From Rossellomorea vietnamensis (lineage in GTDB: Bacteria; Bacillota; Bacilli; Bacillales; Bacillaceae_B), in contig NZ_CP104558.1 of the NCBI RefSeq assembly GCF_025398035.1, forward strand, positions 372,001 to 436,000: 64,000 nucleotides of DNA, written 5' to 3'. Position numbers and translations under genes: made by a program. Below, piece by piece: positions 1-64,000 of this stretch; positions within the stretch are counted from its first letter, which is position 1; each line of letters starts with the position of its first letter. A model generated the notes under the pieces. That model did no database searches. It had not been told where the DNA came from and worked only from the letters and a program-made list of their open reading frames with translations.

Positions 1-41
1 TTACCAAGATGAATCACAATCAGAAAGGTTACATGATCATT

Positions 42-1337
42 CTATCGTTTCAAGATGCTCTTGAAATGTGAGAATGTATCGAAACTTGCTTTTCCATGAT
101 AAGCACCCATTCCGCTGGCGCCAACCCCACCGAAAGGAAGATAGTGAGATGTCATGTGGTTGATTGTATCATTGATCGCGCCGCCTCCAAATGAGATATT
201 CGCCAATATTTCATCCTGAAGGGATTCATTTTCAGAGAAAAGATAAAGTGCCAACGGCTTCGGACGTTTCACAATTTGATCAATTACTTCAGAAGTGTCT
301 TCATATTCAATGATCGGAAGGATCGGTCCGAAAATTTCATCCTGCATGATCGGGTCTTCCCATGAAATCGAATCAAGAATTGTCGGTTCAATGACGAGAT
401 TATCACGGTCTGAATCCCCACCGGTAACAATGCTCCCGTTGTCCAGAAAGCTTTTCAGGCGATCAAAATGCCTTGTACTAACAATGTGGCCAAAGTCTTG
501 GTTATGAATGATATCGTCCCCGTAACTGGCATGGATGGCTCCTTTCAGTTTTTCCAACAGCTCGTTCTTTACGTCGCGGTGGACGAGAACATAATCCGGT
601 GCGACACATGTTTGACCCGCATTAGCAAATTTCCCTCTTGCAATTCGTGTCGCGGCTTCATCAATATCCGCATCCGAATGTACAATCGTCGGACTTTTAC
701 CACCAAGTTCCAGTGTGACGGGTGTTAAATGCTTGGCTGCAGCTTCTGCCACGATTTTCCCGACACCAGTGCTTCCTGTGAAGAAAATGTAATCGAAATT
801 TTCCTGGAGCAATGCAGTGCTTGTTTCGACTTCTCCTTCGACGACATGGAGATACTCTTCCTGGAAGTGGTCATTGATCATGCCTGCAAGCAGTCTTGAA
901 GTGTTCGGGGTCAATTCCGATGGTTTCAGGACAGCGGTATTGCCGGCAGCGATTGCTCCAACCAGGGGTGCCACGGCAAGTTGGAATGGATAGTTCCATG
1001 GAGCGATGACAAGGATCGATCCATAAGGCTCTGGATAAATGAAGCTCTTTGCCCCTCGATGTGTATCAGGTGTTTGAACTTCCTCAGCTGATGCCCATCC
1101 AGTAAGATTCTTTAAGGTAAAGTCAATCTCACCAAGGACAAGGCCGATTTCTGCCCGCTTAGCCTCTATTTCGGGTTTATTCAAATCTTTCTTTACAGCA
1201 TTTATGATGTCGTGTTCATGCGTTTGGATAAGATCCTTTAACTTAGTCAAAGCTTCTATCCTGAAGTTGGTATCCTTTGTAATACCAGTACGAAAGAATG
1301 TTTGCTGTTTATTGATAAGTTCTTGGTAGTTTTCCAT
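42..1337 (-). CDS. Aldehyde dehydrogenase (YwdH-like, class 3)
   Basis: NAD(P)-dependent oxidation of aldehydes to carboxylic acids, probably in the cytoplasm. The 431-residue protein has the whole ALDH fold: the cofactor loop FTGSTGVG (about 186-193), the general-base Glu210 in LELGGKSP and the catalytic Cys244 in GQTCVAPD. The short C-terminus and lack of the long N-terminal arm resemble the class 3 / YwdH group (usually about 450 residues). The protein stands alone, with no obvious pathway partner beside it, so the physiological aldehyde cannot be stated. Family is certain; substrate is unknown. Confidence 0.93.
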   Translation of the reverse strand: MENYQELINKQQTFFRTGITKDTNFRIEALTKLKDLIQTHEHDIINAVKKDLNKPEIEAKRAEIGLVLGEIDFTLKNLTGWASAEEVQTPDTHRGAKSFIYPEPYGSILVIAPWNYPFQLAVAPLVGAIAAGNTAVLKPSELTPNTSRLLAGMINDHFQEEYLHVVEGEVETSTALLQENFDYIFFTGSTGVGKIVAEAAAKHLTPVTLELGGKSPTIVHSDADIDEAATRIARGKFANAGQTCVAPDYVLVHRDVKNELLEKLKGAIHASYGDDIIHNQDFGHIVSTRHFDRLKSFLDNGSIVTGGDSDRDNLVIEPTILDSISWEDPIMQDEIFGPILPIIEYEDTSEVIDQIVKRPKPLALYLFSENESLQDEILANISFGGGAINDTINHMTSHYLPFGGVGASGMGAYHGKASFDTFSHFKSILKR

Positions 1338-1564
1338 AGTAAAAACTCCTCTTCTCTTTGATGAATAGTAACACTTATGCTTTTCCCGTATTGTACCGCA
1401 GATACACGTGGGAACTATTTCTTGTGTTTCAATAAAATTGTGTGCAATTTATTGAGGTATCAATTATTTGCATGTGGAGAATGATAGTATAATCAAATCG
1501 GATATGCAAGATATATGATTCAGTACTCGAATGAGGGAGTATATTATGCAGGAATAAAATGAAA

Positions 1565-1597
1565 GGCCATTTCCACGAAAGATTCGCAGGAATGGCC
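1565..1597 (-). terminator. Possible terminator after the TelA-like gene
   Basis: An imperfect GGCCATT.CC / GG.AATGGCC inverted repeat lies just downstream of the TelA-like stop codon and is followed on the minus strand by a broken T-rich stretch. The weak U-tract makes it a moderate call. Confidence 0.45.
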
Positions 1598-1620
1598 AGT
1601 GCTTATATATATTATCGTGT

Positions 1621-2760
1621 TTACTTTCTGATTTCGATGAGTTTTTGTTTCAAATCATTTTCCATAGTGACCATTTCCTGTTCAGCCTGTTGTCGCTTTT
1701 GTCTGCCTTCCGCCTGGATGGCCAAGGTTTCTTCAATGGTGGAGATCAGGTTTTCCTGGGTTTTCTTGAGGGTGTCGATATCTATGATTCCCCGTTCGTT
1801 TTCTTTAGCGGTCTCGATGCTGTTTGTTTTGAGCATCTCGGAATTCTTTAATAGCAGCTCGTTAGTCGTGCGTGATACTTGCTTTTGAGCGGCTACAGCC
1901 TTCTGTTGATTCAGAAGGGTCAGGGCGATGGCGATTTGATTCTTCCAAAGAGGAATCGCTGTAAGGACAGAAGCCTGTATCTTTTCTGCCAATGCCTGAT
2001 TTGTATTTTGTATCAAACGGATTTGAGGGGCGGACTGAATCGTCATTTGTCTGCTCAGCTTCAGATCATGGATTCGTTTATCCAATCGATCAAGGAACTG
2101 CATGGTATCATTGACTTCCTGATAAATCAGCTCATCATCGGTTTCTTCTGCTTTCTTACGCAAAGAGGGCAGGAGGTTGTGCTGGATTTCTTCCCGTTTG
2201 ATTTCAGCAGCCGCAATATACATATTAAGGGCTTGAAAATAGTCTTTATTTTTTTCATATAATGTTTCCAATAATCGGTTATCATCGAGCAGGGTCTTTT
2301 TCGAATGCTCGAGTCTGACTGAAATCCGATCAATCTGAGATCCGATTTTTTGGTATTTAGAAAGCACCTCCTGTAAAGAGGATGAAACTTTCCGAAAGAG
2401 CTTTTTAAATACGCCTTTCTGTTTCGTATTAAGCTCATCGGGATTCATTTGCTCAAGCTTTTTCATTAAATCGCCTAACACGTCACCGATCGGTCCGATA
2501 TCCCGTTTTTGCACATGATCCAACATCGAATGTGAGAATGTCGACAGTTGGGTCTGGGCCGCTGTTCCATATTTTAGAATGGCTTCATAGTCCTTGTAGT
2601 CGATTTGTGCTGCTAATTGTTTGGCTTTTTCCTGCTGTTCTTTAGGCAATCGGTCAAGTAAAAGGGGAGACTTGGTTTGTTCGTTCACCGCAGGCATTTC
2701 TTCCCCGAACGGGTTTGAAAGCAATAAATCCAGTTCTGATTGTTCATTTCGTTGTTCCAT
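1621..2760 (-). CDS. TelA/YaaN toxic-anion-resistance family protein
   Basis: A soluble, highly helical, charged protein of 379 residues matching the TelA family (tellurite and other toxic anion resistance; B. subtilis YaaN). No transmembrane segment is seen; the C-terminal half is heptad-rich coiled coil. The upstream neighbour is an XpaC-like membrane protein, 14 nt away, the same xpaC-yaaN pairing found in B. subtilis, so the two probably form one transcription unit. Two in-frame ATGs sit together; the second is placed 7 nt from the GGAGG ribosome-binding site and is preferred. The biochemical role of the family is still unclear, and resistance is not shown here. Confidence 0.88.
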
Positions 2761-2777
2761 CATAAAACCTCCGACAT

Positions 2778-3407
2778 TTATTTGAGATCTTTTTTGTGCG
2801 ATAAATGCTGATTGGCGAAATTCAGTTCAAATTGCAGGTGATCCATGTCATCTGCCAGGACTTTCTGTAAATCATTTTCCAAGGAACCTGTTAAATCGTC
2901 CAGTGTCGTACGGGTTTGCTGGAGAGACAGGAAGGTTTCTTTATTTTTACCAGGCTGGGAAGCCAGGAACGTATACTTCTCGGTAATTTCCACGACAGAA
3001 TCTAAATGGTAGAAGAAGAAGGACTCAGCTGAAAAAAATCTCTTGGGTTCTTTTCTTACAAGTTGATAAATTCTTCGGCTTAATCGGTTGATTTCAAGAA
3101 TTTGCTTAAAAGCTCCAAGCGATCTTACCCTTAACTGCTGACGTTGCAGCCGTTTTACCTTTTCTTTCGCTTCCTTTAAATTTCTGTTTATATATCGAAA
3201 CTCCTGTCCGGAAAGACCATTTTTATTCAACCACCATTTTTTTTGAAGAGCCTTAACGATCATGTAAAAGAGTACTCCGGTACCTACACCTGATAAGAGT
3301 GTAAGCGGGAATCCCATGTCAAAGAGGAGTAAGTAAGCGATAAAACTGCTGGTCCCCATACTGAAAGAAATGACCGTCCTTAATAAAAATTGCAGAAATG
3401 TGTTCAT
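2778..3407 (-). CDS. xpaC: XpaC-like membrane protein
   Basis: A 209-residue protein with two N-terminal membrane segments (roughly residues 8-28 and 32-52) and a long charged helical tail. Length and position directly upstream of a YaaN-like gene match XpaC, named for 5-bromo-4-chloroindolyl-phosphate hydrolysis. I see no phosphatase active-site motif, so the enzymatic label should be treated with caution. It probably forms a membrane-anchored complex with the TelA-like partner; that is inference from gene pairing. Confidence 0.8.
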
Positions 3408-3666
3408 TTCATCTACCCCTTAATAAAGATGCTTATCATACTTACGTTTCATCGTGGAAAAGGTTTCATATTCATACTCTCATTTTAGTGGAAACGGAGG
3501 GAAAATGGAAATAAAGTATCAATGATGGAAGAAAAATCGGGGAGATATGTAAGGAATTAGCATCATTCTTTCAATTTCTTAACATTTTTATATTGAATGA
3601 TTATAGGAAATCCATTTTTGGTAGAATGGGTAAGTGAGACCAATGACAAGACAGGTGTGTGGATAT

Positions 3667-4842
3667 ATGAAAAAGGTTATTGTGCTGATCTTACTTTGCT
3701 TCATTACCCCAAGTGTGTCAGCTCAACAAAGTGCAGTAAAAAAACCAGAACATATTTATAGTGATTCGGCTATTTTAATAGATTCTAAAACCGGGAGTAT
3801 CCTGTACTCTAAAAATGGTACGAAACGAATGAACCCTGCAAGTATTACAAAGATTGCCACAGCGATTTATGCGATTCAGCACAGCGATCTCGGTGACCAG
3901 GTGAAAATCAGTGAGAAGGCAAGCCGTACCGAGGGTTCCACTGTGTATTTAGCTCCCGGTGAAACAGTGAGTATGGAGCAGCTGCTTCAAGGGTTGATGG
4001 TGAACTCCGGGAATGATGCCGCCGTTGCCATCGCTGAACATACAGAAGGTTCTGTAAAAAAGTTTGTCGATCAATTGAATCTCTTTCTTAAGGAGGAAGT
4101 GGGGGTCAGTGATACTCATTTTGAAAATCCCCATGGACTTTATGGAAAAAATCATTATACAACCGCCTATGATATGGCTAAAATCACAAGCTACGCGTTA
4201 CAGAATGAACAATTTAGAGAGTTATTTGATATAGACTCCGTGGAGTGGAAGGCTGAAGGCTGGAATACAACCCTTTATAATCATCATAAGATGGTGAAGG
4301 GGGAAATCCCCTATCCTGAAGTGACGGGTGGTAAGAATGGGTTTATAGACGAATCCCGTCACACCTTGGTGACCTCAGCGAAAAATGACAAACTTTCCAT
4401 CGTGGTCGTCACGATGAAGGCACAGTCCAAAAAAGCCATTTATTCGGATACGAGGAAACTGCTTGACTATGGGTTGAATCAGTTTGAAAGGAATTATATC
4501 CCTAAGGAGACCGTCTTTCAATTGAACGGTACTTCTTATGATTTGAAAAAGGACATTCCATTTACCCAGCCTGTTAACGGGAAGATCATACAGAAGCTTG
4601 CCGCAAGTGGGAAGTTGACCCTTTATAACCAGGATCATGAAGAAATGTTGTCAACCAATTTGACACCGGTGGAGGGAACACCCGTAACGCACACCGAAGC
4701 AGTTGCTTCGAGTGAGCACAAGGGGCTGTTTTTCGGGAAGGAGTGGAGCGGTCAGCTTTTATTTTACCCGCTTATGATTTACCTGGCCCTTCTATTCATT
4801 GCAGGGGTATCCGTGTTTCGGCCAGGCTCTTTCACTAAGTAA
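3667..4842 (+). CDS. D-alanyl-D-alanine carboxypeptidase-like protein (DacF/PBP5 type)
   Basis: Serine-type peptidoglycan carboxypeptidase of the S11 family, exported and membrane-held. A signal peptide ends near VSA at residue 19, then come the SITK motif (Ser59 nucleophile, Lys62) and SGN (114-116). The third motif reads KNG (223-225), not the usual KTG/KSG. The C-terminus holds a hydrophobic helix (LLFYPLMIYLALLFIAGV) that may anchor it. GTG and ATG codons upstream are in frame, but the chosen ATG has an AGGTG site 9 nt before it and starts a typical signal peptide. It is a single gene, closed by a bidirectional terminator shared with yidC2. Activity is likely but the altered motif should be tested. 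Confidence 0.88.
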   Translation: MKKVIVLILLCFITPSVSAQQSAVKKPEHIYSDSAILIDSKTGSILYSKNGTKRMNPASITKIATAIYAIQHSDLGDQVKISEKASRTEGSTVYLAPGETVSMEQLLQGLMVNSGNDAAVAIAEHTEGSVKKFVDQLNLFLKEEVGVSDTHFENPHGLYGKNHYTTAYDMAKITSYALQNEQFRELFDIDSVEWKAEGWNTTLYNHHKMVKGEIPYPEVTGGKNGFIDESRHTLVTSAKNDKLSIVVVTMKAQSKKAIYSDTRKLLDYGLNQFERNYIPKETVFQLNGTSYDLKKDIPFTQPVNGKIIQKLAASGKLTLYNQDHEEMLSTNLTPVEGTPVTHTEAVASSEHKGLFFGKEWSGQLLFYPLMIYLALLFIAGVSVFRPGSFTK

Positions 4843-4855
4843 GAGTGGAATATAG

Positions 4856-4887
4856 AACAAAAGGGAGCCAGCAGGCTCCCTTTTGTT
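4856..4887. terminator. Bidirectional terminator between the dac-like gene and yidC2
   Basis: A 14-bp perfect inverted repeat (AACAAAAGGGAGCC) with a 4-nt loop separates two convergent genes and carries A/T tracts on both sides, so it can serve both strands. Confidence 0.9.
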
Positions 4888-5647
4888 ATTGACTTTCCTG
4901 TTTTTCTAATGCTGGCTGCTGATGGTAAAGGGTCTTGCCGATCAGGGTCTGCAAGATGAGGAATGCGCCTCCGACCGTCCAATACAATGGAAGGGCAGCC
5001 GGTGCGTTCAGTGAAAAGATGAAGATCATGACCGGGGACAGAAGCCCCATTATTTTCATCTGTGCCTGCTGCTCTGCAGGGATGTTCATCAAGGAAACGC
5101 GTGATTGGGCCAAGTACACAACCCCGGCAATGATCGCCATGATATGGTCCGGTTGTCCCAGGTTGAACCATAGGAAAGAGTGACTGGCAATCTCTGAAGA
5201 TGAACGGATCGCATAATAAAGTCCAATCAGGATGGGCGTTTGGATCAATAAAGGCAAACATCCCATATTGAGAGGATTTACACCGTTTTTTTGATAGAGC
5301 ATCATCAATTCCTGCTGAAGCTTCTTCTGCTCTTCTTTATCCTTCGTTTCTTTGATCTTCTTTTGGATCGCAGACATCTCGGGCTTTATCAACGCCATTT
5401 TCCCTTTCATATCCTGTTGATTCTTATACGTTTTAAGCATAAAAGGCAGAAGAATAAGACGAATAAGGAGGGTGATCACAATAATGGCCACGCCGAAATT
5501 CCCGCCAAGGAAGGTTCCTATTTCATGGATGAGAAATGAAAATGGATTGACAAGATAATCATGAAAGAATGCCCCTTCAGTGGTGGCAGACTGGCATCCG
5601 GTCAATGTTAATAAAAGTAAAACGAAAATGAATGAAATTTTTTTCAA
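4886..5647 (-). CDS. yidC2: Membrane protein insertase YidC2 (OxaA2/YqjG type)
   Basis: Inserts and folds proteins in the cytoplasmic membrane. The 253-residue precursor has a lipoprotein signal with lipobox LTGC (Cys18), then the five-helix YidC core including GCLPLLIQTPILIGLYYAIR-like signature segments and the polar basic cytoplasmic loop. It is not next to rnpA, so it is the inducible second paralogue, not SpoIIIJ. The start is TTG, 7 nt after a GGAGG site; that site is buried in a 13-bp hairpin formed with the last codons of the gene just upstream, a MifM-like arrest peptide. Expression is therefore probably induced when membrane insertion is impaired. Confidence 0.93.
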   Translation of the reverse strand: MKKISFIFVLLLLTLTGCQSATTEGAFFHDYLVNPFSFLIHEIGTFLGGNFGVAIIVITLLIRLILLPFMLKTYKNQQDMKGKMALIKPEMSAIQKKIKETKDKEEQKKLQQELMMLYQKNGVNPLNMGCLPLLIQTPILIGLYYAIRSSSEIASHSFLWFNLGQPDHIMAIIAGVVYLAQSRVSLMNIPAEQQAQMKIMGLLSPVMIFIFSLNAPAALPLYWTVGGAFLILQTLIGKTLYHQQPALEKQESQ

Positions 5648-5653
5648 TGTTTT

Positions 5654-5700
5654 TCCTCCTCTGTATATATGCTTTTCTTTTACATAAATACAGAAGAGGA
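5654..5700 (-). promoter_or_regulatory. Hairpin that hides the yidC2 ribosome-binding site
   Basis: In the minus-strand transcript, UCCUCUUCUGUAU (5700 to 5688) can pair with AUACAGAGGAGGA (5666 to 5654) over 13 bp with one G-U pair and a 21-nt loop. The 3' arm contains the GGAGG site of yidC2. The 5' arm consists of the Ser-Ser-Ser-Val codons that directly follow Asp-Glu-Glu in the upstream ORF. A ribosome stalled on Asp-Glu-Glu would cover the 5' arm and free the site, as described for mifM-yidC2 in B. subtilis. Confidence 0.85.
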
Positions 5701-5961
5701 TTCCTCATCATTATCAGTATGATAGAATTGAAACTTCATACAGGTTGTAAACCAGACCCTGACAGGTAAGGCTTCATTTTCCGCAACCTGTCTGACAATG
5801 AGGTTGTTTCCTTCCAGTTTTTTATCATAGTATTGTGTATAGAGATGGAATGGTGATGGACACCGATCCCAGATCAATGCCAGTATGAATAAAAATACGA
5901 TACTGACATGCAAAGGACTTAAGTAAAAATCCAATAAGTCTTGTACAATAATGTATGTCAA
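5680..5961 (-). CDS. mifM: MifM-like translation-arrest peptide controlling yidC2
   Basis: A 93-residue protein with one N-terminal membrane segment (about 15-32, ending in a Trp) followed by a hydrophilic tail ending NDEESSSVFM. B. subtilis MifM is 95 residues, also has one N-terminal membrane helix, lies immediately upstream of yidC2, and stalls the ribosome near a C-terminal NDEEDA-type acidic cluster. Size, topology, position and the acidic NDEE cluster all match, while the rest of the sequence is strongly diverged. TTG start with AAAGGAG 9 nt upstream. The stop lies 32 nt before the yidC2 start, and the last codons form one arm of the hairpin hiding the yidC2 site. The role is inferred from architecture; stalling itself is not demonstrable by reading. 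Confidence 0.8.
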   Translation of the reverse strand: MTYIIVQDLLDFYLSPLHVSIVFLFILALIWDRCPSPFHLYTQYYDKKLEGNNLIVRQVAENEALPVRVWFTTCMKFQFYHTDNDEESSSVFM

Positions 5962-6127
5962 TGGAGAAGACTCCTTTTACTATTCTAGTTGCATCCATAA
6001 TAGATGAAAGAACATTTTATCACATTTACAGTATACTGCGAAACCCGGATAGAATCCATGGTAATTGTTTATACGATTTTGTGAACGATTGGTTTCATTG
6101 AAAAAATGTATTTGAGAGCAAGTTAAA

Positions 6128-6160
6128 AGGTCTCTAAGTGACAAATCACTTTAGAGACCT
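6128..6160 (-). terminator. Terminator after the cupredoxin gene
   Basis: A 14-15-bp inverted repeat AGGTCTCTAA..TTAGAGACCT with a short loop lies about 20 nt beyond the stop codon, followed on the minus strand by TTTTAAC. Confidence 0.75.
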
Positions 6161-6180
6161 CTCATTTCAGTGATATTACG

Positions 6181-6636
6181 CTAATCGACAACGATATACG
6201 CAATCATCGGACCGTTATTCTCGATGGTTTCATGCATTTCACAAATAAGCCTGTACGTTCCTTCCTTTGAGAACGTTACATCTACAACGGTTTCTTTCCC
6301 TTTTTTTACAGTCCCTTTAATATCCGTGCCCTCGATGTAAAATGGGTGTTCCATGCCGTTCACTCCGTAAATGCGCAGTTCCACCTCTTTGCCTTTTTCC
6401 ACCACAATCGTCCCGGGGTCCCACCGATATGCTTCGATTTCCTTGCCGTCGGCAGTCTTCGATTTGAATTCTCCGGTTACAAGCTGAATGACTTGTTTTT
6501 CTCCCGTTTTCTCGGATAGCGACACTGTCGGGTATGAGTTTTTCGAAGATAGAGACCAAATCGTACCGACTGTAATCACCAGGATTGTCACCAGTATGGC
6601 AATGATGGAACCTTTCTTCAAAACAATGAAATTCAT
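6181..6636 (-). CDS. Membrane-anchored cupredoxin-domain protein
   Basis: A 151-residue protein with one N-terminal membrane anchor (about 9-28) and an extracytoplasmic cupredoxin domain. Likely type-1 copper ligands are visible: His97 in GMEHPF, Cys132 and His135 in CEMH, and Met144 in GPM. The binuclear CuA motif (two Cys) is absent, so it is not a cytochrome oxidase subunit II. The start at MNF has AGGAGG 8 nt upstream; a longer open frame exists but lacks a site. No respiratory or copper gene adjoins it, so it may be a copper carrier, electron shuttle or chaperone; which one is not decidable here. Confidence 0.82.
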   Translation of the reverse strand: MNFIVLKKGSIIAILVTILVITVGTIWSLSSKNSYPTVSLSEKTGEKQVIQLVTGEFKSKTADGKEIEAYRWDPGTIVVEKGKEVELRIYGVNGMEHPFYIEGTDIKGTVKKGKETVVDVTFSKEGTYRLICEMHETIENNGPMIAYIVVD

Positions 6637-6798
6637 ATGATTTCCCTCCTCGGTCAGAAAGCATAGTACTTTTCTATTAAACCTATGCTTGTACGGCAGG
6701 GAACTTGTCAATAATTTTATAGGAGGGATAAGTTAAATATTTTTCTTTCCTGTCCATTTTATGTACAATTTGGACATGGCAGCAAGGAGGGTGAAGCA

Positions 6799-7146
6799 TT
6801 GAATACTAGATGGAGAGTTATAACGACGAAAAGTGATGCAGAGCCATGGTGGTTCTTTGAAGGCTGGGAAAAGGATATCAGAAGCGATTGGACGTTTGAT
6901 AGCAGGGAAGAAGCCGTTGAAACCTTTCTAATGGAATTGAAACGATTCAGTGAACGTTATCCAAAGGCAAAGACGAAGAAATTTCACTCCATAGCCTTTT
7001 GGGATCCGGAAGAGGTGTATTTTTGTGAAGCCTGTGATGATGATCTGCAGGTCTATTATGGATTGGTCATCTTTGAGAACGATCAACCGATGGAGATCAT
7101 GGATGACTCGATCGTCACGGAAATCACCAGTAGAATGGAACAATAG
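6799..7146 (+). CDS. DUF1033 family protein
   Basis: A 115-residue cytoplasmic protein with the family hallmarks EPWWFFEGWE near the N-terminus, an AFWDPEE segment and a CEACDDDLQVYYGL segment. TTG start preceded by AGGAGG at 8 nt. The family is widespread in Bacillales and has no assigned function; the paired cysteines (CEAC) could bind metal but this is speculative. Monocistronic, ending at a bidirectional terminator. Confidence 0.85.
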   Translation: MNTRWRVITTKSDAEPWWFFEGWEKDIRSDWTFDSREEAVETFLMELKRFSERYPKAKTKKFHSIAFWDPEEVYFCEACDDDLQVYYGLVIFENDQPMEIMDDSIVTEITSRMEQ

Positions 7147-7173
7147 GTCTATCCGATATTGGATAGACCTTTT
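7146..7173. terminator. Terminator between the DUF1033 gene and gerAC
   Basis: A 9-bp perfect stem GGTCTATCC/GGATAGACC with a 6-nt loop and TTTT lies between convergent genes. Confidence 0.85.
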
Positions 7174-7180
7174 CCCGCTA

Positions 7181-8320
7181 TTAATCGATAACGCCTGTAC
7201 GGATGATTTTGCTATTCACTTTCACATCAAAGGTAGCCTCTTTATACAGTTTGTCCCACTGCTTCCTTGTCAAATCCTCGTGTCCTCTGACACTCCTGTA
7301 CTCCATTCCAAACCCAATCGGATCTGTTCCTTCCTCCTGCAGCATCAGGAGGGTATCCCTAATGTTTTCTTCAATATATTTCTCCACTTCCTCTTCAACC
7401 AAGTGCAGGGCATTTGGTTTAGACAGCTGCAATTCTTCGGTCATTTCGAGTATTCGTGACTCAAGATTCAATTCGACCTTGAAGGAAGCCCGCTCTTTTT
7501 TCTCTGTCTGGATCTTATGGGAAGATTTGATGCTGTCGATCATCATATATACTTTGTTGTTTTCGGGAGCTGCAGGAAGGCGTGATAGGTATGGCTTGAA
7601 CTTTTCCAGAGGTAATTCTACCTCTACACTCCCTGCGTTGTAGTTTTCCATTAACGAACGGATGAAGAAGATGCGGTCTTTATTAATTTCCTTAATGAAC
7701 CTATCTCTTGTGAATAATGCGAAGCCATCTACCCCGACTTTTCCATTTGCAGCCGTCAATAATGGTAGGATGGGGTCTTTACCGACGCTTCCGTAATCAG
7801 TGATGAATTCCTGCAAGGTTGGGGAAACAATCATCTCTGATTCTACGTTTTGCCTGACTAAATTGTAAAGATAGGTCCCCCTGTTCGAAGGTTTTTCCTC
7901 CGTCTGATACCTCAATACTTCTTCAGCCGTCGTATCGGCTATCGTTAAATACACCATATTCCCGATTGCGGAATCCCTTTCAAGCGTATCGACCAGGTGG
8001 GAAATCCCTCTGGCTGCCAGCTCCCGGCCATATACAACGATCCTCAACTGGCCGGACACAAGTTTATGATCAGACTCCAGATTCTGTGATAACCGGATGC
8101 CTTTACTCGTTTTAGACGTGGTGGAGAGGATTTTTTCAACATCCTCCATGGCAGGGTTGAATTGATAAAGTACAAGCGTCCCCGTGATTTTGTCATCTTC
8201 AGCCTGGTCATAGCCGACGGCTGTGATCAGACCGAGCTTTTCTAAATATTTCGTTTCCACACAGCTGCTTAAGAAAACAGAGGGGAGACAGACCAAAATA
8301 AGTAACAAGACTTTATTCAT
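7181..8320 (-). CDS. Germinant receptor lipoprotein, Ger(x)C family
   Basis: C subunit of a spore germinant receptor, anchored to the spore inner membrane by a lipid. The 379-residue precursor has a lipobox ending LSSC at residue 20 and the three-domain GerC sequence. Its ATG overlaps the gerAB stop as ATGA, so translation of the two is coupled. It is last in an A-B-C operon. The germinant sensed cannot be read from sequence. Confidence 0.93.
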   Translation of the reverse strand: MNKVLLLILVCLPSVFLSSCVETKYLEKLGLITAVGYDQAEDDKITGTLVLYQFNPAMEDVEKILSTTSKTSKGIRLSQNLESDHKLVSGQLRIVVYGRELAARGISHLVDTLERDSAIGNMVYLTIADTTAEEVLRYQTEEKPSNRGTYLYNLVRQNVESEMIVSPTLQEFITDYGSVGKDPILPLLTAANGKVGVDGFALFTRDRFIKEINKDRIFFIRSLMENYNAGSVEVELPLEKFKPYLSRLPAAPENNKVYMMIDSIKSSHKIQTEKKERASFKVELNLESRILEMTEELQLSKPNALHLVEEEVEKYIEENIRDTLLMLQEEGTDPIGFGMEYRSVRGHEDLTRKQWDKLYKEATFDVKVNSKIIRTGVID

Positions 8321-9429
8321 AGGTCTACACCTTTTTTCCTGTTGCCGATATGTTTTAATTTAACCAGGATAAACAGGAGAGCGGGATACATGAAAGAAAG
8401 AAAAAAACTTGCAGTACCCACCTTATCCGTAATGGTATTCATTGTTATTCGTTCCTGAACGAATAGTGATAAAATCCATAGCGTGGCTGCGAAGAGATAG
8501 ATGGCTTTCTTTTGAGAAAAATGAAAGACTCTCTTCATCCCCCTGGTCGCCACCCAAAAGTACAGACATATGTTTGGGAGGATGACTAACATCCAGAAGG
8601 AGACGGCAATGAACTCAAAGCGCTCCAGGTTTGGTATCCTCAAGATCTTGAACATGGATAGAACGGGCCAGATTGTCTTTAACAAAGCGTCCTCTGAGAA
8701 AAAACCTATGCTTACAACGGTGACCAGAGTAAATAAAAAGGTTGAATATCCTGTGCCGATGAGAGCGTATTTTAATACTTTTTTCTTTTCCTTTATATAA
8801 GGATAGACAAATAACACCAAGTCAAAGCCAATGATGGTAAAGCTCGTTTTATAAGCACCCATCATGAGCTCCTTTGGAGAGGAAGTCATGACCGGCAGAA
8901 GGTGATTGAAGTCCATGAATTTAACCGGGGTGTAGATCATGAATAATAGCCAAAATGCCAGTATCAGACCTAAGAACGCAATTCCCACGACTACTCTGAT
9001 TCCTCCAAGAACAGCATAAACAAGTAAGAAGAGGAGCAGCCCCATCAAAAGCCAAGTCGGCATTCTCGGGAAGATCCAGGCCTGCACCATCTCGATGTAA
9101 TTCATCAGGATGACATAGGTCACGCCCAGATAGAAAAGGATATAGAGGAAATTCATTCCTTTACTGATCCACTTGCCGTATACGTCCATATGAATCCCAT
9201 ATAAATCTGCACTATCATAGGTTTCAAGTGTTTTAACCATGAGGAATAACACAAAGGAAACAAGAATGCCTGCAATGATTACCGAAATCCAGGCATCCCT
9301 ATTCGCCTCCATGTAAATGATCCTTGGTAAGCCGGCAATTCCCACCCCGGTTTGGGCGGTATGTAAAATAAACATAAGTAAAAACGCATTAAACATCAGC
9401 CGCTCTTTAGGATTCACATTGATCTCCAT
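8317..9429 (-). CDS. Germinant receptor permease-like subunit, GerAB family
   Basis: B subunit of a germinant receptor, an APC-type polytopic protein of about ten membrane helices that forms the germinant-binding site in characterised receptors. 370 residues from the ATG that has AAAGGG 8 nt upstream; a GTG nine nucleotides earlier is an alternative. Only a few bases separate it from gerAA, and its stop overlaps the gerAC start, giving a tight operon. Confidence 0.92.
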   Translation of the reverse strand: MEINVNPKERLMFNAFLLMFILHTAQTGVGIAGLPRIIYMEANRDAWISVIIAGILVSFVLFLMVKTLETYDSADLYGIHMDVYGKWISKGMNFLYILFYLGVTYVILMNYIEMVQAWIFPRMPTWLLMGLLLFLLVYAVLGGIRVVVGIAFLGLILAFWLLFMIYTPVKFMDFNHLLPVMTSSPKELMMGAYKTSFTIIGFDLVLFVYPYIKEKKKVLKYALIGTGYSTFLFTLVTVVSIGFFSEDALLKTIWPVLSMFKILRIPNLERFEFIAVSFWMLVILPNICLYFWVATRGMKRVFHFSQKKAIYLFAATLWILSLFVQERITMNTITDKVGTASFFLSFMYPALLFILVKLKHIGNRKKGVDL

Positions 9430-9441
9430 ACATATCACCCT

Positions 9442-10968
9442 TTACTCATCAACGTCTTTTTTCATTTTGGCTTTTTTGATCGGGATGCGCCCCTTGTCAA
9501 TGGGATGATTGGATACGGGACGTTTGACTAAATACTGATATGGCATGCGGAATATGCTGTATTTCAAATCCGAAAATCTGAATGGATAGATGGGAGATAA
9601 ATAGGGTCTTCCCAATGTTGTGATCTTCAGTAAATGAATCAAGATAAAGCAAAAGCAAAACATGATTCCGACTCCGCCGTACAATCCTGCCATGACGATG
9701 ATTGGGAAACGTATGATCCGAACGGCAGTCCCGATGGCATAGCTGGGGGCAGTAAAGGATCCAAGCGCGGAAATCGCAATGATGATAATCAGGATATTAC
9801 TGGTGAATCCCGCTTGAACGGACGCCTGTCCGATGACAATACCACCCACGATACCCATCGTCTGTCCTACCTTGGTTGGCAACCTGGCTCCGGCTTCCCT
9901 TAATAATTCAATGATAAATTCCAATAACAAGGCTTCGAAGACAGGGGGGAAAGGCACATTCGACCGTGATTGGCCCAATGAAACTAATAGAGCAGAAGGA
10001 ATGACTTCGTAATGATACGTTAGGACGGCTACATATGCCGGGGTCAAAAGAATAGAAAAAAAGATCGCTACAAAACGGATGAAACGGAGAAAGGTCCCCA
10101 TATTCCATCTCATATAAATATCTTCTGTGGATTCGAAGAAATTTATGAACGTGGAAGGTCCGATTATAGCCGTGGGACTGCGATCCACGAGTAAAGCGAT
10201 TTTACCGTGTAGAAGGGAGATGGTGCACCGGTCGGGCAGCTCCGTTGTAATGAATTGCGGGAAGAAGGTGAAAGAATTATCTTCAATCAATTGAGCAAGT
10301 ACAGTAGAATCCACAATGCTGTCAATTTCAATATCTGTCATCCGTTGTCTGAACGTATTGACGTTTTCTTCCTCTGCAATATCCTTTATATAAACCATTT
10401 GCACCTTTTTTTTCGTTCTGGATCCGACCATAAAGGTCTCGACGCATAATTTAGGATCATTGATGTTTGAACGGATTAAATTGAGATTCTTCGTTATGGA
10501 TTCAGTGAATGAGATTTTCGGCCCAAACACCAATGATTCGGTTTCCGCCTTTTCAAGTGCCCGTGTGCCTTTATCTGCCACATCGGCTAAAACCCCATGG
10601 GTATCCCCCTCTTTAAAGATATAAGCGGTCCCATTCACAAGATTATCGACTACATCAGTAATGGCATTCGTGGTTGTAAGCTTTGCAATATTAATTGTAT
10701 CTTTGATCAGATGATAGTTCAGATCTTCGCTGGATTCCTCAAGTGGCCTGACAATGCTATCCTGCATGGAGGTGGGGTTAATCAGATCGTCAAAATAAGC
10801 CACTGCGATTTTTTGATCCCCTTTTGTAATGACCCTGAATACTAAGTCTTCACTGTTGCTCACCATAGCAAGCAATTCCTTGTGGAAGTCCTCGATATCA
10901 AAGCTGTGAGGGGGACCTTGATCTATACTCTTCTTCATCTCTCTTCGTTTGAACACAGACCTCAACAC
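9442..10968 (-). CDS. Germinant receptor subunit A, GerAA family
   Basis: A subunit of the receptor: a soluble N-terminal region of about 290 residues followed by about five membrane helices and a basic cytoplasmic tail. 508 residues counted from GTG, with AAGG about 7 nt upstream; an ATG ten codons inside (10938) is a possible start with a weaker site. First gene of the operon. This receptor and its partners imply an endospore former. GerA operons are usually made in the forespore under sigma-G; I could not confirm a sigma-G promoter. Confidence 0.92.
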   Translation of the reverse strand: MLRSVFKRREMKKSIDQGPPHSFDIEDFHKELLAMVSNSEDLVFRVITKGDQKIAVAYFDDLINPTSMQDSIVRPLEESSEDLNYHLIKDTINIAKLTTTNAITDVVDNLVNGTAYIFKEGDTHGVLADVADKGTRALEKAETESLVFGPKISFTESITKNLNLIRSNINDPKLCVETFMVGSRTKKKVQMVYIKDIAEEENVNTFRQRMTDIEIDSIVDSTVLAQLIEDNSFTFFPQFITTELPDRCTISLLHGKIALLVDRSPTAIIGPSTFINFFESTEDIYMRWNMGTFLRFIRFVAIFFSILLTPAYVAVLTYHYEVIPSALLVSLGQSRSNVPFPPVFEALLLEFIIELLREAGARLPTKVGQTMGIVGGIVIGQASVQAGFTSNILIIIIAISALGSFTAPSYAIGTAVRIIRFPIIVMAGLYGGVGIMFCFCFILIHLLKITTLGRPYLSPIYPFRFSDLKYSIFRMPYQYLVKRPVSNHPIDKGRIPIKKAKMKKDVDE

Positions 10969-11100
10969 CCTAAAACCTTAATTTAATGATTAGATTTCCC
11001 ATGTCCCCGTTTCTTACTCATTGAAAGGGGCGATTGAATTTCTATGTGATGTACATAAAATTAGAGGTTCATGGGAACGGTAGAAAGGGAGGTGATTTCG

Positions 11101-11232
11101 ATGAGTAACAGGAAAAAGGATGCATCTAAAGCCACTCTCGGTTCTTCTCAAGTAGAAGGGCAAGGTACGACAAGCCAGGAGATGCCAGGTGGAGTGAAGG
11201 CGCCATCCTCAAGGGGCAAAAAGAAAAAATGA
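11101..11232 (+). CDS. Small basic protein, YuzL-like
   Basis: A 43-residue protein (starts MSNRKKDASKATLGSSQVEG, ends in a Lys-rich tail) preceded by the near-perfect site AAAGGGAGGTGAT. The pattern Lys-Lys-Asp-x-Ser-Lys then Ser-x-Val-x-Gly-Gln-Gly-Thr-Thr resembles the YuzL family of tiny Bacillus proteins as I remember it; there is no known function. It is divergent from the ger operon. The low-complexity, Gly/Ser/Lys-rich make-up is also seen in small spore proteins, so a spore role is possible but unproven. Confidence 0.65.
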   Translation: MSNRKKDASKATLGSSQVEGQGTTSQEMPGGVKAPSSRGKKKK

Positions 11233-11298
11233 TTCGGGTCTTTCCATCTTTACATAAAGCCCATACTTTCGTGTTGATATATTAAAATGGAGTCAAGT

Positions 11299-11308
11299 AT
11301 GGTATAAT
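11299..11308 (+). promoter_or_regulatory. Extended -10 promoter of the YdjO-like gene
   Basis: ATGGTATAAT contains a TG-N extended -10 with a consensus TATAAT. A clear -35 is not seen. Transcription from here gives an untranslated leader of about 135 nt before the YdjO-like start, long for this genome and reminiscent of cold-shock mRNA leaders. Confidence 0.55.
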
Positions 11309-11450
11309 GGAAATAATCGATGCATTTTATCCGATTATTAACGTACTATTACTGACCACATACTATCTGCAGCATAAATTACCACAATCAATATTTTCCT
11401 GTTAGAAAGCATAGCAAGGAAATCCTACTTACCTTAAAGGAGGACGTTCA

Positions 11451-11666
11451 ATGGCTTTTGGTCGTAGAAATCAAGTTGAGGAAGAAATAAAAACAGAGGA
11501 AACAAAGATTTGGGCTTGTTCCGCTGAAGATTGTAAGGGCTGGATGAGAGATAATTTCAAGAGTGAAGATACACCTAAGTGTCCGCTTTGTAAAGAAGAT
11601 ATGGTGACTTCCACTAAAGTATTGCAAGTCGTGGATAATCCCCATCCAACAATGAAATCATCCTGA
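11451..11666 (+). CDS. ydjO: YdjO-like cold-inducible small zinc-ribbon protein
   Basis: A 71-residue protein with two cysteine pairs, CSAEDC (about 24-29) and CPLC (about 45-48), consistent with a small zinc ribbon, and a conserved GWMRDNF segment between them. Length and motif order fit B. subtilis YdjO, reported as cold-inducible. ATG with AAAGGAGG upstream. It has its own promoter with a long leader. Partner and target are unknown. Confidence 0.8.
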   Translation: MAFGRRNQVEEEIKTEETKIWACSAEDCKGWMRDNFKSEDTPKCPLCKEDMVTSTKVLQVVDNPHPTMKSS

Positions 11667-11809
11667 TTGAACGTAAAGAACCAATCCCCGGATTGGTTCT
11701 TTTTTCTATCCGGATCGCAACTGTTTCAAGAATTGCAAAAAAATGCTTAAACTCTTTTTTTACATTTGAATAGTATGTAATGTATTTATGTATTAAAGGA
11801 GGGAGCAAC

Positions 11810-11944
11810 ATGTCCAAAAAAGAGAAAGAAGTGAAAAGTACTTCCGTTGAAAATGAGCGTAAAGAAACTGTATGGGACGGTTTTTGGAAGCTGTCCAAAC
11901 CAGTTGACGAAAATAAAGAAGAAAAAACAGTAAGATGGTTCTGA
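11810..11944 (+). CDS. Small charged hypothetical protein
   Basis: A 44-residue ORF with a strong AAAGGAGGGAG site 5-6 nt before ATG and its own terminator directly after, so it is very likely expressed. It is rich in Lys and Glu with a central aromatic segment, VWDGFWKLSKPVD. No signal or membrane segment. I do not recognise the family. Confidence 0.65.
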   Translation: MSKKEKEVKSTSVENERKETVWDGFWKLSKPVDENKEEKTVRWF

Positions 11945-11956
11945 TTCATTAAAGAG

Positions 11957-11991
11957 GCTGTACATGCGACTATGCATGTACAGCTTTTTTT
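11957..11991 (+). terminator. Terminator of the small hypothetical gene
   Basis: An 11-bp perfect stem GCTGTACATGC/GCATGTACAGC with a 6-nt loop is followed by seven T residues. Confidence 0.92.
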
Positions 11992-12054
11992 ACGTTTAAT
12001 CGAATCGGGTTGAGGTATAAAAGAGTATAGCCAACTTTAAGGAGGAAGTGTCTA

Positions 12055-13656
12055 GTGAGGATTTCGAATGTTCGATTATATGACGGTCATGAATATACCA
12101 ACCCGACTAAGAATTATAGTGTAACGATCGAGGAGGGGAGGATAACCGAGATCACAGAAGGGGAAAGAAAAACCGAAAACGGGGAAACGGTCGATGGGAT
12201 GGAAAGAGTGCTGTCCCCGGCATTTCATGATTCACACATGCATTTTTTACGGTATGGATTAATGAAGAGAGAACTCGACCTTAGACATGTGACAAGCTGG
12301 GAAGAAATGAAAAAGGAAGTTCTTGAATATTACCCTGAGATGGAGAATGGGGATTGGGTCGTAGGAAGAGGCCTTGATGACAGTGAGTTTAAGGATCGAA
12401 ATGATCTTTTGACCGGTAAGGATCTGGATGAATTGCATTTACATACGTATATGTTTTTTCTTCATCAGGACGGTCATGAATGCATTGTGAATCATAAGGT
12501 CATAGATTTGTTAAAGGATGAAAAGGAATTCAACGAAATTCCAGATGCTTTCAAAGAAACAGATGACAGCGGCGACTGGACAGGCCGTTTCAAGGATAGT
12601 GCCGTACATTTCATCAAACATCATTTCCGGAAGAGAAGCAGTGAAGATGCCAAGGATGCAATCAAACACGGGATTCCTCATATGCTCAAGCATGGGATTA
12701 CGACCATTCACACGGACGACCTGAATTTCATTGGTTCTTATGATCGGTTATGGGAGGCCTATACCGGGTTGGAAAAAGAAGGGGAATTACCGATCAGAGT
12801 ATACTTGCATCACTACATCTTTAAAAAACAGCATCTGCACGATTTTCTCGAGCGCCATCCAGAACGGACAGGCGAAGGTACAGAACATGTGAAAGTTGGC
12901 GCTGTGAAGATATTCCTTGATGGGACTCAACGTCTTCATACCTCGGCCATGAGGATCCCTTATAAGGACCAGCCTGATACAAACGGCATCTTGATCTATA
13001 CACAGGAAGAGCTGAATGAATTGGTAAGGCTGGCAGGTGAAAATCGCATGCAGGTGGCCATGCATGCCATCGGTGATCAAGCGGTTGAACAGGCGATTAC
13101 CGCACTCGAACAGAAAGAAGCGCGAACCGATATGTATCATCACAGGGTCATCCATGCTCAAACCTTGGGGGAGGACTTACTATACCGATTGGAAAAACTC
13201 AAACCCACGATTGAAACTCAGCCTTCTTTCTTAATGGGGGAATGGGACCAAAAAGTAAAATGGGTAGGGGAAGATCTTGCTCCCTACTGCGATGCATTTA
13301 AAAGTATTGTAAACCGGGGAATCCCTTATACATTAAGCTCGGACCTGCCTATTGGTTCCATCGATCCCTTCGAGGGTATGTTTGCAGCCGTGAACAGGAC
13401 AGACCTTACTGGAAATCCATCAGGTGGCTGGCAGCCCCAGGAAAAGCTGACAGTGAATGAAGCGTATAGGGGATATACGTCCATGCCCACCATCATCGAA
13501 TTAAATGAACCACATAATTCAGGAACCCTCTCGGAAGGAGAACGTGCAGATTTCATCCTGCTGGATCGGCATCCCATGGAGGTTTCAAGCGATGAAATAA
13601 ACAACATCAGGGTTGTAGAAACATGGCATAATGGTAAGAAGGTCTATTCGTTATAA
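12055..13656 (+). CDS. Amidohydrolase family protein (YtcJ-like)
   Basis: Metal-dependent hydrolase of the amidohydrolase superfamily (amidohydrolase 3, as YtcJ/exoenzyme-regulatory AepA types), 533 residues. The beta-strand-1 metal motif is HDSHMH near residue 59, further His ligands lie in HAIGDQ and HRVIHAQ segments, and the C-terminal metal Asp is in SSDLPIGS. GTG start with AAGGAGG upstream. Cytoplasmic and monocistronic, with a strong terminator after it. Substrate is probably an N-substituted amide or formamide, but nothing nearby identifies it. Confidence 0.87.
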   Translation: MRISNVRLYDGHEYTNPTKNYSVTIEEGRITEITEGERKTENGETVDGMERVLSPAFHDSHMHFLRYGLMKRELDLRHVTSWEEMKKEVLEYYPEMENGDWVVGRGLDDSEFKDRNDLLTGKDLDELHLHTYMFFLHQDGHECIVNHKVIDLLKDEKEFNEIPDAFKETDDSGDWTGRFKDSAVHFIKHHFRKRSSEDAKDAIKHGIPHMLKHGITTIHTDDLNFIGSYDRLWEAYTGLEKEGELPIRVYLHHYIFKKQHLHDFLERHPERTGEGTEHVKVGAVKIFLDGTQRLHTSAMRIPYKDQPDTNGILIYTQEELNELVRLAGENRMQVAMHAIGDQAVEQAITALEQKEARTDMYHHRVIHAQTLGEDLLYRLEKLKPTIETQPSFLMGEWDQKVKWVGEDLAPYCDAFKSIVNRGIPYTLSSDLPIGSIDPFEGMFAAVNRTDLTGNPSGGWQPQEKLTVNEAYRGYTSMPTIIELNEPHNSGTLSEGERADFILLDRHPMEVSSDEINNIRVVETWHNGKKVYSL

Positions 13657-13669
13657 GGATTTGGAATCA

Positions 13670-13705
13670 CCCCCTCAATACGGAGAGTAAGAGGGGGCTT
13701 TTTTT
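13670..13705 (+). terminator. Terminator after the amidohydrolase
   Basis: CCCCCTC/GAGGGGG stem with a 14-nt loop and a run of T residues. Confidence 0.88.
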
Positions 13706-13724
13706 GGGAACTTTGGACTTCCTA

Positions 13725-13753
13725 TTGGCACTTCCCCTTTTCTTTAATACAAT
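13725..13753 (+). promoter_or_regulatory. Sigma-A promoter of recQ
   Basis: TTGGCA, 17-nt spacer, TACAAT. It lies about 33 nt before the recQ start codon and just after the upstream terminator. Confidence 0.75.
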
Positions 13754-13786
13754 ATAGGGAAAGAACATCATTTGGAGGGAAGATAT

Positions 13787-15916
13787 TTGATCACAGAAGC
13801 AAAAAAAGTATTAAAGCAATACTTTGGATATGATGAATTCAGGGATGGTCAAGCAAGTATCATTCAATACATACTGGACGGAAAAAACACTGTCGGCATT
13901 ATGCCCACTGGTGGTGGGAAATCACTCTGTTACCAGATTCCCGCACTTATGCTCGATGGCGTGACCCTGGTGATCTCACCCCTTATCTCCCTGATGAAGG
14001 ACCAGGTGGATTCATTGATTCATCAAGGCATTCCCGCTACCTTTATTAATAGTACCCTATCAAACAGTGAAGTAGAGAATAGGATGGAAGAGATATCATC
14101 AGGGGAATACAAGCTTGTTTATATTGCCCCGGAGCGATTGGAATCGTATGGTTTTATTCGTTTCCTGAATACCTTGCCCATTCCCCTTGTAGCTGTAGAC
14201 GAAGCCCATTGCTTATCCCAATGGGGACATGATTTCAGACCCAGCTATTTAGGGATCTACAATGCTGTGAACCAGCTCCGTTCAAATCCAGCGATTCTTG
14301 CTCTTACAGCAACAGCCACTCCCCAGGTGCAGTCCGATATCCTTCATCACCTGCACATTCCGGAAAAATACAAAGTATTAACTGGATTCCAGAGGACGAA
14401 CTTATTTTTCCAGGTAGTAAAAGGAGAAGATCGAAAGCGTTGGGTAGAACGGTATGTAAAAAAGAATCAGCAGCATTCGGGTATTATTTATTGTGCGACA
14501 CGCAAAGAAGTGGAAAACCTTTATCTATTTTTCGAGAAAAAAGGAGTGGCCGTCGGGAAATATCATGGCGGGCTTTCTGACACATTAAGGCAGGAACAGC
14601 AGGAAGCTTTCCTGAATGATTCCATCACCATCATGATAGCGACCAATGCGTTTGGAATGGGGATCAATAAGTCGAATGTCCGTTTCGTGATTCACTATCA
14701 AATTCCGAAGAATATGGAAGGATACTATCAAGAGGCCGGCAGGGCAGGCCGTGATGGAGTGGAAAGCGAATGTGTGTTATTGTTTTCCCCACAGGATATC
14801 CAGACGCAGCGGTACATCATTGATCAAAATATCATCAATCCGGAATTGCATCAGAACGAAATGCAGAAATTACGTGACATGGTCGATTTTGTTCATACCG
14901 AATCCTGTTTACAGAACTACATTCTGGCATATTTCGGGGAACGGGTGGAGGAAGCCTGCGGCCATTGCAGCAATTGCCTTGATGAGAGAGAATCCGAAGA
15001 TGTCACAAAGGAAGCACAAATGGTCTTATCCTGTATGATGAGGATGAATGAGAGGTTTGGAACCTCCCTTATCAGTGGAGTGTTGACGGGATCAAAGAAT
15101 AAGAAAATACTTGACTGGGGATTCGACCGGTTATCCACCTATGGATTAATGAAGGATCAATCTCAGAAAGAAGTAGGACTGTTCATTGATTATTTGATTT
15201 CTGAAGGGATCATACAGGTGGAGGGTGGCAGTTTTCCTGTTCTGAAGGTGTCATCCAAGGGGAAAGAGGTATTGATGGGAGAAAGAACCGTATCCAGAAA
15301 GGTACAGCCTACGGTTTCTGCCATTATCCCTAAGGAAGATGGTTTATTTCAGACCCTCAGAGCCCTCCGGAAATCCATTGCAGAATCAGAAGGGGTCCCG
15401 CCCTTTGTCATTTTCTCGGATAAGGCATTACAGGATATGTGTGTGAAACTGCCGAAAACCCCAGAAGAATTTCTTCAGGTAAGTGGAGTGGGGGAAAGTA
15501 AGAAGGATCGCTATGGAGAAATGTTCATTGCGGAAATTTCAGCATTCTTACAAGAAAATCCAACACATCAGGTGGAGACAGTGAAGCCTGCGCCTGCACG
15601 GAAGGCGAATCATTCTGATACGGCATCTTATTTAATCAGCTATGCCTTATTTAAGGATCACAAAGGAATTAAAGAAATTGCGAAAGAGCGGGGGATGAGT
15701 ACGGCTACGATTGAAAATCACATCATCCGTACCTATCAGGAAGGCATCCTTGATGATTGGAGCATCCTATTTACAGATGAAGAGGAGAGCCTGATTGAAG
15801 AAGCGGTTTCAAAGGCAGGGACGGACCTGTTGAAACCAATTAAAGAAGAGCTGCCGAAAGACATCAGCTATTTTCAAATCAAAGGGTACTTAGTAAAGAG
15901 CGGACAAAGCTCATAA
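13787..15916 (+). CDS. recQ: RecQ-type ATP-dependent DNA helicase
   Basis: 3'-to-5' DNA helicase for recombination and fork repair. Domains in order: SF2 helicase core with Walker A MPTGGGKS (about 39-46), DEAH box (about 138-141), QWGHDFRPSY, and motif VI QEAGRAGRDG; a zinc-binding RQC-type cysteine cluster (C..CGHC..C, about 372-400); an HRDC domain (about 520-590); and a C-terminal winged-helix-like extension. With 709 residues it is longer than the YocI/RecS helicases of B. subtilis. The TTG start follows GGAGGG at a normal distance; an upstream in-frame TTG overlaps the ribosome-binding site itself and is rejected. Confidence 0.93.
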   Translation: MITEAKKVLKQYFGYDEFRDGQASIIQYILDGKNTVGIMPTGGGKSLCYQIPALMLDGVTLVISPLISLMKDQVDSLIHQGIPATFINSTLSNSEVENRMEEISSGEYKLVYIAPERLESYGFIRFLNTLPIPLVAVDEAHCLSQWGHDFRPSYLGIYNAVNQLRSNPAILALTATATPQVQSDILHHLHIPEKYKVLTGFQRTNLFFQVVKGEDRKRWVERYVKKNQQHSGIIYCATRKEVENLYLFFEKKGVAVGKYHGGLSDTLRQEQQEAFLNDSITIMIATNAFGMGINKSNVRFVIHYQIPKNMEGYYQEAGRAGRDGVESECVLLFSPQDIQTQRYIIDQNIINPELHQNEMQKLRDMVDFVHTESCLQNYILAYFGERVEEACGHCSNCLDERESEDVTKEAQMVLSCMMRMNERFGTSLISGVLTGSKNKKILDWGFDRLSTYGLMKDQSQKEVGLFIDYLISEGIIQVEGGSFPVLKVSSKGKEVLMGERTVSRKVQPTVSAIIPKEDGLFQTLRALRKSIAESEGVPPFVIFSDKALQDMCVKLPKTPEEFLQVSGVGESKKDRYGEMFIAEISAFLQENPTHQVETVKPAPARKANHSDTASYLISYALFKDHKGIKEIAKERGMSTATIENHIIRTYQEGILDDWSILFTDEEESLIEEAVSKAGTDLLKPIKEELPKDISYFQIKGYLVKSGQSS

Positions 15917-15933
15917 CCCTTGTCACACATAAG

Positions 15934-15972
15934 AAAAAAAGCAGAAACCGATTTTTCGGCATCTGCTTTTTT
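15934..15972. terminator. Bidirectional terminator between recQ and the ABC-F gene
   Basis: AAAAAAGCAGA..CCG/CGG..TCTGCTTTTTT inverted repeat with flanking A and T runs lies between convergent genes. Confidence 0.88.
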
Positions 15973-15984
15973 GTTTATATCTTG

Positions 15985-17607
<1,623 letters not shown>

Positions 17608-17753
17608 TCAATCTAAAAGATTATAACACGCAAGTATGCTAAAAAGATAGAGTGTTAGCAGGAACAGTGATAATTTTACGGGGTATTTACATAAGGAGAG
17701 AGAGGATTGGAAGAAGAATAAAAGGCAACATAGTATATTATTTTTTACCAAGT

Positions 17754-17894
17754 GATTTTTGGCTCATTTCCCCAAGTGACACAAAGGCCAGGGCAAAAAT
17801 GCATTTTTGCCCTGGCTTTGTGTCACTTGGGGACCTTTCAGCTTTTGCTGAAAGGCGAGGGAAACGTTCGTTTCCCTCGAATGAGCCAAAAATC
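17754..17894. repeat. 141-nt cloverleaf of nested inverted repeats
   Basis: A perfect 15-bp outer stem (17754-17768 with 17880-17894) encloses three adjacent hairpins: 17770-17832 (about 31 bp with a single bulged G and a self-complementary apex), 17834-17855 (9 bp, TTTT loop) and 17856-17879 (11 bp, 2-nt loop). Only two nucleotides at the junction are unpaired. It sits in a gene-free stretch between the ABC-F gene and the YkvA-like gene. Either strand could fold this way, as RNA or as extruded DNA. It could be a MITE-like or palindromic mobile repeat, a structured RNA, or a protein target; no second copy is in this window. Confidence 0.8.
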
Positions 17895-17970
17895 GATGCT
17901 CTGTATGAAATGATACTTCCTGTTGGTTTGTGTGCTATGATAACGAAAAAAACAAACAGGTGATGATGTG

Positions 17971-18249
17971 ATGATAAGGTTTGTGAAGCGGGTGCGGTTT
18001 CTGTTTAATGTTCGTAGATCGGTTCCGTTTTTGGTTGATTTTTTTCGTTCCAGTGATGTTTCCGCGGTGAAGAAGGGTTTATCGGTGGGGTTGGTTGCAT
18101 TTTATATCTGGCTGCCGTTGGACTTGATCCCGGATGTGTTTTTAGTGCTGGGGATTGTCGATGATCTGGCGGTGTTTACCTTCATTCTTCAACTGATGGT
18201 AAAGATGGCTCCTCTAGAGTTACAAAAAAAATATGAGTTGAAGAAATGA
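17971..18249 (+). CDS. YkvA/DUF1232 family small membrane protein
   Basis: A 92-residue protein with a basic N-terminus and the DUF1232 core, including AFYIWLPLDLIPDVFLVLG and VDDLAVF, a pattern of one or two hydrophobic helices with acidic residues. The family is common in bacilli and has no established function. GTG three nucleotides upstream is an alternative start. The AGGTGA site can pair with a segment 20 nt upstream, which may dampen translation. Confidence 0.82.
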   Translation: MIRFVKRVRFLFNVRRSVPFLVDFFRSSDVSAVKKGLSVGLVAFYIWLPLDLIPDVFLVLGIVDDLAVFTFILQLMVKMAPLELQKKYELKK

Positions 18250-18282
18250 CAGAAATGAGCAGGCGTTGCGTCCGTATAGTGA

Positions 18283-18326
18283 AAACCGAAACCGGCCAAA
18301 AATGGGCAGCCGGTTTCGGTTTTTTC
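18283..18326 (+). terminator. Terminator after the YkvA-like gene
   Basis: AAAACCGAAACCGGC/GCCGGTTTCGG stem, 12-nt loop and TTTTTT. Confidence 0.88.
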
Positions 18327-18396
18327 TTTTGATTTTTTCATCTCTATCCCATACACTATAATTACATCAATTCCAATCAGAAAGGTATGAATTAAT

Positions 18397-18825
18397 ATGA
18401 GTACAGCTCCAGCCAATTCAATACCAAAACCATTAGTTCAGTTGAATCAATGGTTCATCGTAACAACTGTTGCTCTTTCATGGTTGTCCCAAATAGAATT
18501 TTTCTTGCTGCTTCCGTTCTTGGTCGGAATGTCAGCTTTACTTTTTAAGTATAATCCCGTCATGCAGGCAGGGAAGCTCTTCTTAAGGAAAGAACCTACC
18601 GCATATCCGCCTGAAGACGCTGAGCAGCAACGTTTCAACAATATCATTGCAGTCAGCTGTCTGGGAGGCTCCATCATTAGTAGCCTGGCAGGATGGAATA
18701 CGGGGGTATATCTTTTCTCAGGGATGGTCTTTGTGGCTGCGTCCGTCGCCCTTGCAGGATTCTGCATAGGATGTTTCATCCGCTTTCAATGGAAAAGGTT
18801 CCAATATAAGCGTTCATTACAGTAA
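18397..18825 (+). CDS. DUF4395 family membrane protein
   Basis: A 142-residue membrane protein with about four hydrophobic segments, an N-terminal IPKPLVQLNQWFIV motif and a FCIGCFI cysteine pair near the C-terminus, matching DUF4395. The function of the family is unknown; the CxxxC-like pair and membrane location have led to suggestions of redox or thiol roles, which I cannot confirm here. Monocistronic, with AGAAAGG upstream. Confidence 0.8.
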   Translation: MSTAPANSIPKPLVQLNQWFIVTTVALSWLSQIEFFLLLPFLVGMSALLFKYNPVMQAGKLFLRKEPTAYPPEDAEQQRFNNIIAVSCLGGSIISSLAGWNTGVYLFSGMVFVAASVALAGFCIGCFIRFQWKRFQYKRSLQ

Positions 18826-18829
18826 CCTA

Positions 18830-18858
18830 TTGACAATAGATGGAATGCGTCGTAAACT
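18830..18858 (+). promoter_or_regulatory. Strong sigma-A promoter of the MutS2-like leader
   Basis: Consensus TTGACA, 17-nt spacer, TAAACT. The predicted start near 18865 gives a leader of about 385 nt before the MutS2-like gene. Confidence 0.82.
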
Positions 18859-18899
18859 ATTCTTGAATTTAAATAGTGTATACAAAGGGAGTATGTAAT

Positions 18900-18923
18900 A
18901 TGTTAGGTGTCGTTCTTAACTAA
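18900..18923 (+). CDS. Putative 7-residue leader peptide MLGVVLN
   Basis: ATG TTA GGT GTC GTT CTT AAC TAA, with the excellent site AAAGGGAG 8 nt before ATG and a consensus promoter about 40 nt upstream. Its last codons form the left arm of the main leader stem, so translation would disturb the structure. The length is like leader peptides that sense ribosome-targeting drugs. Function is inferred. Confidence 0.55.
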   Translation: MLGVVLN

Positions 18924-19053
18924 CCGTGAAATGAATACGGACATTTTGCAGGCAGTAGCCTTTTAATTCAGGCTGCTGGATCAGCTTATTTAGCTATGCC
19001 TTCAAAATGTAGTTAAGAACAATGGTCATAGCATACTCACCCCTAAATCAGGA

Positions 19054-19084
19054 GAGCTGTGTCTTTGTGCACAGCTCTTTTTTT
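19054..19084 (+). terminator. Intrinsic terminator inside the MutS2-like leader
   Basis: GAGCTGTG/CACAGCTC 8-bp stem followed by seven T residues, located about 165 nt before the MutS2-like start codon. Confidence 0.85.
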
Positions 19085-19191
19085 GTGCATCATTCTGCAA
19101 ATGAGGACTTCTTTTCACATAGGTGATCGGGAGGCTGTTTGCAATTACACGTGCGCTATTATGATGGGGAGGATTGTATACGAGTGAAGGA

Positions 19192-19229
19192 AGACCACGA
19201 TGGACATTGTTCGTTGTGGTCTATTTTTG
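19192..19229 (+). terminator. Second hairpin with T-tract before the MutS2-like gene
   Basis: AGACCAC/GTGGTCT stem with extra inner pairing, followed by ATTTTTG. It could be a second, weaker attenuator; the ribosome-binding site of the gene begins about 8 nt later. Confidence 0.45.
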
Positions 19230-19249
19230 TATATTCGGAGGGAAATGGA

Positions 19250-21181
19250 ATGAATGAAAAAACGTTTCAAACACTTGAGTTTAACTCAGTGAAAGAAGAA
19301 TTAATGGGATTTGCTCTGACGGAAGAAGGTAAAAAGGAATTGTGGAAGTTACGGCCATCCACAAATATCCGTCAAATTGAAATGCTCCTCGATGAGGTGT
19401 CAGAAGCTGTACACATCTTAAAGAAAAGTGCCAGCGTACCTATCCACGCATTAGACGGGGTGGAGAACATCATGGGGAATTTGAATAAAGGTGTTCCCAT
19501 GAGGCCGGATCAGCTCACAAGTTTATATTATTTTCTCGATGCATGTAAAAAGCTGAAAAAATATATGGAGGATAAACAATGGCTCGCACCGATGGTTTCT
19601 TCCTATGTTTATTCCATTGAAGAGATCCCCGATCTCGGAGAGGAAATCAACCGATGCATCAGGAATGGCAGAGTCGACGATTATGCGAGTAAAGAATTGC
19701 TGAGGATTCGAAAGCAGGCGGGAATTCAGGAAGAACGGCTAAAGGATAAAGTACAATCGATTGTAAAATCATCAAAGTATAAATCCTTCCTTCAAGAAGC
19801 GATTGTGAGTCAACGGAACGGGCGATATGTCATTCCCATCAAGAAAGAATTCAGGGGGAAGATGAAAGGGGCCGTTCTGGATTCTTCAGCCTCGGGTTCA
19901 ACCCTGTATATCGAGCCGGAGGAATTGAGCAAACAACAGGATCAGCTCCTCACTCTAAAATTCGAAGAAGATCATGAAGTTGAAAATATTCTATGGACAT
20001 TGACTGGTATGGTGCAAACATACGAGCCACAACTAACTCTTGCGGTTGAAACAATGGTCCACTATGATGTATTGTTCGCCAAAGCAAAATATAGTCGCGC
20101 CTATGATGGAGTGAAGGCTGTTGTAAATGAAGACCAGAGGATTCACTTGATCAATGCGGTTCATCCACTGCTCGGGAAACAGGCAGTCCCGCTAACGATC
20201 AGGATGGGGGATGGATTTCATGCCTTGGTCATCACCGGTCCCAATACGGGAGGGAAAACCGTAACCATAAAGACGGTTGGGCTCCTTACCCTCATGACCC
20301 AGTGCGGTTTGCATATTCCCGCAGCCGAGGGCAGTGAAATCAGTATATACCAACACATACTCCTGGACATCGGGGATGGGCAGAGCCTTCAACAAAACTT
20401 GAGTACATTCAGTTCCCATATAAAAAATATCATCAACATATTAAAGGATACAAACGACCGGTCCCTTGTCCTGTTGGATGAACTCGGCTCCGGTACAGAT
20501 CCTATGGAGGGAATGGGTCTTGCCACGGCTATCCTGGATCAATTATATGAAAAGGGAGCCACGCTTATTGCCACTACTCACTATAGTGAGATCAAACATT
20601 TTGCAGGGGAGCATGAAGGTTTTATGAATGGCAGTATGGAGTTTAACATCGACACCTTGCAGCCAACGTATAAACTGATTGTTGGTCAGGGTGGGGATAG
20701 TCAGGCATTTTCCATTGCATTGAAGCTTGGAATGCACCCAGAGATCATTGAAAAAGCACATGAAATCACCTATAAGCAGAAGAAAACATATAGTCTTGGA
20801 GAAATCGACTACAGTGAAAAAAAGGAAATGGAGAAACAAATGATCGTTAACAAGCATAAAAAAAGGAATCACGGAAAAATCCAGAAACAAACCAGAAGCA
20901 TCATCTCCTTTGCCAAAGGAGATAATGTCCAGATCTCCCCGGAAGGAGAATTTGGCATTGTCTATGAAGGCCCTGATGGTTTAGGGAATTACACCGTACA
21001 GATCAAAGGGGAAAAGAGATCTGTGAGTCATAAACGGCTCCGTCTGTATGTATCCGCCAAGGAATTGTATCCAGAGGAATATGATTTCGATATTATCTTC
21101 AATAGCAAAGAAAATCGTAAAAAGGATAAGCTCATGGGAAAACGATTTGTAGAAGGCTTGACCATCAATCTTGAGGAATAA
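19250..21181 (+). CDS. MutS2-like ATPase lacking the Smr domain
   Basis: A 643-residue MutS-family protein: core and lever helices (about 1-320), Walker A GPNTGGKT (about 329-336), Walker B LVLLDELGSGTDP (about 405-417), and a C-terminal KOW-like beta domain (GDNVQI..GIVYEG). MutS2 of B. subtilis is about 785 residues and ends in a Smr nuclease domain, which is missing here. MutS2 proteins have been shown to act on collided ribosomes, so a translation-quality role is as likely as a recombination role. ATG follows GGAGGG at 7 nt. An in-frame TTG 111 nt upstream would give an N-terminal extension that crosses a hairpin, and is not favoured. Confidence 0.82.
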   Translation: MNEKTFQTLEFNSVKEELMGFALTEEGKKELWKLRPSTNIRQIEMLLDEVSEAVHILKKSASVPIHALDGVENIMGNLNKGVPMRPDQLTSLYYFLDACKKLKKYMEDKQWLAPMVSSYVYSIEEIPDLGEEINRCIRNGRVDDYASKELLRIRKQAGIQEERLKDKVQSIVKSSKYKSFLQEAIVSQRNGRYVIPIKKEFRGKMKGAVLDSSASGSTLYIEPEELSKQQDQLLTLKFEEDHEVENILWTLTGMVQTYEPQLTLAVETMVHYDVLFAKAKYSRAYDGVKAVVNEDQRIHLINAVHPLLGKQAVPLTIRMGDGFHALVITGPNTGGKTVTIKTVGLLTLMTQCGLHIPAAEGSEISIYQHILLDIGDGQSLQQNLSTFSSHIKNIINILKDTNDRSLVLLDELGSGTDPMEGMGLATAILDQLYEKGATLIATTHYSEIKHFAGEHEGFMNGSMEFNIDTLQPTYKLIVGQGGDSQAFSIALKLGMHPEIIEKAHEITYKQKKTYSLGEIDYSEKKEMEKQMIVNKHKKRNHGKIQKQTRSIISFAKGDNVQISPEGEFGIVYEGPDGLGNYTVQIKGEKRSVSHKRLRLYVSAKELYPEEYDFDIIFNSKENRKKDKLMGKRFVEGLTINLEE

Positions 21182-21184
21182 TTG

Positions 21185-21222
21185 AAAAAACGTACTCAGG
21201 GTTGAACCTGAGTACGTTTTTT
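21185..21222. terminator. Bidirectional terminator between the MutS2-like and ZIP genes
   Basis: A 16-bp perfect stem AAAAAACGTACTCAGG with a 6-nt loop lies between convergent genes. Confidence 0.93.
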
Positions 21223-21242
21223 CTGATGCATGCTTCTAACAT

Positions 21243-21971
21243 CTATGACATATGTGTCAGTACAAAGGAAAGGATGATTCCCAGGGATGAAAGGAAACCG
21301 ACAATGGGTCCGCCTTCCTCATATGCTTCCGGCATCATCGTTGAAGACGCCATAGCGAGCAGACCCCCGGCCCCGAACGCTCCGATAATGTATGAAGTGC
21401 TTTCAGGGGCATCCTGCAGTAACGCATATCCAAGCAAAGAACTGAGAGAAGAAAGGATGACAACACTTCCCCATAGGTAAAGAATTTTCTTCGTGCTGTA
21501 ATGATCGAGCTTTAACCCAATACTGCTGGATAAAGATTCAGGCAAATTACTGATGAAAATAGCGATGATGAAGACCCATTGCATGGATTGACTTTCAATA
21601 AAGCTGACGCCGATGATGATGGATTCGGGTATCGCATCCATGATGGTACCGACATAAATGGCGAGCCCCGAGTGGCCATGGGGATTCTTCTTCGACCTTT
21701 TTCTTTCGCTTCCACCTTTTTTAGAAATGAACATTTCAAATAATGTAAAGATGAGGGCACCCAGAAGGAACATGGAAATGAGGTATAACAGATCCGCTTT
21801 TCCTTCTGCTTCACTTAAGAGATCAAAAGTAGCGGACCCGATGATCAGGCCGGTACCTAAGGCCATAATAAACGCTACCACTTTTTTTGGTATATGAAGA
21901 AATATTGCCATAAACGCCCCGATCAAGAGGGAGAGACTGGCTACCCCTCCCCACAAAGCTGCCTGGAACAA
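21243..21971 (-). CDS. ZIP family metal transporter-like protein
   Basis: A 242-residue membrane protein with about eight hydrophobic helices and a His/Lys-rich cytoplasmic loop (KKNPHGHSG), the ZIP topology. The two metal-site helices read DAIPES and SNLPES, where most ZIP proteins have a His at the first position (HNxPEG, HExPEx). Transport of zinc, iron or manganese into the cytoplasm is the family function, but the changed ligands suggest a different ion or a regulatory role. TTG start after GGGAGGTAGG. Monocistronic. Confidence 0.83.
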   Translation of the reverse strand: MFQAALWGGVASLSLLIGAFMAIFLHIPKKVVAFIMALGTGLIIGSATFDLLSEAEGKADLLYLISMFLLGALIFTLFEMFISKKGGSERKRSKKNPHGHSGLAIYVGTIMDAIPESIIIGVSFIESQSMQWVFIIAIFISNLPESLSSSIGLKLDHYSTKKILYLWGSVVILSSLSSLLGYALLQDAPESTSYIIGAFGAGGLLAMASSTMMPEAYEEGGPIVGFLSSLGIILSFVLTHMS

Positions 21972-22107
21972 TGATCCTACCTCCCTAAATCGTTTTCATA
22001 TCGAGTTTTCCCTAATGTAGTAAATGATTAAACATAAACCGATTCCTTGTATAGTTCCAGGGAGCCCTGGGGAAAGTAAGACTGAATAAATTTTAGGAGG
22101 CAAAGAA

Positions 22108-22623
22108 ATGAAAAAATATCTAATGATTGCAACTATTGGATTGATGTTCATGATCACTGCTGCCGGATGCGGCACAAGCAATAACATGAATGAAGAAGGA
22201 CAGCAAATGAACAACCGTAACCTGGAGAGAGTGAACTACAAGAATGATCAGGCGAACCGGGATTATGTGAATGACGGGATGATGAGAGAAAATTACTCAC
22301 TTGCTGACAGAGAAGCGGGGAAAGTGGCAGAACTTAAAGAAGTGAGAAGTGCTTATGTGCTGACGACTGATCAAAACGCATATGTTGCTGCTGTATTAGA
22401 AGACGATAAGAATGGAAATGTTTCAAAGGAATTGGAAAAGAAAATCTCGGATCAAGTGAAAAAAGAAAATGGCAGTATCAATAATGTGTACGTGTCAACA
22501 AATCCTGATTTCGTAGACCGCATGAGAGGGTATGCCGATAAAGCCAGAAATGGGAAACCGATTGAAGGATTTGGTGAAGAGATAGCGGATATGGTGAAAC
22601 GGGTATTCCCGAACAGAGGATAA
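22108..22623 (+). CDS. YhcN/YlaJ family sporulation lipoprotein
   Basis: A 171-residue lipoprotein: signal with lipobox TAAGC (Cys at about 21), an Asn/Gln/Met-rich linker, then the YhcN/YlaJ domain with AYVLTTDQNAYVAAVL and a C-terminal IADMVKRVFP. YhcN and YlaJ are spore-associated lipoproteins in B. subtilis that affect germination or outgrowth. AGGAGG lies 7 nt before ATG. Confidence 0.87.
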   Translation: MKKYLMIATIGLMFMITAAGCGTSNNMNEEGQQMNNRNLERVNYKNDQANRDYVNDGMMRENYSLADREAGKVAELKEVRSAYVLTTDQNAYVAAVLEDDKNGNVSKELEKKISDQVKKENGSINNVYVSTNPDFVDRMRGYADKARNGKPIEGFGEEIADMVKRVFPNRG

Positions 22624-22631
22624 TGCTACGT

Positions 22632-22663
22632 AAAAAAAGTCGAACTCAGTTTCGGCTTTTTTT
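22632..22663 (+). terminator. Terminator after the YhcN-like gene
   Basis: AAAAAAAGTCGA/TCGGCTTTTTTT stem with one G-U pair and a strong T run. Confidence 0.85.
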
Positions 22664-22733
22664 ATTTACCCATAGGAAATGTTCGAATGATTCAGTATAC
22701 TATTTAGAGTGACGAAATAAATGGAAGGGAGAG

Positions 22734-23954
22734 ATGGACGTGGCCCAGACAGCATCCAAAACGGCCGTGAATCCTACTATATATGGAATTCTATTAGCCA
22801 TCAGTTCGGGTCATTTTATCAATGACACACTCCAGGCTGTCGTGCCTGCTATGTTCCCGATCATTGAGAAGTCATTGGGACTGAGTTATATGCAAATCGG
22901 CTGGATTGCCTTCTCACTCAATATGACGTCTTCTTTATTGCAGCCGGTCTTCGGGTTTTATGCCGATATACGCTCAAAGCCGTACCTGCTTCCATTAGGG
23001 ATGTTGTCCAGCTTGGCAGGGTTGATTGGTTTTGCCCTCTCCGGTCATTTCATATGGATCATCGTTTCTGTGTTATTTATCGGATTCGGTTCTGCCATTT
23101 TCCATCCCGAAGGTTCAAGAGTGGCATATATGGCTGCCGGAAATCGAAGGGGACTGGCTCAGTCGATCTATCAGGTGGGTGGAAATACCGGCCAGGCGCT
23201 TGCGCCGTTGATTACTGCCTTTGTCTTTGTCCCTTTTGGTCAGATAGGGGCTTTATGGTTTACGATCGTGGCCATTATTGGGGTTCTTGTCTTGTACAGG
23301 GTCTCTAATTGGTATTCAGATCAGTTGCGTTTCAATGAAAGAAGCAAGAGGAAAAAGAATGAAGAGGGGAGAAAAACCCCAATTAACCCAAAAATCAAGT
23401 GGGCGATGGTGTTTGTTGTATTCCTTGTGTTTGCAAGGTCATGGTACGGAGCAGGGTTATCAAATTATTACCAGTTTTACTTGATCGAGGACTACGGTCT
23501 TACCATTAAAAAAGCCCAGGCCTACATATTTGCCTTTATGTTTGCAGGAGTCTTGGGAACCTTCATGGGTGGGCCGCTTGCCGATCGTTTCGGAAAGAGG
23601 AACATTATCTTCTTTTCTATGATTGGAGCTGCACCTCTGACCCTTGCACTACCTTATTTACCGCTCTCCATTGTGTATCCGTTCATTTTTTGTATCGGCT
23701 TTATTTTATCGTCAAGTTTCAGTGTCATCGTGGTGTATGCACAAGAACTGATGCCAAGTAAAATCGGGATGGTGTCCGGTTTGACCGTTGGTTTGGCATT
23801 CGGCATGGGAGCTGTCGGAGCAGTCATCTTTGGAGGATTGGCCGATCTTTACACCATCCGATTCGTCATGATCCTATGCAGCTTCCTTCCTCTGTTCGGG
23901 ATGATGACATTCTTTCTCCCTTCAGACGAAGCAGTAAGAAACTTTCATAAATAA
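22734..23954 (+). CDS. MFS transporter, fosmidomycin-resistance (Fsr) type
   Basis: A 406-residue major facilitator with 12 predicted helices. The N-terminal SSGHFINDTLQAVVPAMFP and the GSAIFHPEGSRVAYMAA segments are hallmarks of the Fsr group, proton-driven exporters including the fosmidomycin exporter of E. coli. The natural substrate in bacilli is not established. Monocistronic between two terminators. Confidence 0.88.
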   Translation: MDVAQTASKTAVNPTIYGILLAISSGHFINDTLQAVVPAMFPIIEKSLGLSYMQIGWIAFSLNMTSSLLQPVFGFYADIRSKPYLLPLGMLSSLAGLIGFALSGHFIWIIVSVLFIGFGSAIFHPEGSRVAYMAAGNRRGLAQSIYQVGGNTGQALAPLITAFVFVPFGQIGALWFTIVAIIGVLVLYRVSNWYSDQLRFNERSKRKKNEEGRKTPINPKIKWAMVFVVFLVFARSWYGAGLSNYYQFYLIEDYGLTIKKAQAYIFAFMFAGVLGTFMGGPLADRFGKRNIIFFSMIGAAPLTLALPYLPLSIVYPFIFCIGFILSSSFSVIVVYAQELMPSKIGMVSGLTVGLAFGMGAVGAVIFGGLADLYTIRFVMILCSFLPLFGMMTFFLPSDEAVRNFHK

Positions 23955-23958
23955 CAAA

Positions 23959-24000
23959 AGAGGTGATCTCGTCCAAACGGAATCACCTCTTCGTTTTTTT
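23959..24000. terminator. Bidirectional terminator between the Fsr-type and NCS2 genes
   Basis: AAGAGGTGAT/ATCACCTCTT stem with a 13-nt loop and TTTTTTT, between convergent genes; it touches the NCS2 stop codon. Confidence 0.88.
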
Positions 24001-25291
24001 AAGAAAATGCAAAGTAAATGATGAATAATCCACAAAGGATGTACATGATTGGATGAACTTCCTTCCACTTTTTCAATGAAATCATCGCAAATGGATAAAG
24101 AATGAAGCCTAATGCGATTCCCGTTGCAACACTGAAGGTTAAAGGCATCATAATAATCGTCACAAAGGAAGGAATGACCACTTCAAGTCGATTCCAATTG
24201 ATATGTCTGACTTCCGTAGCCATCAATGCACCGACAATGATCAGTGCAGGGGCAGTCACTTCTGGAGTGATGACCGATAAGATGGGAGAAAAGAACAGGG
24301 CGACGGAGAAACAGATGGCAATCACGATAGACGTGAATCCGGTTCTTCCCCCGACGGCCACTCCGGCTGAGGACTCTACAAATGATGCTGTTGTTGAGGT
24401 ACCAAATATCGCTCCAGCCACTCCCGATGCAGAGTCAGCCAGGAGAGCCCGACCTGCGTTCGGAATCTGATTATCCTTCATGATCCCTGCTTGACTGGCA
24501 ACGGCAATCAAGGCACCTGCCGTATCAAAGAAAGCCACAAACAGAAAGGTAAAGATCACCGCCATGATTTCAAGAGTGAATATATCCCCTAAATGGTTGA
24601 ATACCACTCCGAATGTCGGCTCGAGACTAGGGACTCCGCCAATAATGGAATGAGGCACGGAGATTTGCCCCGTGACCATCCCGATGATGGTCGTTGCAAC
24701 CATCCCATAGAATATCCCGCCTTTAATTCCCTTTACTAACATCATCAGGGTAATGATAAAACCAAACACAGCAAGTAGTGTTGGAGGGGAAGAAAGGTTC
24801 CCGATCGAAACAAATGTTTCAGGGTTGGCAACGACGAGTCCCGCATTTTTAAAACCTATGAATGCTACGAAAAAACCGATTCCGCCGGCAATGGCGAATT
24901 TTAAATCCTGGGGGATGACATTAATGATTTTTTCACGGATCTTCATCACACTTAAAATCATAAAGATGATGCCAGCAATAAATACTCCTGTCAGGGCGAT
25001 TTCCCAGTCGACTCCCATTCCGATGCATACCGAAAACGTAAAGAACGAGTTGAGTCCCATGCTGGGGGCGATCCCGATCGGAAAGTTTGCAAGCAGACCG
25101 ATTAACAGGGATCCTACAATGGCTGACAGGGCAGTGGCTGTGAATAATGCCCCTTTATCCATTCCGGCCTGACTCAGGATGATGGGGTTCACAACCAGAA
25201 TATAAGCCATTGATAGGAAGGTCGTGACACCTGCTAACGTTTCTCTTCTATAATTTGTCCCTCTTTCATCAAACTGAAAGAATGTTTTCAT
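23999..25291 (-). CDS. pbuG: Purine permease, NCS2 family (PbuG/PbuO type)
   Basis: Proton-coupled uptake of hypoxanthine/guanine. 430 residues, about 13 helices, with family motifs GMGVDWEIALTGVF and FFDTAGALIAVASQAG and TTASFVESSAGVAVGGRTGF. A guanine-type purine riboswitch with terminator lies in the leader, which supports a hypoxanthine/guanine substrate over adenine. GGAGGG precedes ATG. The gene is alone in its unit. Confidence 0.9.
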   Translation of the reverse strand: MKTFFQFDERGTNYRRETLAGVTTFLSMAYILVVNPIILSQAGMDKGALFTATALSAIVGSLLIGLLANFPIGIAPSMGLNSFFTFSVCIGMGVDWEIALTGVFIAGIIFMILSVMKIREKIINVIPQDLKFAIAGGIGFFVAFIGFKNAGLVVANPETFVSIGNLSSPPTLLAVFGFIITLMMLVKGIKGGIFYGMVATTIIGMVTGQISVPHSIIGGVPSLEPTFGVVFNHLGDIFTLEIMAVIFTFLFVAFFDTAGALIAVASQAGIMKDNQIPNAGRALLADSASGVAGAIFGTSTTASFVESSAGVAVGGRTGFTSIVIAICFSVALFFSPILSVITPEVTAPALIIVGALMATEVRHINWNRLEVVIPSFVTIIMMPLTFSVATGIALGFILYPFAMISLKKWKEVHPIMYILCGLFIIYFAFS

Positions 25292-25319
25292 ACATAACCC
25301 TCCGTGTAGATAAAATAAA

Positions 25320-25353
25320 ATAAAAAAACTCCGGTGACTGAATCAACCAGAGT
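25320..25353 (-). terminator. Riboswitch expression-platform terminator
   Basis: ACTCTGGTTGA..GTCACCGGAGT stem followed on the minus strand by seven T residues, downstream of the purine aptamer and before the permease. Confidence 0.82.
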
Positions 25354-25393
25354 GTATCTACAGGATAAAATAATTCCATTGGTCTTACTTTAT

Positions 25394-25459
25394 CTTGTAG
25401 ACAAGCCATTTAAGGTAGCTGGTAGAAACGTTCAAGCCATATTCTTGAACTTATACAAG
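25394..25459 (-). ncRNA. Purine (guanine-class) riboswitch aptamer
   Basis: The minus strand shows a P1 stem CTTGTA../..TACAAG, a P2 hairpin GTTCAAG-AATATGG-CTTGAAC with the conserved loop, the invariant GTTTCTACC junction and the P3 hairpin. The specificity position in the J3/1 element GTCTA is C, which pairs with guanine or hypoxanthine; adenine riboswitches have U. It should terminate transcription of the purine permease when ligand is plentiful. Confidence 0.93.
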
Positions 25460-25693
25460 GTGCATCTATATTTGGTATAATTGAATTAGGAGAATCATAA
25501 CAACTGACTATCCTCCGGTCAATGGAACCGGTAAAAGTTCGTGAATTCATTATTTTCTAAATTGATGATTTATTATTAAAAATTGCATACGCCCTATACA
25601 TCATTCCTGAAAAAAGCTATATTTAGTGAATACAAACTATGAGTAGAGAAAACGTAAGTTAATAAGTGAATGAATATTGGAGGAATAAATAGA

Positions 25694-26554
25694 ATGTCTT
25701 CTTTAAAACCAGGTACAGTAGAGGATTTATACGTTGACCACGAAGTGCCATACGGTTTCTTTCTAACGAATGATATCGATCGTGTACTTCTGCATCACTC
25801 TGAAATAACAGAAGAAATCCATGAGGGAGATACGGTGAAAGTATTTCTTTATCATGATAAGGACGTTCGCTTGACGGCGACCATGAGAATCCCTAAGGTG
25901 CAGGTCGGTGCATATGGTTGGGCAGAAGTAGTTGATAAGCGGGAAGATTTAGGTGTATTTGTGAATATTGGATTGCCTAAGGATATTTTGGTCTCATCTG
26001 ATGATCTTCCGAAATTTGAGGAGCTTTGGCCGAATCCTGGCGATCAGCTGTTCCTCACCTTGAATCGTGATAAGCAAGACCGTTTATACGGAAGATTGGC
26101 CACTGAAAATATCATTGAACAGGTGTCAAGAAGAGCCTCTGCTGAAATGATGAATGCTAAAATACAGGGACGGGTGTATCGACTTCTGAGGGTAGGAACC
26201 TTCTTCTTATCTGAACAAGGATATCGCTGCTTTGTTCACATGAATGAGCGTAAAGCGGAGCCGAGACTCGGGGAACTCGTTGAAGGCAGAGTCATTGACG
26301 TGAAGGATGACGGAAACCTGAATGTTTCGTTCTTACCATTGAAGCAGGATAAAATGCAGGATGATGCTGAAGTCATCCTTGAGTATCTGGCTGTGCGGAA
26401 CGGTGCGATACCATTTTGGGATAAGAGCCAGCCGGAGGAAATCAAAGATCGTTTCAATATGAGTAAAGCGGCTTTTAAAAGGGCGCTGGGAAAATTGATG
26501 AAAGAAGATAAAGTGTATCAAGAAGAAGGATGGACGTATCTTAAGAATAAATAA
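25694..26554 (+). CDS. cvfB: S1-like RNA-binding protein CvfB (YitL)
   Basis: A 286-residue cytoplasmic protein of three S1/OB-fold domains and a C-terminal winged helix (FNMSKAAFKRALGKLMKE..), the CvfB architecture; CvfB controls virulence and RNA stability in S. aureus. GGAGG lies 10 nt before the chosen ATG; the in-frame ATG eight codons upstream overlaps that site. Preceded by about 230 nt with no recognisable gene, only an AT-rich promoter region. Confidence 0.9.
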   Translation: MSSLKPGTVEDLYVDHEVPYGFFLTNDIDRVLLHHSEITEEIHEGDTVKVFLYHDKDVRLTATMRIPKVQVGAYGWAEVVDKREDLGVFVNIGLPKDILVSSDDLPKFEELWPNPGDQLFLTLNRDKQDRLYGRLATENIIEQVSRRASAEMMNAKIQGRVYRLLRVGTFFLSEQGYRCFVHMNERKAEPRLGELVEGRVIDVKDDGNLNVSFLPLKQDKMQDDAEVILEYLAVRNGAIPFWDKSQPEEIKDRFNMSKAAFKRALGKLMKEDKVYQEEGWTYLKNK

Positions 26555-26571
26555 TCGATCTCCACAAGAAG

Positions 26572-26602
26572 AAAGAGTGCTGACAGATTGTCAGCACTCT
26601 TT
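26572..26602. terminator. Bidirectional terminator between cvfB and an MFS gene
   Basis: AAAGAGTGCTGACA/TGTCAGCACTCTTT, a 14-bp near-perfect stem with a tiny loop, between convergent genes. Confidence 0.92.
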
Positions 26603-26607
26603 CACAT

Positions 26608-27828
26608 TTAAAGGGAAGCGCTTTGTTCGATCTTACGACTTTCCTTCGTGTTAACAGGTCTGATCGGCAAAAGGGCTCCAACCAGTGCGATAAAGGAACA
26701 CCCGATGAGTACGTATGAATAGCCATTCAACGCAATCGTAGAGAGCACTCCGAATACAACAAGGTCCAAGCCCGAATCCACAATGGAAAGCAGGGAGATG
26801 GTCGTCGCCCTGACCCCGGACGGAATTAAGTCATTGCTTAATTGTGAATAAATAGGATAACGGATTGCCCGGACAAGCCTTAATAAGAAAAATGAACCCA
26901 ATACAATCCATAATGAAGACCCGAACAAGCCGGAAATGAGTAACCCCGCTGCCGCTGATACACCTGAAATATTCATGAGCATCACTCTGGAATAGCGAGC
27001 TGTCATCCAGCCGATTGAATTCGATGCAATATAGCCAAGAATGGCAGAAACTGCATAAAAGACCCCGATCAAATAGACAGGCAGGCCTGCATCCTGTAAA
27101 AGCGGTTGATCAAAGTATTGGTAAACGGCACCAGCCGGAATGAAGACCAATGTTACGTTTAAAAACATCAACAATAACTGGGGTGCCTGGCGTATTACAC
27201 GGATACCACTCTTTATTTGAGAAAAAGGATTTTCTTTCTGAAATGAATCAACAGACGGCTGCTTGACTGAAAGGATTAAAAATAGTTCTATTAGGTGAAA
27301 GGCTAATCCCAATAAGATAAGCAGAGTGAATTGACTGTCCACCAGATCCCTCGCCAAATAGGAACCGAAAAGGACGGCAATCAGCATACTGATAAACGAG
27401 GCTGATTGGATCTTTCCCATAGCATGGTCCATTCGATTTTCTTCATTTGATTCTTTGAGTGAATCATAGATTAACGCTTCATCCGCACCTGAAAAAAAGG
27501 TTACACTGAATCCATTGATGAAGCTGTATAAGAAGAACATCCAAGGTTCATAGGCGAATAAAAGCAGTGTAATACTAAGGAACTTAAGGAAAGAACCGAA
27601 TAGAAATGAATATTTTGCACCAAACCGATCTGCAAATATTCCAGTCGGTACCTCCCCGAGTAATACGGCACCGCTCCAGAACATGAGCACAATTAAAATA
27701 TCAGAAGAGCTTAGCCCTCTTTCAAAATAGAATAACGTTAATACGGGTTGAAGAAAACTGATTGTACCAAAAAAAGAAATCCAAAATAGCACCCGGATGT
27801 TATGGGTGGCAAGTGTTGATTTTGTCAT
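26608..27828 (-). CDS. MFS transporter with leader-peptide control
   Basis: A 406-residue major facilitator with 12 predicted helices; WFxFFGTISFLQPV-type start, GEVPTGIFADRFGAKYS between helices 2 and 3 (the MFS loop motif) and a second PIYSQLSNDLIPSGVRAT segment. Group resembles small-molecule or drug exporters; substrate unknown. Its AGGAG site is 7 nt before ATG and lies in a segment that can pair with an upstream sequence, whose alternative partner is inside a 19-codon leader ORF. That layout suggests inducible translation. Confidence 0.85.
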   Translation of the reverse strand: MTKSTLATHNIRVLFWISFFGTISFLQPVLTLFYFERGLSSSDILIVLMFWSGAVLLGEVPTGIFADRFGAKYSFLFGSFLKFLSITLLLFAYEPWMFFLYSFINGFSVTFFSGADEALIYDSLKESNEENRMDHAMGKIQSASFISMLIAVLFGSYLARDLVDSQFTLLILLGLAFHLIELFLILSVKQPSVDSFQKENPFSQIKSGIRVIRQAPQLLLMFLNVTLVFIPAGAVYQYFDQPLLQDAGLPVYLIGVFYAVSAILGYIASNSIGWMTARYSRVMLMNISGVSAAAGLLISGLFGSSLWIVLGSFFLLRLVRAIRYPIYSQLSNDLIPSGVRATTISLLSIVDSGLDLVVFGVLSTIALNGYSYVLIGCSFIALVGALLPIRPVNTKESRKIEQSASL

Positions 27829-27835
27829 AAATTGT

Positions 27836-27911
27836 CTCCTGCTTCCTGTGTTTTTATATATACCGGAAGAAGGAGCGTCGTTTCGTTAATTCAGAACGTT
27901 CACTCCTTCTT
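27836..27911 (-). promoter_or_regulatory. Mutually exclusive hairpins controlling the MFS gene
   Basis: Three transcript segments: 1, AAGAAGGAG within the leader ORF (27911-27903); 2, CTCCTTCTTCC (27875-27865); 3, GGAAGCAGGAG (27846-27836), which contains the MFS ribosome-binding site. Segments 1 and 2 pair perfectly over 9 bp; 2 and 3 pair over 10 of 11 positions. If 1:2 forms the site is free; if a ribosome occupies segment 1, 2:3 can form and hide the site. Stalling early in the leader would leave 1 free and open the gene. Confidence 0.65.
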
Positions 27912-27945
27912 GAAATAGTGAAAGTGTTTTAAATGTTTTTTGCAT
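27886..27945 (-). CDS. Putative 19-residue leader peptide of the MFS gene
   Basis: MQKTFKTLSLFQEGVNVLN, starting with ATG 7 nt after GAGGAGG, ending 57 nt before the MFS start. Its codons 12-15 make up one arm of a hairpin that competes with occlusion of the MFS site. It has no signal-peptide character, so a cis-acting regulatory role is more likely than a secreted product. Confidence 0.65.
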   Translation of the reverse strand: MQKTFKTLSLFQEGVNVLN

Positions 27946-28052
27946 GATATTTCCTCCTCGTGTTTTATGAATCAAGTGTAGCATAACAGGGAGAAAAATA
28001 AGAAGATATTTATTCGACATTATCCTTTATTCGCAGAAAGGGGCGTGGAACA

Positions 28053-29114
28053 ATGAAAGAGGTTGTGGTAGACGTATTGCAGTCCAGAGGGACCTATTAT
28101 GAGATTGGTGTTCGATTCGGACAGAAACTTCGGCAGTCGCCACTCTATTCCCATCATGAAAAGAGACGAAAGAAGTCATTGAGAGATTACAATGTAAAGC
28201 TGCTTGAAGTCGAGGGACTACTCCGGCAATTTGCACCCGGATTATGGGATGAATTAAATGGACTGTCCCATGGTTTACAGTGGTCATTGGAAGATACTAT
28301 ACATGAATATTCGGGATTTCAACAGGAATGGAAGGAGTCAGGATGTTCGTCATTGGCCAAAGACGGTATATACGTGAGGAATTATGATTATCACCCGAAA
28401 ACATATGAAGGCCGGCTGTTACTCGTCGAGCCTGAGGGGGGCTATGCATCTATCGGATTTTCAGGAAGGGGAATCGGACGGATTGACGGGTTGAACGAAA
28501 AAGGATTGGCAGTTGGTTTTCATTTCGTGAATCGAATAAAGCCGGGAGATGGATTCATTTGTACCACAATCGCCCGCATCCTCCTGGACACATGTAAGAA
28601 TACAGACGAGGCCATCGAAGTGTTGCGCAGGCTGCCTCACCGACACAGTTTCAACTATTCTTTATATGATCAAGGTGGCAAAGCTGCCGTGGTGGAAGCT
28701 TCCCCGAGGGGAATAGGGGTGTATCACCATTCAACCTTAAGTTGTACCAACCATTTTCAAATGAATCATATGAAAAAGGATAACCGACATTATTTAAAGG
28801 ATTCTCAAAAAAGGCTGGACCTGTTACATTCAGTACAGGAAAAGGAATTAACCATGGATGGGGCATTCAAACTGTTTAACCGTGGAGACAGCCCGATTTT
28901 CAAGAAAGCGTATGATGCTTGGGCAGGGACGATTCATACATGTGTCTTTCAATGTGAATCACTGCAATGCTTAATCGGATTCGGGGAAAGTTCCGATGGA
29001 TTGGTGGTGGACTTTCAGGAATGGGTCAGGGGAAGAAATATTCCCGTCCGGAAAATGTCAGGGAAGTTCGATACAAATGAGCCGTTTTTATTTATGGAAG
29101 AAGTGACGGAATAA
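28053..29114 (+). CDS. C45-family (acyl-CoA:6-APA acyltransferase-like) Ntn hydrolase
   Basis: A 353-residue member of the choloylglycine hydrolase/C45 Ntn-hydrolase group. The expected self-processing nucleophile is Cys98 in SGCSSL, and the following YVRNYDYHP segment (RNYD) is the conserved oxyanion/substrate motif. After cleavage before Cys98 the active enzyme would be a two-chain amidase or acyltransferase. Substrate unknown; bacillar homologues are only annotated by family. AAAGGGG precedes ATG. Confidence 0.85.
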   Translation: MKEVVVDVLQSRGTYYEIGVRFGQKLRQSPLYSHHEKRRKKSLRDYNVKLLEVEGLLRQFAPGLWDELNGLSHGLQWSLEDTIHEYSGFQQEWKESGCSSLAKDGIYVRNYDYHPKTYEGRLLLVEPEGGYASIGFSGRGIGRIDGLNEKGLAVGFHFVNRIKPGDGFICTTIARILLDTCKNTDEAIEVLRRLPHRHSFNYSLYDQGGKAAVVEASPRGIGVYHHSTLSCTNHFQMNHMKKDNRHYLKDSQKRLDLLHSVQEKELTMDGAFKLFNRGDSPIFKKAYDAWAGTIHTCVFQCESLQCLIGFGESSDGLVVDFQEWVRGRNIPVRKMSGKFDTNEPFLFMEEVTE

Positions 29115-29292
29115 GGGGGAACCGAGCAAATCAAGGGATTAACGGCTTATCATTCGTGGAGGACTTCCTCGGTTCTTATTAATAAAATGTGCATATTCAT
29201 AAAATGTATGTATGATAAGTAACATTCTTATAAATGTGGTGACTTGCGGGTGGTGCAGGTTTATGTTTGTGAAGTAATATTCACTAACAGGA

Positions 29293-30408
29293 TCATTTCA
29301 TCTTCTCGTTCTTTCCTTTCTCTATGTATACATAACGATCTTTCCAAGTAGTCCTTTTCCTGAAAAAGGTATTCAAAAATGAATGAAGAAAGGTAGCTAG
29401 GAAAAATAGGATGTGAACCGGAAATAATAATGTCTCGAACACGCTGAAATTACCGATCCTTCTCACTAAGAAATAGAAATAACCCCCTAATAGGATATAG
29501 TGGATTATGAATAAATAGGGATATTCCCTAATCATATCGGGTGAGTGAATGACCAGCGCAATAAGTGAAGCCATCCACAAAGAAGAAAGCCCCAGGAGTA
29601 GGATGTTTGTCGACTTAGCTCCTGAAGCGAAGCTCTTTGACCACCCGTGGAATAATTGACCTATTCCTTCCCCATACATCCTCATGGAAATGGCATTCCT
29701 GCCACTTGCCGCTTCTACGGATTCCCCGCATTTCTTCGCCCATTGACTCAAGGCAAAATGCTCCACCATTTCCCCTTTAATGGCTTCATGTCCTCCAAGC
29801 CGCTCATAAACGGCCCTTGAACATAGGAAAAATTGCCCGAAACCGCCTGAAGGAGTGCACAACCATGAAAAGAGATGGGTGATACTGGTTGAAGCAAACA
29901 CCATTAAATGAAACAGCATGGAGAATGTTTCATAAAAGGTTTCCATTTTATGAAAAGGATGAATGGTCAATACTCCTTGACATTGTTGCATTTTATACGT
30001 TTCGCATATCTTTAACAGACCTGCTTGTTCGAACCAGGTATCACTATCCACAAACAATAGGAATTCTCCTTTAGACTCTTTCGCTCCATTCCAGCATGCC
30101 CATGATTTTCCGTTCCATCCATTAGGCAAAGGGGGTGCATCAATGACAATTGCACCCTCGTTTAAGGCAATAGCCTTCGTTTGATCTGTTGAACCATCAT
30201 TCACAACAATGACTTCCAATGGCTGTATGAACTGCATCCGAATACTGGATAAAAGCCTCCCAATCGTCTTTTCTTCATTTCTTGCAGGAATGATGATGGA
30301 ACATTTCTTGACCAGATAACTATTCCGTACATGAACGGAATTCTTCACGGTCGGAATTCTCGTAAAAAGGAAAATGGTAAGGCCCAATGCGACAATCCAG
30401 AAATACAT
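29293..30408 (-). CDS. Family 2 glycosyltransferase, CrtQ-like
   Basis: A 371-residue membrane glycosyltransferase: one N-terminal hydrophobic segment, a GT-A domain with SIIIPARNEEKTI, VNDGSTDQT, DSDTW (DxD metal site) and a distal GHEAIKGEMVEHFALSQ region containing the QxxW-type acceptor motif, then three or four C-terminal helices. The overall plan matches 4,4'-diaponeurosporenoate glycosyltransferase (CrtQ). No other carotenoid genes are in the window, so the acceptor could also be another lipid. Confidence 0.8.
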   Translation of the reverse strand: MYFWIVALGLTIFLFTRIPTVKNSVHVRNSYLVKKCSIIIPARNEEKTIGRLLSSIRMQFIQPLEVIVVNDGSTDQTKAIALNEGAIVIDAPPLPNGWNGKSWACWNGAKESKGEFLLFVDSDTWFEQAGLLKICETYKMQQCQGVLTIHPFHKMETFYETFSMLFHLMVFASTSITHLFSWLCTPSGGFGQFFLCSRAVYERLGGHEAIKGEMVEHFALSQWAKKCGESVEAASGRNAISMRMYGEGIGQLFHGWSKSFASGAKSTNILLLGLSSLWMASLIALVIHSPDMIREYPYLFIIHYILLGGYFYFLVRRIGNFSVFETLLFPVHILFFLATFLHSFLNTFFRKRTTWKDRYVYIEKGKNEKMK

Positions 30409-30502
30409 CTGTTTTCACCTTCTTTGACAAAATTCTGCTGTATCGCCATTCTAACCATAATATTTACCCGTGATACGCATAGGGCGTTTTTTAGCTGATG
30501 TC

Positions 30503-30655
30503 TCATTGGGATGGATGGGGATCGACGGTATCTGAGTTATTTGCGTTTTCTTCCTTCTCATCAGGATAAGGGTCAAAGAAATTAACTACTTTTCCCGGTC
30601 CAGAGAATCCTATCACTTGTTCTTTATCATCTTTCGCCTTGTCGGATTTCTTCAT
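30503..30655 (-). CDS. Small acidic hypothetical protein
   Basis: A 50-residue ORF starting MKKSDKAKDDKEQVIGFSGP, with a central VVNFFDPYPDEKEE segment and a polar tail. AAGGAG lies 7 nt before ATG, but that site is the 3' arm of the msrA terminator and the seven U residues of the terminator form the spacer. I do not recognise the family. Confidence 0.6.
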   Translation of the reverse strand: MKKSDKAKDDKEQVIGFSGPGKVVNFFDPYPDEKEENANNSDTVDPHPSQ

Positions 30656-30696
30656 AAAAAAACTCCTTTCTAGCCATTAGTTTGGCGAAAGAAGTT
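30656..30696 (-). terminator. msrA terminator overlapping a ribosome-binding site
   Basis: AACTTCTTTC/GAAAGGAGTT stem (one G-U pair) followed by TTTTTTT, just after the msrA stop. The GAAAGGAG arm is also the ribosome-binding site of the small ORF that starts directly after the T run. Confidence 0.75.
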
Positions 30697-30708
30697 TTTT
30701 TCATGCCA

Positions 30709-31239
30709 CTATTTGTTTTTCCAATGTCCATCTATGAATTCATCCCGCCCTGACTTTGCGCGATCTTGTTTGTATTCCTCCGGATTCGTTTTGTAGAACT
30801 TTTGATGATACTCTTCTGCCGGATAAAAGGTTGAGGCAGGAAGGACGTTGGTGACGATCGGCTTCTTGAATCGCCCGCTTTCTTCAATCGTGTGTTTTGA
30901 CTCCTCAGCCAATTGTTTCTGGTGTTCATTGTGATAGAAGATAGCTGTTCGATACTGTTCACCGCGATCGTGGAATTGACCACCGTCATCAGTCGGGTCA
31001 ATCTGGGGCCAGTATAACTCCAATAGCCTTTCATAAGGAAACAGAGCGGGATCATAGGTGATCTGAACCACTTCATAATGTCCGCTGCCACCGGCTTTAA
31101 TATCCTCATATGAAGGATTTTCAAGATGACCTCCAGAATATCCCGATACGACATCAATAATCCCCGGCAGCTCATCGAACGGCTTTACCATGCACCAAAA
31201 ACATCCGCCTGCAAAAGTAGCGACTTCTCTATCATTCAT
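30709..31239 (-). CDS. msrA: Peptide-methionine (S)-S-oxide reductase MsrA
   Basis: Repairs methionine-S-sulfoxide in proteins. 176 residues with the catalytic GCFWC motif (Cys13, with Cys16 unusually also present), the GGHLENPSYEDIKAGGSGHYE segment and YHQKFYKTNPEEY near the C-terminus. No MsrB follows. AGGAGG lies upstream of ATG. Confidence 0.94.
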   Translation of the reverse strand: MNDREVATFAGGCFWCMVKPFDELPGIIDVVSGYSGGHLENPSYEDIKAGGSGHYEVVQITYDPALFPYERLLELYWPQIDPTDDGGQFHDRGEQYRTAIFYHNEHQKQLAEESKHTIEESGRFKKPIVTNVLPASTFYPAEEYHQKFYKTNPEEYKQDRAKSGRDEFIDGHWKNK

Positions 31240-31469
31240 TTAGCAAACCTCCTGTACCATATGTACTCCTCTAAAGCAGTAAAGCAATAGCTTGAACAGA
31301 TTCTACCATGAAAGCTTAAAAGGAACAATCAAAATAGCTTGTCTGCTTCAGCTGTGCCGACTTTACGATTAATCTTTTTCTACAATTTTCAACAAATTCA
31401 TTAAAATTCATTTCCTAACGGATGGAATTTGTGTATAATTCTTTTGAACGGAACAATTTCATACGTCAC

Positions 31470-31660
31470 GAAATCAGGTGAAGTGTAAGATGTGATTCTT
31501 CTTAGCTTCTTAATAGGGAAGTTGGTGTAAATCCAACGCGGTCCCGCCACTGTAAATGGTAGTGAGCTGAACATTTACCACTGTGCAAACATGCACGGGA
31601 AGGTATCAGCAAACTATGACCATGAGCCAGGAGACCTGCCTGATTTTAAGCGCACCAATT
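31470..31660 (+). ncRNA. Cobalamin riboswitch
   Basis: Typical B12 aptamer: the conserved AGGGAAGTTGGTGTAAATCC and CGCGGTCCCGCCACTGTAA core, and the B12 box GCCAGGAGACCTGCC at 31626-31640. Together with the terminator at 31727 it should shut off the salvage operon when adenosylcobalamin is abundant. Confidence 0.96.
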
Positions 31661-31726
31661 CTACGCGGATAGAAAGGTGTAATATGCATGGTTCACTGAA
31701 TATAAACCTATATATGCATCTTACAC

Positions 31727-31757
31727 AACATCTCTAGTCCACTGGAGATGTTTTTTT
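31727..31757 (+). terminator. Terminator of the cobalamin riboswitch
   Basis: AACATCTC/GAGATGTT stem with a 10-nt loop and seven T residues, between the aptamer and btuF. Confidence 0.9.
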
Positions 31758-31793
31758 GTCTGTCAAAATGTTAATCAACAGGGGGAATAAGAA

Positions 31794-32759
31794 ATGAAAC
31801 ACACAGTAAAAGCCTTACTTGCATTGTTAGTAGCCATCGGATTCCTGACAGCATGCGGAACGAATGACGGGGAACAAACGAAGAAAAAGGAAACAGCCGA
31901 AGTAAACCAAAATGAATCCGGGTATCCTTTATCATTGACTGACGCGCTTGATAATAAAGTCACCCTGGAAGAACAACCTAAACATATCGTTTCGTTAATT
32001 CCCAGTAATACGGAGATTTTATTCGAGCTTGGGCTCAATAAGGAAATCGTCGGGGTGTCAGACTTTGATAACTTCCCAAAAGAAGCCGCCGATAAAGAGA
32101 AAATCGGTGGAATGGAGTTTAACGTAGAGAAAATCGTCGGCTTAAATCCGGACCTGGTCCTGGCCCATGAATCCACAGCAAAGTCAGCAGAAGAAGGTTT
32201 GAATCAACTGAAAGATGCAGGGGTGAACGTATTCATCGTTCAAGACGCTAAAAGCTTTGAAGAAGTATATAACACAATTCAGGACATCGGGACACTTGTC
32301 GGTAAAAAAGATCAGGCAGATTCCGTTGTTTCTGAAATGAAATCAGATTTAAAATCCATTCAGGAAAAAGCAAGTGAAATAACTGAAAAGAAAAGAGTCT
32401 ATGTGGAAGTTTCCCCTTCCCCTGACATTTATTCAACAGGTAAGAACACGTTCATCGATCAAATGCTATCTATGGTCAATGCTGAAAACGTCATGAGTGA
32501 GCAGGAAGGCTGGGTACAGGTGAACCAGGAAGCTGTCATCTCGTCTAACCCTGATTCAATCATCACTACATATGGTTATTACAGTGAAAATCCGAAAGAA
32601 CAGATAATGGGAAGAAAAGGATGGGAAGATGTGACGGCAGTTAAGAATGGGGATGTTCACGATGTCCATTCTGATTTAGTCACACGGACAGGTCCAAGAT
32701 TGGTTGAAGGAGTAGAGGAAATTGCAAAGTCGATCTATCCAGAGGTATTTGCAGAATAA
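31794..32759 (+). CDS. btuF: Cobalamin ABC transporter substrate-binding lipoprotein
   Basis: Extracellular corrinoid-binding lipoprotein. 321 residues; signal with lipobox FLTAC (Cys21), then a two-lobed periplasmic-binding fold of the BtuF/FepB type with HIVSLIPSNTEILFELGL. The B12 riboswitch upstream and the CobU/CobS genes downstream fix the substrate as a corrinoid. First structural gene of the operon. Confidence 0.93.
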   Translation: MKHTVKALLALLVAIGFLTACGTNDGEQTKKKETAEVNQNESGYPLSLTDALDNKVTLEEQPKHIVSLIPSNTEILFELGLNKEIVGVSDFDNFPKEAADKEKIGGMEFNVEKIVGLNPDLVLAHESTAKSAEEGLNQLKDAGVNVFIVQDAKSFEEVYNTIQDIGTLVGKKDQADSVVSEMKSDLKSIQEKASEITEKKRVYVEVSPSPDIYSTGKNTFIDQMLSMVNAENVMSEQEGWVQVNQEAVISSNPDSIITTYGYYSENPKEQIMGRKGWEDVTAVKNGDVHDVHSDLVTRTGPRLVEGVEEIAKSIYPEVFAE

Positions 32760-33780
32760 GATAGGGATCACATACGGATTGGCAGGGATTTTTATACTCA
32801 TAGCAGTGCTTGCAGGTGTTTCGATCGGTACGATATCAATTCCACCGATGGATATCCTTTACATCATCGGTTATAAGTGGTTCGGTTTTCAAATGCCTGA
32901 TACAGTTAATCCCATGTTTGTGAACATCGTCTATACGATCCGACTTCCAAGAGTATTGTTGGCTCTATTGGTCGGTAGCTCCTTAGCCATTGCAGGGGCT
33001 TCCTTCCAAGGGCTGCTACGCAATCCTCTGGCTGATCCCTACACATTGGGAGTATCATCAGGTGCATCGGTGGGGGCAGTCATCACATTATTTTTCCATT
33101 GGAGTATCCCTTTCATCGGGAAGTTTACGCTCCCCTTTTTCAGTATTGTTTGTTCGATCATCACCGTATTTCTCGTATTATGGTTTGCACAAAAGGTTGA
33201 AAGGACCATGAAGGTCGAGACCATTATATTGACAGGAATCATCTTCAGCTCGTTTCTGGGCTCGGTGATTTCATTGATGATCGCACTCACAGGTGAGGAA
33301 CTGAGGCAGATCATCGGCTGGCTTCTTGGAAGTGTATCCATGAGAGGCTGGGATTACGTTGCGATCATCTTGCCTTTCTTCCTTATTGGGGTGGTGTTGC
33401 TCATACTGAACAGCAAGGAATTGAACGGCATGAGCTTCGGAGAGGAACAGGCCCGTCATATCGGCATCTCGGTTCAAAAAAGGAAGCTGATCATTTTGAT
33501 AGCCGGAAGCATCCTGACGGGGGCAGCGGTGGCCGTGTCAGGAACGATCGGATTTGTCGGCCTTGTGGTTCCTCATTTCCTGCGAAGAATGATCGGACAT
33601 GATCACAAGCATCTCCTCCCCCTATCAATCCTTGTAGGAGGAGGGTTCCTTGTACTCGCCGACCTGCTTTCCAGAACGATCATCGCTCCGACCGAACTTC
33701 CGATTGGAGTGATCACCGCCTTGATCGGTGCACCGATGTTTGCTTATATTCTTTTAAAGAAAAGAGGTCTTTCAACATGA
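32722..33780 (+). CDS. btuC: Cobalamin ABC transporter permease
   Basis: FecCD-type permease with about ten helices, containing GxxFQGLLRNPLADPYTLG and GLVVPHFLRRMIGHDHK, the loop that contacts the ATPase. The reading frame overlaps btuF by 38 nt; a TTG start inside btuF has AAGGAG 9 nt before it. A later TTG (32779) would also keep all helices. Tightly coupled to btuF and the next gene (4-nt overlap). Confidence 0.92.
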   Translation: MQSRSIQRYLQNKIGITYGLAGIFILIAVLAGVSIGTISIPPMDILYIIGYKWFGFQMPDTVNPMFVNIVYTIRLPRVLLALLVGSSLAIAGASFQGLLRNPLADPYTLGVSSGASVGAVITLFFHWSIPFIGKFTLPFFSIVCSIITVFLVLWFAQKVERTMKVETIILTGIIFSSFLGSVISLMIALTGEELRQIIGWLLGSVSMRGWDYVAIILPFFLIGVVLLILNSKELNGMSFGEEQARHIGISVQKRKLIILIAGSILTGAAVAVSGTIGFVGLVVPHFLRRMIGHDHKHLLPLSILVGGGFLVLADLLSRTIIAPTELPIGVITALIGAPMFAYILLKKRGLST

Positions 33781-35228
33781 TCGATGTAAACGGGGTCTCA
33801 GTAGGATACGGCGATCAAAAGATCGTGGAAGACATGAATTTTCATATTGACAAGGGAGAGTTCTTTGGCATACTTGGCCCAAATGGAAGTGGTAAGACGA
33901 CGTTACTGAAAGCGATGACAGGTCTCCTTCCTTTAATGGCTGGGGTCATTACATTGAAGGGAAGGCCGCTTCATCAGTTTTCTTCGAGAGAATTGGCTAC
34001 CCATGTCGCGGTATTGCCCCAGATATCGACTGAAGCATTTTCGTATCAGGTGAGGGAGACGGTGATGCTTGGAAGATATGCTCACCAGAAAGGTTTCTTT
34101 AAGGGTACGACCGACCGGGACAAAGAGATGGTGGACAAGGTGATGGAGCAGACGGGAATTTCTTCGTTTCAGTACCGATACCTGCATGAATTGTCAGGTG
34201 GTGAACGGCAACGGGTGTTCCTGGCACAGGCTCTTGCCCAGGAACCTCACCTCCTCCTTTTGGATGAGCCCACTAATCACCTTGATCTTTCCTATCAGAA
34301 GTCACTATTGGATTTGATTAAAAATCAAACAGATCAGGGGACATTAACGGTCGTGGCCATTTTTCACGATTTGAATTTAGCGAGCCTATACTGTGACCGT
34401 TTACTCCTATTGGACCAGGGTACGACGAAACTTCTCAATCATCCGGAAGAAGTGTTGAAAGAAGAACATATCGAAGAAGTCTATCATACAAAGGTTCAGA
34501 AACAGGCTCATCCTTTGGTGGCCAAACCTCAGATGGTGATCGTGCCCGAAGGATCCCTCACTGAAAACCTGGTATTAGATGAAAGGTATATGACATTGAC
34601 CGAAGATTGCATCCTTTATTCTGCACCATTCCCGTTGAAGTGTATGTCCTCGGGTATTATCGGAGCAGGAATTGGTTGGTACTCTCACTTCATGAACCGA
34701 CGGGTACCCGTTGATTATGACTGCCGGGATTACAAACAAGATATGAAGGAGTATCTCATTACGAAAGAACTGGATCCGTCTTTATCTGTCGGTATGATGA
34801 CGGCTCTCGATTTGTCTAACATGATATGTGAGCGTTTTGAGATGATGGGGAAATCGGTTTTCGTCATCGTGACCGCCGGTGTCGGAAATGCCATGGATGT
34901 ATCAACGAGCTTTCAATATGATATTGATTCTAAACCGGGTACGATCAACACCTGGGTGTTCATTAATGGGAATTTATCTGATGAGGCCTATATCGAAGCC
35001 CTCGTCACTTCCACGGAGGCAAAGGTGAAAGCTCTGAATGATATGGAAGTAAGGGACAAAAGAAACGGTAACCTAGCAACCGGAACGCCTACAGACAGCA
35101 TTCTGATTGCTTCCAGTCAAAAAGGGGAGATCGAACCATTTGCAGGACCGATCACTCCGATAGGTAAGTTGATCGGCAAAGGAGTCTATGAAGTCACAAA
35201 AAAAGCCATCCAACGTTATATGGGTTAA
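33777..35228 (+). CDS. BtuD-CbiZ fusion: ATPase and adenosylcobinamide amidohydrolase
   Basis: A 483-residue two-domain protein. Residues 1-250 are an ABC ATPase (Walker A GPNGSGKTT at 34-42, signature LSGGE, Walker [13 protein letters not shown]) that powers corrinoid import with BtuC. Residues about 265-483 match CbiZ, which removes the nucleotide loop from pseudo-cobamides to give adenosylcobyric acid (segments CMSSGIIGAGIGWYSHFMNRR and VTAGVGNAMD). Fusion couples import with remodelling; similar fusions are known in B. halodurans relatives. Adenosylcobyric acid made here would need CbiB to become cobinamide again, and no CbiB is in the window. Confidence 0.9.
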   Translation: MIDVNGVSVGYGDQKIVEDMNFHIDKGEFFGILGPNGSGKTTLLKAMTGLLPLMAGVITLKGRPLHQFSSRELATHVAVLPQISTEAFSYQVRETVMLGRYAHQKGFFKGTTDRDKEMVDKVMEQTGISSFQYRYLHELSGGERQRVFLAQALAQEPHLLLLDEPTNHLDLSYQKSLLDLIKNQTDQGTLTVVAIFHDLNLASLYCDRLLLLDQGTTKLLNHPEEVLKEEHIEEVYHTKVQKQAHPLVAKPQMVIVPEGSLTENLVLDERYMTLTEDCILYSAPFPLKCMSSGIIGAGIGWYSHFMNRRVPVDYDCRDYKQDMKEYLITKELDPSLSVGMMTALDLSNMICERFEMMGKSVFVIVTAGVGNAMDVSTSFQYDIDSKPGTINTWVFINGNLSDEAYIEALVTSTEAKVKALNDMEVRDKRNGNLATGTPTDSILIASSQKGEIEPFAGPITPIGKLIGKGVYEVTKKAIQRYMG

Positions 35229-35264
35229 TAAAAGGACTTTCATAGTAAGGAGGCACAATTTCTC

Positions 35265-35819
35265 ATGGGAAGACTTTTTTTCATAACCGGAGGGGTTAGA
35301 TGCGGGAAAAGTTCCTATGCAGAAAGGCTTGCGTCGGAACTAAGAACATCGAATGAAATTTTGATCTATCTTGCGAGTGGAGTGAGTACGGACCGGGAAA
35401 TGGAAAACAGGATCTTAAAACACCGACTGGATCGCCAATCTTCTCATGAAAAGTGGAAGACCATTGAAAGGCCACTGGCTATCGGGGATATCGTCGATAC
35501 TATACCGTCCAATGCCATTGTTCTATTAGATTGTCTCACGACTCTGCTGACAAACGAATTGTTCAACGGGGGTATGGAGGGGGGAAGGAATGTAGAGGAT
35601 CGTATCTATGAGTCTGTCATTCAGTTAGCAGATAAAGTAAAAGCATTACTTGTTGTAAGTAATGAATTATTTCATGACATTCCACCGAAAACAGACGAAA
35701 TACTCCAATTCCAAAGGATGCTGGGAAGATTACATAGAAGATTGGTGGAGAAGTCGTATATAGCAATCGATATGACGGTTGGAATCCCGGTTATGAAGAA
35801 AGGGATTTCAATGAAATGA
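35265..35819 (+). CDS. CobU-family protein, P-loop-bearing copy
   Basis: Adenosylcobinamide kinase/guanylyltransferase family, 184 residues. It keeps the P-loop GGVRCGKSS near the N-terminus and the EMENRILKHRLDR segment with the His that accepts GMP. The later guanine-site region, normally GxGIVP..RD..G..NQ, has degenerated to ELFHDIPPKTDEILQFQRMLG. It may still be a kinase. A second CobU-like gene with the opposite pattern lies three genes downstream. Strong AAGGAGG start; stop overlaps cobS as ATGA. Confidence 0.82.
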   Translation: MGRLFFITGGVRCGKSSYAERLASELRTSNEILIYLASGVSTDREMENRILKHRLDRQSSHEKWKTIERPLAIGDIVDTIPSNAIVLLDCLTTLLTNELFNGGMEGGRNVEDRIYESVIQLADKVKALLVVSNELFHDIPPKTDEILQFQRMLGRLHRRLVEKSYIAIDMTVGIPVMKKGISMK

Positions 35820-36604
35820 GATTAGTAAAGAGTCTACTCCTTAATTTACAGTTTTTTACGGTACTTCCAGTGCGAAAAGAATTCTCGCTTGGAAAAAGTG
35901 AAATGAGATGGATGGTACGCACATTTCCTATATTGGGTTTATTGATCGGAATGTTTCTCTCAAGTGGCTATGTGTTACTGGCATCCTTTACACCCATGAG
36001 CTCATTGGCATTATCATTTTATATTTGGGTGATGCCCATCCTCCTTACCGGTGGAATTCATTTGGACGGTTATATGGATGCAAGCGACGCCTACTTTTCC
36101 TACCGGGATCTAAAGAAGCGCTTAGAGATCATGAAAGATCCCCGAATCGGTGCATTTGGTGCCCTATCTCTTGTGGTATTGCTTTCCTCCCGCTTTTTAT
36201 TCATATATGAATCCGTCCACTATTCTAATACTGCTGTGATTTGTTTGATTCTGCTGTCGATCCCCATTTTCAGCCGTATCCTCATGGGAGTTAGTCTCAT
36301 TCTTATCCCCGCGGCCCATAATTCCGGTATGGGGTATAGCTTCAGTAAAGATACGAAATGGAACGATGTTTTGTGGATGCTGGCCTCTTTGATAGGGATC
36401 ATAGTGACAGGCGTTTTCCTGAATAGCCTTTTTCTTTATGCTGCCTTCACGATTGTAACGGTCGGATTTTGCCTGTTTGTTTACTCGAAGAGCATAAAGT
36501 GGTTTGGAGGCATGACTGGTGACACAGTCGGAGCAAGTGTAGAAGGGGTGGAGTCGATTTTATGGATGACTATATGGCTATTGCTTTCATTCGACATGGT
36601 TTAA
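35816..36604 (+). CDS. cobS: Adenosylcobinamide-GDP ribazoletransferase
   Basis: Integral membrane enzyme joining adenosylcobinamide-GDP to alpha-ribazole (phosphate) to finish adenosylcobalamin. 262 residues with the family signature GGIHLDGYMDASDAYFSYR, where the acidic residues bind metal, and SKxxKWFGGMTGDTVGA near the C-terminus. Coupled to CobU by a 4-nt overlap and to the next gene by 43 nt. Confidence 0.94.
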   Translation: MRLVKSLLLNLQFFTVLPVRKEFSLGKSEMRWMVRTFPILGLLIGMFLSSGYVLLASFTPMSSLALSFYIWVMPILLTGGIHLDGYMDASDAYFSYRDLKKRLEIMKDPRIGAFGALSLVVLLSSRFLFIYESVHYSNTAVICLILLSIPIFSRILMGVSLILIPAAHNSGMGYSFSKDTKWNDVLWMLASLIGIIVTGVFLNSLFLYAAFTIVTVGFCLFVYSKSIKWFGGMTGDTVGASVEGVESILWMTIWLLLSFDMV

Positions 36605-37191
36605 CAGATGCAAATGAGAGAGGGAAATACATCGGTTGGTCGAACCCGAGCTTATCACGAAAAGGAATCGGTAAGCTTAAACAAATAAAGCGATCCTTCA
36701 AGCCATATGAGGGATGTTTTTCAAGCGACCTAAACCGATGTTTGGAAACCTCGCATTTTTTGTTTCCTGAAGCCTCTATCATTCCATCTCCTCTATTAAG
36801 AGAATTACATTTTGGAGAATGGGAAGGCTTGACCTACGAGGATTTGAAGGGAAATGAAGAGTATCAGTATTGGTTAACCGATCCCTCTAATTCTCCTCCA
36901 GGAGGGGAAGGGATACATCAATTTATAAAACGAGTCGAAGTTGCCTGGGAGCAAATCAAAGGACAAATCGATTCACTTAATGGGAATCGGTACTCAGTCA
37001 TAACCCATGGTGGAGTCATTCGGCACCTGTTAACTTCTCTTTCCCCCAAAAGTGATCCTAGATCTTTTTGGGATTGGGAGGTCTACCACGGAAACGGATA
37101 TGAATTGGGTTGGAAAACAGAAGAGAATTGGAGGGACCAGAATTGTACTTCATTACGGGAGGTTCCTTTAATGGCAAGGGCCAATGGGTAA
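36562..37191 (+). CDS. cobC: Histidine phosphatase, probable alpha-ribazole phosphatase
   Basis: Branch-1 histidine phosphatase: catalytic RHG near residue 11, downstream Arg in SSDLNRCLETS, and second His in THGGVIRHL. In this operon it most likely removes phosphate from alpha-ribazole-5'-phosphate or cobalamin-5'-phosphate. 209 residues from ATG; a second ATG four codons in is possible. GGAG lies 8 nt upstream. Confidence 0.88.
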   Translation: MDDYMAIAFIRHGLTDANERGKYIGWSNPSLSRKGIGKLKQIKRSFKPYEGCFSSDLNRCLETSHFLFPEASIIPSPLLRELHFGEWEGLTYEDLKGNEEYQYWLTDPSNSPPGGEGIHQFIKRVEVAWEQIKGQIDSLNGNRYSVITHGGVIRHLLTSLSPKSDPRSFWDWEVYHGNGYELGWKTEENWRDQNCTSLREVPLMARANG

Positions 37192-37571
37192 GAAAGCATT
37201 TTCGTTTGAAGAGAAGCGACACGGAATGGGTCCGGTTATTTACAGAAGGGATGGAAGAAGCCCATCCATCAAAGCCCATCCTCGTGTTGGAGGGGCTTGA
37301 GTATGCCGTTCGATCTGCCCTTTTACGTGGGGAGCGCGACGTTAGGAAAGAATTCTTCCAACGGATGGAGGAGTTGAAGAAGTGGGAAGAAGAACATCCA
37401 GAACGAAAAGTGATCTGGATCGGGTCAGAAATAGGGAAAGGAATTGTACCCATAGACCACATTTCAAGGGAATGGAGAGATGTGACGGGCTGGATTTATC
37501 AGGACCTTGCCCAAAAGTCGCATAAGGTATGGCTTGTTTGGTATGGCATGGCTACTTCAATAAAAGGGTAA
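37143..37571 (+). CDS. Second CobU-family protein, degenerate P-loop
   Basis: 142 residues from a TTG with GGAGGG 7 nt upstream. It begins MYFITGGSFNGKGQW: the P-loop ends GKG, not GKS/GKT, losing the Mg-binding hydroxyl. It keeps the C-terminal CobU region SEIGKGIVPIDHISREWRDVTGWIYQDLA that the other copy has lost, but lacks the His segment. It may be a guanylyltransferase subunit that works with the other copy, or a remnant. The frame remains intact and tightly packed in the operon, which argues for function. Confidence 0.75.
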   Translation: MYFITGGSFNGKGQWVRKHFRLKRSDTEWVRLFTEGMEEAHPSKPILVLEGLEYAVRSALLRGERDVRKEFFQRMEELKKWEEEHPERKVIWIGSEIGKGIVPIDHISREWRDVTGWIYQDLAQKSHKVWLVWYGMATSIKG

Positions 37572-37585
37572 GGGAGGAAATAATA

Positions 37586-38167
37586 ATGCAACTTTATACA
37601 AGAACCGGAGACAAAGGTCAGACAAGTCTAATCGGGGGTAGGGTCGATAAGGACGATATCAGGGTGGAAGCATACGGGACACTGGATGAAGTCAATAGTT
37701 TCATCGGTCAGGCTATTAGTGAATTAAATCATGAGCGGTTTGACGATATCGTAAAGGACTTAGTTACGATTCAGCATGAACTCTTTGACTGCGGGGGAGA
37801 TTTATCCAATGTCTCAAAAAAGAGAAGGAGCAAGCTTCAAATGGATTCCGTCCTCGCTTTGGAAGAAAAAATAGACGATTTGGTCAGAGAAGCTCCACCT
37901 CTTGAAAAATTCATACTGCCGGGTGGTGTAAAAGCTTCTGCGAGTATTCATATTGCACGGACCGTTGCGAGAAGGGCAGAGAGATGCATGGTTACCCTAT
38001 CAAAGACAGACGGGGACTTTCCGGTTGCTTCGTTGCAATACATCAACCGATTATCAGACTACTTTTTTGCTCTGGCACGTGTGATCAATCACCGAAGCAG
38101 TGTCAAAGACGTTGAATACCTTCGCAGTGCCAACGTATTCGGTAACATCAAGAAAAATAATAAGTAG
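37586..38167 (+). CDS. Cob(I)alamin adenosyltransferase, PduO type
   Basis: Transfers the adenosyl group of ATP to cob(I)alamin or cobinamide. 193 residues with the N-terminal TRTGDKGQTSLIGG ATP-binding motif, AYGTLDEVNSFIG, and a C-terminal ARTVARRAER..NRLSDYFF helix pair typical of the trimeric PduO fold. ATG preceded by GGGAGG. An upstream in-frame start would overlap the preceding gene and is not supported by a site. Confidence 0.94.
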   Translation: MQLYTRTGDKGQTSLIGGRVDKDDIRVEAYGTLDEVNSFIGQAISELNHERFDDIVKDLVTIQHELFDCGGDLSNVSKKRRSKLQMDSVLALEEKIDDLVREAPPLEKFILPGGVKASASIHIARTVARRAERCMVTLSKTDGDFPVASLQYINRLSDYFFALARVINHRSSVKDVEYLRSANVFGNIKKNNK

Positions 38168-38211
38168 TGTTATAAGGTTCTCTTTCTTTATAAAGGAAAG
38201 GAGGAAATAAG

Positions 38212-38940
38212 ATGGTTCAACTTAGGGATGCCCTGTCGGTTTCCATTAACGAAGATTTTGAACTGATTCTAGCGTCTGATTGCAGTGGAGGAATCGGAAG
38301 GAAAAAGGGGGACGAGGTACAGGTTGATCCTGACATTGTAGGATATTTCGGTTTTCGAGTCGCTGTGATGGAATGTTTATCAGCCGGTGCCCGCCTCATG
38401 GCAGTTCAATTAATGAACTTCACAGGAGACAGCGTGTGGGAGGGGTATGCCTCGGGAGTGCGGATGGGTTTGAAGGAACTTGATATGGAGGATATTCCCC
38501 TAACGGGAAGTTCAGAATCCAATTTCAATCTAAACCAGTCTGCACTCGGTGTAACCTGTATTGGTATGAGAAGGAAGGAGCGGCACTTTCTTCCGCAAAA
38601 AGATCTTTCATATGCTCTTATCGGCATTCCTTTAGTAGGGAAAGAAGTATTAGTATATAGATCATCCATAGCCCCATTGAGTCTGTTTCATACGTGCATT
38701 CACCATCCTTCCATAATCGATATTTTACCTGTAGGTTCAAAAGGTGTGCGTCATGAACTGTCTCTGCTTATTGGGAAACCGTTGAAAAGGGGAGATGTAG
38801 ACTCCACGCAAGACTTGGATAAATCAAGCGGGCCCGCCACTTCATTTATCATTTCCTACAATAAGGAAGAAGAACAGAATATAAGGAAACTTACCGGTGG
38901 TCATTTTCAATCCTTGATCTTATTTGACGGTAACAACTAA
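38212..38940 (+). CDS. PurM-like ATP-binding protein, candidate alpha-ribazole kinase (CblS)
   Basis: A 242-residue protein with an AIR-synthase (PurM/ThiL) type N-terminal nucleotide-binding pattern: SDCSGGIGRKKGDEV followed by a Gly/Ala-rich helix MECLSAGARLMAVQL. Listeria and Geobacillus alpha-ribazole kinase CblS is a PurM-like protein found in cobalamin salvage loci, so the same role is the best guess. The alpha-ribazole importer CblT is not in the window. AAAGGAGG lies upstream. Last gene of the operon. Confidence 0.6.
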   Translation: MVQLRDALSVSINEDFELILASDCSGGIGRKKGDEVQVDPDIVGYFGFRVAVMECLSAGARLMAVQLMNFTGDSVWEGYASGVRMGLKELDMEDIPLTGSSESNFNLNQSALGVTCIGMRRKERHFLPQKDLSYALIGIPLVGKEVLVYRSSIAPLSLFHTCIHHPSIIDILPVGSKGVRHELSLLIGKPLKRGDVDSTQDLDKSSGPATSFIISYNKEEEQNIRKLTGGHFQSLILFDGNN

Positions 38941-39103
38941 ATACTTTTATAGATATTTGTGGTAAACTATATTCTCGGGGTGAACCGGTATGGAGAAAAG
39001 TGTTAGTTTATCCAGTATTCTGTGATTGTCAATTTCAATTGTATAGAGTACTATTTCATATTATCATCGGTTCATCATGAATGTCATAAAAGTAGGTGAA
39101 GAA

Positions 39104-40054
39104 ATGGAGTCACGACTAGATCGAAAGACCAAAAGGAAAAAACGTGGTAGAAAAGTGATTTTGGTATTATTAATCCTTATTTTCAGTTTGATCGGTTATG
39201 CTGCTTTTCAATTTTACAGTGGTTATAAAATGGCTGGTGAAGACCAGATGCAGGACTATAAATTTAATGGAGTTAAAGATGAAAACGGGAAGGTTAACGT
39301 TTTGTTATTGGGAGTCGATAGCAGGGGCGAGGAGAAATCAAGGACAGATACAATGATGCTCGCGCAGATCGATCCAAAAACGAATGAAACCAAACTCGTT
39401 TCGTTTATGAGGGATATCTATGCTGAAATCCCTGGATATAAAAACTATAAGCTAAATACCGCTTTTTATTTAGGCGGACCGGAATTGCTTCGAAAGACGA
39501 TCAAGCAGAACTTTGATCTGGATATTCAATATTATATGATTGTTGATTTTAAAGGTTTTGAACAGTCAGTCGACATCCTTGCACCAGAAGGAATTGAAAT
39601 GGATGTTGAAAAGGCGATGTCAGAAAACATCGGTGTTTCCCTTGAACCTGGTGTCCAAAACCTGAACGGAAAGGAATTACTCGGCTATGCCAGATTCCGT
39701 CATGATGAAAATGGTGACTTCGGAAGGGTTGAAAGACAGCAAAAAGTGATTGCGGCCCTTAAAGATGAAGCCTTATCCATCGGAGGCGTAACAAAGCTTC
39801 CGAAAATGGCAGGATCCATTCAGCCCTATATTCAGACGAATATGAGTAAGCTGGATCAAATCTCAATCGCGAAAGATATCCTGCTAAGCAATAGTAGTGA
39901 CATGGACAAGCTAACCTTGCCAGTAGAAGGTTCATATACGAATGGAAGTTACAGCGGAGTTGGATCTGTGCTCGAAATAGACTTCGAGGAAAATATTCAA
40001 GCTTTAAAAGACTTCCTGAGTGGAAAAACCCCGGACGACACTACAAACGAATAA
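39104..40054 (+). CDS. LytR-CpsA-Psr (LCP) family protein, TagU-like
   Basis: Attaches anionic polymers such as wall teichoic acid to peptidoglycan. 316 residues: basic N-terminus, one membrane helix (about 15-37) and an extracytoplasmic LCP domain with LLGVDSRGEEKSRTDTMM, SFMRDIYAEIPGY and a GYARFRHDENGDFGRVERQQ segment holding the Arg residues that bind the lipid pyrophosphate. AGGTG stands just before the chosen ATG; the ATG nine codons upstream lacks a site. Confidence 0.92.
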   Translation: MESRLDRKTKRKKRGRKVILVLLILIFSLIGYAAFQFYSGYKMAGEDQMQDYKFNGVKDENGKVNVLLLGVDSRGEEKSRTDTMMLAQIDPKTNETKLVSFMRDIYAEIPGYKNYKLNTAFYLGGPELLRKTIKQNFDLDIQYYMIVDFKGFEQSVDILAPEGIEMDVEKAMSENIGVSLEPGVQNLNGKELLGYARFRHDENGDFGRVERQQKVIAALKDEALSIGGVTKLPKMAGSIQPYIQTNMSKLDQISIAKDILLSNSSDMDKLTLPVEGSYTNGSYSGVGSVLEIDFEENIQALKDFLSGKTPDDTTNE

Positions 40055-40060
40055 ATCTGA

Positions 40061-40100
40061 AAATCCCGTTAAGGCTCTGAAGGCTTAACGGGATTTTTTT
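40061..40100. terminator. Terminator after the LCP gene
   Basis: AAATCCCGTTAAG/CTTAACGGGATTTTTTT, 13-bp stem with strong T run. Confidence 0.93.
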
Positions 40101-40399
40101 GCTTTTAGAATGGACTTGATGGAACGGGCTCTGGAACTGGGCTGACAGGGGTCAGTACCAATAATGGATCCATTTCCAATCAAACCCTGAAAGTATAAAT
40201 TCTGATTATACGCTCTCTCAGCCAATCTAGAGCCTTCAGAAGGAATCTGAATAACATAAATGGTAATGATAACGCTTCCACTAGCTATTTCGGCTAATTC
40301 CTTACTACTTCCTATAATGCCCTTGATATCATTCATCAGCATGTTACGATTATAAGCGTTGTGAACAAAACACACGCCAATCAAGGTTTTTGGCGACAT
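40085..40399 (-). CDS. Hypothetical protein, uncertain
   Basis: A 104-residue open frame on the minus strand whose composition looks protein-like (no low complexity, no signal or membrane segment). It starts with ATG but has only a weak GGATG 4 nt upstream, and its last codons run into the LCP terminator. I do not recognise a family. It could be a real single gene convergent with the LCP gene, or chance. Confidence 0.35.
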   Translation of the reverse strand: MSPKTLIGVCFVHNAYNRNMLMNDIKGIIGSSKELAEIASGSVIITIYVIQIPSEGSRLAERAYNQNLYFQGLIGNGSIIGTDPCQPSSRARSIKSILKAKKSR

Positions 40400-40516
40400 G
40401 AAACATCCATTATCTTAAATATTTTTTCTTGATTATTACATTAAATGTTCAACTAAAAACGAAAAAAGTGTTTTGAAAAAAACTTACTATAAAAAAAGGA
40501 ACGGGAGTGGATATGA

Positions 40517-41362
40517 TTGTTAAATAATAAAACGATAGCATTTCTTGGTGCAGGTAATATGGCTGAAGCAATGATTTCTGGGACAGTACAGAGTGGCAAG
40601 ATTCCAGCTGAGCAAATCATTGTTTCCAATCGAAGCAATTACGGAAGACTTCAAGAAATGAAAGCTAAATATGATATCACTGCAATAACGAAAGACGATC
40701 TGCCCTTTGATGAAATAGATATCCTCATTCTTGCCATGAAACCAAAGGATATCGATAAGGCATTAGATTCCATCAATCATCTTGTCAGGAACGATACGGT
40801 GATCATGTCGGTACTGGCAGGGATTACGACTTCTCATATGGAAGAACAGTTACCTGGAGGTCAGCCTGTCATCCGTGTCATGCCAAATACGTCAAGTATG
40901 CTGAAGGAATCTGCAACGGCTATCAGTGCCGGAAGGTTCACTTCAAGAGAAGATATGCAGAACGCAGAAGAGTTATTATCAAGCATCGGAGAAGTATTCG
41001 TCATCGAAGAAAGCCAGATGGACATTTTCACTGGAATTGCCGGGAGCGGTCCAGCTTACTTCTACTATTTAATGGAACATATCGAAAAGACGGGTGCTGA
41101 AGCAGGGTTAGACCCAAAATTGGCTCGTAAAATCGGAGCTCAAACCATTTTCGGAGCAGCCAAAATGATGCTGGAGCGAGAAGAATCACCTACTCAACTT
41201 AGAGAAAATGTAACATCCCCAAACGGTACTACGGCTGCAGGACTTGATGCATTAGCTCAGTTCGGTGGAGGTAAAGCCATCTCAGAAGCTGTTAAAGGAG
41301 CAGAAAAGCGTTCGAAAGAAATCAGCTCATCCTTACAGTCCAAAGAATTAGTCACAAGCTAA
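40517..41362 (+). CDS. proC: Pyrroline-5-carboxylate reductase
   Basis: Last step of proline synthesis, NAD(P)H-dependent. 281 residues: Rossmann motif AFLGAGNMAEAM near the N-terminus, VMPNTSS, and the family signature region PAYFYYLMEHIEKTGAEAGL followed by SPNGTTAAGLDAL. TTG start after GGGAGTGG. Followed by proB and proA, giving a full pathway in one cluster, though separated by a 120-nt gap holding a palindrome. Confidence 0.94.
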   Translation: MLNNKTIAFLGAGNMAEAMISGTVQSGKIPAEQIIVSNRSNYGRLQEMKAKYDITAITKDDLPFDEIDILILAMKPKDIDKALDSINHLVRNDTVIMSVLAGITTSHMEEQLPGGQPVIRVMPNTSSMLKESATAISAGRFTSREDMQNAEELLSSIGEVFVIEESQMDIFTGIAGSGPAYFYYLMEHIEKTGAEAGLDPKLARKIGAQTIFGAAKMMLEREESPTQLRENVTSPNGTTAAGLDALAQFGGGKAISEAVKGAEKRSKEISSSLQSKELVTS

Positions 41363-41421
41363 TAACCCAACGAATACCAAACACCTCATATAATTTATGT
41401 TACCAACCATACATGAAATAC

Positions 41422-41464
41422 AGGTCCGTCCCTGCATATAGAAAGAGGGGCAAGGGACGGACCT
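41422..41464. repeat. GGGACGGACCT palindrome, copy 1
   Basis: AGGTCCGTCCCT at 41422-41433 faces AGGGACGGACCT at 41453-41464, a perfect 12-bp inverted repeat in the proC-proB gap with no T-tract. The same arm sequence forms a second hairpin about 8.3 kb away. Confidence 0.75.
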
Positions 41465-41483
41465 CATTACTAGGAGTGATTGA

Positions 41484-42593
41484 ATGTCCCAAGATAAGAA
41501 ACGTATCGTGATTAAGATTGGAAGTAGTTCATTGACAAGCTTACATGGAGAAATGAGCCGCAGGAAGCTTGAGCGACTTGTGGATGAGGTTGTCCGTTTA
41601 AAGGATGACGGTCATGAAGTCTTGCTTGTTTCATCAGGAGCAGTTGCTGCAGGTTATCGTAAATTGGGTTGCTTGACACGCCCAAGTTCTTTGCCTGAGA
41701 AACAGGCCGCAGCAGCTATTGGTCAAGGGCTATTAATCGAAGCGTATTCTGATCTATTAATTTCAAATGGATATGTGGCTTCTCAAATTCTGATCACTCG
41801 TAGTGATTTTTCTGATGAAGATCGATACAATAATGCCAGAAATACGATTAATGTCCTGCTCGAAAGAGGGATTATTCCGATTGTAAATGAAAATGATACC
41901 GTAACGATTGACCGTTTGAAGTTTGGAGATAATGACACACTATCCGCTAAAGTCGCAGCACTCGTGGATGCTGATCAACTCATCATCCTATCAGATATAG
42001 ACGGGCTATATGATTCAGATCCCCGCAAAAATCCAGATGCTGAACTGCTGGAGAGTGTGACTGAAATCACGGAAGATATTGAAGACATGGCGGGAGAGCC
42101 GGGTAGCTCAGTCGGTACCGGCGGCATGAGATCAAAGATCGATGCATTCAAGATTACAATGGCATCAGGCATCCCTGCGTTCCTGGGTAAATCAGGACAT
42201 TCTAACATCATTTATGATGCTGTCCAGCATACGGCTAAAGGAACCTATTTTGAATCGACGGAAGATTCGGTCAATCTCGATTCCAAAAAGCAATGGATTG
42301 CGTTCAATTCCGGTCCAGAAGGTGAAATCACCATCGATGCAGATGCGAAAGACCGTATTTTAGAGCGGAAAGAAAGTTTGACGATCGATGATATTTATAC
42401 TGTGAAAGGCCGTTTTGATAAGGGTGCAGTCGTACGTATCCTGGATAACCGCAACGAGGAAATCGGTCTTGGAATGGTCAACTATCGCTCTGGTCAACTG
42501 AAGAACCCTACAGATATAAAAGCAGATGAGATCGCAGTAGAAATTGATCAGCTCGTATGTCATGTAGAAGTTCCCATTCCAGTAGGGGTTTAA
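41484..42593 (+). CDS. proB: Glutamate 5-kinase
   Basis: First step of proline synthesis, glutamate to gamma-glutamyl phosphate. 369 residues: amino-acid kinase domain (KIGSSSLT start, VSSGAVAAGY, NENDTVT, GTGGMRSKI) followed by a C-terminal PUA domain of about 80 residues. AGGAG lies upstream. No T-box was found before it. Confidence 0.95.
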   Translation: MSQDKKRIVIKIGSSSLTSLHGEMSRRKLERLVDEVVRLKDDGHEVLLVSSGAVAAGYRKLGCLTRPSSLPEKQAAAAIGQGLLIEAYSDLLISNGYVASQILITRSDFSDEDRYNNARNTINVLLERGIIPIVNENDTVTIDRLKFGDNDTLSAKVAALVDADQLIILSDIDGLYDSDPRKNPDAELLESVTEITEDIEDMAGEPGSSVGTGGMRSKIDAFKITMASGIPAFLGKSGHSNIIYDAVQHTAKGTYFESTEDSVNLDSKKQWIAFNSGPEGEITIDADAKDRILERKESLTIDDIYTVKGRFDKGAVVRILDNRNEEIGLGMVNYRSGQLKNPTDIKADEIAVEIDQLVCHVEVPIPVGV

Positions 42594-42668
42594 TTGATTC
42601 CAAAGATAATAATGATTTAAATGATTCATTTAAGAATATAGCTTTACAAAATAATCAGGAGGTATTTG

Positions 42669-43931
42669 ATGACTTTAACTGTAGAAAAAACCGATGTAAA
42701 AAAACAGGCGATATTGGCTAAAAAAGCTTCTAAAACCTTAAGCATGCTGACAACGGAACAAAAAAATAAAGCCCTTCATATTCTTGCCGACCATTTAGAG
42801 ACAAACTACGGGTCCATTCTAGAACAGAATGAAAAAGACCTTGATAGAGGCAGGGAAAAAGGATTTGAAGCAGCCTTTATGGATCGCTTATCTCTCTCTA
42901 AAGAACGGGTTGAAGACTTTGCAAACGGTCTTCGCCAAGTGGCTGACCTGGAAGATCCGACTGGTAAAGTAGTTTCTGATTGGGCCCTGGAAAATCAGCT
43001 GCAAGTTCAAAAAGTGACCGTTCCGCTCGGTGTCATCGGAATGATTTATGAAGCCCGCCCGAACGTGACGGTGGACGCTACAGGTCTTGCATTAAAATCA
43101 GGTAATGCCATCATCCTGAAAGGTGGATCGAATGCCATAACGTCGAATAAAGCCATTGTGGACGTTATGCATGAGGCGTTGGAAAAAACAGATATTCCAA
43201 AAGATGCCGTACAATTCATCAACACAACAGATCGTGAGGCAACAAGTGAATTATTTACGATGAAAGAACATATTGATGTGCTGATTCCCCGTGGTGGTGG
43301 CGCATTGATCAACGCTGTCGTCAATAACGCAACGGTTCCTGTCCTCGAGACAGGTGTAGGGAATTGTCATATTTACATCGACAAGGAAGCTGAACTGGAA
43401 AAAGCATTGAACATCATCATAAATGCCAAAACGGACCGTCCGGCGGTTTGTAATGCGGCTGAAACCGTCATTCTCCATGAGAAATGGTTTGATGAACACA
43501 AGGATGCCTTTGTTGAAAAACTGAAAGAGCATCATGTTTCCATTCATGGGGACGAAAAAGTGGTTGAAGTGATCAAAGATGCTAAACTTGCAGGTGAAGA
43601 AGATTGGGCAAACGAATATTTAAGTCTTGATATTGCCGTGAAAGTGGTGTCTTCACTTAATGAAGCCGTGGATCATATTGAACAATACGGTACCAAACAT
43701 TCAGAAGCGATTGTGACCGAAAACAATGAAACGGCGAAAAAGTTCATGATGCTGGTTGATGCTGCTGCTTTATATCATAATGCATCCACACGCTTCACAG
43801 ATGGAGGAGCATTAGGATTCGGTGCTGAAATTGGCATTTCAACCCAGAAGCTGCATGCAAGAGGTCCGATGGGTCTTCCGGCGCTAACCACAGTGAAGTA
43901 TATGATGCATGGAACCGGACAAATTCGATAA
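42669..43931 (+). CDS. proA: Gamma-glutamyl phosphate reductase
   Basis: Second step of proline synthesis, an NADPH-dependent reductase of the aldehyde-dehydrogenase fold. 420 residues with GVIGMIYEARPNVTVD, the catalytic Cys in RPAVCNAAET, and SEAIVTE. AGGAGG lies upstream of the ATG; a TTG three bases before is rejected. Follows proB by 75 nt. Confidence 0.95.
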   Translation: MTLTVEKTDVKKQAILAKKASKTLSMLTTEQKNKALHILADHLETNYGSILEQNEKDLDRGREKGFEAAFMDRLSLSKERVEDFANGLRQVADLEDPTGKVVSDWALENQLQVQKVTVPLGVIGMIYEARPNVTVDATGLALKSGNAIILKGGSNAITSNKAIVDVMHEALEKTDIPKDAVQFINTTDREATSELFTMKEHIDVLIPRGGGALINAVVNNATVPVLETGVGNCHIYIDKEAELEKALNIIINAKTDRPAVCNAAETVILHEKWFDEHKDAFVEKLKEHHVSIHGDEKVVEVIKDAKLAGEEDWANEYLSLDIAVKVVSSLNEAVDHIEQYGTKHSEAIVTENNETAKKFMMLVDAAALYHNASTRFTDGGALGFGAEIGISTQKLHARGPMGLPALTTVKYMMHGTGQIR

Positions 43932-43936
43932 TATGT

Positions 43937-43972
43937 AAAAACGCATGAGGTCTACTCCTCATGCGTTTTTTA
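43937..43972. terminator. Bidirectional terminator after proA
   Basis: AAAAACGCATGAGG/CCTCATGCGTTTTTT stem with a 6-nt loop, between convergent genes. Confidence 0.93.
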
Positions 43973-43986
43973 TATTCCTTCGACTG

Positions 43987-44733
43987 TCAGCCTGAATCCT
44001 GAAGCAGGAATTCATGCAATCCACGGATCGTATGAACTTCTTGTTGATAACATAATGTCAAAAGTCGTTCGAAAATCTCGGCCGTCATGATCGCATCATT
44101 TAAAGCATGGTGGCGGGTCCTGTCTTGAATATCGAATTTCTTTATAAGAACATCCAAATAGCAGTCATCCCTGCCAAGTAAGCTATTAGCCAATGAAAAG
44201 GAATCGACAAATTCTGGATCGAAAGAAGGCAGCTCCCACTTATTTATCCTTTTTTGGAGAAAGTTAATGTCGAAGCTCGCGGGATGTGCCACCAGAATCG
44301 TCCCTTTACTGAACTCCAAAAAACGTTCCAACCCTATAGGCAGCGTCACACCATTTAAAAAATCTTTACGTCTTAGTCCCGTAAACCTCTTCGTTTCCCT
44401 GGACACCGTTTGAAGAGGGTCGATCACCTGATAGAATGTCTCGTCCCTTTGAACTTTTCCTTCTTTCAGCTTTACAGCTCCTATCGAAATGATTTCATCT
44501 CCCACTTCAGGAAAAAAACCAGTGGTTTCAAGGTCGAAAATCGTAAAGGTACAATGGAAGAGATGCTTTTTTTGAAGAGTCGGTTTTTCTTCTTCAAATT
44601 GTTTAAGGCCACGGGAAAGTTTATGATAGGAAAGCTTTTCTTTTTCCCGCTTCACTTGATGGCGGAAGATGAATCGCTGCCATAAATAATACTTCAGTAT
44701 CCGGTAGCCTACATTAATACCTATATTATCCAT
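43987..44733 (-). CDS. DEDDh 3'-5' exonuclease (DnaQ/PolC-like)
   Basis: A 248-residue protein with an N-terminal helix-rich extension and an exonuclease domain: Exo I FDLETTG, Exo II AHPASFDINFL, Exo III HHALNDAIMTAEIF with the catalytic His and Asp. Probably trims DNA or RNA ends. Its ATG shares one base with the stop of the DUF294 gene (TAATG), so the two are translationally coupled and may act together. Confidence 0.88.
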   Translation of the reverse strand: MDNIGINVGYRILKYYLWQRFIFRHQVKREKEKLSYHKLSRGLKQFEEEKPTLQKKHLFHCTFTIFDLETTGFFPEVGDEIISIGAVKLKEGKVQRDETFYQVIDPLQTVSRETKRFTGLRRKDFLNGVTLPIGLERFLEFSKGTILVAHPASFDINFLQKRINKWELPSFDPEFVDSFSLANSLLGRDDCYLDVLIKKFDIQDRTRHHALNDAIMTAEIFERLLTLCYQQEVHTIRGLHEFLLQDSG

Positions 44734-46649
44734 TAAACCACCCGGTTCCTATTGAAACTGATTTCCATCACTTGCTGCAGTCGGTTGGCAATCTGGATGG
44801 ATTCTTTTAATTTTTGGCGATCTTCTTTCGAAAGGGTGCGGACATCGATGTCATTACTTAAAGGCTTTCCCTCACTAAGTTCACGCAGATTCTGTTGCGT
44901 TCTCAAGGAAAGGAGGATATGCATGGCCGTTTTAACGTTTTCGGCATCCCTTGGGTGAAAGGCTTGTAACTTTTTCAATGCCTGTACCCTTTTGATGGTG
45001 TTCACTTCTTTTATCCCATACTTTACCGAATGAATCCGGATCATATTGACGATTTGTAAGAGTCCTGACTTTTTGATGTTGAATAGATGGTTTTTCGGCT
45101 TCAAGTTTACCCGGCCCAATGGACCAACAGGGAGTTTGAAACGAAGGGCATCTTTTCGTAAGAGTTGCTGCATATTCAGGGATCGTTTCGATTTTTCAGT
45201 CAGGTAATTCCTGATCTCTTCTGCGATGGAGTAGTCTCCGTAAATTGGACGGAAGTCATAGAACATCGTGATGTTCTGGATTTCCTGTGCATCCATTTCG
45301 TGGAGCCACTCATCAATGGCCTTTTTCCAGTCCGTATACGATCTCTTCCATTTTTGTTCCTTCGCCATGATTCCGCCTGTACATTCAGGGAAACCACATG
45401 CAGCAAGCTTTAAATTGAGCTTCTCGGTGAAGGCCTGAAAATAGAGATCAACTTTTTTCAGGTCAGACAAATGATTATAATCATCAAGGATGATCCCATT
45501 ATCCTGGTCGGTATGGAATCCCTGTTCACTTCGTCCCTGACTGCCCATAACAATGAAACAATAATTAATCGGAGCAGAACCGTAACCTTCCTGTCTCATT
45601 TCCTTTTCGCTCAATTGAATGATTTTCCGGTGGAGCCGATCATTGTAGTTGGATATCACTTCACAAATATCGAATCCAAAGCTATCCTGTGCAAGAAGGT
45701 CTTGAATGAACTGTTGGAACGTCTCGCTCTTCACCGTAGCCAGTTCAACCAGTTCATCATTTGACACGGCCTTTTGAATTTTATATGAAAGATCCAGATA
45801 ATTAGAATCCTGAATATTGAGAAATGATGTACTGGTTAGAATTCCAACTACTACATCATTGCGAATGATAGGGACGAAATCCACTTCTTCATGTTTAAAG
45901 TAGGAGAGGGCTTCATAAGCGAAGGACTCATCCCTGATCCAAAAAGGCTTTTCCTTCATCCAGTCTTTCACCTTTTCAGCGTTACATGGATTGGTTAGAT
46001 AAGACAGGATTTCCCGCTGCGTAAGGATGCCAAGCATTTTTTTATTCTGATCTACCACGACCAACCCATACGTGTCCTGTTCTTTCATCTTTTTGGCTGC
46101 GTCTATGATGGTAGCATTTCCATCGATGAACGTAGGGCTGTCCATGAGAGTATGGACTTTTGTGCGGAACAGATTGATGTTCTCATCATCGGTTTCAGTG
46201 GCTGACTTTACCTTGATTTCATCGTATAGGGTCTTCATCCGATTGCCGATGCTTTCAAATATGATTTTTGAAAAATCATTGTTTTTGGTCATGATTTCTA
46301 AAATACGGTCTTTCTGAATCCGGAATACCGTACAATCTTCTATTGCCTGGACTGAAAAAGTCATTTGACCGCTCGTAAGCATGATCATGATGCCAATCAA
46401 GTCACCGGGGTAATAGAAGCGCAGGGAATATTGCTTTCCACTGGAACGATGGAGGACATTCTTGGCGAGTCCGGAGACAAGGAAGTAAATATCCAGTTCT
46501 TCCACCGTTTCATCTTCATGAAAGAGAAATTCCCCCTTCTTGAAAGTTGTGTATGTTGAACCGGAAATAATATAATCCAGCTGTTCCGCTGATAGGACAT
46601 CAAATGGATAGTGATCTCGAATAATATGTAGTAATTCCTGCTGGTTCAT
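44733..46649 (-). CDS. cNMP-binding, CBS and DUF294 nucleotidyltransferase-like protein
   Basis: A 638-residue signalling protein: cyclic-nucleotide-binding domain (about 15-130), two CBS domains (about 165-290) and a DUF294 putative nucleotidyltransferase (about 330-480) with GSQGRSEQGFHTDQDNGIIL, then the DUF294 C-terminal helical domain. Family members are thought to modify small molecules or proteins in response to bound nucleotides; the substrate is unknown. GGGAGG precedes the chosen ATG; a longer frame upstream has no site. Confidence 0.85.
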   Translation of the reverse strand: MNQQELLHIIRDHYPFDVLSAEQLDYIISGSTYTTFKKGEFLFHEDETVEELDIYFLVSGLAKNVLHRSSGKQYSLRFYYPGDLIGIMIMLTSGQMTFSVQAIEDCTVFRIQKDRILEIMTKNNDFSKIIFESIGNRMKTLYDEIKVKSATETDDENINLFRTKVHTLMDSPTFIDGNATIIDAAKKMKEQDTYGLVVVDQNKKMLGILTQREILSYLTNPCNAEKVKDWMKEKPFWIRDESFAYEALSYFKHEEVDFVPIIRNDVVVGILTSTSFLNIQDSNYLDLSYKIQKAVSNDELVELATVKSETFQQFIQDLLAQDSFGFDICEVISNYNDRLHRKIIQLSEKEMRQEGYGSAPINYCFIVMGSQGRSEQGFHTDQDNGIILDDYNHLSDLKKVDLYFQAFTEKLNLKLAACGFPECTGGIMAKEQKWKRSYTDWKKAIDEWLHEMDAQEIQNITMFYDFRPIYGDYSIAEEIRNYLTEKSKRSLNMQQLLRKDALRFKLPVGPLGRVNLKPKNHLFNIKKSGLLQIVNMIRIHSVKYGIKEVNTIKRVQALKKLQAFHPRDAENVKTAMHILLSLRTQQNLRELSEGKPLSNDIDVRTLSKEDRQKLKESIQIANRLQQVMEISFNRNRVV

Positions 46650-46733
46650 CAAATACCTCCCGTTCATGCTGGTTCCATAGTACTTTACCATAGAATTCCC
46701 TAATTTGAAAACGGTAAAACAGGCCGTTATACA

Positions 46734-46767
46734 GAACAAGACACCCCGATATCAGGGTGTCTTGTTC
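46734..46767 (-). terminator. Terminator after the MMPL gene
   Basis: GAACAAGACACCC/GGGTGTCTTGTTC, 13-bp perfect stem with an 8-nt loop; the T-tract is short. Confidence 0.75.
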
Positions 46768-46814
46768 ACATTCGATTTGGTTCTCTATCAGCAGGATTTT
46801 AAATAAATCCGGGG

Positions 46815-48971
46815 TCAAGAAGCTTTATGAGCTTTTACTATCTGTTTTTCCTTCTTCATGAAAGGCATCCACCAGTTCCAGTCACCAAGGAGCTTCATTA
46901 ACGAGGGGACCAGAATCATTCTGACGATGGTTGCATCGATGAAAATGGCGATGGCAATCCCGACCCCGATCTGTTTGACGGGCATTACACCTGTAAAAGC
47001 GAAAGCCCCCGTTATGACAATCATGATAAGAGCAGCCGAGGTGATGATCTTACTTGTTGAAGTAAGTCCTTCAATGGTAGAACGTGTGTTGTCACCGGTT
47101 TCTTGATAAATTTCATGGATTCTGGAAATAAGGAATACCTCATAGTCCATGCTAAGGCCAAACACGAGGCTGAATACCAGCACCGGAAGCACAAGGGCAA
47201 TGTCCGATTCAGGGATTCCAAAGTGACCTCCCTGGAAAATCCATACTAAAATTCCGAATGTCGATGTCAGACTGATGATATTCATCAAAATGGCCTTCAA
47301 TGGAATGATGATGGAGCGGAATGCAATCATCAGAATCAGGTAGGTAGAACCTAAAATGATGAGTAGGCATAATCCTACTTTTTCATAGATTTCATCAAAG
47401 ATTTCCTGATTGAATTTCACCTGTCCCCCAAACTGGAGGAGGTGTGACCATTCTTTTTGACTCCATTCGTTCACCAGTTCCTGAGCAGCGGATGAAGATG
47501 AATCCAATGACAAGTGAACTGGAATCAGTGCTTTGTCTCCCTGGATAAAACGATTCAGTGCAGGATCAGTCTTCTCCTTGGATTCCGGCTGCTGAATGGC
47601 ACCGAATAATTTTTCCGGAGATTCGATATTGGTGGCTTTGAAGATAGAGTCCACTGACGCCACAGCTGATTCCTGATTGAATTCGGAAAGGAGTTCATTC
47701 AAATCCTCCAATCCCTCTTTGGTCTTCCAGCCATTCTCCCGTTTGGCAATCACATAAACCGTACTGCCTTCATCTGTCTTAAACTCCTCCTGAATGGTAT
47801 CCATCGCCTGACGGGATTCAAATGTAGCAGGTAATGCCTCCGTATCAGGAATGGCCAGATTCATAGAGCGGACAGGCAAAATGCCGATCACTAAGACAAT
47901 CAGGGCGAGGAGGGCCAGCACCACGGGCCTTTTCATGATAAATCCGGCAAATACCCTCCATTTCCCGTTGTCATTTCTCTTCTGCTTAATCAGTGTCCAT
48001 TTATTTATAGACTGCCCGAGGAGCAGAAGAACGGAAGGGAGGAGTGATAATGCAGATACAACTGCAAGCATGACGACAACCATGCCTCCGATGGCAATCG
48101 TCTGGAATATATCGATTTCAATAAGCATCATCGCCCCTAAACCGATGAAAACACATAATGCAGAGAAAATGATCGATTTTCCTGCCGTTTGAATAGTGAT
48201 ATGGATCGCTTCCGGTATGGATCTCGTTGCCAGTTCTTCACGGTAGCGGTTAATGAACAAGAGAGAGAAGTCAATACTCAGGGCAAGACCAATCATTGGG
48301 ACTACATTCAGCAGGAAAACCGATAATTCCATGCTGCCGCCAATCAGAGCGAGAATTCCGAATGCCGTCACGACCGTCACCACTCCAATGATGATGGGAA
48401 CAAGCGAAGCAACAACCGAACCGAATGCAAATAACAGGACAAGGAGAGCGAAAGGTAATCCTATCAATTCGGCCCGTTTCAGATCATCCTGACTGGCCTT
48501 ATTAATATCTGAACTAATAATGGAAGCCCCGGTCAATGATTGACCTGGATTTTCTTTTATTAGTGCTTTAATTTTTTTTGTTTCGTTGGTGATATCAGAC
48601 TCATCGAAAGATAAAACGGCGTAAGCCACGTCGTCTTTCACCAGGTTTTCATCTTGTAACGGTGATTGTATAGAAGAGGTGACACCCAGGTTTTCTATGC
48701 TCTCAATCGTTTTCTTCATGGATGCCTGGAACCCTTCTGCAGATTGGGCATCCTGCTTTTCCATAAGAAGCAAAATCGATGATTCGGGAAAATCAAACGA
48801 ATCGGTCAATTCATCGTTCACTTTTTCAAACTGTCCGTCTGTCCTAAATCCGTCACCGCCTAGTATGGTGGGTAAGTCTGTTGCAAAATAAGCGAATATC
48901 CCCGCTATCATCACCCAAAGTACAATGATCCATTTATACCGTCGGGTGATCCCTTTACCGAGCAGGTCCAT
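46815..48971 (-). CDS. MMPL/RND family transporter (YdfJ-like)
   Basis: A 718-residue membrane protein with 12 predicted helices in two repeats and two large extracytoplasmic loops, with SIDFSLLFINRYREEL and FGLSMDYEVFLISRIHEIY as the paired central motifs. Likely exports lipids, siderophores or drugs using the proton gradient. GGGAG lies 9 nt before the chosen ATG; a start 15 codons upstream is less supported. No lipid biosynthesis neighbour hints at the substrate. Confidence 0.88.
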   Translation of the reverse strand: MDLLGKGITRRYKWIIVLWVMIAGIFAYFATDLPTILGGDGFRTDGQFEKVNDELTDSFDFPESSILLLMEKQDAQSAEGFQASMKKTIESIENLGVTSSIQSPLQDENLVKDDVAYAVLSFDESDITNETKKIKALIKENPGQSLTGASIISSDINKASQDDLKRAELIGLPFALLVLLFAFGSVVASLVPIIIGVVTVVTAFGILALIGGSMELSVFLLNVVPMIGLALSIDFSLLFINRYREELATRSIPEAIHITIQTAGKSIIFSALCVFIGLGAMMLIEIDIFQTIAIGGMVVVMLAVVSALSLLPSVLLLLGQSINKWTLIKQKRNDNGKWRVFAGFIMKRPVVLALLALIVLVIGILPVRSMNLAIPDTEALPATFESRQAMDTIQEEFKTDEGSTVYVIAKRENGWKTKEGLEDLNELLSEFNQESAVASVDSIFKATNIESPEKLFGAIQQPESKEKTDPALNRFIQGDKALIPVHLSLDSSSSAAQELVNEWSQKEWSHLLQFGGQVKFNQEIFDEIYEKVGLCLLIILGSTYLILMIAFRSIIIPLKAILMNIISLTSTFGILVWIFQGGHFGIPESDIALVLPVLVFSLVFGLSMDYEVFLISRIHEIYQETGDNTRSTIEGLTSTSKIITSAALIMIVITGAFAFTGVMPVKQIGVGIAIAIFIDATIVRMILVPSLMKLLGDWNWWMPFMKKEKQIVKAHKAS

Positions 48972-49114
48972 CTCATCACACTCCCTCATTGAAAGTCTTA
49001 CATCCTGACTTTCCACTATTTCTTACAATAAAAAAGAATCACTCATTCAGTTTAATAGGTGCAGTCAGCCGGTGCAATAACTAAATGTTCGAATAGATGA
49101 TAAAGTAACGATCA

Positions 49115-49651
49115 TTAAGATCCCTTCGTGTTGAGGAGGAATGTCGAAGCGCTCCATAAATCAGGAAATATGTAATCAGCGTTATACGTTGGGGAAGGGT
49201 TGTCATTCAGTAAAATCGTGGTGCATCCAGCTTTGTTGCCAGCTTCAATGTCTACATCACGATCCCCGATCATGAATGATCCAGCAAGGTCAATCCTGTA
49301 TTTTTCTGCCAGTTCAAGAAGCATTCCGGGTTCGGGCTTTCTGCATGAACAACCCGCATGGGGTTTGTGAGTGCAGCAGGAAACCTCCTGAATGAAACCG
49401 CCTGCTTGTGTGATTTCATGTACCATATAATCATGGATGGAGTCCAGCTCATCATGGGAAAGATAGCCTAATCCAACACCACCTTGATTTGTAACGACAA
49501 AAAGAAGGAATCCGGATTCAGATAAAGCCTTTATGGCCTCGGGGACTCCTTTCAGGAAATAAAATTGATCAGGCCGGTTCACAAAGCCGACTCTATTGGT
49601 TTTTACCTCGTTAATTACCCCATCACGGTCAAGAAAAACAGCTTTATTCAT
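49115..49651 (-). CDS. HAD-IIIA phosphatase, GmhB-like
   Basis: A 178-residue HAD phosphatase with DRDGVINEV (catalytic Asp pair) and a zinc-binding CCTHKPHAGCSCRKPEPGM segment, typical of D-glycero-D-manno-heptose-1,7-bisphosphate phosphatase. In a Gram-positive the substrate may be a sugar phosphate for S-layer or capsule glycans, or histidinol phosphate. It is not accompanied by other heptose genes. The second of two adjacent ATGs is better spaced from GGAGG. Confidence 0.85.
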   Translation of the reverse strand: MNKAVFLDRDGVINEVKTNRVGFVNRPDQFYFLKGVPEAIKALSESGFLLFVVTNQGGVGLGYLSHDELDSIHDYMVHEITQAGGFIQEVSCCTHKPHAGCSCRKPEPGMLLELAEKYRIDLAGSFMIGDRDVDIEAGNKAGCTTILLNDNPSPTYNADYIFPDLWSASTFLLNTKGS

Positions 49652-49764
49652 CATAAATCCTCCTTATTCGATATTTTTCATCAAGAAACACTGTGTATAT
49701 GTCGCTTCATGCGGTTTCCGAGGAAATAATGACAGAGTATTCTGTCATTTGTTCTTAATCGGTA

Positions 49765-49791
49765 GGGACGGACCTTCGGAAGGTCCGTCCC
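49765..49791. repeat. GGGACGGACCT palindrome, copy 2
   Basis: GGGACGGACCTT/AAGGTCCGTCCC, a 12-bp perfect stem with a 3-nt loop, just downstream of the RlmI-like gene stop. Same arm sequence as the hairpin in the proC-proB gap. Confidence 0.75.
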
Positions 49792-49797
49792 ATTCCT

Positions 49798-50991
49798 TTA
49801 TAGTTTGCGGATAAAAACGACTTTTAAGTAGTCGCTTTGCTTGTATTGACTGAGGGTTTTAAAATCTTCAGGAAGAGTATATTCTTCGAGTATTTTATAT
49901 TCCCCGTTGGTTTCCTTGAATGCTGTATCAATAAACCCCTTGAATTTTTTCATATTGAAGGTGCTGCAGTTTGTGGAAGCCACAATGGTCCCGTTCTTTT
50001 CAGTGATGGCTATCGCTTCTTTCAACAAATCCTTATAATCCTTTGCAGCACTGAATGTGTGTTTTTTGGAACGGGCAAAGCTTGGTGGATCTAATATCAC
50101 CACATCGAATGAAAGCTGTTTTTTGACAGCATATTTGAAGTACTTGAAGACATCTTCCACAATGATATCTTGAGCCTCATAATCGATTCCGTTAATGCTG
50201 AATTGTTCAATCGTTTTGCTTAAACTGCGATTTGCAAGGTCAACACTGGTGGTGTGAGAGGCACCGCCGAGAGCAGCATACACAGAGAATGCACCGGTGT
50301 AAGAGAAGGTATTCAATACCCTCTTGCCTTCTGAGTATGCGTCACGAATCCTTTTCCTCACTTCGCGTTGATCGAGAAATACCCCCACCATCGCTCCATC
50401 ATTTAAATAGATGGCAAATTGTACGCCGTTTTCTTTCACGAGGAGAGGGAAGGAAGGGCGTGTACCTTCGACAAAATCGTCTTCTTCAACGTATTTCCCT
50501 TCCTGTGCAAACCTTTTCTTCTGGTAAATACCTTTATATTCGGTTAATTCCCGTATCGATTGCACCACTTCTTCATGAAAAGAATAGGCACCCTTTGAAT
50601 ACCACTGAATGAGATAATATCCATCAAAGTAGTCAATGGTTACGCCCCCGAAACCGTCTCCTTCTCCATTAAACACCCTGAATGCGGTCGTATCTTCACT
50701 ATAGTAGAAGTGGAGACGTTGATTAATGGCAGCCTGGATCTTTTTATAAATGAACTCCTTGTCTATATCTTCATGTTCTTTCCAGCTCAGAAGCCAGCCT
50801 ATCCCTTTATTCTGGAGTCCGTAGTACCCTTTTGCAATAAAGCGACCATTGGTATCTACAAGCTTCAGGATGTCACCGTCCTGTGCATCTTCAATCGATG
50901 TCGTGACATTTTCTTTATTTAAAAGAGGAAACCCTTTTAGAAATGGTTGTATGTATTTAGGGCTTGCTTTTACGATTTTTTCTTTCGTCAT
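49798..50991 (-). CDS. Class I rRNA large-subunit methyltransferase (RlmI/YwbD-like)
   Basis: A 397-residue SAM-dependent RNA 5-methylcytosine methyltransferase: N-terminal PUA domain, then a Rossmann methyltransferase with LNTFSYTGAFSVYAALGGA, VILDPPSFARSK, and the catalytic Cys in STNCSTF. By family it modifies 23S rRNA. The start follows AGGA at 8 nt; an ATG nine bases upstream has no spaced site. Monocistronic. Confidence 0.92.
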   Translation of the reverse strand: MTKEKIVKASPKYIQPFLKGFPLLNKENVTTSIEDAQDGDILKLVDTNGRFIAKGYYGLQNKGIGWLLSWKEHEDIDKEFIYKKIQAAINQRLHFYYSEDTTAFRVFNGEGDGFGGVTIDYFDGYYLIQWYSKGAYSFHEEVVQSIRELTEYKGIYQKKRFAQEGKYVEEDDFVEGTRPSFPLLVKENGVQFAIYLNDGAMVGVFLDQREVRKRIRDAYSEGKRVLNTFSYTGAFSVYAALGGASHTTSVDLANRSLSKTIEQFSINGIDYEAQDIIVEDVFKYFKYAVKKQLSFDVVILDPPSFARSKKHTFSAAKDYKDLLKEAIAITEKNGTIVASTNCSTFNMKKFKGFIDTAFKETNGEYKILEEYTLPEDFKTLSQYKQSDYLKVVFIRKL

Positions 50992-51061
50992 TCCACTCAT
51001 CCTAACCTATTGGTTTAGTCTTGTGTAGTATAGAACGTTACGGGCGTTTACGCAACTGCAT

Positions 51062-51090
51062 AAAAAAATCCCCTCAGGTCCGAAGAGGGG
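51062..51090 (-). terminator. Terminator after the lipase-like gene
   Basis: CCCCTC/GAGGGG stem with a 9-nt loop, followed on the minus strand by seven T residues. Confidence 0.88.
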
Positions 51091-51102
51091 AAAGGTTTTG
51101 AA

Positions 51103-51939
51103 TTATTTACTCCATAGGTAATCTCCTACAAGACGATCCACTTTCATCGTTTCATGTAATCCGCTATGAGAAATCGTTGGATCATATACTATTTTGGACT
51201 GAAAAGGATTTTTTTCGAAAAATGATCGACTCTCCAGTGCACTTTGTACATTTACCACGTCATCACCTGAACCGGCGATGGATAGCACTCTTATTTCAGA
51301 AGGAATCAAATGACGATTGAGATACATTTTTTTCAATGCACGAGATCCAGGCTTTAAATCAATCACAGCTGCACCGGTATTGATTTGCCCGTAAGATTCT
51401 TTCGTGACTCCCTGAAAAGGAGTGGCAATCGTAATGAATTTATGGGTTTTTGGAACAAACGATTCATTACCGGTATTCTCTAAATATTGGGTTGAAGCAA
51501 GGCCACCCATAGAGTGGGCGACAATATTGACAGTAGAAACATTGAATTGATGGTGCAGCAGCTTCATGGCATTTTCTAGCCAAATGGCCTGTTTATCCAA
51601 GGAAGCCCGATTGTCTTCAAATATGACTTGAACAAGTGGGGGAGAACTCGGGTTTTTAGGGAGAGCCCCTTTGTATCTTATACTGCCGGAATCTGATATG
51701 GAAATTTCCAGCGTTTTTTGACCCCATCCATGCCTGTTCTCAAAACGGTCCAACATGGTCCTGAAGGAATTATATGTACCTTTGTATCCGTGCACGAAGA
51801 CGGTTGGATATTTCTCTTCGGCGGTTAAAGGTTTTTCACTTGATTGGACATTCGTCGTCCGGAAAATAGTATATAAAGTGAAGAAGGCAATGATAAAGAG
51901 CCCGCTCCAGAAAAATGATCGTTTTGACTTTATTGACAA
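51103..51939 (-). CDS. Exported alpha/beta hydrolase (DUF915, lipase-like)
   Basis: A 278-residue hydrolase: membrane anchor or signal (about 8-27), FVHGYKGTYNSF (oxyanion region), nucleophile elbow AHSMGG with catalytic Ser, and His in the C-terminal HSGLHE segment. DUF915 proteins act outside the membrane and are thought to be esterases or lipases. TTG start with AAAGGAG 9-10 nt upstream. Confidence 0.87.
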   Translation of the reverse strand: MSIKSKRSFFWSGLFIIAFFTLYTIFRTTNVQSSEKPLTAEEKYPTVFVHGYKGTYNSFRTMLDRFENRHGWGQKTLEISISDSGSIRYKGALPKNPSSPPLVQVIFEDNRASLDKQAIWLENAMKLLHHQFNVSTVNIVAHSMGGLASTQYLENTGNESFVPKTHKFITIATPFQGVTKESYGQINTGAAVIDLKPGSRALKKMYLNRHLIPSEIRVLSIAGSGDDVVNVQSALESRSFFEKNPFQSKIVYDPTISHSGLHETMKVDRLVGDYLWSK

Positions 51940-52110
51940 GAAAATCGCTCCTTTAAAAAGGTATACTTCTATTGTAAGGGATTCGTGAAGTATTGAATAT
52001 GTTAAAAAAGAAATTTATTTGTCATATTATATGTAATTTTTACCTCATTTGGTACTATGTTTCTGTTTCCTCATTTCCTCTAGTCTGTAAAAGCAAGGAC
52101 CATAAGAAAA

Positions 52111-52135
52111 AGGCTTAAATGAACATTTAAGCCTC
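52111..52135 (-). terminator. Terminator after the M29 aminopeptidase
   Basis: AGGCTTAAAT/ATTTAAGCCT with a 4-nt loop; the minus-strand T-tract is TTTTTC. Confidence 0.8.
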
Positions 52136-52164
52136 CAACGTTATTTTGCCATTAATAGTAAAAT

Positions 52165-53397
52165 TTAAACCCAATCACCAGCTTTAAAAATCGGTTCAAT
52201 CGTGCCATCCGCCTTTTCACCGTCTATATCCAATTGGGATGAGCCGATCATGAAGTCCACATGGATCATGCTTTCGTTAAAACCAATCTCCTGCAACTCT
52301 TCAGGCGTCATCGTCTTACCACCCTCTACACATACAGAAAGAGCCCTGCCCAGTGCAATATGACAAGATGCATTTTCATCAAAAAGAGTGTTGTTGAAAA
52401 CGATATTTGTATTGGAAATGGGGGAATCGTGAGGTACCAATGCTACCTCCCCCAAATAAGATGCACCTTCATCCGTTTCGAGTAAGTTCTTTAACGTTTC
52501 ATAGCCTTCTTCTGCCGTATAATCAATGACTTTCCCTTCCTTGAAGGTCAACGAGAAATTCTTGATAAGTGTGCCACTATAATTAAGAGGCTTTGTACTC
52601 GAAACAACACCATTCACGCCATATTTATCTGGAATTGAAAACACTTCTTCCGTCGGGAGGTTCGGAACGAAAGGAATCCCTTTATCATTGGTGAATTGAG
52701 CACTGATCCATTTGGTTTTAGGATGGAATTCGATGCTCAGGTCTGTTCCAGGTCCTTTATAATGAAGCTTTTTATACTTCCCTTTGTTTAAACGATCGGC
52801 GTTTTCATTAAGGTTATCGATATGAGCTTCCCATAATTCGACGGTATTTTCCTGATCCGTTCTGGTGGTATAAAAGATGTTCTCCCACAGTTTGGTAAAA
52901 GCGTCTTCTTGAGAAAGATCTGGAAAAACGGTTTGAGCCCATTCCACTGTTGGTATCGCAGCGATCAACCAGCTGATCTTTCCTCCTCCGATATAAGCTG
53001 AAAAGTCTTTCATCGCTTCTGCAGAAGTTTTGTTCAACATAGCGACACGCGCAGGGTCTGAGTCCCTTAACAGGGAAGGATTCGGGGCAGCTAAGTTCAA
53101 TAACGCCACATTGTTCTCTGCCATTTCAATATATCCTTTTGCCTTCCATCCAGGGAACTCTTTCAATCCTTCTTCGGCAGATTTCTCCAGGCGGATCTTT
53201 TTCAATTCATCATCATAGAAATCCGTTAACACATTCAGTGCTCCTGCTTCGTATGCTTTCTCTGTTATCAGACGGACAAACTCGTATGATGTTATAGGTG
53301 CTGATATCATCAGTTCCTGTCCCTTTTGCAGATTCAATCCGACTTCTACAATCAAATCTGCATATCTTCCTAAGTTTCTCTCAAATGCTTGTTTCAT
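52165..53397 (-). CDS. M29-family aminopeptidase (AmpS/PepS-like)
   Basis: Cytoplasmic metallo-aminopeptidase, 410 residues, with the M29 features: GTDLSIEF, FVPNLPTEEVFSIPD (metal-binding Glu), GEVALVPHDSPIS, NTLFDENASCHIALG (His/Asp ligands) and VHVDFMIG. Releases N-terminal residues from peptides. It lies just downstream of the peptide-gene/HTH-TPR regulator cluster, on the same strand but after a terminator, so any link to peptide turnover is speculative. Confidence 0.92.
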   Translation of the reverse strand: MKQAFERNLGRYADLIVEVGLNLQKGQELMISAPITSYEFVRLITEKAYEAGALNVLTDFYDDELKKIRLEKSAEEGLKEFPGWKAKGYIEMAENNVALLNLAAPNPSLLRDSDPARVAMLNKTSAEAMKDFSAYIGGGKISWLIAAIPTVEWAQTVFPDLSQEDAFTKLWENIFYTTRTDQENTVELWEAHIDNLNENADRLNKGKYKKLHYKGPGTDLSIEFHPKTKWISAQFTNDKGIPFVPNLPTEEVFSIPDKYGVNGVVSSTKPLNYSGTLIKNFSLTFKEGKVIDYTAEEGYETLKNLLETDEGASYLGEVALVPHDSPISNTNIVFNNTLFDENASCHIALGRALSVCVEGGKTMTPEELQEIGFNESMIHVDFMIGSSQLDIDGEKADGTIEPIFKAGDWV

Positions 53398-53482
53398 TAG
53401 TAAATCCCCCTAATATATGTATTCAAACATAACTATATCTCTTTTTTCGGAAAATTTCATCGATTAAGATTATATTTTAATA

Positions 53483-53512
53483 TAAAAAAGACCGGTCCAT
53501 AACTGGACCAGT
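53483..53512 (-). terminator. Terminator after the secreted-peptide gene
   Basis: ACTGGTCCA/TGGACCGGT, 9-bp stem (one G-U) with a 4-nt loop, followed by CTTTTTTAT on the minus strand, 12 nt beyond the peptide stop. Confidence 0.88.
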
Positions 53513-53523
53513 GCTGATTATGT

Positions 53524-53640
53524 TTATAGTTTAGTTGAGAACGGCGGGAATTCTTCTTCGTTTGAGTTGACGACGATCACACCGGAAAGGGCCATGGCGG
53601 TGAGGCTGGTGATGATCAATAATTTTCTCAGCTTTTTCAT
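53524..53640 (-). CDS. Secreted signalling peptide precursor (NprX/PapR-like)
   Basis: A 38-residue precursor. Residues 1-6 are basic (MKKLRK), 7-24 hydrophobic, and 25-38 a polar tail, NSNEEEFPPFSTKL, from which a short mature peptide (perhaps the last 5-9 residues) could be cut. AAGGAGGTG lies before ATG, so translation should be strong. It begins 15 nt after the stop of an HTH-TPR regulator and ends at a terminator; this regulator-then-peptide order is that of plcR-papR and nprR-nprX. The sequence differs from both. Such peptides are exported by Sec, processed and re-imported by an oligopeptide permease. The peptide role is inferred from structure and position. Confidence 0.75.
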   Translation of the reverse strand: MKKLRKLLIITSLTAMALSGVIVVNSNEEEFPPFSTKL

Positions 53641-53655
53641 TTTTTAACCACCTCC

Positions 53656-54912
53656 TTATAAAGGCAGCATTTCTTCATAAATGATATTGGCTTCATTTAG
53701 ATGGAATGCAGCAAGTTTGTATTTCCTCATTCTTTGATAATATTGGCCAAGGAATTTAGAATACTCAGCATATAATAGAAGAGAGCCGTTTTTCTTAAAG
53801 AAAGACAGGGCATACTCCTTCATGAAATTCTCAAATCCATTAGGAAATTCATTCAGTGCAAATTGATAATAAGATAATTGATAAAATTTATCGGGATATC
53901 TTTCTTTTGAGCAAAGCTCCAGTCCTTTTGATAACCAGAATTGAACTTCTGAACGTTGATTCAGTTTATAATGCTCTTTGACAAGGGAAAGAATCGAATA
54001 GAGTTTTCCTTCATCATCAGATTCCTTTAATTCAATGCTCCTCACAAAATGCTGGATGGCTTCATCACTTTTATTCATGAAAGATTTAAGGTATCCGAAA
54101 TTTTGCTCGATCTTGGAATGCAAAGACGTATACTCAATGGACTGGGAAATGAAATTAGCCCATTCATAATGCTTTACGGCGTCCTCACTATTCCGGATTC
54201 TCCGATAGCAGATGCCCAACAGTAAATGAACCTCTGCACACCTTTTCTGGTAATAGACACCCTGAAAAATGGAGAGGGCTTTCTCACCGTAGTAAATGGC
54301 TAAACGATACATGTGTAAACGTGTCAGCACTAAACTGAATAGATAGTATAAATCTGCCCTTTCTTCTTCGTTTACAACATTTCCAAGCACAAAGTAAGTT
54401 TCGGCTTCTTTCAATTCACCTTTAGCTTTTTCATATTCCTTCATTAGATAGTAGTAATTTCCTTTATACTTATGAAAGTAAAATTTATGCTTGTCGGATA
54501 GGTCCTTATAATTCGATTGAATATGACTGAAATGACTGAAAGCTTCCGTTAAATCACCCCTTAATAATTGAACCCGGAAGCAGAGGATTTTATAAAAAAA
54601 ATGGGGGGATAGATCATCGGTTTGATCAAGATCCCTTTGGATGAGCTTGTGAGTGGAACGTGCTTCATCCTCTTTATTCCAAAGCAATGCATGATTCCAC
54701 TTTTCGAGAAGCTCATTCAACTGGTTAGGGCGATCAACTGGATGATTTAAACCCAGGCGCTCGCACAGCAAATGGACGATATCATCTGAAGGTGTCACTT
54801 GGTTATTTTCGAGTTTCGATAGATAAGATATTGAAATGATGCCTTTAGATAGATTTTCTTGAGTTAACTTTTGTTTGAGTCTGTGGAAACGAATCTTAGA
54901 ACCAATCTTCAT
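53656..54912 (-). CDS. RRNPP-family HTH-TPR regulator (NprR/PlcR-like)
   Basis: A 418-residue cytoplasmic regulator. Residues about 5-55 form an Xre-type HTH (LTQENLSKGIISISYLSKLE, close to the NprR/PlcR pattern), and the rest is a run of about nine TPR repeats (for example DKHKFYFHKYKGNYYYLMKE, CAEVHLLLGICYRRIRNSED) that would bind a peptide. NprR is 423 residues. GAGGAG lies 9 nt before the chosen ATG; an upstream frame start lacks a site. It is cotranscribed with the peptide gene downstream. Binding of the peptide is expected to change dimer form and DNA binding; the regulon is unknown. Confidence 0.87.
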   Translation of the reverse strand: MKIGSKIRFHRLKQKLTQENLSKGIISISYLSKLENNQVTPSDDIVHLLCERLGLNHPVDRPNQLNELLEKWNHALLWNKEDEARSTHKLIQRDLDQTDDLSPHFFYKILCFRVQLLRGDLTEAFSHFSHIQSNYKDLSDKHKFYFHKYKGNYYYLMKEYEKAKGELKEAETYFVLGNVVNEEERADLYYLFSLVLTRLHMYRLAIYYGEKALSIFQGVYYQKRCAEVHLLLGICYRRIRNSEDAVKHYEWANFISQSIEYTSLHSKIEQNFGYLKSFMNKSDEAIQHFVRSIELKESDDEGKLYSILSLVKEHYKLNQRSEVQFWLSKGLELCSKERYPDKFYQLSYYQFALNEFPNGFENFMKEYALSFFKKNGSLLLYAEYSKFLGQYYQRMRKYKLAAFHLNEANIIYEEMLPL

Positions 54913-55140
54913 ATGATTCTTCTCCTCTTGAAGGATATAAAGTTCCAACCTATGGACCAGAATATTGTACATAATAACATAAATGAAGCTAAAATATTTG
55001 GAATATTCCTATAATTATATTTTTTAATGGGTATAAAGGAGGGATTTGGCTACTTGAATGGTTTTATTTCACAATGATTCACTCATAAATATCCTTTGTT
55101 ATAATGAATCTGGTGAAAGTTATTAAGGAGGATGGTCATT

Positions 55141-56160
55141 GTGATTGATTTACGAAGTGATACGGTAACAAAACCAACGGAGGAAATGAGACGGGCAGCT
55201 TATGAGGCTGAAGTGGGGGATGATGTGTATGGTGAAGATCCTACTATCCTAAGGCTTGAAAAGGAAGCAGCACGTCTTCTTGGGAAAGAGGAAGCATTAT
55301 TCGTCACAAGCGGGACCCAGGGGAACCAGATTGCGGTATTGACCCATACCAGACCGGGAAATGAAATTCTATTAGAAACGGATTCGCATATCTTTTACTA
55401 CGAATCAGGAGCAGTTGCGGCTTTCGCAGGCGTTCAAACCCGGACGATTAAAGGGACCAATGGTGAAATGGACCCCGGTGAAATAGAAGCTGCCATTCGT
55501 ACGGAAGATCAGCATTTTCCTGAAACGGGTTTGATTTGTCTGGAAAATACCCATAACCGTGCGGGAGGGGCAATCGTTTCACCGGAAAACATGCAAGCCA
55601 TTCATACCATTGCCAGGAAGCACTCCATTCCGGTACATATTGATGGAGCCAGGCTCTTTAATGCTGTTGCCGCAAGTGGTCGTGACGTAAAGGAGTTCAC
55701 GGATCACTGTGATACCGTTCAAATTTGTTTATCGAAAGGCTTGGGTGCACCGGTGGGTTCAATCATTGCAGGTGACAAACACTTTATTAAGAAGGCTAGA
55801 AAGTGGAGAAAACGTCTGGGTGGGGGACTTAGACAAGCTGGGTTGATTGCGGCTCCAGGATTGATTGCCTTGAACAAGATGAGAGGACGTTTGTCAGAAG
55901 ATCATGAGAAAGCAAGATTCCTCAAAGAAACCTTTCAAACATGTAACGGGATTGAAATTATCAATGAAGTGGATACTAATATTGTGGTGGCTGATGTATC
56001 AGGCACAGGGATGACAGCAGCACAGTTTGTAGAAGAATTAGAGAGAAAAGGAATATTGGCCGTGACGTTTGGACCGACCCTGGTCCGTTTCACGACTCAT
56101 TATGATGTCTCTATGGAGGACATAGGGGAAGTGTCCCGGATACTTAAGGCTCAATTTTAG
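55141..56160 (+). CDS. Low-specificity L-threonine aldolase
   Basis: PLP enzyme cleaving threonine and allo-threonine to glycine and acetaldehyde. 339 residues: IDLRSDTVTKPT start, EDPTI, substrate/PLP region HIDGARLFNA and the PLP lysine in LSKGLGAPVGS. GTG start 9 nt after AAGGAGG; the ATG nine bases before it abuts the site and is rejected. Divergent from the HTH-TPR regulator. Confidence 0.94.
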   Translation: MIDLRSDTVTKPTEEMRRAAYEAEVGDDVYGEDPTILRLEKEAARLLGKEEALFVTSGTQGNQIAVLTHTRPGNEILLETDSHIFYYESGAVAAFAGVQTRTIKGTNGEMDPGEIEAAIRTEDQHFPETGLICLENTHNRAGGAIVSPENMQAIHTIARKHSIPVHIDGARLFNAVAASGRDVKEFTDHCDTVQICLSKGLGAPVGSIIAGDKHFIKKARKWRKRLGGGLRQAGLIAAPGLIALNKMRGRLSEDHEKARFLKETFQTCNGIEIINEVDTNIVVADVSGTGMTAAQFVEELERKGILAVTFGPTLVRFTTHYDVSMEDIGEVSRILKAQF

Positions 56161-56191
56161 CCAATCATTTCCTGTGGCTGGTTCAGGAAAA

Positions 56192-56219
56192 GGAATAGGG
56201 CAGGCCTTGCCCTATTTCC
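56192..56219. terminator. Terminator between the threonine aldolase and YckD-like genes
   Basis: GGAATAGGGCA/TGCCCTATTTCC inverted repeat between convergent genes; T-tract weak on both sides. Confidence 0.6.
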
Positions 56220-56223
56220 ACCT

Positions 56224-56559
56224 TTATTCTTTGTGATCAAGTTGTTTTCCATGATGAGGATGAGGATGCCATCTCATCATATAACCATTTTCTTTTAGCT
56301 TTTGATGTTTTGCTTCCATCATGTTCAGCACTTTATCGCCTTGTTCTTTGGTAAAGACACCGTACTCCACGTATTTCTTCACAAGTTCTTTTTTCGTTGA
56401 ATACATCTGTTCGTGCAATTTACCAAGCTCTGCTTTTTGGTCTTCTGTCAGATTCACCTTTTGTCCCGGCGCCTGACCTTGACCTTCTGCAGAGACGATG
56501 GAACTGAATCCAAAGCTGATGATGAGGGCAGCTGCAATTGAAACCACTATTTTTTTCAT
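56224..56559 (-). CDS. YckD/DUF2680 family exported protein
   Basis: A 111-residue protein with a signal peptide (cleavage near VSA, about residue 24), a short Gln/Pro linker, then a DUF2680 helical hairpin (LTEDQKAELGKLHEQMYSTKKELV..). The tail is His-rich (WHPHPHHGKQLDH), which could bind metal. Function unknown in the family. GGAGG before ATG. Confidence 0.85.
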   Translation of the reverse strand: MKKIVVSIAAALIISFGFSSIVSAEGQGQAPGQKVNLTEDQKAELGKLHEQMYSTKKELVKKYVEYGVFTKEQGDKVLNMMEAKHQKLKENGYMMRWHPHPHHGKQLDHKE

Positions 56560-56674
56560 ATTTATTTCCTCCTTCCTGAAGATTCACTTATATTCTTTGC
56601 AGTGTATTAGAAGAATATGTAAGAGTGGACGAATCGGCAGGGGAATTGCTAGTATTACATGGAGGAGAACCAGA

Positions 56675-57097
56675 ATGAGGGGGTTAGGATCAATGTTAAA
56701 TAAGTTTTTATCAAGTATCGGTATAGGTCATGTGAAGGTGGATACCATCGTGCACACGACAGAGATTTCACCTGGCGACCACATCAAGGGGGACGTCGTC
56801 TTAAAAGGGGGAATGGCCGATCAGCCGGTAAACGAAGTTCAACTATTACTTCTCCTAAAGTATGAACAAGATAAACAGGATAGTGATTTTTCTTATCATG
56901 AGAAGGATTTAAATACGATCATACTGGACAGCATAGGGACAATTAAGGCTGGGGAGGAAAAAAGGATTCCATTTGAATTCCCTACAAATGCCCGACACCC
57001 TAAGACGACTGATACGGAACAAACCATTTTAAGGACAACGGTGGATATACCCCAAGCCGTGGATCCCACAGATGAGGACAGTATATTTGTCCGATGA
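56675..57097 (+). CDS. Short Spo0M-like sporulation-control protein
   Basis: A 140-residue protein matching the first half of Spo0M (B. subtilis Spo0M is about 258 residues): MLNKFLSSIGIGHVKVDTIV and an arrestin-like beta domain with RIPFEFPTNARHP. The second arrestin lobe is missing and a terminator follows the stop, so this is a clean C-terminal loss, not a frameshift. GGAGGAG lies 7 nt before the chosen ATG; an inner ATG six codons on is possible. Full-length Spo0M affects sporulation and cell-shape control. Confidence 0.82.
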   Translation: MRGLGSMLNKFLSSIGIGHVKVDTIVHTTEISPGDHIKGDVVLKGGMADQPVNEVQLLLLLKYEQDKQDSDFSYHEKDLNTIILDSIGTIKAGEEKRIPFEFPTNARHPKTTDTEQTILRTTVDIPQAVDPTDEDSIFVR

Positions 57098-57103
57098 TTC
57101 CAG

Positions 57104-57141
57104 AAAAAGGACCGATTCTCCAAATGAATCGGTCCTTTTTT
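57104..57141 (+). terminator. Terminator after the Spo0M-like gene
   Basis: AAAAAGGACCGATTC/GAATCGGTCCTTTTTT, 15-bp perfect stem. Confidence 0.93.
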
Positions 57142-57230
57142 GAATGTTTTAATGGATGCAGGAGTAATGAATGTCATGACAAAGAGTACTAAGTTCTTAT
57201 TGAAATCCATAAAAACCCAATGTAAAATGT

Positions 57231-57244
57231 AGTAAGCGCATACA
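57231..57244 (+). promoter_or_regulatory. Probable CcpA operator (cre) before cstA
   Basis: AGTAAGCGCATACA matches the cre consensus TGWAANCGNTNWCA at 12 of 14 positions. It lies about 57 nt before the cstA start, where CcpA binding would block or roadblock transcription in glucose. Confidence 0.6.
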
Positions 57245-57300
57245 TTCAAAAAATTCAGACATTTAATGTATGTAATACTATTGGATAAAGGAGGAATTTG

Positions 57301-59040
57301 ATGGGAGGAATTTGGTTAGCGGTCATAGGAGGTATCGTGTTTCTGTTAGGGTATAGATATTATTCAACTCTTATTGCGGAAAGAGTGTACAGGCTCGACC
57401 CGAATTACGTGACACCCTCTCACCAGTATAAAGACGGAGTCGACTTCGTGCCGACGAATAAATTTGTCCTTTGGGGTCACCATTTCACTTCCGTTGCAGG
57501 TGCTGCTCCTATCGTAGGACCGGCAATAGCCGTATATTGGGGATGGCTTCCTGCTTTTCTTTGGGTGATTTTCGGAACCGTGTTTGCCGCAGGTGTCCAT
57601 GATTTCGGGACTTTGGTGCTGTCGGTTCGAAATAAAGGACAATCCGTTGGTTCATTGGCTAATAAGTTGATTGGAAAGAGGGCAAAAGTACTTTTTTTAT
57701 TCATTATTTTAATTCTGGTGTTAATGGTGAATGCGGTTTTTGCCTGGGTCATTGCGAATTTATTCATTACGTTCCCAGCAAGTGTATTATCAGTGTTTAT
57801 CCAAATTCCGCTGGCTGTCTGGATCGGATATTCCGTCTACAAACGTAATGGGAGCATGTTATTGCCATCAATCGTGGCTCTCGGTGTCATGTATGCATCA
57901 GCGGTCATCGCAAGCCGGGTAGATTTTCTGCAAATCGATCTGGTCCGATATTTCGGTGGGCAGGAAGCGACTTCATTATTCGGTTTAAGCTCCACGAGCA
58001 TGGCTTTCCTTGTGTGGATCGTTATTCTGATGATTTACGTGTACATAGCTTCCATTCTTCCCGTATGGAAACTATTACAGCCTCGTGATTATATCAATTC
58101 ACATCAACTGATCGTGGGTCTCGGATTGCTGTATCTCGGTCTACTTTTCACTAATCCAGAGATTACTGCACCGATGACCAATGGATCAGCGGATGTATCA
58201 TGGTTCCCTTTATTATTTATTACGATTGCGTGCGGTGCGATTTCAGGTTTCCACGGACTGGTGTCATCAGGTACCTCCTCGAAGCAGCTGAACAAGGAAA
58301 CAGATGCCCGCTTCGTCGGTTATTTAGGAGCGGTAGGGGAAGGGGCACTTGCCCTGATTGCCATCATTGCCTGCATTACATTTTTCCCTAATGTGGAAGA
58401 ATTCCAAGCGACCTACAGTGGATTTGCAGCAGCAAGCGGAGCGGGATTGGGCGTTTTCATTAAAGGTGCTGGACAACTTGCGACAGGAGTGGGGATTCCG
58501 GCGGATATTGCCGCAACGATCGTTTCCGTCATCATTGTTAGCTTCGCGGCCACAACCCTGGATTCATCCGTCCGTTTGATGCGATATATCATCTCTGAAT
58601 TGGGAGAGGAGTACAAAGTACTTTCATTAACGAACGCACACGTTGCGACAACGATTGCAGTGGTTTCAAGTGCGGCTTTGACATTATTGCCGCAGGGCCC
58701 TAAAGGATTCGGATCAGGCGGATATCTCCTTTGGCCTTTGTTTGGAACATCGAATCAGTTGCTGGCGGGGATCAGTCTACTTCTGATTACCATTTGGCTC
58801 AAGCGACAGGGGAGAAATTACCTGGCTACATTGCTCCCGATGTTGTTTCTGATGTTTATGACTCTTTGGGCCATGATCAATCAGGTTGTCTTTGAATGGT
58901 CAGGTGCCGGGGAATCGGAAGGGAATATGCTCCTTTTCATTTTTGGAAGCATCATCTTGATCTTTACCCTGTGGATTCTCATCACAGCAGCATCTTCCCT
59001 GTCTAAAAAAGGTGATGATCCTTCTCAGTTCTCGGTGTAA
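57301..59040 (+). CDS. cstA: Carbon starvation protein CstA (pyruvate/peptide transporter)
   Basis: A 579-residue membrane protein with about 16 helices and the CstA core: GHHFTSVAGAAPIVGPAIAVYWGW, FGTVFAAGVHDF, GFHGLVSSGTSSKQL and LLWPLFGTSNQLLA. CstA is linked to pyruvate and peptide uptake in starved cells. AAAGGAGG precedes ATG; a TTG immediately before is rejected. A cre-like site upstream fits induction by carbon starvation. Confidence 0.93.
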   Translation: MGGIWLAVIGGIVFLLGYRYYSTLIAERVYRLDPNYVTPSHQYKDGVDFVPTNKFVLWGHHFTSVAGAAPIVGPAIAVYWGWLPAFLWVIFGTVFAAGVHDFGTLVLSVRNKGQSVGSLANKLIGKRAKVLFLFIILILVLMVNAVFAWVIANLFITFPASVLSVFIQIPLAVWIGYSVYKRNGSMLLPSIVALGVMYASAVIASRVDFLQIDLVRYFGGQEATSLFGLSSTSMAFLVWIVILMIYVYIASILPVWKLLQPRDYINSHQLIVGLGLLYLGLLFTNPEITAPMTNGSADVSWFPLLFITIACGAISGFHGLVSSGTSSKQLNKETDARFVGYLGAVGEGALALIAIIACITFFPNVEEFQATYSGFAAASGAGLGVFIKGAGQLATGVGIPADIAATIVSVIIVSFAATTLDSSVRLMRYIISELGEEYKVLSLTNAHVATTIAVVSSAALTLLPQGPKGFGSGGYLLWPLFGTSNQLLAGISLLLITIWLKRQGRNYLATLLPMLFLMFMTLWAMINQVVFEWSGAGESEGNMLLFIFGSIILIFTLWILITAASSLSKKGDDPSQFSV

Positions 59041-59051
59041 GCATGGAAGTC

Positions 59052-59079
59052 AGGGGACTCGAATCGGGGTCCCCTTTTT
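59052..59079 (+). terminator. Terminator after cstA
   Basis: GGGGAC/GTCCCC stem with a 10-nt loop and TTTTT. It lies about 20 nt before the next gene. Confidence 0.8.
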
Positions 59080-59098
59080 AGTAGGAAGGAGGGGTCAT

Positions 59099-59368
59099 TT
59101 GGATACAACCATGATGGACAAATTTAAAAGGGTAATGAAATTATATGATGATATGATCCGTCTTCCCCACAAAACGGAAATCGCCAGGGAGTTGAGGGAC
59201 GAAGAGGATTTATTCTTATTGCTGCTCTATTCGGATATGATCGGGATACCCAATCCTGTATTTTATTACACGCTGGAACTCTATCCATATATGATCGAAA
59301 AATTTCATGATTGGCATTTACGAATGGGGATGGAACATTCTCCACTGGATGGAATCAGATGCTGCTAA
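59099..59368 (+). CDS. cory-CC-star protein
   Basis: An 89-residue protein ending in Cys-Cys followed by stop (DGIRCC), the hallmark of the cory-CC-star family, which is consistently found next to ArsA-type ATPases in bacilli. The middle is helical and aromatic (FYYTLELYPYMIEKFHDWHL). TTG start with AAGGAGG about 6-10 nt upstream; an ATG four codons on is possible. Two terminal cysteines suggest a metal or thiol role. Function unknown. Confidence 0.75.
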   Translation: MDTTMMDKFKRVMKLYDDMIRLPHKTEIARELRDEEDLFLLLLYSDMIGIPNPVFYYTLELYPYMIEKFHDWHLRMGMEHSPLDGIRCC

Positions 59369-59387
59369 AATGAAAGGAGGGGAATTC

Positions 59388-60347
59388 ATGAATGATTTAC
59401 TGAATCAATCCATTCTATTTGTGGGGGGCAAAGGAGGAGTCGGAAAATCGACTACGGCATCTGCACTGGCCGTCATGTTTGCAAAGATGGGGAAGAAAAC
59501 GCTGATTGTCTCGACAGATCCCGCTCATAACCTTGGGGATATATTTCACAGAGAAATTAACGGGTATGCGACTCCGTTATCGGACGATCTATGGGGGATC
59601 GAAATTGATCCAGATGCGGAAACACGTCAATACATCAACGGGGTGAAAGGGAATCTTAAAGGGATGGTAAAGTCAAATATGGTGAGTGAAGTCCACCGGC
59701 AAATCGATATGGCTTCTTCAGCACCAGGGGCTGAAGAAGCTGCCTTATTTGATCGGATCGTTTCGATCATCCTGGAAGAAGGAAATGAATATGATAAAAT
59801 CATTTTCGACACAGCCCCTACAGGACACACGATCCGACTATTATCTCTACCGGAATTAATGGGAGTCTGGATGGATGGAATGCTTGAGAGAAGAAAGAAG
59901 ACAAATAAAAATTATTCACAGCTTTTGAATGATGGTGAACCGGTTGAGGACCCCATTTACGATATCCTCCAAAAACGCCGGGAAAAGTTTTCGAAAGTAA
60001 GAGAGATTCTGCTTGATCGAAAAAAAACAGGTTTTATTTTCGTTCTTATACCAGAAAGACTGCCGATTCTTGAAACAGAAAAAGCGATTGAATTGATGTC
60101 CTCTCATTCACTTTCTATTGGTGTGCTGATTGTGAATAAAATCCTGCCGAATCAGGCGGATGGAGAGTTCTTGCAGAAAAGAAGAGAACAGGAAAAAGTC
60201 TACTTGCGTATGATGCAGGAAAGATTCACAGAGCAATCACTATACGAAATCCCTCTATTAGAAGAAGATATCTGTACGCTTTCTCATCTCGAAGGGTTTG
60301 CATCCCATCTTCAGAAATCCATTTACAAAGAAGAGGGAATCTACTGA
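59388..60347 (+). CDS. ArsA/GET3-family ATPase
   Basis: A 319-residue soluble P-loop ATPase of the ArsA/Get3 group: deviant Walker A GGKGGVGKSTTAS near residue 13, DPAHNLGDIF (switch I type), DTAPTGHTIRLL (switch II). ArsA powers arsenite pumps and Get3 delivers tail-anchored proteins; no arsB or other pump lies here, and the partner is the small CC-ending protein just upstream, so the role is unknown. AGGAGG precedes ATG; an upstream in-frame start overlaps the preceding gene. Confidence 0.88.
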   Translation: MNDLLNQSILFVGGKGGVGKSTTASALAVMFAKMGKKTLIVSTDPAHNLGDIFHREINGYATPLSDDLWGIEIDPDAETRQYINGVKGNLKGMVKSNMVSEVHRQIDMASSAPGAEEAALFDRIVSIILEEGNEYDKIIFDTAPTGHTIRLLSLPELMGVWMDGMLERRKKTNKNYSQLLNDGEPVEDPIYDILQKRREKFSKVREILLDRKKTGFIFVLIPERLPILETEKAIELMSSHSLSIGVLIVNKILPNQADGEFLQKRREQEKVYLRMMQERFTEQSLYEIPLLEEDICTLSHLEGFASHLQKSIYKEEGIY

Positions 60348-60375
60348 TTCGGGAGGTATACATAATTAGTGAGAG

Positions 60376-60410
60376 TGACCATTGGGAAAGTTCTTCAATG
60401 GTCATTTTTG
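60376..60410 (+). terminator. Terminator after the ArsA-type ATPase
   Basis: TGACCATTG/CAATGGTCA stem with an 11-nt loop and TTTTTG. Confidence 0.85.
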
Positions 60411-60478
60411 CGTTGGGAAGGGGAAATAGATGATTCTGTCGAAAGTGTACATATCAATAAAACAAGGGAGTCGTTCAC

Positions 60479-61732
60479 ATGGAAAGTGAGAATAAATATT
60501 TATCTGCCATTCTCCCCTTAAAAAAGAGGGAAGAAACCCAAAATCGCTGGCTGTTTCATCGTCTGAATACCCTGTTACCTGCTTTAATGAAAAAACACAA
60601 GGTAGACATGTGGATCACGGCAGGAAGGGAATATAACGAAGATCCTGTACTGATGAGTCTCTACCCGACTTCAGTTGATGGTTCGAGAAGATTGACCATC
60701 CTTGTATTTTATTTGGAGGATGGCCAGCACCTGAAGAAATGGGTACTGCATCCCAATCCGAATTTCGAGCCGTTTTATGAAAGAGCATGGAATCCGGAAG
60801 AGTGTGATCAATGGGAATGCCTTAAACGTCTAGTGGATGAATACAATCCTGATTCGATCGCATTGAATTATTCATCGACATTTGCCGCAGCGGATGGTTT
60901 GAGTCATTCCTGTTATCAGCAGCTGAGCATGCTGTTAGATGAGCACTCACATAAATTTGTATCTGCTCAACATGTCATTGTGGATTGGCTATCGATCAGA
61001 ACCACCAAGGAATTAGTGGCATACCCTGCAATTGCCGAGCTTGGGAGGATGATAGCGGAAGAAGCGTTATCACGGAGAGTGATTCACCCTGGAATCACCA
61101 CTACCGAAGATGTTGTTGAATGGATACGGCAACGGGTGTTAGACGCTGGTTTGGAAACCTCCTTTTATCCTACTGTGGATCTCCAAAGAAAGGGATCGGT
61201 GATGGATCGCTTAGAAGGAGAGATAATTCGTTTTGGAGATATCGTGCATCTGGATTTCGGTATTCGATACCTGGGGCTCGCAACGGATACCCAACAACTT
61301 GCATATGTCCTTCATCCAGGTGAGGAGCAAGCTCCTGAAGGACTTCAATCTGCATTCCAAACCGCTTTAAGGTTTGAGGATATCATAACTGGGGAAATGA
61401 AAGTCGGAAGAACCGGGAATGAAGTGTTTCAAAGAGCGATGAAAAAGGCAAGGGAGGAAGAAATCGAGGCGATGCTGTATTCTCATCCACTAGGGAATCA
61501 CTGTCATGAAGCCGGTGCCTTAATCGGCTTATATGATCAGCAAAGTGATATTCCCATCAAAGGTGATCTTCCTCTCACCGCCAATACCTGTTATGCACTG
61601 GAGTTTAATATACAACAATATATTCCTGAGTGGGATCAAATCATCCCCATATATCTGGAGGAGCCGGTTGCATTCATCCAGCACCGACTGGAATATATGG
61701 CAAAAAGGCAAACCACGTTTTATCTGATCTAA
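60479..61732 (+). CDS. M24-family metallopeptidase (Xaa-Pro aminopeptidase-like)
   Basis: A 417-residue pita-bread-fold protein: N-terminal creatinase-like domain (about 1-175) and M24 catalytic domain with metal ligands in VHLDFGIRYLGLATD (two Asp), SHPLGNHCHEAG (His), ALEFNIQQYI (Glu) and a C-terminal Glu in LEEPV. All expected ligands can be placed, so it is probably an active metallopeptidase, likely an aminopeptidase acting on X-Pro peptides. AAGGGAG upstream. Confidence 0.87.
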   Translation: MESENKYLSAILPLKKREETQNRWLFHRLNTLLPALMKKHKVDMWITAGREYNEDPVLMSLYPTSVDGSRRLTILVFYLEDGQHLKKWVLHPNPNFEPFYERAWNPEECDQWECLKRLVDEYNPDSIALNYSSTFAAADGLSHSCYQQLSMLLDEHSHKFVSAQHVIVDWLSIRTTKELVAYPAIAELGRMIAEEALSRRVIHPGITTTEDVVEWIRQRVLDAGLETSFYPTVDLQRKGSVMDRLEGEIIRFGDIVHLDFGIRYLGLATDTQQLAYVLHPGEEQAPEGLQSAFQTALRFEDIITGEMKVGRTGNEVFQRAMKKAREEEIEAMLYSHPLGNHCHEAGALIGLYDQQSDIPIKGDLPLTANTCYALEFNIQQYIPEWDQIIPIYLEEPVAFIQHRLEYMAKRQTTFYLI

Positions 61733-61755
61733 TCAGTATCCCTTACAGGAGAAAT

Positions 61756-61790
61756 AAGACTGATTGAACGGTATGATTGCAATCAGTCTT
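61756..61790 (+). terminator. Possible terminator after the M24 peptidase
   Basis: AAGACTGATT/AATCAGTCTT stem with a 15-nt loop but only ATAT after it; weak T-tract. Confidence 0.45.
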
Positions 61791-61840
61791 ATATGCTCCT
61801 GTCTAATAATGATCAATTTGAAAAAAATGCGATTCTCCCC

Positions 61841-61869
61841 TTGACTTAATACCTGGTAGGGTATATTAT
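61841..61869 (+). promoter_or_regulatory. CstR promoter
   Basis: TTGACT, 17-nt spacer, TATTAT. A CstR-type operator fills most of the spacer, so the repressor would block RNA polymerase directly. Confidence 0.8.
61849..61864. promoter_or_regulatory. CstR operator 1
   Basis: ATACCTGGTAGGGTAT, a palindrome with ATACC/GGTAT arms, set between -35 and -10 of the cstR promoter. This is the GC-centred, AT-flanked form of CsoR/CstR operators. Confidence 0.75.
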
Positions 61870-61913
61870 AGTGAATGTAGCAAGAAAACAACAAGCCAAC
61901 AGGAGGTGTCTGG

Positions 61914-62174
61914 ATGGAATACAATGCACAAATTAAGAATCGAATCAAACGTGTGGAAGGGCAGCTCCGGGGGGTTGTAAGAATGATGGAGCAAGGGGAA
62001 GATTGTAAAGACGTCATCACGCAGCTTTCCGCAGCCAAAACAGCTCTTGACCGATCCGTAGGTTTGATTGTTAGCATGAATCTTGTTGAGTGTGTAAGGG
62101 ACTCCCATGAATCCGGGGAAAGTACAGAAGCACTCGTGAAAGAAGCGGTGAATTTATTAGTGAAAAGTCGATAA
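61914..62174 (+). CDS. cstR: Persulfide-sensing repressor CstR (CsoR family)
   Basis: An 86-residue all-helical repressor. It has Cys31 and Cys60 at the same positions as S. aureus CstR, and Asn56 where copper-sensing CsoR has its ligand His, so it should sense persulfide and not copper. The two cysteines form di- to tetrasulfide links on exposure to reactive sulfur and release DNA. Own operator-bearing promoter; the sulfurtransferase genes follow. Confidence 0.9.
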   Translation: MEYNAQIKNRIKRVEGQLRGVVRMMEQGEDCKDVITQLSAAKTALDRSVGLIVSMNLVECVRDSHESGESTEALVKEAVNLLVKSR

Positions 62175-62183
62175 AGAAAAAGA

Positions 62184-62212
62184 TTGACATCTTTTTTTAT
62201 ATTATATATTAT
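62184..62212 (+). promoter_or_regulatory. Promoter of the tusA-like gene
   Basis: Consensus TTGACA, 17-nt spacer, TATTAT, 6 nt after the cstR stop codon region; its -10 overlaps CstR operator 2. Confidence 0.82.
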
Positions 62213-62226
62213 ACCCTTATGGGTAT
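62211..62226. promoter_or_regulatory. CstR operator 2
   Basis: ATACCCTTATGGGTAT, a perfect 6-4-6 palindrome overlapping the -10 end of the tusA promoter. Confidence 0.82.
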
Positions 62227-62249
62227 TAAAAAACGAGGAGGAAACACAC

Positions 62250-62477
62250 ATGAACGCAGATAAAGTATTAGATGCAAAGGGACTTGCTTGTCCGATGCCA
62301 ATCGTAAAAACCCGAAAGGCTATTAAAGAAATCGAATCCGGCCAAATCCTGGAGGTTCAAACAACAGATAAAGGTGCAAAAAGTGACCTTACAGCATGGG
62401 CTAAATCGACTGGACATGAATTACTCGATTCGAATGAAGAAAATGATGTATTTACATTTTGGATAAAAAAAGGCTAA
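62250..62477 (+). CDS. TusA-like sulfur-carrier protein
   Basis: A 75-residue TusA-family sulfur carrier with the signature CPMPIVKT; Cys14 would carry a persulfide. The first 20 codons closely match those of the TusA-rhodanese gene 0.8 kb downstream. GAGGAGG before ATG. It probably passes sulfane sulfur between the rhodanese and DsrE-like proteins. Confidence 0.9.
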   Translation: MNADKVLDAKGLACPMPIVKTRKAIKEIESGQILEVQTTDKGAKSDLTAWAKSTGHELLDSNEENDVFTFWIKKG

Positions 62478-62487
62478 ATTTTTTTGA

Positions 62488-62503
62488 GGGGGTATATACC
62501 CCC
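62488..62503. promoter_or_regulatory. CstR-like palindrome 3
   Basis: GGGGGTATATACCCCC, a perfect 16-nt palindrome just before the DsrE gene. The half-sites point the opposite way to those of sites 1 and 2, so binding is uncertain. Confidence 0.5.
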
Positions 62504-62526
62504 TGTAGTAAATAGGAGGGGACACA

Positions 62527-63006
62527 ATGTCAGAGAGAAAAACAACCAATATCATTCTATTTAGTGGAGATTACGATAAAGCGATGGCAGCCTACATCAT
62601 TGCAAACGGTGCTGCAGCATATGATCATGAAGTAACGATTTTTCATACGTTCTGGGGATTGAATGCATTGAGAAAAGAAGAAATGGTACCCGTTAAAAAA
62701 GGATTCATGGAAAAAATGTTTGGTAAAATGATGCCTCGTGGAGCTGATAAAATGGGGTTATCAAATATGAATTTTATGGGCATGGGTCCAAAAATGATCA
62801 AAGGTGTCATGAAAAAGCATAATGCCATGCCTCTGCCTGATTTGATCGACATGGCAAGAGAACAGGAAATTAAATTGGTTGCATGTACCATGACCATGGA
62901 TCTACTGGGTCTACACAAAGACGAACTGTTGGAAGAAATTGAATACGCTGGAGTAGCAGCTTATTTAGCAGATGCTGAGGACGGAAATGTGAACTTGTTC
63001 ATCTAA
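62527..63006 (+). CDS. DsrE/DsrF-like family protein
   Basis: A 159-residue cytoplasmic DsrE2-type protein: beta-strand opening IILFSGDYDKAMAAYIIANGAA, Met-rich middle, and conserved Cys in LVACTMTMDLLG that would take sulfur. Works in sulfur relay with TusA and rhodanese proteins. Fully inside the CstR operon. Confidence 0.9.
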   Translation: MSERKTTNIILFSGDYDKAMAAYIIANGAAAYDHEVTIFHTFWGLNALRKEEMVPVKKGFMEKMFGKMMPRGADKMGLSNMNFMGMGPKMIKGVMKKHNAMPLPDLIDMAREQEIKLVACTMTMDLLGLHKDELLEEIEYAGVAAYLADAEDGNVNLFI

Positions 63007-63025
63007 ATTTTTTTTGAAAACAAAT

Positions 63026-63041
63026 ATACCCTACGCGGTAA
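63026..63041. promoter_or_regulatory. CstR operator-like site 4 (degenerate)
   Basis: ATACCCTACGCGGTAA, one perfect half-site and one 4-of-6 half, just before the TusA-rhodanese gene. Confidence 0.4.
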
Positions 63042-63055
63042 TTGGAGGTCTTTAT

Positions 63056-63628
63056 ATGAACACCATTGAATCAAACTTTGTATTAGACGCAAAGGGACTT
63101 GCTTGTCCCATGCCGATTGTAAAAACAAAAAAAGCGATGAATAACCTGGAAGCAGGGCATGTGATTGAAATTCAGGCTACCGATAAAGGATCAAAGGCGG
63201 ATCTTCAAGCATGGGCAAAGAGTTCCGGTCATGAGTATTTAGGCACCATCGAAGAAGGGGATGTCCTTAAGCATTTCGTCCGAAAATCAAGCGGTGAAGA
63301 GGCAGTTGAGCGTAAACACGAGGCTGTTACAGACAACGCCACACTGGCAGGGAAATTAAGCGATGAAAATGTGATCGTTCTGGATGTCCGTGAAAAAGCG
63401 GAATATGCCTTTAATCATATTCCAGGGGCTGTTTCGATACCCCTTGGGGAACTTGAAAACCGTGTCAATGAATTGAATAAAGACAAAGAAGTTTATGTTG
63501 TATGCCGTACAGGAAACAGAAGTGACATGGCAGCTCAACTATTAGATGAAAAAGGATTTGCGAATGTATTCAATGTGGTTCCGGGTATGAGCGATTGGTC
63601 TGGGGACTTGGAGTCGGATATTAAATAA
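63056..63628 (+). CDS. TusA-rhodanese fusion sulfurtransferase
   Basis: A 190-residue two-domain protein: TusA domain (1-75, CPMP with Cys17) and rhodanese domain (about 105-190, active-site loop VVCRTGNRSD with Cys150). Resembles part of the S. aureus CstA multidomain sulfurtransferase. GGAGG precedes the ATG; an in-frame start upstream lacks a site. Confidence 0.92.
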   Translation: MNTIESNFVLDAKGLACPMPIVKTKKAMNNLEAGHVIEIQATDKGSKADLQAWAKSSGHEYLGTIEEGDVLKHFVRKSSGEEAVERKHEAVTDNATLAGKLSDENVIVLDVREKAEYAFNHIPGAVSIPLGELENRVNELNKDKEVYVVCRTGNRSDMAAQLLDEKGFANVFNVVPGMSDWSGDLESDIK

Positions 63629-63652
63629 TTCATTTTTCAGGAGGGTTAAATA

Positions 63653-64000
63653 ATGGCTGTAACACCAATGAAATCAAAAGAAGTAGCACAAAAAGTAATG
63701 AAAAAAGAAGAATTATTCATCTTAGATGTTCGTAACGTGGATGCATTTGAAGATTGGAAAATCGAAGGTGAAAACATTGAATATTTGAATATTCCCTATT
63801 TCGACCTTTTAGACGGCGTGGAAGAAATCCTGGATAAACTGCCTGTAGATAAAGATATTCTAGTGGTCTGTGCTAAAGAAGGCTCTTCCATCATGGTTGC
63901 AGAAATGCTTTCAGATGAGGGGAAGGACGTGTCCTATCTGGAGGGTGGCATGAAGGCTTGGAGTGAACATTTAGAGCCGGTTAAGGTAGGGGACCTATCG
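63653..64000 (+). CDS. Rhodanese-domain protein, cut by the window end (probable rhodanese-MBL)
   Basis: The first 116 codons of a gene running off the window: a rhodanese domain with LFILDVRN and active-site loop VVCAKEGSS (Cys73), and AGGAGGG before ATG. In bacilli this N-terminal region is usually followed by a metallo-beta-lactamase-fold persulfide dioxygenase domain (CstB/ETHE1 type), which fits the operon; the second domain is not visible here. Confidence 0.85.

Follow-up and report, generated by a model that had tools for sequence, protein, structure and literature searches.

The closest described counterparts of the locus analysed here are NprR–NprX and PlcR–PapR of the Bacillus cereus group. 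In NprR–NprX, a receptor with an HTH domain and nine TPR-type repeats is followed directly 3′, on the same strand, by a short propeptide gene, and seven NprX pherotypes have been reported (PMC4147580). The same report describes activation of nprR and nprX by PlcR–PapR in B. thuringiensis, gives nprR–nprX as not autoregulated and defines the PlcR box as TATGNANNNNANCATA, i.e. TATG-N8-CATA (PMC4147580). The RRNPP_detector survey, which searched for this gene layout in 7,974 complete genomes and chromosomes of Firmicutes, distinguished 11 subfamilies that were already known and 21 that were new, one of its clusters being that of NprR (PMC10075063). Neither Rossellomorea nor the epithets vietnamensis and aquimaris appear in its main text, and its rows may include pairs from Rossellomorea. 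Literature searches for Rossellomorea quorum sensing, for PlcR-like and NprR-like terms and for the strings FPPFS, ELPSVY, EEFPPF and LPPVY returned no publication on the Rossellomorea pair. The Rossellomorea pair is a new member of a large class already known, that of RRNPP systems; the original prediction of a new RRNPP pair is thus well supported as to the class and limited as to the novelty, given that a large-scale catalogue with an NprR cluster exists (PMC10075063).

The window, a stretch of 64,000 nucleotides from the Rossellomorea vietnamensis genome (a single contig of 4.52 Mb), carries the pair on its reverse strand. The receptor gene (53656–54912, reverse strand) encodes 418 amino acids plus the stop codon, with an alternative, longer in-frame start at 54972. 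The predicted HTH–TPR receptor is borne out by Pfam matches to HTH_3 (residues 9–56, E = 5.8e-8) and TPR_12 (residues 185–252, E = 1.1e-12), the TPR superhelix extending over approximately residues 60–418. The length is within the 250–500 residues of RRNPP receptors with TPR repeats, which are here found both by Pfam and in the predicted model. The nearest solved relative by sequence is NprR, which is also the best fold match of the predicted model, with Rap proteins ranking next (single-chain prediction and fold comparison). PlcR does not occur among the sequence matches to solved structures up to an E value of 1, nor among the 50 fold matches listed, the latter being no evidence by itself. 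The HTH domain followed by an NprR-type TPR superhelix is the architecture of the NprR subfamily, and the receptor is of the NprR build and not of the PlcR build, so that of the NprR/PlcR layout originally proposed only the first half holds, by both sequence and fold.

The receptor stop codon is followed by 15 nucleotides (53641–53655, reverse strand; GGAGGTGGTTAAAAA) that contain GGAGGTGG, the ribosome site serving the peptide gene, and then by that gene itself (53524–53640, reverse strand), which encodes the 38-residue propeptide MKKLRKLLIITSLTAMALSGVIVVNSNEEEFPPFSTKL. Strong translation of this frame is predicted from the sequence of the ribosome site. A frame of 37–46 residues begins 4–15 nucleotides past the receptor stop in 34/34 genus loci with the receptor; because the position is kept throughout, the short frame is more than a chance occurrence and is confirmed as a real gene. 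Its presence 15 nucleotides after the receptor was correctly noted, and absence of the frame beside homologous regulators, which had been named in advance as grounds for refutation, is not what was found in the genus. A terminator-like hairpin followed by a T-rich stretch (53491–53512, reverse strand) has the strand and place expected of the terminator said to close the pair; as chance would give 2.4 sites of this kind in the 3.5 kb scanned, where two were found, the hairpin is by itself little proof. Rfam gave no match within 53300–55200.

The receptor was found in 34 of 36 genus genomes at 46–100% identity (split across two contigs in G016); G030 has no orthologue (best 27%) and G022 retains only the last 77 residues. 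Named carriers are R. vietnamensis, R. aquimaris, R. arthrocnemi and strains filed as Bacillus sp. or Rossellomorea sp. (14 loci). An M29 peptidase gene lies downstream of the pair in 33/34 loci, the contig of the remaining one (L002) ending too soon, and within the stretch covered a threonine-aldolase-type gene adjoins it in 28/34. Retention of these neighbours across the genus indicates a stable chromosomal locus. The flanks differ from those of NprR–NprX, with no nprA beside the pair within the window.

These observations make it quite probable that the locus is an RRNPP peptide quorum-sensing operon, itself probably under a second, PlcR-like sensor that most likely switches it on. The assignment as a receptor–pheromone pair of the RRNPP type is well supported by the layout, the NprR-like fold and the conserved adjacent propeptide. 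In the mechanism proposed, the 38-residue product would leave the cell and be processed by cleavage and trimming, yielding a short acidic peptide in the region of EEFPPFS. An oligopeptide permease would bring this peptide back in, and the TPR domain of the 418-residue receptor would bind it; in its peptide-bound form the receptor would act on promoters via the HTH domain. A PlcR-like regulator, encoded elsewhere on the chromosome together with an [ED]LP peptide of its own, would control the operon through a box at 55004–55019, activation being the most likely sign. The same sensor would most likely also control an exoprotease, the peptide of the operon then setting the state of the NprR-type receptor.

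This box, the 16-bp sequence TATAATTATAGGAATA (55004–55019, reverse strand), is the predicted site of the PlcR-like regulator. The pattern TATA-N8-AATA is present in all 33 receptor upstream regions compared (that of L024 is truncated and was left out), at −100 to −213, with the exact TATAATTATAGGAATA in 31, and alignment of the upstream regions of 29 loci shows the nearly constant block TATAATTATAGGAATATTC. A presumed extended −10 element, TGTTATTAT (54971–54979, reverse strand), was placed by sequence and alignment; AAATAT, 17 nucleotides upstream of it, is a poor −35 element, and upstream of the receptor the promoter scan gave no site of the sigma-70 type on the receptor's strand. PlcR-regulated promoters are reported to combine a sigma-A-like −10 element with a divergent −35 element (PMC4147580). 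In the entire window genome the 21-mer AAATATAAYTNTAGGMATATT has two perfect matches, one at the receptor–peptide operon and one at 3088282, with none at one mismatch, one at two and nine at three; a control pattern gave eight in all. The box is not above chance at distant receptors, TATR-N8-MATA occurring in this orientation in 2/34 loci with approximately 0.1 expected in each.

The presumed owner of the box is encoded outside the window. A PlcR-like gene was found in 35 of the 36 genus genomes, the remaining one (G009, 84% complete) giving none at E = 1e-30. The best solved relative of the homologue from G003 (P0003) is PlcR (2qfc, E = 2.4e-15), and it matches the Pfam family RNPP_C (E = 8.3e-21). 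In 31 of the 35 loci a script located a small divergent frame that has [ED]LP close to the end, the motif being part of the rule; the script missed G007, G026, G027 and G030, although G007 does have a small frame with DPLPPVY units. Eight of the 31 propeptides (L145–L150, L153 and L155) carry 3–5 copies of ELPSVY or ELPPVY (ELPSVY in G003), and that of the window genome has a single copy and ends in TDLPGWAY. It is thus this second receptor, closest to PlcR and adjacent to a PapR-like propeptide, that belongs to the PlcR subfamily, and the window receptor is of a different type. The likeness to PlcR–PapR includes propeptides in which [ED]LP is followed by no more than a few last residues (compare ADLPFEF, the PapR7 of B. 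cereus; PMC6568020) and the length and layout of the box, whereas the divergent orientation of the propeptide gene and the repeated units are differences. The box TATAAYTNTARGMATA is found at −39 to −32 in 35/35 genus PlcR-like loci and in 0/15 of the PlcR-like paralogues fetched. Such paralogues form tandem arrays at G027:C1:3715556-3722915, G026:C1:3616397-3620960 and G034:C10:93985-98566. In three loci (L142, L158 and L267) a 106-residue protein (MMKxxxMKVNPLYS...) is encoded beside the PlcR-like propeptide, and where its gene adjoins, a second box is often seen at approximately −400 from the PlcR-like gene.

Outside the genus, 20 PlcR-like loci from 18 genomes, part of those listed, were sampled. 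All 17 that are 53–65% identical and the best copy in their genome have the 18-mer TATAAYTNNARGMATATT with 0–1 mismatch at −32 to −42; in the remaining three (51, 56 and 49% identical) the best site has 5, 2 and 3 mismatches, respectively. Seven of the 17 genomes contain a receptor relative (E = 1e-20 or better, 25–36% identical) and ten contain none, and nine receptor relatives outside the genus have, in the 400 nucleotides upstream, at best sites with 3 or more mismatches. These 17 loci, the box at the PlcR-like gene of G030 and the layout shared with the PlcR box point to the PlcR-like protein as the most likely binder, as judged from co-occurrence, with the receptor–peptide operon most likely being its target.

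Alternatively, the box could be owned by the NprR-type receptor, which would then autoregulate its operon and also control the PlcR-like gene and the exoprotease. The box is indeed most constant at the receptor's own promoter, where it occurs in 33/33 cases, but it persists in G030 in spite of the missing receptor orthologue and at 17/17 close PlcR-like homologues whose genomes have at best a 36% receptor relative, its length and layout are those of the PlcR box and nprR–nprX is reported as not autoregulated in B. thuringiensis (PMC4147580). Ownership by the receptor is therefore considered unlikely.

With the PlcR-like protein as the preferred binder, the box yields a short list of promoters that is testable at once. 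In the window genome TATAAYTNNARGMATATT has four perfect matches at three promoters, those of the receptor–peptide operon, the PlcR-like gene and an S8-family protease (twice), and 11 matches at up to one mismatch against two for the control. The protease is an open frame of approximately 1450 residues (Peptidase_S8, E = 5.2e-59) present in 30/36 genus genomes. Thirty of its loci were fetched and 28 read by script (all but L244 and L245); the box lies at −226 to −233 with 0–3 mismatches in 25/28 readable upstream regions and is absent from G026, G027 and G034. A one-mismatch site occurs beside a glpD-like gene (named by eye) in seven fetched genomes and in the window genome. Another such site (G000:C1:2906724-2906741; L144, L266) is separated by approximately 200 bp from a pair of WXG100/YukD-like genes and has a counterpart in G023; type VII secretion is not claimed as a target, the sites having been noted in the window genome and G023 only. 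Near-matches of a 19-mer and the single sites L128, L135, L136 and L143 were set aside as possibly due to chance.

The wiring in Rossellomorea is, by analogy, most likely the same as that from PlcR–PapR to nprR–nprX in B. thuringiensis, PlcR-type control of the operon being reported there and predicted here; if so, such control of an NprR-type operon is not confined to the B. cereus group. A more far-reaching and tentative reading, with the odds clearly against it, is a two-tier relay common to the B. cereus group and Rossellomorea, PlcR-like above NprR-type, in which the signal is near-constant in Rossellomorea and receptors possibly cross-read. The two peptide families have an acidic-[LF]-P core in common ([ED]LPxxY and EE[ED]FPP), which might allow each receptor to respond in part to the signal of the other. 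The combination of a near-constant signal and a predicted relay is what makes the pair worth testing.

The residues of NprR that contact NprX are not kept in the window receptor: by sequence alignment, R126, W167, H201, N306 and D309 correspond to G119, Y160, R198, G302 and Y305. Binding of the peptide by the receptor is consequently proposed from position and conservation. In NprR, residues D107, Y118, E188 and Y223 are reported to be required for its effect via Spo0F (PMC4970707). Two of the four are kept in the window receptor, D100 (aspartate in 20/26 and glutamate in 6/26) and Y220 (26/26), and W72 aligns with NprR W79. These residues, and the rank of Rap proteins as next best folds, could suggest that the receptor acts chiefly on the sporulation phosphorelay, as a Rap-like modulator whose effect the peptide relieves, with little role as a transcription factor. 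However, the other two positions differ (C111 for Y118 and R185 for E188), and the HTH domain, which Rap proteins of Rap–Phr systems do not have, is well conserved, making this alternative still more doubtful than ownership of the box by the receptor.

In the propeptide the basic start MKKLRK precedes a hydrophobic stretch, the two together being a possible Sec-type secretion signal, and the C-terminal end is NSNEEEFPPFSTKL. Its most conserved part is EEEFPPFS (residues 28–35; 53536–53559, reverse strand), which is likely to be the heart of the mature signal. A tail of the FPP type, [NP]EE[ED]FPP[FY]S, occurs in 27/34 loci (receptors approximately 60–100% identical), with a last residue of L (20), Q (6, confined to receptors of at most 68% identity) or K (1, L024). 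In the 26 distinct DNA versions of these 27 loci, synonymous differences are numerous (pS approximately 0.68), pN/pS amounts to 0.33 for the signal part and 0.225 for the tail, in keeping with purifying selection, and E28, E29, F31, P32, P33 and S35 are invariant although their codons vary. The expectation that the peptide would vary together with the receptor failed, the core being almost fixed while the receptor drops to approximately 60% identity. As anticipated, the tail differs from the signal of NprX, with EE[ED]FPP[FY]S in place of SKPDIVG. If the assignment is correct, Rossellomorea has a chromosomal signal with a core that stays nearly the same as the receptor diverges, in contrast to the NprX pherotypes of the B. 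cereus group, which are reported to be strain-specific. In L056 (G022:C22:98000-102500), where the last 77 receptor residues remain and no box is found at up to two mismatches, the peptide frame is intact, a natural state of the signal without its receptor.

The other seven loci (receptors 46–47% identical) have the core [ED]EDLPP with a variable end, the core coming right after an SxSA or AFA-type stretch that we take to resemble a signal-peptidase site. The peptide has no Pfam match, and its best NCBIfam match, the PhrK pheromone family, is below the cut-off (E = 0.032, 14.5 bits against 35). The frame could instead encode a small membrane protein or a leader with another function, as its shortness, hydrophobicity and want of a family match above the cut-off might suggest, but this is highly improbable given that constraint is stronger on the polar tail than on the hydrophobic part, that the core of the 46–47% clade follows a presumed cleavage-type stretch and that the frame of a distant relative contains FAGDAEHPDPTSI twice.

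The distant comparison set comprised 34 NprR-like loci, approximately 24–34% identical and some from Rossellomorea itself, and the rule for a propeptide was a ribosome site, a basic start and a hydrophobic stretch. Under this rule 17/34 loci gave no propeptide, and 17/34 have a propeptide-like frame just downstream, against 6/1700 base-shuffled controls. Ten of these 17 have [DE]xP near the end (HPDP in four) and none of the controls does, the motif having been picked post hoc and being descriptive. Beside a 34% receptor relative, L289 (G184) has one propeptide frame that carries the FAGDAEHPDPTSI repeat; multi-copy propeptides have been reported in these families (PMC9765709). These motifs and the repeated unit of G184 point to a mature signal around EEFPPFS. 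Downstream of another distant NprR-like receptor (L053, G055:C1:1356200-1360500), a frame has DELYPDP three times.
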